Shown: positions 1-22,522 of the stretch, one piece after another | Numbering within the stretch: position 1 is the stretch's first letter | How the letters are laid out: every line of letters begins with the position of its first letter | Virus record (IMG/VR): IMGVR_UViG_3300025138_000404 | Span: 1-22,522 of that record | DNA: 22,522 bases | Reading direction: 5' to 3' (one strand) | From: a virus | Made by a program: the position numbers and the translations under genes | Notes under the pieces: model-generated | Seen by the model: only the letters and a program-made list of their open reading frames with translations | What the model was told of the DNA's origin: nothing | The model's database searches: none

Positions 1-807
1 GTCCCTGTCCTCGGACAAGGGATAGGCGGAATTAAAGGGTCGGCACAGGCCTATAACCCGAATCAATCTTCCTCCTACATGAACCCCTATCAAGAAAACG
101 TCACAAAAAACGCTCTCGGTGAGATGCAGCGACAAGCGGACATTACACGCCAAGGAAACGCGGCCCAAGCAGTGAGTGCAGGCGCGTTCGGCGGCACACG
201 AGAAGGTGTCCAGCGTGCAGAGTTTGATCGTGGCGTGCAAGACTTGATGCAGCAGAAAATCATGCAGGATTACGCCAATAACTATCAACAGTCCCAAGCC
301 GCGTCGATGCAAGGATTCGAGCAACAACAGGGCAGGCAACTGGCCGCGGGTCAGGCGCTAGGGCAGGCGGGCATGCAGTTCGGCAGTCTTGGAGAAGGAA
401 TCGGCGGCCTAACCGCGCAGCAGGCCGGCGTGGATATCAGCAAAGGCCAGGCACTTGGTCAGCTAGGTGGGCAAATGGGCCAACTTGGGCAGCAATACGG
501 GGCCTTGGGCCAAGCTACACAGCAGCTCGGCGCGGCGGACACGGCCTTACTTGCAGGGCTCGGCGGCCTTGAGAGAGGCATAGAGCAGAGCCAGATGGAC
601 GCCATCCGTACCAATCAGACTCAGAGGGCCATGGCCCCCTACCAGCAGCTTGGCTTTTTATCAGATATCTTTAAAGGCGCACCCTCTACGCAGATGGCAT
701 TAACCGCGCAATCTGCACCGAGCGCCAGTCCGATGCAATCAGCAGTAGGACTTGGTGTGGGAGCCTTCACCACAGGTGCCGCTGCCAAAGGCTTATTTGG
801 TAGCTAA
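1..807 (+). CDS. phage structural protein, Gly/Gln/Ala-rich, 5' truncated by the window
   Basis: The reading frame is open from base 1, so the gene begins before the window; 268 residues are visible. The visible part opens with a Gly/Ala/Asn/Gln stretch and then an YMNPYQENV segment (Met at base 79). From memory this segment is typical of long uncharacterised virion proteins of marine podovirus-like phages. The middle is very rich in G, Q and A (repeats such as GQLGGQMGQLGQQYGALGQA), with no Cys and no recognisable enzyme motif. The C-terminus is Ala/Gly-rich. The next gene follows after 23 nt on the same strand and two further large virion-type genes follow. A structural or internal-virion role is inferred from composition and context only. 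The ATG at 79 should not be taken as the true start, because the upstream frame has no stop and similar composition. Confidence 0.7.
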   Translation, partial: VPVLGQGIGGIKGSAQAYNPNQSSSYMNPYQENVTKNALGEMQRQADITRQGNAAQAVSAGAFGGTREGVQRAEFDRGVQDLMQQKIMQDYANNYQQSQAASMQGFEQQQGRQLAAGQALGQAGMQFGSLGEGIGGLTAQQAGVDISKGQALGQLGGQMGQLGQQYGALGQATQQLGAADTALLAGLGGLERGIEQSQMDAIRTNQTQRAMAPYQQLGFLSDIFKGAPSTQMALTAQSAPSASPMQSAVGLGVGAFTTGAAAKGLFGS

Positions 808-830
808 CTTATTAGGACTAGGGAATAAAA

Positions 831-2714
831 ATGGAAGACGAAGTGATCCAAATGGTTGACGATGATGAGATCGAGAATGTCGGCATTATGTCGGGTTTCA
901 TGGACGATCTCGAAGAGCTAATGAGCGAAATCGACGCCGAAGAGATGGAAGGCGAAGATGTAGACATGGCAGCGATGATGTCTCGCACGCCGGATTCTCC
1001 TGAAATCCTGATGAACAACTTGCGCGGCGACATGCGTTCCGTCGATGCTAGGCGCGAAGAGCTTGCTGACCTAGTGGGCATGCGCGAAGCAGCGGAGACA
1101 CCTGATGGTGTCCTGACTTTATTGCAGTCCGTTTTGGCGCAACAGGAGGCTGTGCCTCCGATGCCGATGGCTCCTCCGATGCCGCAGGGAATGCCTCCAG
1201 AGATGATGGGAATGCCTCCGCAGGGCATGCCACCTCAAGGAATGCCACCACCGCCCATGGGCATCGAGTCAATTAGTGTTGACGAGACAATAATGCCTGG
1301 TATGTATCGAGGCGGGCCAGTCCAAAATTTTAACCAAGGGTCCGGTCAGATGGGCGTGACTCCTGCAAATGACGCTTTTTCGGCGTACCCGTCTGACGTA
1401 GTTGAAGAAGCACAAAGAAGAGTTCGTTATATGGTAGATGGCGGCATGGTTCAGAACTATAACCAAGGTGGCGCTGTACAGTATTATGCCGAGGGCACTA
1501 CGCCAGAGGGTGTTTCGCCAGCGGGTCGTTACCCTGCAGAAACGGTGCAGGGAGCAAATGCCTATATACAACAGTTGCTTGAACAAGAACCAAGCGCAGC
1601 GAACATTGACCTAGAGACAGCTATGGCTGACGAAGCTGAACTTTACAGAACACTAGGGCTCGGTACTGATCCCCAGGATGCTCGAACACAGATGCTCTTG
1701 GACATCGGCCAAGCAGCGTTTCAATACGGATCTAACGTCGGCCCTGATGGGCGACCTATGCAGGGATCTGGTGCGGCCAGGCTAAGTCAATCACTAGCGC
1801 CTTTGGCAGGTAAGGTTGGAGCACGTGCCGGTCAAATGTCTAAAGAAGGTCAGGCGCTGAAAATGTTGGCGTTAAAGGGCGCTCAAGGAAAACTTGCCAC
1901 GGCCCAAGCAGCAGACGTAGCCTTAGCTGCACGTCAGGCCGACTTAGCTCTAGACATCGCCAAGCAAAAGCCGGGGTCTAGAATGTTGACAGACGAAGAA
2001 GTCCTTGCTATGAAATTGGACCCTGAAGCAGGTTCATGGGGCATAGACGGGGAAGGTAGACCCTTTTTAGCGGGCGGACGTACCCCTGCTCCTCTAGTAA
2101 ACATGGGTGGAGCAAAACTGGGCCAAACACTGGGAAACCTTGCTGGATCGCAACTTGACACCGGGTACAATTCGGCCAACGGCGCCATGTCAACTCTGAA
2201 CAGCATTGCTCTGATTAGACCTACCCTAGAAGAAGAGGACGCAGTCTTTGCTGGTCCGTTAAGCGGAGCTAAAGTTTACGTCAATAGACTGGCTACGAGT
2301 CTCGGTGTAGAGGGGGCTACTGACCAAGAGCGCTTAAACAACACGGTAACCGCGATGCGGACGCTTGCTCAGTTTGAGCTACAGGCTGCAGAAGCAATGC
2401 GCGGGCAAGGTCAAATAACAGAGAACGAGCGTGTATTGATTCGCAGAACCGCCGCAGGTGATTTGACCGCAATGACGCAGGGTGAAATCGTCACGCTGTT
2501 AGGCGCTCTTGAGAAAACTGCCCAGTACAAGGTCAGTCAGCACAATGCCCGATTAGACCATTTTAAAACCGTCTATAAAGACGACCCTGACACGATTAGA
2601 AACCTTGAGTTATTTGAACTGGGCGACGTGCCTATATTCAATTCTTCACCTGCTACAGGTAATAGAGCTGCCGCTAGAGCAATTATTGATGGAGTACCGG
2701 CTAATGCCCCCTAA
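831..2714 (+). CDS. putative phage structural / internal virion protein with Met-Pro-Gly repeats
   Basis: This 627-residue protein starts at an ATG preceded by TAGGGA. Residues 1-50 are strongly acidic (EDEVIQMVDDDEIEN and similar). Residues 109-143 form a low-complexity Met/Pro/Gly/Gln tract with repeated MPPQG units. Two related motifs follow, GGPVQNFNQG near residues 161-170 and GGMVQNYNQGG near 204-214. From memory, such GG-VQ-Y-NGG motifs recur in large virion proteins of marine phages. The C-terminal half is Ala/Leu/Gln-rich and probably helical. It lies between two other virion-type genes and overlaps the downstream one by 11 nt. No enzymatic motif was seen. Virion location is inferred; the exact role (internal core, ejection or portal-associated) is unknown. 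Confidence 0.72.
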   Translation: MEDEVIQMVDDDEIENVGIMSGFMDDLEELMSEIDAEEMEGEDVDMAAMMSRTPDSPEILMNNLRGDMRSVDARREELADLVGMREAAETPDGVLTLLQSVLAQQEAVPPMPMAPPMPQGMPPEMMGMPPQGMPPQGMPPPPMGIESISVDETIMPGMYRGGPVQNFNQGSGQMGVTPANDAFSAYPSDVVEEAQRRVRYMVDGGMVQNYNQGGAVQYYAEGTTPEGVSPAGRYPAETVQGANAYIQQLLEQEPSAANIDLETAMADEAELYRTLGLGTDPQDARTQMLLDIGQAAFQYGSNVGPDGRPMQGSGAARLSQSLAPLAGKVGARAGQMSKEGQALKMLALKGAQGKLATAQAADVALAARQADLALDIAKQKPGSRMLTDEEVLAMKLDPEAGSWGIDGEGRPFLAGGRTPAPLVNMGGAKLGQTLGNLAGSQLDTGYNSANGAMSTLNSIALIRPTLEEEDAVFAGPLSGAKVYVNRLATSLGVEGATDQERLNNTVTAMRTLAQFELQAAEAMRGQGQITENERVLIRRTAAGDLTAMTQGEIVTLLGALEKTAQYKVSQHNARLDHFKTVYKDDPDTIRNLELFELGDVPIFNSSPATGNRAAARAIIDGVPANAP

Positions 2715-5247
2715 TACAGAGGCAGTTGAATATGAGAACTGGATCGTAGCTAACGCAAATAAGAGAGGTACGCCTGAGTTCGACACTGTAGTGTCGGCCT
2801 ATGAAGAAGCGCTTGCGGAAGAGCAGGCGCTTTCTGCTGCGCCCGTTGTTACCCCCGCTCCTACCGAGGACATAGGTTTTATTGAAGGGATTAGTGAAGC
2901 GTTTACAGGGGATCGTCGAAGAACACCAGAGACAGAGGCTGCAGAAAGCTATCAATTCATGCCTGAGTTTAACAGCATGGACACGTTGTTACCCACTGCT
3001 AAAGTCGCGGTAGGTACGATGATGGGTACGCCTGACGAAATGACACAGGTGATCACCACCCAGTTTCCTGACATAACGGCAAGAAAGGACGAGAAAGGGA
3101 ATAACTTCCTGACCTCTCCTATTGACGGGCAGGAGTATGTCATTAAGCCCGGCATGGAGCTAACTGATATCCCCAGAGGGCTTTCCAGCGCCGCTCTTTT
3201 TGCGTTCTTAAAAGGCCGTGGACTGTTGCGAGCAAGTGGCGAAGCGATGGCTGTGCAGGCAGGCTATGAAGGGACCCAGGCACAATTAGGCGGAGACTTT
3301 AATGCGTTAGATGTAGCAATGGCTGGGGGAGTTCCTTTAGTTTTTGCCGCGTTGGCTGCGCCTATAAAGTTGGCCTATAGCAACACGATAGGTCGGTTGA
3401 TGAACCGAAACACCCCTCCCTCTACCGTGACAGAAGCAGTGTTGCTTTCGGACCAGGAGCTTGTAGACGTTGCTCGCAAGGCAGCGGCCAACGATGCAGA
3501 GGCCGTTCAGACATTAGCTGAGATGGCTTCTCCTGATGAAAAAGTACTTGAGGCGGCCCGACGGCTCGGTATTGACGATTTCTTGCAGCCCGACCATTAC
3601 ACCACGGACCAAGGTTTCCGAGAACTGGCCCAAATTGCTAAATCAGTTAAGCCTTCCAAGGTGGGGGCAGCGGAAAGAGAGGGCCTAATAAAAGTAGGTC
3701 AGCGAGCGTTTGATTTAATTGAGGAGCTGGGCGGAGACGTAGATTTAAGCCGATTAAATCAACAAATTCGTACCCGTATGACAACCACCCTTGACGATCT
3801 AGCGCCCATTGAAAATACGCAATGGGGCAATTTACGTGCGGGTGTAGGCGAAGCAAATCGATTTAACCCCGCCAAGATTCTGGAGCATATAGAACAACGT
3901 ATTATAAAAGTAGGCGGTTCTATTGATGACCTGTCTAGCTTAGAACAGTACGTCTATAACAAGCTTAAACCTAGAGAAAACTTCGGCAAAATAGGAGGCT
4001 CGTCAGAAAGGATTCTCCTCTCCATAGACGACCCTACCTTTACTTTGATTGATGATGTTAGGCGGACCGTGGGCGCAGCGTCTAGGTCAAGAGGAGAGCT
4101 GGGCGCAACAGCCGACACGGGAATGGCGAAACTGCTATACGGACTTCTTGATGCAGATGTAAAAGACATTGCCCTAGCAACAGGTCAGCGAGACCTGTAC
4201 GACATGGCTAAGGCTACTACTCAGACCATTGTCGGTCTTGAAAGTGACGTGATTTCCTTGTTTGGAAAACAAGTTGCTAACTCACTGGTTCCCAATCTAA
4301 CTAAAAGTATGGGCGCCTTGGTGAAGGGTGATGCGGACACCTTTATTAGACTAATAAACAATGTGCCTGAAGAGATGAGAGAAAGTGTAGTGGCTTCAGG
4401 CCTGCAGGGCGCTTTTGGCCGAGCAACATTGAATGGAGCATTAAACTTTAACAGTTATGCAAGGTGGTATGACGGTCTTCTTCGTAATCGTGTCGCAATG
4501 AACACGATGTTTAAGTACCTTCCAAACGGAGCTAGGAAACAACTCTCTGATCTCTACCGTGTCGCAAAGGCAGTTAACTTATCCACTGTTGAAGCAGTAC
4601 GCACTGGCCGACCTATTCAAGGTGCTCTTGAAGGCGATACCTTACTCGGAAAGTTTTACGCAGTAGGCAAACGGGCGGCTATTGCTGTTCCCTTAGAAAT
4701 CGCAGCAACCCCTATGGGTTTAGGTGGTTCAGGTATTGCGGCAGGTGTAGCAGCGGCTGTTGCAGGTGGTCGAGGTCTAAAAAGCAGTACTATGGAAGCT
4801 CTAGACGGAGTTATGGCCTCACCGCAGTTCCTTAATGCTGCGGCTAGTGCAGGAACAGCCCAAGAGCAAGCGACTATCAGGGCATTGGCGGGTTCAAGGC
4901 CCTTTACTGATTTTCTGAAGTCAGTGAATATACCCCCAAGCGAAGGGGAACAGTTCATCAGAGGCGCGTTTCAATCAGCCCGTGCCGGAGCTTCTGATGT
5001 CAGTCCTACAGCGCCCTTGCTCGAAGGGGAAGAGGAAGTGGTGATACCGCCCCAAGCCTCGGTATCAAGTGAAATGCTTCGCAGGATTCCACCCGCTCCA
5101 TCAACTAGGGGTGTCCCTGGTTTAGGTGAGCCGGCGAATGATGTAGCTGCCACTCCTGACATGGCTCCTGCACCTAGCGCCGTGGCCCAAGGGCCAAGCG
5201 AAAGTAGTGAGATGATGGCTAGGCTATTCCCGATGGACATGGTTTGA
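2704..5247 (+). CDS. large putative internal virion / DNA-ejection protein
   Basis: An 847-residue protein. I chose the ATG at 2704 because GGAG lies about 10 nt upstream and it overlaps the previous stop by only 11 nt; the open frame runs further upstream but would encode an unlikely hydrophobic leader inside the preceding gene. The N-terminus (YENWIVANANKRGTPEFD) resembles a segment that, from memory, is common at the start of large phage virion proteins. Residues about 205-222 and 659-686 are hydrophobic and Ala/Gly-rich and could contact membrane. The long middle is charged and helical in character, and the tail is Pro/Ala/Ser-rich. Length, composition and position as the last gene of a virion operon suggest an internal virion or ejection protein. 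No lysozyme, protease or tailspike motif was recognised. Its end overlaps the convergent exonuclease gene by 24 nt. Confidence 0.7.
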   Translation: MPPNTEAVEYENWIVANANKRGTPEFDTVVSAYEEALAEEQALSAAPVVTPAPTEDIGFIEGISEAFTGDRRRTPETEAAESYQFMPEFNSMDTLLPTAKVAVGTMMGTPDEMTQVITTQFPDITARKDEKGNNFLTSPIDGQEYVIKPGMELTDIPRGLSSAALFAFLKGRGLLRASGEAMAVQAGYEGTQAQLGGDFNALDVAMAGGVPLVFAALAAPIKLAYSNTIGRLMNRNTPPSTVTEAVLLSDQELVDVARKAAANDAEAVQTLAEMASPDEKVLEAARRLGIDDFLQPDHYTTDQGFRELAQIAKSVKPSKVGAAEREGLIKVGQRAFDLIEELGGDVDLSRLNQQIRTRMTTTLDDLAPIENTQWGNLRAGVGEANRFNPAKILEHIEQRIIKVGGSIDDLSSLEQYVYNKLKPRENFGKIGGSSERILLSIDDPTFTLIDDVRRTVGAASRSRGELGATADTGMAKLLYGLLDADVKDIALATGQRDLYDMAKATTQTIVGLESDVISLFGKQVANSLVPNLTKSMGALVKGDADTFIRLINNVPEEMRESVVASGLQGAFGRATLNGALNFNSYARWYDGLLRNRVAMNTMFKYLPNGARKQLSDLYRVAKAVNLSTVEAVRTGRPIQGALEGDTLLGKFYAVGKRAAIAVPLEIAATPMGLGGSGIAAGVAAAVAGGRGLKSSTMEALDGVMASPQFLNAAASAGTAQEQATIRALAGSRPFTDFLKSVNIPPSEGEQFIRGAFQSARAGASDVSPTAPLLEGEEEVVIPPQASVSSEMLRRIPPAPSTRGVPGLGEPANDVAATPDMAPAPSAVAQGPSESSEMMARLFPMDMV

Positions 5248-5922
5248 GTGGAACTCGTCAACTCGACGCATCCACATATCCTTGTAGCCTTGAAACTCTC
5301 GGCCTGCTGTCGAGAACTCGGCAGTCGATCCGTCTGACCGGACGGCCATCAATATCACCGCATTGTCTATGTTAGTGCCGTGAATGATGTCGTGCGCTAG
5401 GGCATACGCCGCAAGCTGGCAGAAATAATCCTCGATCCACTCTCTGCGTTTCGGTTTGTTCGACTGCTTGAAATCGATGATGGCAGGCTTGTCCCGGTAA
5501 ACTCCAACAAGGTCCGTCGTGCCGGCGTACTTCTCCGGGTAATACAACGATACCTCTGATCCCCAGATCTCATTCACGTTGTGGAAGTAAGTGTTGATGA
5601 TTTTGTAGCCGAGCTCGTAGCCCTTGCACATTTCCCACCGCGTCGGTCTCGGCAGGTCTCGATAAGCGACCATCCTTTCAATAACCTCGTGCAGATATGT
5701 ACCAACTAACCCCGCTTCGTTTTTAATCCTGTCCGCTTCTACCTCACCAACACGCTTGACCCAGGCGTCGAGAGCACCTTTGTCTTTCTTTGTAGCCGAA
5801 AGGACAGTAGTCACACTTGGCAGTTTCTGTTCGCCGTAAATATACCTACGCCCTTCGGGCAGATCCTGCCTCTGCAGAGAAGCGTACTTATATAGCTTTC
5901 GTATTGGGATTAAATCAACCAT
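5224..5922 (-). CDS. PD-(D/E)XK superfamily exonuclease
   Basis: This 232-residue protein carries the core of a RecB/Cas4/MGME1-like PD-(D/E)XK nuclease. The helix GTYLHEVIE lies at residues 74-82 (H78, E79), a Glu at 123 (GSEVSLYY) and GTTDLVG at 135-140 with D137. IIDFKQ follows with D150 and K152, then QLAAYA at 169-174. D137, the D-x-K pair and Q169 match the expected metal-binding and catalytic layout. In phages such enzymes degrade or resect DNA during recombination and host-genome breakdown. The start has GAGGAAG upstream and overlaps the helicase stop by 13 nt, so the two are probably translated together. The 3' end runs 24 nt into the convergent virion gene, leaving no room for a terminator between them. 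Fold call is strong; substrate and polarity are not known. Confidence 0.88.
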   Translation of the reverse strand: MVDLIPIRKLYKYASLQRQDLPEGRRYIYGEQKLPSVTTVLSATKKDKGALDAWVKRVGEVEADRIKNEAGLVGTYLHEVIERMVAYRDLPRPTRWEMCKGYELGYKIINTYFHNVNEIWGSEVSLYYPEKYAGTTDLVGVYRDKPAIIDFKQSNKPKRREWIEDYFCQLAAYALAHDIIHGTNIDNAVILMAVRSDGSTAEFSTAGREFQGYKDMWMRRVDEFHSNHVHRE

Positions 5923-7364
5923 GCTTTTGCTTCCTCGCCTAAAACTTCGTTGGCAATATCTATTTTAGCCCGCAGGGCCTTGACTATCTTTTCGTCGATC
6001 GTGCCAGGTACAAAAAGATCTACATAAGTGACGGACTTAGTTTGACCAATCCGGTGTGCACGATCCTCTGACTGCAGTCTAACTTCCAAGTCAAAACTGT
6101 TACTGAAATACACAACCGTGTCCGCTGCTGTGAGCGTAAGTCCGTATCCACCAGTGCGCGGATTGCCAACAAAGAACCTCAGCTCGCTGTCGGGGTCTTG
6201 GAATTCACGAACCACGCGCCTGCGCTCCTCGTCATCGGTGTCACCGTAGTACGTGCCGACTGCCGCCATGCCGTATTCTTTCTGCAGGGCAAGCTTGATC
6301 GATTCTATGTCGTGTCTATAGCCCGACCATATAATGGCTTTGCCCGATGTCTCTTCGATCACGGACATCATTTCCGTCACCCGGTTAGTTGGAATATCAA
6401 TCTCTGTCCCGTCGTCGAGCTTGGTGTGACCGCAAGTGATTTGGTGCAAACGCATCAACTGCGTCAGCGCGTTGACTGTCGTGGTCATGCCTTGAGCAAA
6501 AAGCGCCAGGGCCAGAGTCTTCATTTCCTCATACGCCTGGAGCTGCTCTTTTGTAAGAGCCACTTCGCGCTTGATAAAGACCTTCGGCGGCAGGTCCAGA
6601 CATTCTTCCTTAGTTACCCTGTAGCTAAACTTATCGAGCTTCTCCTTCAGCTCGTCAAGCTTTCTATAGCCGACTATCTTCTTGAAGCTGTGCGATCCCA
6701 TCTGTTGCTCGACTACTATCGCATAGCGTGCGCGGAACGAGTAAAAGCTTGGCGAGTCCAGGCACTCTTCGGACAGAAAGGCACACTGCTGATAGAGGTC
6801 CATGGGAGAGCGGGTCACGGGCGAGCCTGTCATGATCCGGCGGTAAAGCGTATGCTGTCCGACCTTCAGCACGTTCTTTGCACGCTTGGCAGTCGGTGTC
6901 TTAATTGTGGTCGATTCATCGATCGCCATAAAGCATTTTGTGTACATGGCAAAACGCTTGGCGTACTCAAACCCTTTCTTTGTAGACAGAGCCTCCACGT
7001 TCATGACCAGGATCTTTAGGTCGTCGGACACGTCCCACAGTTTCTCTAAACCGATCTTCTCAGCCTTGCGCGGATTAGGCGTCCAGAGAGCCGTGCGATG
7101 GATGACGTGCTCTGGCAAATGCCTTGGCAACTCTTCGTCTGTCCAATTTCGATACACGCCTTTGGGCGCGATTATCAAAGCCGAGTTTATTTTGCCGACG
7201 TCATACAGCATAGCCAGATTGTTAATGACCATGAAACTCTTGCCTGTACCCATGTCCGCGAACAAAGCAGCTACAGGCTTCTTCCAGAACCGTTCCAGAT
7301 ACTTACGCTGATGATCAAAGGGTTTATTTTTGAACGGATAGCGATCAAGCCACATGTCTTCCAT
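5910..7364 (-). CDS. SNF2-like superfamily 2 DNA helicase/translocase
   Basis: The 484-residue protein has a full set of SF2/SNF2 motifs. A Q-like FDHQRKYLERF precedes Walker A ADMGTGKSF at residues 36-44. AIDEST follows at 147-152 (a DExx box in the form DES), then MTGSPVTRSP at 178-187. The second RecA domain carries GGYGLTLTAAD at 405-415 and QSEDRAHRIGQ at 431-441, the latter being the SNF2-type motif VI. Such ATPases translocate on DNA and in phages sit in replication/recombination modules. The start is supported by AGAAAGGAG seven nt upstream. It is the first gene of a two-gene minus-strand operon with the PD-(D/E)XK nuclease, suggesting the pair act together in DNA processing. Strand separation as opposed to mere translocation cannot be decided from sequence. 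Confidence 0.92.
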   Translation of the reverse strand: MEDMWLDRYPFKNKPFDHQRKYLERFWKKPVAALFADMGTGKSFMVINNLAMLYDVGKINSALIIAPKGVYRNWTDEELPRHLPEHVIHRTALWTPNPRKAEKIGLEKLWDVSDDLKILVMNVEALSTKKGFEYAKRFAMYTKCFMAIDESTTIKTPTAKRAKNVLKVGQHTLYRRIMTGSPVTRSPMDLYQQCAFLSEECLDSPSFYSFRARYAIVVEQQMGSHSFKKIVGYRKLDELKEKLDKFSYRVTKEECLDLPPKVFIKREVALTKEQLQAYEEMKTLALALFAQGMTTTVNALTQLMRLHQITCGHTKLDDGTEIDIPTNRVTEMMSVIEETSGKAIIWSGYRHDIESIKLALQKEYGMAAVGTYYGDTDDEERRRVVREFQDPDSELRFFVGNPRTGGYGLTLTAADTVVYFSNSFDLEVRLQSEDRAHRIGQTKSVTYVDLFVPGTIDEKIVKALRAKIDIANEVLGEEAKAWLI

Positions 7365-7462
7365 CTTTTTCTCCTTTCTCTGTCAAGTCACTTGCCGCAA
7401 CTCGATAACCTATTGTACTATAGCAGCTCGCTTTTGCGAAACCCTCAGAAAGGAGAATGCAG
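7365..7462. promoter_or_regulatory. divergent promoter region between helicase and replication operons
   Basis: This gap separates oppositely directed operons. On the plus strand, TTGCCG (7392-7397) and TACTAT (7416-7421) are 18 nt apart. On the minus strand, TACAAT occupies 7417-7412, with a weaker TTCGCA (7440-7435) 17 nt upstream. The two -10-like boxes overlap, so the two directions may compete. The minus leader contains TTGACAGAGAAAGGAG, also found before the gene at 20637-20894. Promoter calls are from consensus matching only. Confidence 0.45.
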
Positions 7463-7801
7463 TTGCCCAAAGTTTTTGTTGTCGCCGAAAGTCCGAAACA
7501 CAATATTGCGCCCGCGCTCGATTACGGCGAAATAGAAGTTGTCCTTCCACCGTCTCAGTCGCAGATTATTTTCTCGTCAGCTCCCACCGTGTCACGTATT
7601 AAGCGTGTCCTGGAAGGTTTTACTGACGATGACTATCTGCTTTTCATTGGAGACCCGACTGCTATTGCGATACTTGCAACCGTTGCCGCCGCGAAGAATA
7701 ACGGACGTTTCAAATGTTTAAAGTGGGACAAACAAGAGAGGCGTTATCTCCCTATCCAGATTGATATATTCCCACACAGAAAAGGAGATGATGATGATTG
7801 A
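7463..7801 (+). CDS. small conserved phage protein of the replication operon (unknown function)
   Basis: A 112-residue protein beginning MPKVFVVAES. I chose the TTG at 7463 because GGAG (7452-7455) lies 7 nt before it; the in-frame ATG at 7457 is only 1 nt from GGAG. From memory, proteins starting MPKVFVV and containing a YLL-IGDP-AI segment (here YLLFIGDPTAI, residues 58-68) recur at this place in marine phage replication modules. The middle reads NNGRFKCLKWDKQERRYLPI, and the C-terminus is a run of Asp made by GAT repeats. No catalytic motif was seen. It overlaps the next gene by 8 nt and is the first gene of the operon, so a replication-associated or early role is likely but unproven. Confidence 0.75.
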   Translation: MPKVFVVAESPKHNIAPALDYGEIEVVLPPSQSQIIFSSAPTVSRIKRVLEGFTDDDYLLFIGDPTAIAILATVAAAKNNGRFKCLKWDKQERRYLPIQIDIFPHRKGDDDD

Positions 7802-8336
7802 TTTTGAAAAGGATGCCAGTGCGTTAACTATTGCCGACGATGAAATTCAAGGCATTGCAGCCCTAGCAAAAAGAGCTAAGGTTTTGCAGACAGAGGTCGA
7901 AGAACTTGAAGCGGCTATGAAAGAGAGGAAGGACCAGCTGCGTAAGTTGACTGAGCAGGCCATCCCAGAAGCCCTTGCTGAAACCGGCATGAGAGCGTTC
8001 ATGATGGAGGACGGCAGCAAGGTAGAGCTCAAGGAATTCTACTCAGCTAGTATCACTGCGGCTCGTAAAGCCGAGGCTTTCCAATGGCTTAGAGACCATG
8101 GGATGGATGACATTATAAAGAATAACGTAAGCGTCCGATTTGGGCGCGGCGAAGACGAGCTTTGTTCTCGTCTGTTAGAACTCCTCGGAACGCAGGGCTA
8201 CCCAGTTCAGCAAACCGAGAAAGTGGAGCCCATGACTTTAAAAGCCTGGGTGAAGGAGCAAGTGGAACGGGGAAATGAATTCCCAATGGATCTCTTCGGT
8301 GCATACATTGGTCTTAGAGCAATTATAAAATCTTAA
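7794..8336 (+). CDS. conserved phage protein with N-terminal coiled coil (replication module)
   Basis: A 180-residue protein. Three ATG codons lie in tandem (7788, 7791, 7794) behind AAAGGAG; the third gives the best spacing (6 nt after GGAG) and yields MIDFEKDASALTIADDEI. Residues about 20-55 are a charged coiled-coil-like helix (KRAKVLQTEVEELEAAMKER). The C-terminal part contains FYSASI near 82-87, DIIKNNVSVRFGRGE near 106-120 and TLKAWVKEQVERG near 148-160. From memory this pattern occurs in many podovirus-like replication modules next to an ssDNA-binding protein, without an assigned function. No nuclease, polymerase or ATPase motif is present. A structural or accessory replication role is inferred from position. 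Confidence 0.75.
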   Translation: MIDFEKDASALTIADDEIQGIAALAKRAKVLQTEVEELEAAMKERKDQLRKLTEQAIPEALAETGMRAFMMEDGSKVELKEFYSASITAARKAEAFQWLRDHGMDDIIKNNVSVRFGRGEDELCSRLLELLGTQGYPVQQTEKVEPMTLKAWVKEQVERGNEFPMDLFGAYIGLRAIIKS

Positions 8337-8356
8337 CGATAATAGGAAATAGAACC

Positions 8357-9145
8357 ATGGCTACAGCTGAAAAAACTGAAATAGCAAAGAAGAAAACTAG
8401 TGAAGTATCATTGGCATTGGATCTTGAGGAAGGAGCGTCAGGTTTTGAAGAGATGGGACAAGATGATCTTGCCCTGCCGCGCTTAAAACTTTTACAGAAA
8501 ATGTCTGAGGAGATCGACACTGTCGAGGGCGCTGCCGATGGCAAGTTTTACAACAGTGTCACTGGTGAATTATACGATGGAAGAGGAGCAGGCCTGCACG
8601 TTATCCCTTGCGCGTATATTAGGCAGTATCTTGAATGGTCGGAACGCGGAGAAGGCAGCAGCGCTCCGATTAATATTTTCCCGGCGACCTCTGATATTTT
8701 ATCTAGAACCCACAAGGAACCTGGAGACTATAGAGACTATCTTGACAACGGTAACTATGTAGAGACTTCAGCAGACCACTACATGATGGTTCTTGACAGT
8801 GAAGGGTTCCCTAGTCCAGTTGTTATTAACATGAAATCCACGCAGCTGAAGAAGTCGCGCAAGTGGAACGCAATGATGATGAGCGTCAAGGCTAAGGGTA
8901 AGAATGGCGTTTTCACGCCGCCGATGTTTAGCCAAATCTATCGTCTTACGAGCGTGGCTGAAACTAACTCTAAAGGGACTTACAGCAATTGGGAAGTTGA
9001 GAGGGTAGGTGCAGTTGAAGACGCGGGGGTCTACGGTATTGCAAAGACTTTTGCCGCAAGCATTAAGGCTGGCGAGGTCAAGGCAGCACCATTGCAGGAA
9101 GAAAATGCTAAAAAAGAAGAAGGGAAAACTCACGACATTTTCTAG
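8357..9145 (+). CDS. single-stranded DNA-binding protein (phage type, probable)
   Basis: A 262-residue protein with a charged N-terminus and an acidic segment LDLEEGASGFEEMGQDDLA (residues 21-39). The segment PRLKLLQKMSEEI follows, then GKFYNSVTGE near 62-71. From memory the latter pattern is typical of phage proteins annotated as ssDNA-binding. The C-terminus is a flexible charged tail ending THDIF. A terminal aromatic residue after charged residues is a hallmark of T7 gp2.5-like and other SSB tails that recruit polymerase and helicase. It sits just before the primase and within three genes of the polymerase, as expected for an SSB. There is no classical bacterial SSB sequence signature, so the call rests on pattern, tail and context. 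AGGAA precedes the ATG. Confidence 0.68.
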   Translation: MATAEKTEIAKKKTSEVSLALDLEEGASGFEEMGQDDLALPRLKLLQKMSEEIDTVEGAADGKFYNSVTGELYDGRGAGLHVIPCAYIRQYLEWSERGEGSSAPINIFPATSDILSRTHKEPGDYRDYLDNGNYVETSADHYMMVLDSEGFPSPVVINMKSTQLKKSRKWNAMMMSVKAKGKNGVFTPPMFSQIYRLTSVAETNSKGTYSNWEVERVGAVEDAGVYGIAKTFAASIKAGEVKAAPLQEENAKKEEGKTHDIF

Positions 9146-9152
9146 TAACACG

Positions 9153-9172
9153 GCCCGGTGGCAACACCGGGC
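9153..9172 (+). promoter_or_regulatory. GC-rich intercistronic hairpin with GNRA-type loop
   Basis: An 8-bp perfect stem (GCCCGGTG, loop GCAA, CACCGGGC) lies 7 nt after the SSB stop codon and about 20 nt before the primase ATG. The GCAA loop is a stable GNRA tetraloop. The downstream bases ATTCATTTG are only weakly U-rich, so full termination is doubtful. A partial attenuator, an RNase processing site or a 3'-end protector that lets SSB be made in excess over primase are all possible. The structure is seen directly; the function is inferred. Confidence 0.6.
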
Positions 9173-9191
9173 ATTCATTTGAGAAAGAAGA

Positions 9192-10718
9192 ATGGAAGAC
9201 TTACAGAAATTCATCAGCATCTTTGCCGGTTTAGATTCAGCCTACGGAACATACAGAGTCGAAAGCCAGAACGAGAAAGGCAAGAGTGTTGGCAAGGCCG
9301 TCGTAGTCCGCCAGCCGCCGACCACAGAGCTGTGGCAAAAACATATTGATGGTGTCGAGCCTAGCCTCGGCATAATCCCAATCCGTGCAGACAACTCATG
9401 CGTTTGGGGCTGCATCGATATAGACACATACCCTCTTGATCTGGCCGCGCTAGTCAAGAAAGTACAAAGGCTAAAGCTGCCCCTGGTTTGCTGCAGAAGC
9501 AAGTCAGGCGGCGCCCATGTCTATGCCTTTACCAAATCACCTGTCCCAGCCGGCGACATGCAAGACTACCTCGTCGGATGTGCCGCTCTGATGGGCGAAA
9601 GCGGTCGAGAGATCTTCCCAAAACAAAGAGAGATTTTAATTTCTAGGGGCGATACGGGAAATTTCCTAAATCTGTGTTTTTTTAACGCTGGACGTACTTT
9701 ACGTTACGCAATTAAAGAAGATGGGTCCGCGGCGACGCTTCATGAATTCTTTGCGATGTACGATGCCAACGCGCAGACTAAGCTTACTCTGCCCAAGGCA
9801 GTAGCTAAGGTTGACGCCCCTGTCAGTGATGGACCGCCGTGCCTCCAGGCTCTTTGCTCACAAGGATTTCCTGAAGGATCACGGAATAATGGAATGTTTA
9901 GTTTAGGCCTGTATCTAAAGAAGGCTTACCCCGAAGGTTGGGAAACTAAACTAATGGAATTTAATCAAAAGTATTTTGATCCGCCGTTGGGCTTGCAGGA
10001 ACTAGGTATTATTCAAAAGCAGTTAGAGAAAAAAGACTACCGATACAAATGTAAAGATGATCCCATAAAAAGTTTCTGCAACCCGGCACTGTGCCGGCAA
10101 CGCAAGCACGGTATTGGAGGTGACGGGCCTGGTAGCCCACAGCTAACATCCCTAAGTAAATACGCATCCGAGCCCCCGCTCTGGTTCCTTGACGTAAACG
10201 GCAAGCGTGTAGAGCTTGAGACAGAGTCGCTGTTCAATCAGATGTTCTTTCAGAAAGCCTGCATGGAACGCCTTAATGTATTGCCGCCCACTGTTAAGAA
10301 ATCTGACTGGGAACAAATGATCAACGGCCTGTTGAGCGAGATGGTAGAGCTGGAGCAGATAACTGAAGCAAGCGCAGACACTACAATCTCAGGACGTTTC
10401 ACTGAGCTCGTGGAAGAGTTTACTACCCACCTGCAACAAGGCATGGACCGCGACGAGATTCTTATGGGCCGAGTCTGGACTAACGAGGACGAGGGCTTAG
10501 TTTATTTTAGAATCAAAGACTTGGAGGCTCACCTAAAGCGTAGCAATTTCGGTATTCTTTCAGCACCAAAGATGGCCCAGCGCTTACGCGAGCTAGGAGG
10601 AGATCCCGCCAGTATTCATCTCAAAGGACGTACCACTCGCGTCTGGAAGCTTCCTGTTTTTGAGCAACAGGACTCGCCTTTTGAATCACCCATATCCAGT
10701 ATCGATGTTCCGTTTTGA
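9192..10718 (+). CDS. archaeo-eukaryotic-type (AEP) DNA primase / primase-polymerase, TOTE-like
   Basis: A 508-residue protein with AEP catalytic signatures. WGCIDIDTY holds D76 and D78 (metal-binding motif I), and RSKSGGAHVYAF near 102-113 is motif II with its SGG-x-H. EIFPKQ at 140-145 followed by GNFLNL at 156-161 matches the pattern I know from TOTE-type primases. A PriCT-like region follows, from about 218 (CLQALCSQGFPEGSRNNGMF) to a Cys cluster (C-x8-C-x4-C) ending KHGIGG near 311. The remaining about 190 residues are helical and may contact helicase. It would make primers, perhaps with polymerase activity as well. It follows the SSB gene after 46 nt and overlaps the SF1 helicase start by 4 nt. 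The ribosome binding site (AAAGAAG) is weak. Family call strong; TOTE sub-type moderately sure. Confidence 0.87.
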   Translation: MEDLQKFISIFAGLDSAYGTYRVESQNEKGKSVGKAVVVRQPPTTELWQKHIDGVEPSLGIIPIRADNSCVWGCIDIDTYPLDLAALVKKVQRLKLPLVCCRSKSGGAHVYAFTKSPVPAGDMQDYLVGCAALMGESGREIFPKQREILISRGDTGNFLNLCFFNAGRTLRYAIKEDGSAATLHEFFAMYDANAQTKLTLPKAVAKVDAPVSDGPPCLQALCSQGFPEGSRNNGMFSLGLYLKKAYPEGWETKLMEFNQKYFDPPLGLQELGIIQKQLEKKDYRYKCKDDPIKSFCNPALCRQRKHGIGGDGPGSPQLTSLSKYASEPPLWFLDVNGKRVELETESLFNQMFFQKACMERLNVLPPTVKKSDWEQMINGLLSEMVELEQITEASADTTISGRFTELVEEFTTHLQQGMDRDEILMGRVWTNEDEGLVYFRIKDLEAHLKRSNFGILSAPKMAQRLRELGGDPASIHLKGRTTRVWKLPVFEQQDSPFESPISSIDVPF

Positions 10719-12211
10719 TCACGAAGGTGTTTGGTCCACCGGGGTCAGGCAAGACAACCTACCTGCTTAACATTGTTGAGCAGGAGCTCGCCGCCGGAAC
10801 ATCCCCACTCGACATAGGTTACTTTGCTTTTACGCGCAAAGCTGCGACCGAGGCGCGTGACCGAGCGGTACAGAAGTTCCCTCACCTTGAGGCGAAGACA
10901 GACTTCCCCTGGTTCCGCACGCTGCACAGTCTTGCCTATTATTGTCTCGGTGTTGGTAACCCCGACATGATGAGCGCAACGGACTATGCCACATTCGCTA
11001 AAGAGGCAGGCCTTACTGTCAGTATCACGCACGAGGGTGATGAGTTTATTGTCAAAGCAGACAACGCTATCTTAGATGAGATAAACCTGGCTCGAATTCG
11101 TAATGAAGACTTACGCAGTTACTACAATCGAAGTGACATGGCGATTGAATGGTTTCACTTTGAGTTCGTCGAAAGAGTCTACCGGCGCTTTAAAGCTACC
11201 AACATGCTTATGGACTTCACTGACTTGCTGGAGCGCATGACTGAGCAGCCCGATCGCTTGCCGGAGCTCGATGTTCTGATCATTGATGAGGCCCAAGACC
11301 TTTCGTTGTTGCAGTGGAAGTTAGTCAGGGATCTGCAGGCTAGAGCCAAGAAGACTTTTATAGCCGGCGATGACGACCAGGCTGTTTTTAACTTTGCCGG
11401 CGCCGACGTGCAGTCCTTCCTGTCTTACCAGGGCGATGTCGAGGTACTCGAACACAGCTTTCGAGTACCCGCAAAAGTCCATGCGCTGGCGAATAAAGTC
11501 GTTAGCCGCATAGAGAACCGGCAGCCTAAGACCTGGACTCCACGCGAAGAGACAGGTGAGATACGCTATTACAATCATTTTGAGCAGGTCGATATCTCGC
11601 ACGGAGAGTGGCTCATCATGGCCTCAACTAAGTATATGCTTGACGACGTGTACGACTGGGTCCAGAGCCAGGGGCTGGTGTTCGAGCGACAAGGTCATCG
11701 CTCTATCTCTGAGTCAATCATCACGGCAGTTGTGGGATGGGAGCGACTACGCAAGGGCCAAGAGATAACCTACGACGTGCTGCTCGCGGTCTATAAGACA
11801 CTACCCGCGGCTTTTGTAAAGCGCGGCTTCAAGTCTTTAAAGACAGCGGAGCCAGATCAGATGTATTCCATGCAAGATTTAAAAGATAAGCACGGCCTTC
11901 TGACTGATGTCATTTGGCACGAGGCGCTAACTAAGATATCCGAAAAGAACAGAGACTATCTGATTTCGGTGCTCAAGCGCGGCACTAAGCTGACGGGCCG
12001 AGCTCCTATTAAAATCTCAACGATACACGCCGCTAAGGGCGGCGAGGCGGACAATGTTTTGCTGATCACGGACCTAAGCCCTCGCTTTGCTAAAGACTAT
12101 GCGAAAAACGCCGATGCAATTAACAGATTGTTTTATGTCGGAGTGACTCGCACGCGACAATCACTTCACTTAATACTTCCGAAGAACGAACAGAAAGGAT
12201 TTCGATTTTGA
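10715..12211 (+). CDS. UvrD/Rep-type superfamily 1 DNA helicase
   Basis: A 498-residue SF1A helicase. It has Walker A GPPGSGKTT (7-15), an AFTRKAATEA segment (motif Ia, 38-47), DEAQD (191-195) and GDDDQAVFNFAGA (218-230, motif III). HSFRVP (247-252), STIHAAKGGE (435-444, motif V) and FYVGVTRTRQSLHL (473-486, motif VI) follow. It is shorter than UvrD (about 720), consistent with reduced 1B/2B domains as in Dda-like phage helicases. The start is TTG, whose last two bases belong to the primase stop TGA (TTGA overlap), with no clear Shine-Dalgarno sequence, so translation is probably coupled. An alternative GTG 12 nt in would cut into the first beta strand. Its place between primase and polymerase suggests it unwinds DNA for replication. 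Confidence 0.93.
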   Translation: MITKVFGPPGSGKTTYLLNIVEQELAAGTSPLDIGYFAFTRKAATEARDRAVQKFPHLEAKTDFPWFRTLHSLAYYCLGVGNPDMMSATDYATFAKEAGLTVSITHEGDEFIVKADNAILDEINLARIRNEDLRSYYNRSDMAIEWFHFEFVERVYRRFKATNMLMDFTDLLERMTEQPDRLPELDVLIIDEAQDLSLLQWKLVRDLQARAKKTFIAGDDDQAVFNFAGADVQSFLSYQGDVEVLEHSFRVPAKVHALANKVVSRIENRQPKTWTPREETGEIRYYNHFEQVDISHGEWLIMASTKYMLDDVYDWVQSQGLVFERQGHRSISESIITAVVGWERLRKGQEITYDVLLAVYKTLPAAFVKRGFKSLKTAEPDQMYSMQDLKDKHGLLTDVIWHEALTKISEKNRDYLISVLKRGTKLTGRAPIKISTIHAAKGGEADNVLLITDLSPRFAKDYAKNADAINRLFYVGVTRTRQSLHLILPKNEQKGFRF

Positions 12212-14076
12212 ACAAAACAATATCAATGTTCCCCTCCGTGAGCGAGTGGATGCCTCCTCAAAGTTTCCCAGACTTGTCAGAAGCTAAAGAGATAGCCATC
12301 GATCTAGAGACATGCGACCCGAACCTAAAGACCTTTGGTCCAGGCTGGCCCCGTAAGGATGGCTATATCATAGGCTACGCTGTAGCTATCGATGGATGGT
12401 GCGGCTATTACCCGATCGCGCATGAAGGTGGAGGCAATCTCGATAAGCGCATTGTCGAGTCATGGATCACGGAAATCATGTTGTTGCCTTGCCCCAAGGT
12501 TATGCACAACGCCGCGTATGACCTGGGATGGCTGTGGGCCTCCGGCTTTAAAGTAAAGGGTAAGATCATTGACACGATGATCGCTGCCGGATTAGTTGAC
12601 GAGAATCGATATAGCTATGCGCTTAACTCGCTAGGGTTTGACATGCTCAAGGAGGTGAAGTCAGAGGAAGGGCTGAAGCGTGCGGCTGCTGATTTTGGCG
12701 TTGACGGAAAATCTGAGATGTTTAAATTGCCTGCGATGTTTGTTGGGGCTTATGCCTCTCAAGATGCGGCTCTAACTTTGAAGCTGTGGCATCACTTGGA
12801 GGTGCTGCTCAGAGAGGAAGAGGTCGAATCCATCTTTGAGTTGGAGACCGCGATCCTACCCATACTCACCGACATGACTTTTAGAGGCATTCGCTTTGAT
12901 CGAGAAAAAGCAAAGCAGTTGATTGTCGATATGAAGAAGAAAGAAAAGCAGTTGATTGCTGAGATTAAGAAGACAGTAGGGGCACATGTAGACATGTGGG
13001 CCGCTGCCTCTATAGCAAAAGCCTTTGATAAGTTAGGCATCGATTATCCAAAGACAGAGAAAGGCTCTCCGAGTTTCACTAAGTCTTTTCTCAACGACTG
13101 CGAGCATCCAGTAGCTAAGATGATTGTCGAGGCCAGAGAGATAAACAAAACGCACAACACTTTCCTGCAGCCTTATCTGGATGCCAGTAAAGCGACGGGG
13201 CGCATTCATTCGCACATTAACCAACTGCGCGGTGAAGGTGGCGGGACCGTCACGGGCCGCCTATCAATGAACCAACCGAATCTTCAGCAGACGAGTGCTA
13301 GACATCCAATAATCGGTCCGATGGTCCGAGGTCTTTTCCTCGCTAATACAAATCAATTTTGGGCTGCTCTTGATTTCAGTTCACAGGAGCCACGGCTATT
13401 ATGTCACTACTCTAAGCTTCTCAACCTGCCTGGAGCAGATAAAATGGCAGCGGCGTACCATGCTGACCCTGACACGGATTTTCATCAAATGGTTGCGGAC
13501 ATGGCGGGCATTACGCGCAAGCAAGCCAAGACAATCGGCTTGGGCCTGATGTACGGAATGGGCAAGGCAAAGCTGGCCGTGAGCTTAGACTTGCAGGTCG
13601 ATGAAGCGTCAGAGCTGATAGCACAGTTCCACGCCAAAGTGCCGTTCCTTAAAGGCACTATCCAAGCCGTGCAGAAGAAGATCGACTACCCGGCTTCAGG
13701 CGGCTCGATCCGCACGCTACTCGGACGCAAGTGTCGTTTCCCTCTATGGGAACCTGCAGCCTGGGGCATCAGCAAGGCGTTACCTTACGAAGAAGCTTTC
13801 GCCAAGTATGGCGTAAGGATAAAGAGAAGTGGCAGCTTTAAAGGGCTGAATAAAATCCTGCAGGGTTCCGCCGCAGACCAGACAAAGAGAGCCATGCTTG
13901 AGCTGCACAAAGCAGGCTACACGATGCTTCTGTCCGTACACGACGAGATCGCACTATCGGTAGACACAAGAGAAGAAGCGGAGGCCGCGGCTTTGATTAT
14001 GCGCGACTGTGTCGAGCTCGAAGTGCCCAGCAAAGTAGACGTAGAGGTAGGCCCTTCCTGGGGATCAGCGGAGTAG
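12208..14076 (+). CDS. polA: family-A DNA polymerase with 3'-5' exonuclease
   Basis: A 622-residue polymerase lacking the 5' nuclease domain. Exonuclease motifs: IDLE (D32, E34), NAAYD (N101, D105) and YASQD (Y182, D186). Polymerase motif A is LDFSSQEPR (D389), motif B is R437-x3-K441-x7-YG (449-450), and motif C is HDE (578-580). All catalytic residues are present, so it should be active and proofreading. The residue equivalent to E. coli Pol I Phe762 is Leu445 (codon TTG at 13540). The start is TTG at 12208, in a TTGA overlap with the helicase stop and with AAGGA 8 nt upstream. An in-frame ATG lies at 12226. It is the last large gene of the replication operon, followed by an inverted repeat. 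Confidence 0.96.
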   Translation: MNKTISMFPSVSEWMPPQSFPDLSEAKEIAIDLETCDPNLKTFGPGWPRKDGYIIGYAVAIDGWCGYYPIAHEGGGNLDKRIVESWITEIMLLPCPKVMHNAAYDLGWLWASGFKVKGKIIDTMIAAGLVDENRYSYALNSLGFDMLKEVKSEEGLKRAAADFGVDGKSEMFKLPAMFVGAYASQDAALTLKLWHHLEVLLREEEVESIFELETAILPILTDMTFRGIRFDREKAKQLIVDMKKKEKQLIAEIKKTVGAHVDMWAAASIAKAFDKLGIDYPKTEKGSPSFTKSFLNDCEHPVAKMIVEAREINKTHNTFLQPYLDASKATGRIHSHINQLRGEGGGTVTGRLSMNQPNLQQTSARHPIIGPMVRGLFLANTNQFWAALDFSSQEPRLLCHYSKLLNLPGADKMAAAYHADPDTDFHQMVADMAGITRKQAKTIGLGLMYGMGKAKLAVSLDLQVDEASELIAQFHAKVPFLKGTIQAVQKKIDYPASGGSIRTLLGRKCRFPLWEPAAWGISKALPYEEAFAKYGVRIKRSGSFKGLNKILQGSAADQTKRAMLELHKAGYTMLLSVHDEIALSVDTREEAEAAALIMRDCVELEVPSKVDVEVGPSWGSAE

Positions 14077-14077
14077 T

Positions 14078-14118
14078 GGAAACGTATATTAAATTGGAGT
14101 AGAATAATATACGTTTTC
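14078..14118. promoter_or_regulatory. AT-rich inverted repeat, candidate operator or terminator
   Basis: Two perfect 12-base arms, AAACGTATATTA (14080-14091) and TAATATACGTTT (14105-14116), flank a 13-nt centre. A G.T and a G-C pair extend the stem outward. It fills the gap between the polymerase stop and the ribosome binding site of the next gene, which encodes a probable ribbon-helix-helix protein. Its size and symmetry suit a repressor operator. It could equally be a weak terminator for the replication operon, as the stem ends in TTTTC. The repeat is directly visible; the role is inferred. Confidence 0.6.
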
Positions 14119-14134
14119 AAGAAAGGAGAATGCT

Positions 14135-14455
14135 ATGCCAAAGGGTGTGTATGTCAGAAGAAAGATCCGCAAGATGCGTAAGCGCAAGCCCAAGGGCTAT
14201 GTAGCTCCGCCGTCGCCCGTTCATCGTGCAACGCCATGGGTCTCAGTAAGCCTTAGAGCAGAGCACTACGTGATGCTCAGAGAGCTCGGAGAGTTCTATG
14301 AGGCAACACTTAGCGCGCTAGTCGCGTCGTTGGTCACGGAACAGTTCCTGAAGATCTTGGAGCTTAACAATCCCGAACAAGCCAAACAATTAAGGGAGGA
14401 GCTCCGCTATGCAAAAAATTCTAAAAACATCATTGACCTTGACGCTACCGATTAG
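14135..14455 (+). CDS. small basic DNA-binding protein, probable ribbon-helix-helix fold
   Basis: A 106-residue protein with a very basic N-terminus (residues 1-20 rich in K and R). Residues 34-75 have the layout of a ribbon-helix-helix unit: a strand WVSVSLRAEHY, then two helices around LRELGEFYEA and LSALVASLVTEQF. The C-terminus is a charged helix. The ATG has GGAG 6 nt upstream in the common AGAAAGGAG leader. It is the first gene of a seven-gene plus-strand run and sits directly behind a large inverted repeat, which would suit an autoregulator. RHH assignment is from pattern only. It might instead be a general nucleic-acid-binding protein. Confidence 0.65.
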   Translation: MPKGVYVRRKIRKMRKRKPKGYVAPPSPVHRATPWVSVSLRAEHYVMLRELGEFYEATLSALVASLVTEQFLKILELNNPEQAKQLREELRYAKNSKNIIDLDATD

Positions 14456-14642
14456 CGTCGAGTATGAAACTTTTGAAGAAGACCTAGAGAACGGTTTGCC
14501 TGAGCAGGTTGACTTGGTGGCCGTGACTTTCACACTGGCAGGAAAGACTGGCCGAAAAAGAAAGATAGATATCCTACAACTGCTTGACGAGTCCGAGGTA
14601 ATCGCCCTTGAAGACGAAACTGGAGAAACAAATGACACTTAA
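14409..14642 (+). CDS. small hypothetical acidic phage protein
   Basis: A 77-residue protein. Its ATG is preceded by GGGAGGAG at 7 nt spacing, and it overlaps the upstream gene by 47 nt in another frame, an unusually long overlap for this window. The sequence alternates beta-prone stretches (SLTLTLPISVEY, LVAVTFTL) with an acidic C-terminus (LLDESEVIALEDE). No family is recognised. It may be a small beta-rich accessory protein; function unknown. Confidence 0.6.
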   Translation: MQKILKTSLTLTLPISVEYETFEEDLENGLPEQVDLVAVTFTLAGKTGRKRKIDILQLLDESEVIALEDETGETNDT

Positions 14643-14793
14643 AAAAATATCCGATGATTGGTATGGCGTAACACTTAAACGCCAGGGGAAAAGCACTTTA
14701 ACTTTCTTCGGGCCTTCAAAGAAAGAAGTTGTAGGCCGGCTGAAGCAACACTTATCCACGGAGGATCGCAATGAATTTCTTAACAGTCTTTGA
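14632..14793 (+). CDS. small hypothetical protein (53 residues)
   Basis: The ATG at 14632 has GGAG 6 nt upstream; an upstream in-frame TTG at 14608 lacks one. The product is basic (MTLKKISDDWYGVTLKRQGK and onward) and contains FFGPSKKEVVGRLKQHLS. It looks like a small alpha/beta protein with a short sheet followed by a helix. It overlaps its neighbours by 11 and 23 nt, consistent with a translationally coupled array. No family recognised. Confidence 0.6.
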   Translation: MTLKKISDDWYGVTLKRQGKSTLTFFGPSKKEVVGRLKQHLSTEDRNEFLNSL

Positions 14794-15031
14794 TACCAGG
14801 GTAGCTGGTATCCCGTGCCAGGTTGGTGTGCTCAACCACGAGCGGCACGCGCCTATCGATCCACGGCAGGCACACAGTGATGTGGAAGCTTACGGCTACA
14901 CAGAGACCGACTACGTGATCCTCGACCGCAGAGGGCGCCCAGCGCCCTGGCTAACGCGCAAAGTTAAGGACGACAGCGCTATCCTGAGCGAAATACACGA
15001 TGTGATGGAGGCGGAGACATGCGACTATTGA
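14771..15031 (+). CDS. small hypothetical protein (86 residues)
   Basis: The start ATG follows GGAGGATCGCA, a good ribosome binding site. The protein begins MNFLTVFDTRVAGIPCQVGV and later contains DYVILDRRGRPAPWL, which reads as a beta-hairpin-rich small domain, and ends in an acidic helix. Two Cys are far apart, so no metal site is suggested. Overlaps of 23 and 13 nt with neighbours fit one transcript. It is a clear coding frame by spacing and composition, but I cannot assign a function. Confidence 0.62.
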   Translation: MNFLTVFDTRVAGIPCQVGVLNHERHAPIDPRQAHSDVEAYGYTETDYVILDRRGRPAPWLTRKVKDDSAILSEIHDVMEAETCDY

Positions 15032-15216
15032 AGCGCCTGAAGGCAAAGCTACTCGGACAGAAGCCGATAGACCACGATGAGCTGCTGCGAATTTACATGC
15101 ATGCAGCGAAAGAGATGAAGCCGGCGCCGCAGTTCGCCACAGACTTTGTGCGCCTGGTCGAAGCACATCACGGCATTGTCGCCAAGCACACAGTGGAGCC
15201 GGCGAAGTATGACTGA
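15019..15216 (+). CDS. small hypothetical protein (65 residues)
   Basis: The ATG is preceded by GGAGGCGGAGAC. The N-terminus is basic (MRLLKRLKAKLLGQK), followed by helices ELLRIYMHAAKEMKP and TDFVRLVEAHHG. The basic amphipathic N-terminus could bind nucleic acid or membrane; there is no predicted membrane-spanning segment. It overlaps both neighbours (13 and 8 nt). Function unknown. Confidence 0.58.
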   Translation: MRLLKRLKAKLLGQKPIDHDELLRIYMHAAKEMKPAPQFATDFVRLVEAHHGIVAKHTVEPAKYD

Positions 15217-15385
15217 CTTAACTAAAAAGCCCTGCGCCTGCGGCGGCGAGATGGGGCAGATCATTGGCTTTGTACCGCGGCCTTCGGATGAGGGCCTGAC
15301 ACCTGTACGCAAAGGCTGGTACTGTGTCGATTGCAGGGCATGGGAAGATGCGATACTGAGGGAGACTGCTGTTGAAAACATTTGA
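15209..15385 (+). CDS. small zinc-ribbon-like protein (58 residues)
   Basis: The ATG at 15209 lies in the last codons of the preceding gene (8-nt overlap), with GGAG 11 nt upstream. The protein has two Cys pairs, C9-A-C11-GG and C39-VD-C42, about 27 residues apart, plus WYCVDCRAW. This is the layout of a small four-Cys zinc ribbon, which usually binds nucleic acid or protein. Such mini-ribbons are common in phage accessory regions. The zinc site is inferred from spacing; function unknown. Confidence 0.65.
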   Translation: MTDLTKKPCACGGEMGQIIGFVPRPSDEGLTPVRKGWYCVDCRAWEDAILRETAVENI

Positions 15386-15605
15386 AGAATTCGAGAAAGT
15401 CATGCTTTATTTTTATGACGAAATTCAAGCTACTATCGAACGGCTAGAGGAAGAGAAGGGGGCCTCGCGAGCAGAGCTTATGTGCGTCTTAGGCAATATG
15501 CTCGCCGAGGCCGCTAGGGACGCAGGAGTGACTAAAGAGAAATTCCTGCAAACTATGGAGGTTACCTGGATGCAGGATTCAGACGAGCCCCCGTCCTTGC
15601 ACTAA
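15372..15605 (+). CDS. small hypothetical helical protein starting with TTG
   Basis: A 77-residue protein. The TTG at 15372 is chosen because GGAG lies 7 nt upstream and it gives the natural N-terminus MKTFEEFEKVML; the next ATG is ten codons in and lacks a ribosome binding site. It is mostly helical and acidic (EIQATIERLEEEKGASRAEL). The last gene of the plus-strand run, it overlaps the preceding gene by 14 nt. Its stop overlaps the convergent hydrolase stop by 4 nt. Family unknown. Confidence 0.6.
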   Translation: MKTFEEFEKVMLYFYDEIQATIERLEEEKGASRAELMCVLGNMLAEAARDAGVTKEKFLQTMEVTWMQDSDEPPSLH

Positions 15606-16021
15606 TCCCATCCTGACCACTGCCCCTCGTCCTTGCCCCGATAGAAGATGTGATCCCCTATAACCCTGGTAGGCACTAGCGTCACGGCCCACGCCGGTTG
15701 TACATAGCTTGCATGGTAGTGGGTGGCATACCCAGTAGCATCTTTAAGGTGTCCGTTCAATGCGCTCCAGGCCAAGGACTTCGCTACGAAGAATGCAGGC
15801 TCATCTGTAGGTCGATCTGACTTCCCATCGCAGTAGAAACTGAACGCACACTTGTGTCTGTACTCCCCTCCTGCGGTTATAACGCCGCAAACGGTAGACG
15901 GATAGCTAGAACTGGCTCGCCGCTCAAGGATCACCTGAGCGACCGCTGCCTGCCCCTCCAGCGACTGATCACGCGCCTCGAAGTAAATCGCTGTGGCTAA
16001 ACACAGCAAGGGGCTAATCAT
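15602..16021 (-). CDS. cell wall hydrolase, SleB/Hydrolase_2 family (probable endolysin)
   Basis: A 139-residue enzyme containing the family pattern. LATAIYFEARDQSLEGQAAVAQVILER (split here only for reading) runs from about residue 8 to 34 with E15 as the expected catalytic Glu. YPSTVCGVI (40-48), CAFSFYCDG (58-66) and ATHYHASYVQPAW (99-111) follow, then GDHIFYRG (122-129). SleB-type enzymes cleave peptidoglycan glycan strands; in phages the domain serves as endolysin or virion hydrolase. I chose ATG 16021 (AAGGA 8 nt upstream, 8-nt overlap with the preceding gene) over an in-frame TTG ten codons earlier. No signal peptide or membrane anchor is visible, so a holin would be needed; none was recognised nearby. 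It is the last gene of the minus-strand array. Confidence 0.85.
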   Translation of the reverse strand: MISPLLCLATAIYFEARDQSLEGQAAVAQVILERRASSSYPSTVCGVITAGGEYRHKCAFSFYCDGKSDRPTDEPAFFVAKSLAWSALNGHLKDATGYATHYHASYVQPAWAVTLVPTRVIGDHIFYRGKDEGQWSGWD

Positions 16022-16190
16022 CTGCCCGGTCCTTAGCCGCCTCAATTTCAATCATTAAGTCTTCCGCGATCTCCACACAGCTCACCGCCAGGTGGCCCGA
16101 ACCCTTTTCGCCCAGGGCTCCGTTAGTGATCAGAGCATGCATCGCTAACGCACTAAATAAGTTCAGTTGTGCTATCTCGTCATCGTTCAT
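16014..16190 (-). CDS. small hypothetical protein (58 residues) upstream of the hydrolase
   Basis: The start ATG at 16190 has AAAGAAAGGAG 7 nt upstream and overlaps the preceding stop as ATGA. The protein begins MNDDEIAQLNLFSALAMHAL and contains a helix VSCVEIAEDLMIEIEAAKD. One moderately hydrophobic stretch (LFSALAMHALI) is too short and interrupted for a confident membrane helix. Its position just before the hydrolase invites a lysis-partner idea, but nothing supports holin function. From memory, a similar short pattern appears in phage accessory genes without function. Confidence 0.6.
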   Translation of the reverse strand: MNDDEIAQLNLFSALAMHALITNGALGEKGSGHLAVSCVEIAEDLMIEIEAAKDRADD

Positions 16191-16381
16191 ATACTTTCTC
16201 CTTTCTTTGGTTTGTGTTTCAACGTCTTCTCCCACACAACAGTTCCCTTGTTGTGATCTACCCCCGTCGTCCCGACAGGGTAGACCTTGATGGAATTTCC
16301 TTTGGATAAATAATCTTTGATCTGATCGGCGATTAATTCTTGCTCTTTTTGTTTCATTTCAATTAAAGCCTTCAAATTCAT
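16187..16381 (-). CDS. small hypothetical protein (64 residues), coiled-coil start
   Basis: The ATG at 16381 is chosen because it forms an ATGA overlap with the upstream stop; two earlier in-frame ATGs (16396, 16414) lie inside the upstream gene and have worse spacing. The N-terminal half is a charged helix (LKALIEMKQKEQELIADQI), and the rest has a basic end KHKPKKGESI. Its stop overlaps the next start as ATGA. Function unknown. Confidence 0.6.
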   Translation of the reverse strand: MNLKALIEMKQKEQELIADQIKDYLSKGNSIKVYPVGTTGVDHNKGTVVWEKTLKHKPKKGESI

Positions 16382-16572
16382 TCTATTGAGTTCCATTTCC
16401 CTATCGGACACCATGCCTCTTTAAGCCTGACTTTGGCAGGCATGATGCAGTTGCACTCTGTGCAAGTGTAGACCACCGCTCGAAGCTCAGGACACTTTCG
16501 ACATATCTCCATCCGCTCCACAGCCTGCTTTGTCGTCGCTAAAAACTGTGGGCTAAGTGTTGAAAGATCCAT
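16378..16572 (-). CDS. small Cys-rich putative zinc-binding protein
   Basis: A 64-residue protein with six Cys: C24-x2-C27, C37-x2-C40-x-C42 and C55, in the pattern ICRKCPEL ... CTECNCIMPAKVRLKEAWCPIGKW. From memory the pattern C-x2-C ... C-x2-C-x-C-x-M/K ... CP-GKW is widespread in T4-like and marine phages and is treated as a zinc-finger-like protein of unknown function. It starts one base inside the upstream stop (TAATG), so translation is coupled. It may bind nucleic acid or host protein. Confidence 0.75.
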   Translation of the reverse strand: MDLSTLSPQFLATTKQAVERMEICRKCPELRAVVYTCTECNCIMPAKVRLKEAWCPIGKWNSIE

Positions 16573-16778
16573 TACTTCTGAGCCGTAGCCCTACCGAGCC
16601 TGTAGCCCTCCAGTCGCGCTTCCCTAGTTAGTTGAGATAGACTGTCTATCGTTTTCTCAACGTCGCTCATAGCGTTCTTGAGCGCGTTGATGATAAAGAT
16701 CTTATCTTGAATCTGCAGGACATCACAGTGGTCTTTGACCATGTCCAACATTGCCTCTTCGTGCGGTGAATTATCCAT
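16572..16778 (-). CDS. small hypothetical helical protein (68 residues)
   Basis: The ATG at 16778 has GGAGG 8 nt upstream and overlaps the preceding stop by one base (TAATG); the in-frame TTG fifteen bases earlier overlaps that ribosome site and is rejected. The sequence is helical and ends in basic RLEGYRLGRATAQK, with a long heptad-like middle (ALKNAMSDVEKTIDSLSQL). It is probably a small coiled-coil protein. No family recognised. Confidence 0.6.
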   Translation of the reverse strand: MDNSPHEEAMLDMVKDHCDVLQIQDKIFIINALKNAMSDVEKTIDSLSQLTREARLEGYRLGRATAQK

Positions 16779-16987
16779 TACTCTGACCTCCAAATTCTTA
16801 TTCCGCTGTTTTCCTTACGTGCTATAAACTTCAGACCATGCCGCGAGCCGGTGCTCAAGGCTGACCTGTAGGCTCTGCCATTAACCTGTTCATCGAACCA
16901 AATCGACTCGCCTACCTGCATGTCTAGGAAAGGATACTTCCTGCTTCTTGTGCTGATTGGTACTGGTATATCTGTTTCTATCTTCAT
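16778..16987 (-). CDS. small phage protein with YPF-x2-M-x-VGES motif (DUF7303-like)
   Basis: A 69-residue protein: MKIETDIPVPISTRS, then KYPFLDMQVGESIWFDEQ, an Ala/Ser-rich helix, GLKFIARKE and a C-terminal RIWRSE. From memory this arrangement is a widespread small phage family (DUF7303-like). The gene at 21996-22256 has the same arrangement (YPF, M, GD, helix, KFTVR, W-C-RR) and is a likely paralogue. GGAGG lies 9 nt before the ATG. The fold looks like a sheet-helix-sheet domain that could bind nucleic acid; function unproven. Confidence 0.7.
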   Translation of the reverse strand: MKIETDIPVPISTRSRKYPFLDMQVGESIWFDEQVNGRAYRSALSTGSRHGLKFIARKENSGIRIWRSE

Positions 16988-17048
16988 TTGTTATTGCCTC
17001 CAGTTAAAAAATAAGTGTTGCCAATCTTCTGACCCGAACGTGATGTTT

Positions 17049-17318
17049 TCAGTCTTCTTTCTCCGCTACAAAACCCCAATCAAAAGGCCACGCCTGGTTA
17101 TCCAGGGCTGCTGCCACAACCTCTTCCTGGGAGTACTCGTACAGCGCCGACATGAACTCTTCTCGCGCCTGGTCTTGTGTCTCCGCGCCATCTACCCACC
17201 ATTCATCTTTCTCATGCTCCCAGGCCTCTTCTTTCGAGGCATGGGAAGAGAGGTTATAGATCTGTCCTCCAGCTACTAAAATTAATGTATTCAACGGGCA
17301 CTTGGCGGTTAGTTTCAT
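17049..17318 (-). CDS. small hypothetical protein (89 residues)
   Basis: It starts with a one-base overlap on the upstream stop (TAATG). The sequence is acidic and aromatic (KEEAWEHEKDEWWVDGAE, WPFDWGFVAEKED). The N-terminus MKLTAKCPLNTLILVAGGQI is mildly hydrophobic but too short for a confident membrane segment. No family recognised. It ends 62 nt before the next gene, one of the larger gaps in this array. Confidence 0.6.
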   Translation of the reverse strand: MKLTAKCPLNTLILVAGGQIYNLSSHASKEEAWEHEKDEWWVDGAETQDQAREEFMSALYEYSQEEVVAAALDNQAWPFDWGFVAEKED

Positions 17319-17758
17319 TACGCCACCTCTCTTTGGTTACTTTCATAAGCTTCGCAGAGCGTATCCAGGAGCCGGTCCTTGAGGGACCGCACAACATGAG
17401 AGGCGTCAGACTTGTAGTAGTCTGGGTGCTCGCACGACTGATATTCGTAGCTGCCTAGCACGCGCTTGATATGAGCTGGGTTAAAGTGGCCCTGCAGACG
17501 TCGAGCTTTCTGCGAGACTTCTGCTAGAAAGTCAGTGACTGTCTGGCCCTGCGACAGGAAACCGCCGGCAGGCTTACCAGGATAGCGGTGCTCTAAAGAC
17601 TTGATGTTCTCCTGAGCAAGCAGCACGGCTAGAGCAGGGGCGTCCTCGACTTCGATTTCTAGCCTGCTATCAAGGTTGTAGTAATGGGGACGCATTGATT
17701 TAAAAGCATATTGAGCGATCACTGCGAAATCATTTGAATCTACTAAGTAAGCTGACAT
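17318..17758 (-). CDS. conserved hypothetical phage protein (146 residues)
   Basis: The start follows AGAAAGGAG in good position. The protein has a compact, mostly helical appearance with VTDFLAEVSQKARRL and an aromatic segment YEYQSCEHPDYYKSDA near residues 104-119. From memory, a Y-x-YQSCEHP-like motif recurs in cellulophage and marine-phage accessory proteins without a known function. The single motif with Cys and His might hold a metal but has too few ligands to argue. It follows a stable hairpin (17779-17794) and is coupled to the downstream gene. Confidence 0.65.
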   Translation of the reverse strand: MSAYLVDSNDFAVIAQYAFKSMRPHYYNLDSRLEIEVEDAPALAVLLAQENIKSLEHRYPGKPAGGFLSQGQTVTDFLAEVSQKARRLQGHFNPAHIKRVLGSYEYQSCEHPDYYKSDASHVVRSLKDRLLDTLCEAYESNQREVA

Positions 17759-17778
17759 GTAATTCTCCTTTCTAGGTT

Positions 17779-17794
17779 GGCCCCCGAAGGGGCC
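17779..17794 (-). promoter_or_regulatory. GC hairpin with UUCG loop just 5' of a ribosome binding site
   Basis: On the minus strand the RNA would form GGCCCC-UUCG-GGGGCC: six G-C pairs closed by a UUCG tetraloop, one of the most stable known. It lies between two genes, ending about 8 nt before AGAAAGGAG of the downstream gene. There is no following U-tract, so it is unlikely to be a classical terminator; protection of RNA or separation of messages is more likely. Seen directly, role inferred. Confidence 0.6.
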
Positions 17795-17801
17795 GGTTAG
17801 G

Positions 17802-18080
17802 TTAACTATAACGAGGATCGGATTCTGCCCAATCTGATAAATCTACGTCAGATCCGAACGATGCGGCTAATGCTTCCGCTGCTGCTTCTGCTGCCTCTCG
17901 AACATCGATGTAAAAAGGACCGTCTTCGTTATGACCCTTCTCAGCTCCTGCAAAAAAACCTTTACGAAAACGAGTACCATCTTCTAACTCAGCTCCGACA
18001 AAAAAAGCTTCGGCAACATAATCCTGACCCTCAGCATCTAGGCCCGCTGAATATAATTCGCAACCTACATATATTTCCAT
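17802..18080 (-). CDS. small hypothetical acidic protein (92 residues)
   Basis: It begins MEIYVGCELYSAGLDAEGQD behind AGAAAGGAGAAGG, directly downstream of promoter-like repeat P1. The N-terminal half is beta-prone (AEAFFVGAELEDGTRFRKGFF), the C-terminal half an Ala/Glu helix (EAAEAAAEALAASFG) ending acidic. Low-complexity GCT/TCT codons encode the helix. No family recognised. As the first gene after a promoter-like repeat it is probably expressed early. Confidence 0.65.
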   Translation of the reverse strand: MEIYVGCELYSAGLDAEGQDYVAEAFFVGAELEDGTRFRKGFFAGAEKGHNEDGPFYIDVREAAEAAAEALAASFGSDVDLSDWAESDPRYS

Positions 18081-18087
18081 TTTCCTT

Positions 18088-18153
18088 CTCCTTTCTGGTT
18101 AATTTGTCCGACACAGATATTATATACTACTGAGCCCCGCGCACAACTACTTT
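18088..18153 (-). promoter_or_regulatory. promoter-leader repeat P1 (sigma70-like)
   Basis: Read on the minus strand this has AAAGTAGTTGTGCGCG, with TTGTGC as -35 (18146-18141) and TATAAT as -10 (18124-18119) separated by 16 nt. A leader then ends in CCAGAAAGGAG. The whole 66-base unit is repeated at 19754-19819 (P2), with the core AAAGTAGTTG also at 21450-21464 (P3). It drives the gene at 17802-18080. A perfect -10 and the repetition make it a good promoter candidate for host RNA polymerase. Confidence 0.72.
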
Positions 18154-18159
18154 CGACTA

Positions 18160-18498
18160 CTAATCCATCCAGCCGTCGTTGTACTTGCACTCGATTCCTT
18201 TAGACTTCAGGTACTCTATAGCCGGACCCACTGACTCCGCCGCCGAGACATTGCCCTGGCCGGTAGGGCACTGGATGAGATTGGCGTACTCATAGTGCCT
18301 CTTTCGAGGTCCTATGTAGCAGATCTCTATGCCCTTGCCACCGCAGCATGTGCCGCGGTCCTCGGAGCCCTGCCTACGAAATTCCTCTAGCCAGAGGTCT
18401 TGGGCCTTGGTCAGCACGCCCTCTTGCTTGAGCCTCTCTATGTCAGATTGCTGGTAGGCTATCTGGCTCTCACCTGAAAAATTCTTTACTGTTTTCAT
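18160..18498 (-). CDS. small Cys-containing hypothetical phage protein (112 residues)
   Basis: The ATG at 18498 has GAGGAG upstream and an ATGA overlap with the preceding stop; the frame is open for another 130 codons upstream, but that part reads through the preceding gene in a low-quality frame. The protein contains EDRGTCCGGKGIEICYIGPRK and LIQCPTGQGN, plus a C-terminal IECKYNDGW. Several Cys (CCGG, EIC, IQC, IEC) could form a metal site. From memory a TCCGG-KG-like motif occurs in phage accessory proteins; function unknown. Confidence 0.65.
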   Translation of the reverse strand: MKTVKNFSGESQIAYQQSDIERLKQEGVLTKAQDLWLEEFRRQGSEDRGTCCGGKGIEICYIGPRKRHYEYANLIQCPTGQGNVSAAESVGPAIEYLKSKGIECKYNDGWMD

Positions 18499-18800
18499 GA
18501 AATATCTCCTCTTAGTTGTGCGCTCCTGGCGCTGACTCGAACGGTTACCGAGGGTGGGCCCTTCATTGTGAAGAGACTTACTTCCGCATCGCTGATCCCG
18601 TGCTTGCTGCACAGGCCTGCCCAATCTGTCTTGCTGCGTCGAATCTTGCTGAACGCAATCTGGAAAATCGAACCCAGGATCAGACTCTCGTCCGCATCCT
18701 TCAAGATCTCCTGCAGGTCCTTCTCCTGCGATTTGAGCTCTGCCACTGCTGCCTTGATGCTGCCGAGCTCGTCTGCGATTAATGATAATTTCTTGTTCAT
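18495..18800 (-). CDS. conserved phage protein, N-terminal coiled coil (101 residues)
   Basis: It begins MNKKLSLIADELGSIKAAVA with AGAAAGGAG at good spacing. Residues about 8-40 form a coiled coil (LGSIKAAVAELKSQEKDLQE). The rest (ILGSIFQIAFSKIRRSKTDWAGL, then a Ser/Thr and Val-rich tail) matches, from memory, a widespread small phage family with LG-I-A--L, a DW-x-A segment and a V-V-V end, of unknown function. The gene opens a two-gene unit with the one at 18160-18498. Confidence 0.68.
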   Translation of the reverse strand: MNKKLSLIADELGSIKAAVAELKSQEKDLQEILKDADESLILGSIFQIAFSKIRRSKTDWAGLCSKHGISDAEVSLFTMKGPPSVTVRVSARSAQLRGDIS

Positions 18801-18996
18801 CTACTTTCTCCTTTCTGGTTAAACTTTCTAGTGATTGCTCAAAGAGTTTCCTTACACCGGCAGCTTCAATTGAGAGCGACCCAATATCCACTACCGCACA
18901 GCTTTACGGGCTGCCTTAGAGGGGGGAACGCTTTCATCAAGTCCGCTATTTACCCGTCTCCAACGATGTAAGAAAACTTTTTCAACAACCTCCTTT

Positions 18997-19200
18997 CTAG
19001 TGAGTGGCGAATATCGCCACGTTTTTATAAACACCGCCGGCTAGGTAGACATAATATGTCTCAGTCTTGCCAGCCAATACTCCTACCTCTGGGCGGCTCT
19101 CCAACCATGCTGCTACTTTCTTGGCGTGGGCTTCTACTTTTAAAGCCAACTCAAAAGCTTTGCGATTCTGCTCTTCTACTCTGGGGTCTAATCTGCTCAT
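18997..19200 (-). CDS. small hypothetical protein (67 residues)
   Basis: The start follows AGAAAGGAATACAGAAA. It is basic to neutral, with an N-terminal helix (RVEEQNRKAFELALKVEAHAKKV) and a beta-rich end (YYVYLAGGVYKNVAIFATH). The last codons of the gene overlap a hairpin (19004-19020). No family recognised; it looks like a small helix plus sheet protein. Downstream there are 196 nt without a convincing gene, although an AGAAAGGAGG ribosome-site-like sequence follows directly. Confidence 0.6.
   Translation of the reverse strand: MSRLDPRVEEQNRKAFELALKVEAHAKKVAAWLESRPEVGVLAGKTETYYVYLAGGVYKNVAIFATH
19004..19020 (-). promoter_or_regulatory. hairpin at gene end, 5' of an orphan ribosome site
   Basis: GTGGCGA and TCGCCAC form a seven-pair stem with a 3-nt loop at the 3' end of the preceding gene's coding region. 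On the minus strand it is followed by TCACTAGAAAGGAGG. The stop codon TAG lies in that leader. It resembles the other hairpin-then-AGAAAGGAG arrangements in the window. Function inferred only. Confidence 0.5.
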
Positions 19201-19305
19201 TTTCTGTATTCCTTTCTGTGTTTGCCTTCGATGTAATGATTAGACCACATCGAACTACATAATACTACACTTATTTTACTTCTTTTTACTCCCATTCAGT
19301 GATTG

Positions 19306-19482
19306 TTATGCTTCCAGTTCTTCTAGTGCGTATTCAAGCTCTGCAATCTTTGACTGGCAAATTGCCACATTGTGGCTATCTGGGTCGCCGCCAAAGGCAG
19401 TTAGGTAAAAATCTAGGTTTGAATACCAGCCGTCAATTTCGTTTGCAATTCGGTCTTGCGCGTATCGATTAGAAGTGTTCAT
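19306..19482 (-). CDS. small hypothetical acidic protein (58 residues)
   Basis: This short gene starts at ATG 19482 with AAGGGG 8 nt upstream and stops at TAA 19308-19306. Its product begins MNTSNRYAQDRIANEIDGWY and ends in KIAELEYALEELEA. It is acidic and helical with aromatic residues in the first half. The flanking genes, the usual strand and the good ribosome site support it despite its size. No family recognised. It is preceded by a small GC hairpin (19501-19514). Confidence 0.6.
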   Translation of the reverse strand: MNTSNRYAQDRIANEIDGWYSNLDFYLTAFGGDPDSHNVAICQSKIAELEYALEELEA

Positions 19483-19500
19483 GTCCGTTTCCCCTTGGTC

Positions 19501-19514
19501 GCCCCCGCAGGGGC
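19501..19514 (-). promoter_or_regulatory. short GC hairpin 5' of a ribosome binding site
   Basis: On the minus strand GCCCC, loop UGCG, GGGGC form a five-pair G-C stem between two small genes. The downstream AAGGGG ribosome site follows within about 5 nt. It repeats the arrangement at 17779-17794. Confidence 0.5.
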
Positions 19515-19523
19515 TGTGGTTGG

Positions 19524-19745
19524 TTAGAATTGGCTTAACTTATCATCTAGCTCTTCTTTTGATGAGCAGTAGCGTTCACCTTCAAACACAGAATCGTCGC
19601 CTCCGTCGATCCAATAACCGATGTCTCTTCCAATGCGATCTATCTCGATAGAAAGTCCCAATTTCGCAGCTTTGCGTCGAAGTTTGGTTAGCGGTATTTG
19701 CTTGCTCTGAGTTAGAGCGTTGTTTAACAATGTTGTCAGTTTCAT
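19524..19745 (-). CDS. small hypothetical protein (73 residues)
   Basis: The ATG at 19745 has AGAAAGGAG in the leader of repeat P2; longer readings into that leader are not needed. The product begins MKLTTLLNNALTQSKQIPLT, then a basic helix (KLRRKAAKLGLSIEIDR), GYWIDGGDDSVFEG and an acidic C-terminal helix. The middle could be a small helix-sheet unit. No family recognised. As the first gene behind P2 it is probably expressed strongly early. Confidence 0.64.
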   Translation of the reverse strand: MKLTTLLNNALTQSKQIPLTKLRRKAAKLGLSIEIDRIGRDIGYWIDGGDDSVFEGERYCSSKEELDDKLSQF

Positions 19746-19753
19746 CTTGCTGT

Positions 19754-19819
19754 CTCCTTTCTGGTTAATTTGTCCAACACAGATATTGTACACTACTGAA
19801 AGCTACGCGCAACTACTTT
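19754..19819 (-). promoter_or_regulatory. promoter-leader repeat P2 (sigma70-like)
   Basis: On the minus strand AAAGTAGTTGCGCG contains the -35-like TTGCGC (19812-19807). TACAAT is the -10 (19790-19785), again 16 nt away. The leader GGACAAATTAACCAGAAAGG is identical to P1. Out of 66 bases, the unit differs from P1 at three single positions and an 11-base block beside the -35. It reads into the gene at 19524-19745. Its start lies one base inside the stop of the HD hydrolase gene, so it would serve genes downstream of it. Confidence 0.7.
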
Positions 19820-20241
19820 TATGCAATTAATGTCGCAACAGCCTTTTTATATCTCTTGACCAACGTGTCAGGGATCGCGCCTGGCGTAGCAAGATGATCG
19901 GCCAGGTCCGCAAGCTTCACGAGCCTTGCCGTCTTGTCGCCGGCCTTAATGCCATCGATGTACGCCGCATACGTCACGCCCGTTGGCCGTGTCAGCATGC
20001 CTACCGCGTCAGCCACAGCGTCACCAAAGTCTTTCCTGATGACATCCAGGCCGACGTCTGTGTCCTCAACGACGTCGTGCAGGTAGGCGGTAGCCACGGC
20101 TACCGGATCTGTTGTCTTGGCTCTTACCCGGTCGGCAACGACAGCAAGGTGGTAGGTGTAGTAATCCTTACCCGCTTTATCGACATGGCCTTTATGTGCT
20201 CGCTTGGCAAGAGCCGCGGCCCTCGCTACTAATGTTTTCAT
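19819..20241 (-). CDS. single-domain HD hydrolase, SpoT/MESH1-like (possible alarmone hydrolase)
   Basis: A 140-residue protein that is almost wholly an HD domain of the RelA/SpoT type. AHKGHVDKAGKDYYTYHLAV lies at about 15-34 with H31. LHDVVEDTD lies at 54-62 with H55, D56 and the E59-D60 pair. FGDAVADAVGMLT lies at 72-84 and VKLADLADH at 108-116 with D112. These match the metal-binding and catalytic positions of MESH1-type (p)ppGpp hydrolases; the usual Asn in the last motif appears as His116. At 140 residues it is shorter than MESH1 (about 180), and there is no synthetase domain. Alarmone hydrolysis would relieve host stringent response or block toxic small alarmone synthetases; another nucleotide substrate is possible. 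AGAAAGGAG precedes the ATG. Confidence 0.8.
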   Translation of the reverse strand: MKTLVARAAALAKRAHKGHVDKAGKDYYTYHLAVVADRVRAKTTDPVAVATAYLHDVVEDTDVGLDVIRKDFGDAVADAVGMLTRPTGVTYAAYIDGIKAGDKTARLVKLADLADHLATPGAIPDTLVKRYKKAVATLIA

Positions 20242-20259
20242 CGCTACTCTCCTTTCTGA

Positions 20260-20628
20260 TTACGTTTGCTTATGGTAGATCTTATATCCAGAGAGCAGAA
20301 ACCTCTGCTCTCCCACTTTAATTTCTTGAATTCCCCCGTAGTGCCGTGCCTTTACCATGGCCTCCTTAGCATCGGGATCTATACCGAGCTCCCTGACGAC
20401 GTGATTTATCAAAAGGTTGTACTGGCCCAGGTGTGGAAAAAACAGATTGCCTTTGGCTGTCTCTTCAAAAAAATACTCTATGCACACATCTTCGTAAAAA
20501 ACCCCCTCCAGCCGGTCCCATTTATCAATGGCCGTCGAGGTGAGGTCTACACTTGACGCTTCAAGCGTGTAGTCATCCCCGTATGTTACCCTGCCGCTTG
20601 TGTCTGTTCGCGCATATGCCGTTGCCAT
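20260..20628 (-). CDS. hypothetical phage protein (122 residues)
   Basis: It starts with ATG after GGGGGAAGT, 8 nt downstream of the previous gene's stop. The sequence is acidic in the middle (IDKWDRLEGVFYEDVCIEYFFEE) with KWDRLEGVFYED as the most distinctive part. The C-terminal half alternates helix (INHVVRELGIDPDAKEAMV) and sheet (EIKVGEQRFLLSGYKIYHK). No family recognised. It lies directly upstream of the HD hydrolase gene (18-nt gap) and is likely co-transcribed with it. Confidence 0.62.
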   Translation of the reverse strand: MATAYARTDTSGRVTYGDDYTLEASSVDLTSTAIDKWDRLEGVFYEDVCIEYFFEETAKGNLFFPHLGQYNLLINHVVRELGIDPDAKEAMVKARHYGGIQEIKVGEQRFLLSGYKIYHKQT

Positions 20629-20636
20629 ACTTCCCC

Positions 20637-20894
20637 CTACACCGTTTGCTTGATGAACGACGGCTTGCTTGGATCAAGGACCAGGTCCAGGTTCGTCACA
20701 AGGTCGTTCTGTGTGAAATAATCCGCCGCAAGCCTTGAATATGGGCCGACTACGCAGAGATCTTTCTGGCCGAAATAGAACCAGCGATCGAACTCTACAA
20801 GCGCTGCAGTGCGGCTAGAACGCTTAGAGAACCGCGTGCCGTTCAACGAGAACAACGTACCGACGGGTAATTCCTTAAAATAAACGTATTGCAT
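20637..20894 (-). CDS. small phage protein with F-x-LPVG-x-LF motif
   Basis: An 85-residue protein beginning MQYVYFKELPVGTLFSLNG, then TRFSKRSSRTAALVEFDRWF. From memory this FKELPVGT-F ... F-K-S--TA pattern is a common small phage family of unknown function. The ATG follows AGAAAGGAG in a leader containing TTGACAGAGAAAGGAG, a sequence also present before the SNF2 helicase gene. Three stem-loops lie in front of it (20918-20978). Confidence 0.66.
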   Translation of the reverse strand: MQYVYFKELPVGTLFSLNGTRFSKRSSRTAALVEFDRWFYFGQKDLCVVGPYSRLAADYFTQNDLVTNLDLVLDPSKPSFIKQTV

Positions 20895-20917
20895 GCCTTT
20901 CTCCTTTCTCTGTCAAA

Positions 20918-20942
20918 GTACTCAAATGGGTTATTTGAGTAC
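20918..20942. promoter_or_regulatory. 10-bp palindrome upstream of a ribosome binding site
   Basis: GTACTCAAAT and ATTTGAGTAC form a perfect 10-bp inverted repeat around a 5-nt centre (GGGTT). On the minus strand it is followed by TTTGACAGAGAAAGGAG of the downstream gene. It may be an operator bound by a repressor, or an RNA hairpin masking or insulating translation. Both are consistent with what is seen. Confidence 0.6.
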
Positions 20943-20945
20943 CCT

Positions 20946-20978
20946 GGTAGGTTGGTCACCTACCCCTGGTAGCAGGGG
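20946..20978 (-). promoter_or_regulatory. two adjoining stem-loops sharing bases, candidate attenuator
   Basis: One hairpin uses GGTAGGT (20946-20952) with ACCTACC (20958-20964). The next uses CCCCTG (20963-20968) with CAGGGG (20973-20978). They share two bases, so they compete slightly at the junction. They straddle the stop codon of the gene ending at 20960 and lie beside the 20918-20942 palindrome. No U-tract follows, so a termination role is doubtful; mRNA processing or attenuation is possible. Confidence 0.5.
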
Positions 20979-21157
20979 TGGATGATCTCGTGAGCCTGTG
21001 GCTCAAGGTAGGAAGGGTAAGTTCTACCCCGTCCCTCGTAGTAGTTGGTGATGATGGCGCGAACCACCGACAGTGTAGAGTTGTGGATTTTAGTGAGTGA
21101 GCCTAAGCCCAGGTCACTGTTGTTTAGGTGGATCTCGATCAATTCTTCGTTGGTCAT
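20960..21157 (-). CDS. small hypothetical protein (65 residues)
   Basis: The ATG at 21157 has AAAAGGAG about 7 nt upstream; the longer reading has no such site. The product begins MTNEELIEIHLNNSDLGLGS with helices, then SVVRAIITNYYEGRGR and a His/Cys-containing C-terminus. No family recognised. It is 19 nt downstream of the previous gene and its last codons lie inside a stem-loop. Confidence 0.6.
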   Translation of the reverse strand: MTNEELIEIHLNNSDLGLGSLTKIHNSTLSVVRAIITNYYEGRGRTYPSYLEPQAHEIIHPCYQG

Positions 21158-21176
21158 TTTGATGCTCCTTTTTACG

Positions 21177-21386
21177 TTAAATGATTTGAGCAGTGCCTGC
21201 TGGGCGGCGCTCAAACAAACCGGAATAGTCGCCTTTTGAGTTGATCAGAATAATCTGGTCAAACTCGCCTACTGTCTTAACCCAGGCCGGGACTGTGTAG
21301 TAGACAGTGCCAAACGACTCTTTGACCGTGTACTCGGCAAGAGAGTAGCCCTGGGGGCCGGCTAGTACTGAGAAATATGCTTTCAT
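21177..21386 (-). CDS. small hypothetical protein (69 residues)
   Basis: The ATG at 21386 is preceded by AGAAAGGAAG. The product is beta-rich (MKAYFSVLAGPQGYSLAEYT, FGTVYYTVPAW, DQIILINSKGDYSGLFE) and ends RRPAGTAQII. No family recognised. It is the first gene downstream of promoter-like repeat P3 and so the first gene of the minus-strand accessory block. Confidence 0.6.
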   Translation of the reverse strand: MKAYFSVLAGPQGYSLAEYTVKESFGTVYYTVPAWVKTVGEFDQIILINSKGDYSGLFERRPAGTAQII

Positions 21387-21426
21387 GTCTTTCTTCCTTT
21401 CTGAGTGTTTTCCTGTCAAGAAAGCT

Positions 21427-21464
21427 ATTAAATCATCTATTAAAACCACGCGCAACTACTTTCG
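21427..21464 (-). promoter_or_regulatory. promoter-like repeat P3
   Basis: The minus-strand sequence AAAGTAGTTGCGCG is the core shared with P1 and P2, with TTGCGC at 21455-21450 as -35. TTTAAT at 21432-21427 is a reasonable -10 with a 17-nt spacer. TTGACAGG follows downstream in the leader. It would drive the gene at 21177-21386. Confidence 0.65.
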
Positions 21465-21995
21465 TGCACATCACAGTGAATTACGTTGCTAGAAAACACT
21501 GAGAAAAATTACGTTTTGACGTGATGAGGCGTAATGTTTGGCGTGATGCGCGCTGGAGGTCCCATGGACCGCGGGCTGTGGCAGATCTGGGACGGAATTA
21601 GGGCCAGGCGCGTTTTAGCGGCGTAAAAGGGCCTCGGATCTTGTAGGGGCCCATATAGCATAGGGGTTGGAGGTACTTGGGCCGAGGACCACGGGCCAGG
21701 GACCGCGGAGCGTCCCTATAGAATGGTTCCTTGAAAATGAATACTGTTTTTTTGTTTTAGTCACAGACAATTCTTTAGCGTTTAACGGCTGTATAGATAG
21801 AGAGTGTATGGTCTGTAGCCATTACGTTAGCATTACGTTAAAGTTTATTAGACGTGATGACGTGATGCTAAAAAGAAAACGATACGAAACGTCCTCGGTT
21901 TTTAAGTTTCTTTTTTTTTCTAAGTCATTATTTGAAATACAATGCTATAGGAGGTCGCTGCTAACCCTGTTAGAATGGTTTTTTGGAGAACTGGC
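21465..21995. other. non-coding repeat-bearing region upstream of terminase
   Basis: No convincing gene was found in these about 530 bases. Short repeats are clustered. ATTACGTT occurs at 21480, 21508, 21821 and 21832; GACGTGATG at 21518, 21851 and 21859. Variants GGCGTAATG (21528) and GGCGTGATG (21540) are also present. Between the two repeat clusters is a G-rich block (about 21550-21720) with GGACCGCGG twice (21567 and 21700 regions) and a GGGAC/GTCCC stem at 21699-21716. T-rich tracts follow near 21745 and 21908. This could be a replication origin, a packaging (pac/cos) site or a transcription control region. No tRNA fold was recognised. Confidence 0.5.
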
Positions 21996-22256
21996 ATGCC
22001 TAAGCTAAAAGACGAACCTTGCTCACTTCCTGGCATCACGCCACGGCAACATCACGCGCGCAGAGCCGGCGGACTGACGGGCCAGAAACTGTATCCATTT
22101 CGAGCAATGATAATGGGCGATTTCTTTATCTTACTGACGAATGATGCCGCAATTAAGGCGCGCAACGCCGCTAATACTTTCTGTCGCAAGCAAAATGGCA
22201 GAAAGTTTACTGTCAGGCCTGCCCATGACGGCTGGGTGTGCAGGCGAGTACAATGA
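21996..22256 (+). CDS. small phage protein, paralogue of the 16778 gene (DUF7303-like)
   Basis: The ATG at 21996 has GGAG 7 nt upstream. The 86-residue protein starts MPKLKDEPCSLPGITPRQHH, then carries LYPFRAMIMGDFFILL, a helix (AAIKARNAANTFCRKQ), GRKFTVRPA and W-V-C-RR. This order (YPF-M-GD ... helix ... KFTVR ... W-C-R) matches the gene at 16778-16987 and, from memory, a family of small phage proteins. Its stop overlaps the terminase start as ATGA. A DNA- or protein-binding role next to the terminase is possible but unproven. Confidence 0.68.
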   Translation: MPKLKDEPCSLPGITPRQHHARRAGGLTGQKLYPFRAMIMGDFFILLTNDAAIKARNAANTFCRKQNGRKFTVRPAHDGWVCRRVQ

Positions 22257-22522
22257 GCAAAAGAATGCGTGAAATTTTCAATTCAGTTCCGATAAAAAAG
22301 ACCAGGCGGCAAATACTTATGCAAAAGTTGAAGGATGCGGACGTGGCGCCGCTAGATGAACAGAAAGGGGTTGTCACGCCTCAACAGTGGCGCTTCATCA
22401 AGGAGCTCTGTGATGAGGAGGGTAAAATTACGCTGCGCCAGGCGGCTATCAATGCCGGCTACCCAAAAGAGCGCGCTCACATCATAGCCAATCAACTTAC
22501 CGCGCCACAGCAGTACCCGCAG
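22253..22522 (+). CDS. terS: probable terminase small subunit, 3' truncated by the window
   Basis: The ATG overlaps the preceding stop (ATGA) and the frame is open to the window end, giving 90 residues. The N-terminus is basic (KKTRRQILMQKLKD). A helical segment follows: TPQQWRFIKELCDEEGKI (42-59), then LRQAAINAGYPKERAHIIAN (61-80). The AA--AGY-----A pattern is typical of the DNA-binding helix-turn-helix of phage small terminase subunits, which recognise the packaging site and hand DNA to the large subunit. The large subunit should follow just beyond the window, and the repeats upstream would suit a pac site. Moderately confident because only the N-terminal part is visible. Confidence 0.7.
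   Translation, partial: MSKRMREIFNSVPIKKTRRQILMQKLKDADVAPLDEQKGVVTPQQWRFIKELCDEEGKITLRQAAINAGYPKERAHIIANQLTAPQQYPQ

What the first reader, a model, noticed from the sequence alone, without database searches (positions are those of the whole stretch)
19819..20241. Phage-encoded single-domain SpoT/MESH1-like HD hydrolase
The protein keeps H31, H55-D56, the catalytic E59-D60 pair and D112 of (p)ppGpp hydrolases, in a compact 140-residue form without a synthetase. It could counter the stringent response or neutralise host small alarmone synthetase toxins, as known small alarmone hydrolase antitoxins do. The expected Asn in the last motif is His116, which may alter substrate choice.
Basis: partly seen in the sequence, partly recalled or inferred. 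Interest (0 to 1): 0.7.

Follow-up and report, generated by a model that had tools for sequence, protein, structure and literature searches.

The report
Phage small alarmone hydrolase, His-for-Asn variant
A phage carries a small enzyme of the known SpoT/MESH1 family that probably strips the 3'-pyrophosphate from bacterial alarm nucleotides; hundreds of phages have relatives, so it is an ordinary member of a known family, except that its small sub-lineage replaces a nearly invariant active-site asparagine with histidine.

Summary
Window 19819-20241 (minus strand) encodes a 140-residue protein with H31, H55-D56, E59-D60, K109 and D112, and His116 where Asn is expected. Pfam HD_4, PHROG 990 and a confident AlphaFold2 model (mean pLDDT 96.3) place it among small alarmone hydrolases (SAHs). 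Its best structural match is the Bacteroides caccae (p)ppApp hydrolase 7smg (Z 21.3, rmsd 1.5 over 133 residues), just ahead of Pseudomonas SAH and MESH1. Phage SAHs are already well known: 277 phage records hold relatives, and published work reports that phage PVP-SE1 and SSU5 SAHs neutralise toxSAS toxins. So this is a new member of a known kind, probably an active 3'-pyrophosphohydrolase. No toxin partner is in the window. It is an accessory gene: of 50 related phage contigs, only the closest that was searched has an SAH. The new detail is that His116 is not random: it recurs in divergent phage SAHs (51%, 44% and 37% identical) as D-H-L with Asp21, while 123 of 129 distinct phage SAHs keep Asn. 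In RelSeq the equivalent Asn touches substrate and Arg44, so altered substrate handling is testable but unproven.

The parts
19819..20241 (-). Small alarmone hydrolase gene, 140 aa; HD metal site H31, H55, D56, D112; E59-D60; K109; His116 in place of Asn; Asp21 in place of RelSeq Arg44
20249..20258 (-). Extended Shine-Dalgarno CAGAAAGGAG, 7 nt before the start codon, same as other genes of this phage

Best explanation
It is a catalytically competent, orphan, phage-encoded small alarmone hydrolase of the short type with Asp at the place of RelSeq Arg44. The HD site (H31, H55, D56, D112) holds Mn2+, E59-D60 help activate water, and the 3'-pyrophosphate of an adenosine or guanosine alarmone ((p)ppApp, (p)ppGpp), or of a 3'-pyrophosphorylated tRNA end, is removed. 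In the infected cell this would undo growth arrest caused by host alarmone synthetases or toxSAS-type defences. Shown here: gene, translation signal, predicted fold, intact metal site, family, absence of a RelA_SpoT synthetase domain in the contig, accessory distribution, and a conserved His116 sub-lineage. Inferred: activity, substrates, timing and role.
For: HD_4 and PHROG 990 matches; 7smg, a (p)ppApp hydrolase, is the best sequence and profile match and the best structural match (Z 21.3); model pLDDT 96.3; metal and catalytic residues invariant; PVP-SE1 SAH is 39% identical over 110 residues and is reported to relieve FaRel toxicity (PMC7644958); SSU5 SAH removes the FaRel2 tRNA modification (PMC11559606); Aph1 proteins of prophages hydrolyse (p)ppApp (PMC12226406); saturated dS with dN about 0.49 against L249 points to purifying selection.
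Against: No activity has been measured. His116 and His19 change two usually conserved positions, which might reduce activity or change the substrate. The substrate cannot be read from sequence: one paper says so outright for another phage SAH (PMC12846349). No host, infection timing or defence target is known.
Confidence: 0.75

Rival explanations
1. It mainly lowers host (p)ppGpp made by RelA/SpoT-type enzymes, keeping transcription and nucleotide supply high during infection, rather than acting against toxin-type synthetases.
For: The HD core is shared with SpoT/Rel hydrolases; SAHs often act on both guanosine and adenosine alarmones (PMC9765508, PMC7644958).
Against: The best structural and profile match is a (p)ppApp hydrolase, and Asp21 replaces Arg44, whose R44Q change abolishes RelSeq hydrolase activity (PMC13299517), although PVP-SE1 SAH also has Asp there.
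Confidence: 0.3
2. It is the immunity or antitoxin half of a toxin pair carried by the same phage (Aph1 beside MuF-Apk2, or ATfaRel beside FaRel).
For: Good phage matches by E-value include SAHs next to a MuF gene, e.g. Mannheimia phage 1152AP2, and Aph1 is known in that position (PMC12226406).
Against: No RelA_SpoT domain in the window or the sister contig. The neighbours are small genes without family matches. The full genome is not in hand, and divergent Apk2 domains may escape the PF04607 model.
Confidence: 0.07
3. It acts on another nucleotide, such as NADPH (as MESH1 does) or PAPS or an unlisted defence signal, with His116 contributing to the change.
For: MESH1 complexes with NADPH and PAPS are among the top folds. 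The Asn replaced by His116 lies at the 3' alpha-phosphate and base in RelSeq (PMC13299517), and His116 is conserved in a sub-lineage.
Against: A shared fold does not show substrate; all SAHs share it. Known short relatives act on alarmones.
Confidence: 0.15
4. It is a decayed or catalytically weak HD protein that has lost Asn116 and Gln19.
For: Both positions are usually conserved: Gln19 in 73/81 viral relatives, Asn116 in 79/81 viral and 79/80 genomic.
Against: All metal and catalytic residues are intact. His116 is kept in a relative with 51% identity and saturated synonymous sites, and the gene has a strong ribosome-binding site. Position 19 varies among homologues with intact sites.
Confidence: 0.08

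Closest known systems
(p)ppApp hydrolase of Bacteroides caccae, PDB 7smg (Aph1 type)
   Same: Single HD domain of about 140-150 aa, same metal site, Asp at the Arg44 position, Asp before the last-motif residue; best structural match, Z 21.3
   Different: 7smg has Asn where this protein has His116 and Gln where it has His19; about 31% identity in the structural alignment. Aph1 proteins sit beside a MuF-Apk2 toxin (PMC12226406); none is seen here
Salmonella phage PVP-SE1 SAH (identical DNA in SSE121)
   Same: Phage-encoded, single HD domain, Asp-Lys motif, 39% identity over 110 aa; reported to relieve FaRel toxicity (PMC7644958)
   Different: Asn at the His116 position, His at position 115; beside a gene annotated as thymidylate kinase in a 146-kb myovirus
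Salmonella phage SSU5 PaSpo SAH
   Same: Phage SAH that reverses toxSAS modification (PMC11559606, PMC9712102)
   Different: Sequence not compared here
MESH1 (PDB 5vxa, 3nr1, 9chy)
   Same: Same fold, Z about 19, same metal ligands
   Different: About 29% identity, longer (about 180 aa), metazoan NADPH/alarmone enzyme
RelSeq / SpoT HD domain
   Same: Same HD catalytic core (1vj7 Z 15.5; profile E 2.9e-31)
   Different: Long enzymes with further domains, Arg44 and Asn148; here Asp21 and His116, no synthetase or regulatory domain
Pseudomonas phage Adele SAH (PaAdele_032)
   Same: Recently described phage SAH with proposed alarmone or counter-defence role (PMC12846349)
   Different: Different phage type; sequence not compared here; its substrate is also unknown

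Membership tests
Small alarmone hydrolase (SAH, RSH superfamily) | Single HD_4-type hydrolase domain without a synthetase domain | tested here: met
   Pfam HD_4 E=1.2e-9 over residues 8-89; 140 aa; no PF04607 in the record
Small alarmone hydrolase (SAH, RSH superfamily) | Metal site His, His-Asp, Asp and the Glu-Asp catalytic pair | tested here: met
   H31, H55-D56, E59-D60, D112 present and invariant in relatives
Small alarmone hydrolase (SAH, RSH superfamily) | Fold of SAH structures | tested here: met
   pLDDT 96.3; 7smg Z 21.3, Pseudomonas SAH Z 20.0, MESH1 Z 19.4
Small alarmone hydrolase (SAH, RSH superfamily) | Asn four residues after the last metal Asp (RelSeq Asn148) | tested here: not met
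   His116 here; Asn in 123 of 129 distinct phage SAHs. Near-invariant rather than strictly defining: His recurs in four other divergent lineages that keep the metal site
Small alarmone hydrolase (SAH, RSH superfamily) | Hydrolysis of (p)ppGpp or (p)ppApp | not testable with these tools
   needs purified enzyme
Aph1 (p)ppApp hydrolase, immunity of MuF-Apk2 toxins | Sequence and fold relation to 7smg | tested here: met
Aph1 (p)ppApp hydrolase, immunity of MuF-Apk2 toxins | Encoded beside a MuF-Apk2 toxin | tested here: inconclusive
   None in the window: no PF04607 match, neighbours without family matches; the phage genome is incomplete
Aph1 (p)ppApp hydrolase, immunity of MuF-Apk2 toxins | Residues said to set (p)ppApp specificity | not tested
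   The paper that defines them (Ahmad 2023) is not held
toxSAS antitoxin (ATfaRel type) | Encoded beside a toxSAS gene | tested here: not met
   No RelA_SpoT domain (PF04607) in the window or in its 17.35-kb sister contig; it may still neutralise such toxins in trans

The most novel reading that the evidence does not exclude
The D-H-L phage SAHs are a functional sub-lineage in which the Arg44-Asn148 pair of RSH hydrolases is replaced by Asp21-His116, moving the enzyme to a different preferred 3'-pyrophosphorylated substrate (for example tRNA 3'-pyrophosphate or an unlisted defence nucleotide) and making it a dedicated counter-defence enzyme.
Probability: 0.12. Interest if true: 0.6.

Novelty: new member of a known kind. 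Interest (0 to 1): 0.28.

Why it matters
Phage alarmone hydrolases are common but few have been tested, and their natural role during infection is open. This is a compact, sporadically carried example with a conserved active-site change whose effect on substrate choice can be tested by single substitutions (H116N, D21R). If it protects phage from toxSAS-type defences it would add a counter-defence gene; if not, it is one more of a widespread family.

Tried and rejected
DNA-level match of the window to known phages: none. PADLOC: no match for the SAH. A RelA_SpoT synthetase domain in the window or in 35 other records (SAH-bearing phages and DSL-LC04): none; the control rang in 11 of 14 genomes, but the Mannheimia record with a MuF gene beside its SAH also gave no match, so Apk2-type domains may escape this model. 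Covariation of His19 with His116: rejected, since L249 has Asp19 and L003 and L297 have Gln19 with His116. Two fixed-spacing DNA patterns for His116 SAHs found only the sister contig and L086, because spacing varies; the alignment-based search did better. The careful tree did not finish; only the quick tree is used. The key papers on toxSAS (Jimmy 2020) and (p)ppApp hydrolases (Ahmad 2023) are not held, so their claims come through citing papers.

Full report
Observation. The ORF at 19819..20241 is on the minus strand, starts with ATG and encodes 140 residues. An extended Shine-Dalgarno, CAGAAAGGAG, lies at 20249-20258, 7 nt before the start. With one mismatch allowed the motif occurs 16 times in the window against 2.1 expected, mostly just before genes, so the gene carries the same translation signal as much of the rest of the phage.

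Where it is. The window is a 22,522-base virus record classed as linear. A second IMG/VR contig, 99.7% identical over 10.7 kb, encodes the identical protein. No DNA-level match exists in 50,697 phage records. The DNA polymerase is 68% identical to that of phage DSL-LC04, a 61.5-kb lake phage recorded with a gammaproteobacterial host, and the left part of the window, at least up to the helicase, aligns with it in the same gene order. DSL-LC04 has no detectable SAH in bases 1-45,000, and none is annotated in the remaining 16.5 kb. Among 50 viral contigs related by DNA polymerase, only the one with the closest polymerase (79%) carries an SAH. The gene is therefore an accessory of this phage group, with the caveat that many of these contigs are fragments.

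What it is. Pfam HD_4 (1.2e-9), PHROG 990 'metal-dependent phosphohydrolase' (6.4e-34) and a partial match to NCBIfam spoT_relA (3.2e-12, far below that model's full-length cut-off) agree. Among solved structures the best by sequence is 7smg, the Bacteroides caccae (p)ppApp hydrolase, then RelSeq; with a 69-row profile, 7smg reaches 1.4e-43. AlphaFold2 on 68 window and locus sequences gives mean pLDDT 96.3 and pTM 0.90. Foldseek puts MESH1 and 7smg at the top within a factor of two in E-value. VIA-align gives Z 21.3 (rmsd 1.5, 133 residues) for 7smg, 20.0 for Pseudomonas SAH, 19.4 for MESH1 and mostly about 14-17 for SpoT/Rel, while HD proteins of other families start at about 11.

Relatives. 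277 phage records hold a homologue and 178 viral-contig stretches encoded one in the first scan. In a quick tree (careful tree not finished) the protein pairs with L003 (support 97) on the side that holds PVP-SE1 SAH and 7smg, apart from the long RSH enzymes, though the deep forks are weakly resolved. It shares with 7smg, PVP-SE1 SAH and the Mannheimia phage 1152AP2 protein an Asp where RelSeq has Arg44. In the sampled genomic sequences Arg is typical of long enzymes and Asp of short ones.

His116. The aligned position is Asn in 79 of 81 viral and 79 of 80 genomic relatives (one gapped), and in 123 of 129 distinct phage sequences after a second search. His is found in this phage and its sister contig; in L249/L251, from the closest related phage that has an SAH (51% identity); in L003 (44%); in L297 (37%); and in the very divergent L086. 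All read D-H-L, and all but L086 keep Asp21. Between this protein and L249, dN is about 0.49 with dS saturated, and only 28 of 72 identical residues use the same codon: the protein, His116 included, appears to have been kept under selection. In RelSeq, Asn148 is reported to contact guanine N2, to face the 3' alpha-phosphate with its side chain, and to hydrogen-bond to ligand-bound Arg44 (PMC13299517). My inference is that an Asp21-His116 pair may stand in for Arg44-Asn148; no coordinates were available to measure this, and most Asp21 proteins keep Asn116, so Asp21 at most permits the change.

Mechanism. By homology the HD site binds Mn2+ and hydrolyses the 3'-pyrophosphate of an alarmone (inferred). 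Phage SAHs have experimental precedent: PVP-SE1 and SSU5 SAHs relieve FaRel toxicity (reported in PMC7644958), and SSU5 PaSpo removes the FaRel2 modification from tRNA and was used to express CapRel (PMC11559606, PMC9712102). Prophage Aph1 proteins hydrolyse (p)ppApp as immunity to MuF-Apk2 toxins (PMC12226406). A recent paper annotates an SAH in Pseudomonas phage Adele and proposes similar roles (PMC12846349). No RelA_SpoT domain is in the window or sister contig, so this is an orphan as far as can be seen. I think it most likely that the enzyme is active on (p)ppApp-like and (p)ppGpp-like substrates and relieves alarmone- or toxSAS-based arrest. The role is not shown.

Verdict. It is a new member of a known, widespread kind. 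The one detail that merits a specialist's attention is the small, conserved His116 sub-lineage.

Noticed in passing
window, e.g. 20249-20258, 19754-19763, 18808-18817, 18088-18097 (minus) and 7446-7455 (plus): A conserved extended leader, (TTAAC)CAGAAAGGAG, stands 6-8 nt before many start codons of this phage: 16 sites with up to one mismatch against 2.1 expected. It could help call the true starts of the small genes, e.g. MKLT... for the gene at 19524.
   Followed up: partly
   Followed up: partly
window 17318-17758; L249:1920-2357: The homologue of this 146-aa gene of unknown function lies directly upstream of the SAH in the closest related phage, but 2 kb downstream of it here, so the small-gene region is shuffled between the two phages.
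   Followed up: no
window 22494-22522: The sister contig IMGVR_UViG_3300001450_000597 ends at window position 22494, only 28 bases before the window ends; this may mark a genome end or a shared assembly break.
   Followed up: no
window 15602-16051, minus: Cell wall hydrolase (PF07486, E=8e-23; PHROG 938 endolysin), probably the endolysin.
   Followed up: no
L082:2968-3381 (Mannheimia phage vB_MhS_1152AP2): The SAH homologue annotated as hypothetical protein lies two genes after a MuF head morphogenesis gene, the layout described for apk2-iapK-aph1, so it is probably an unannotated Aph1.
   Followed up: no
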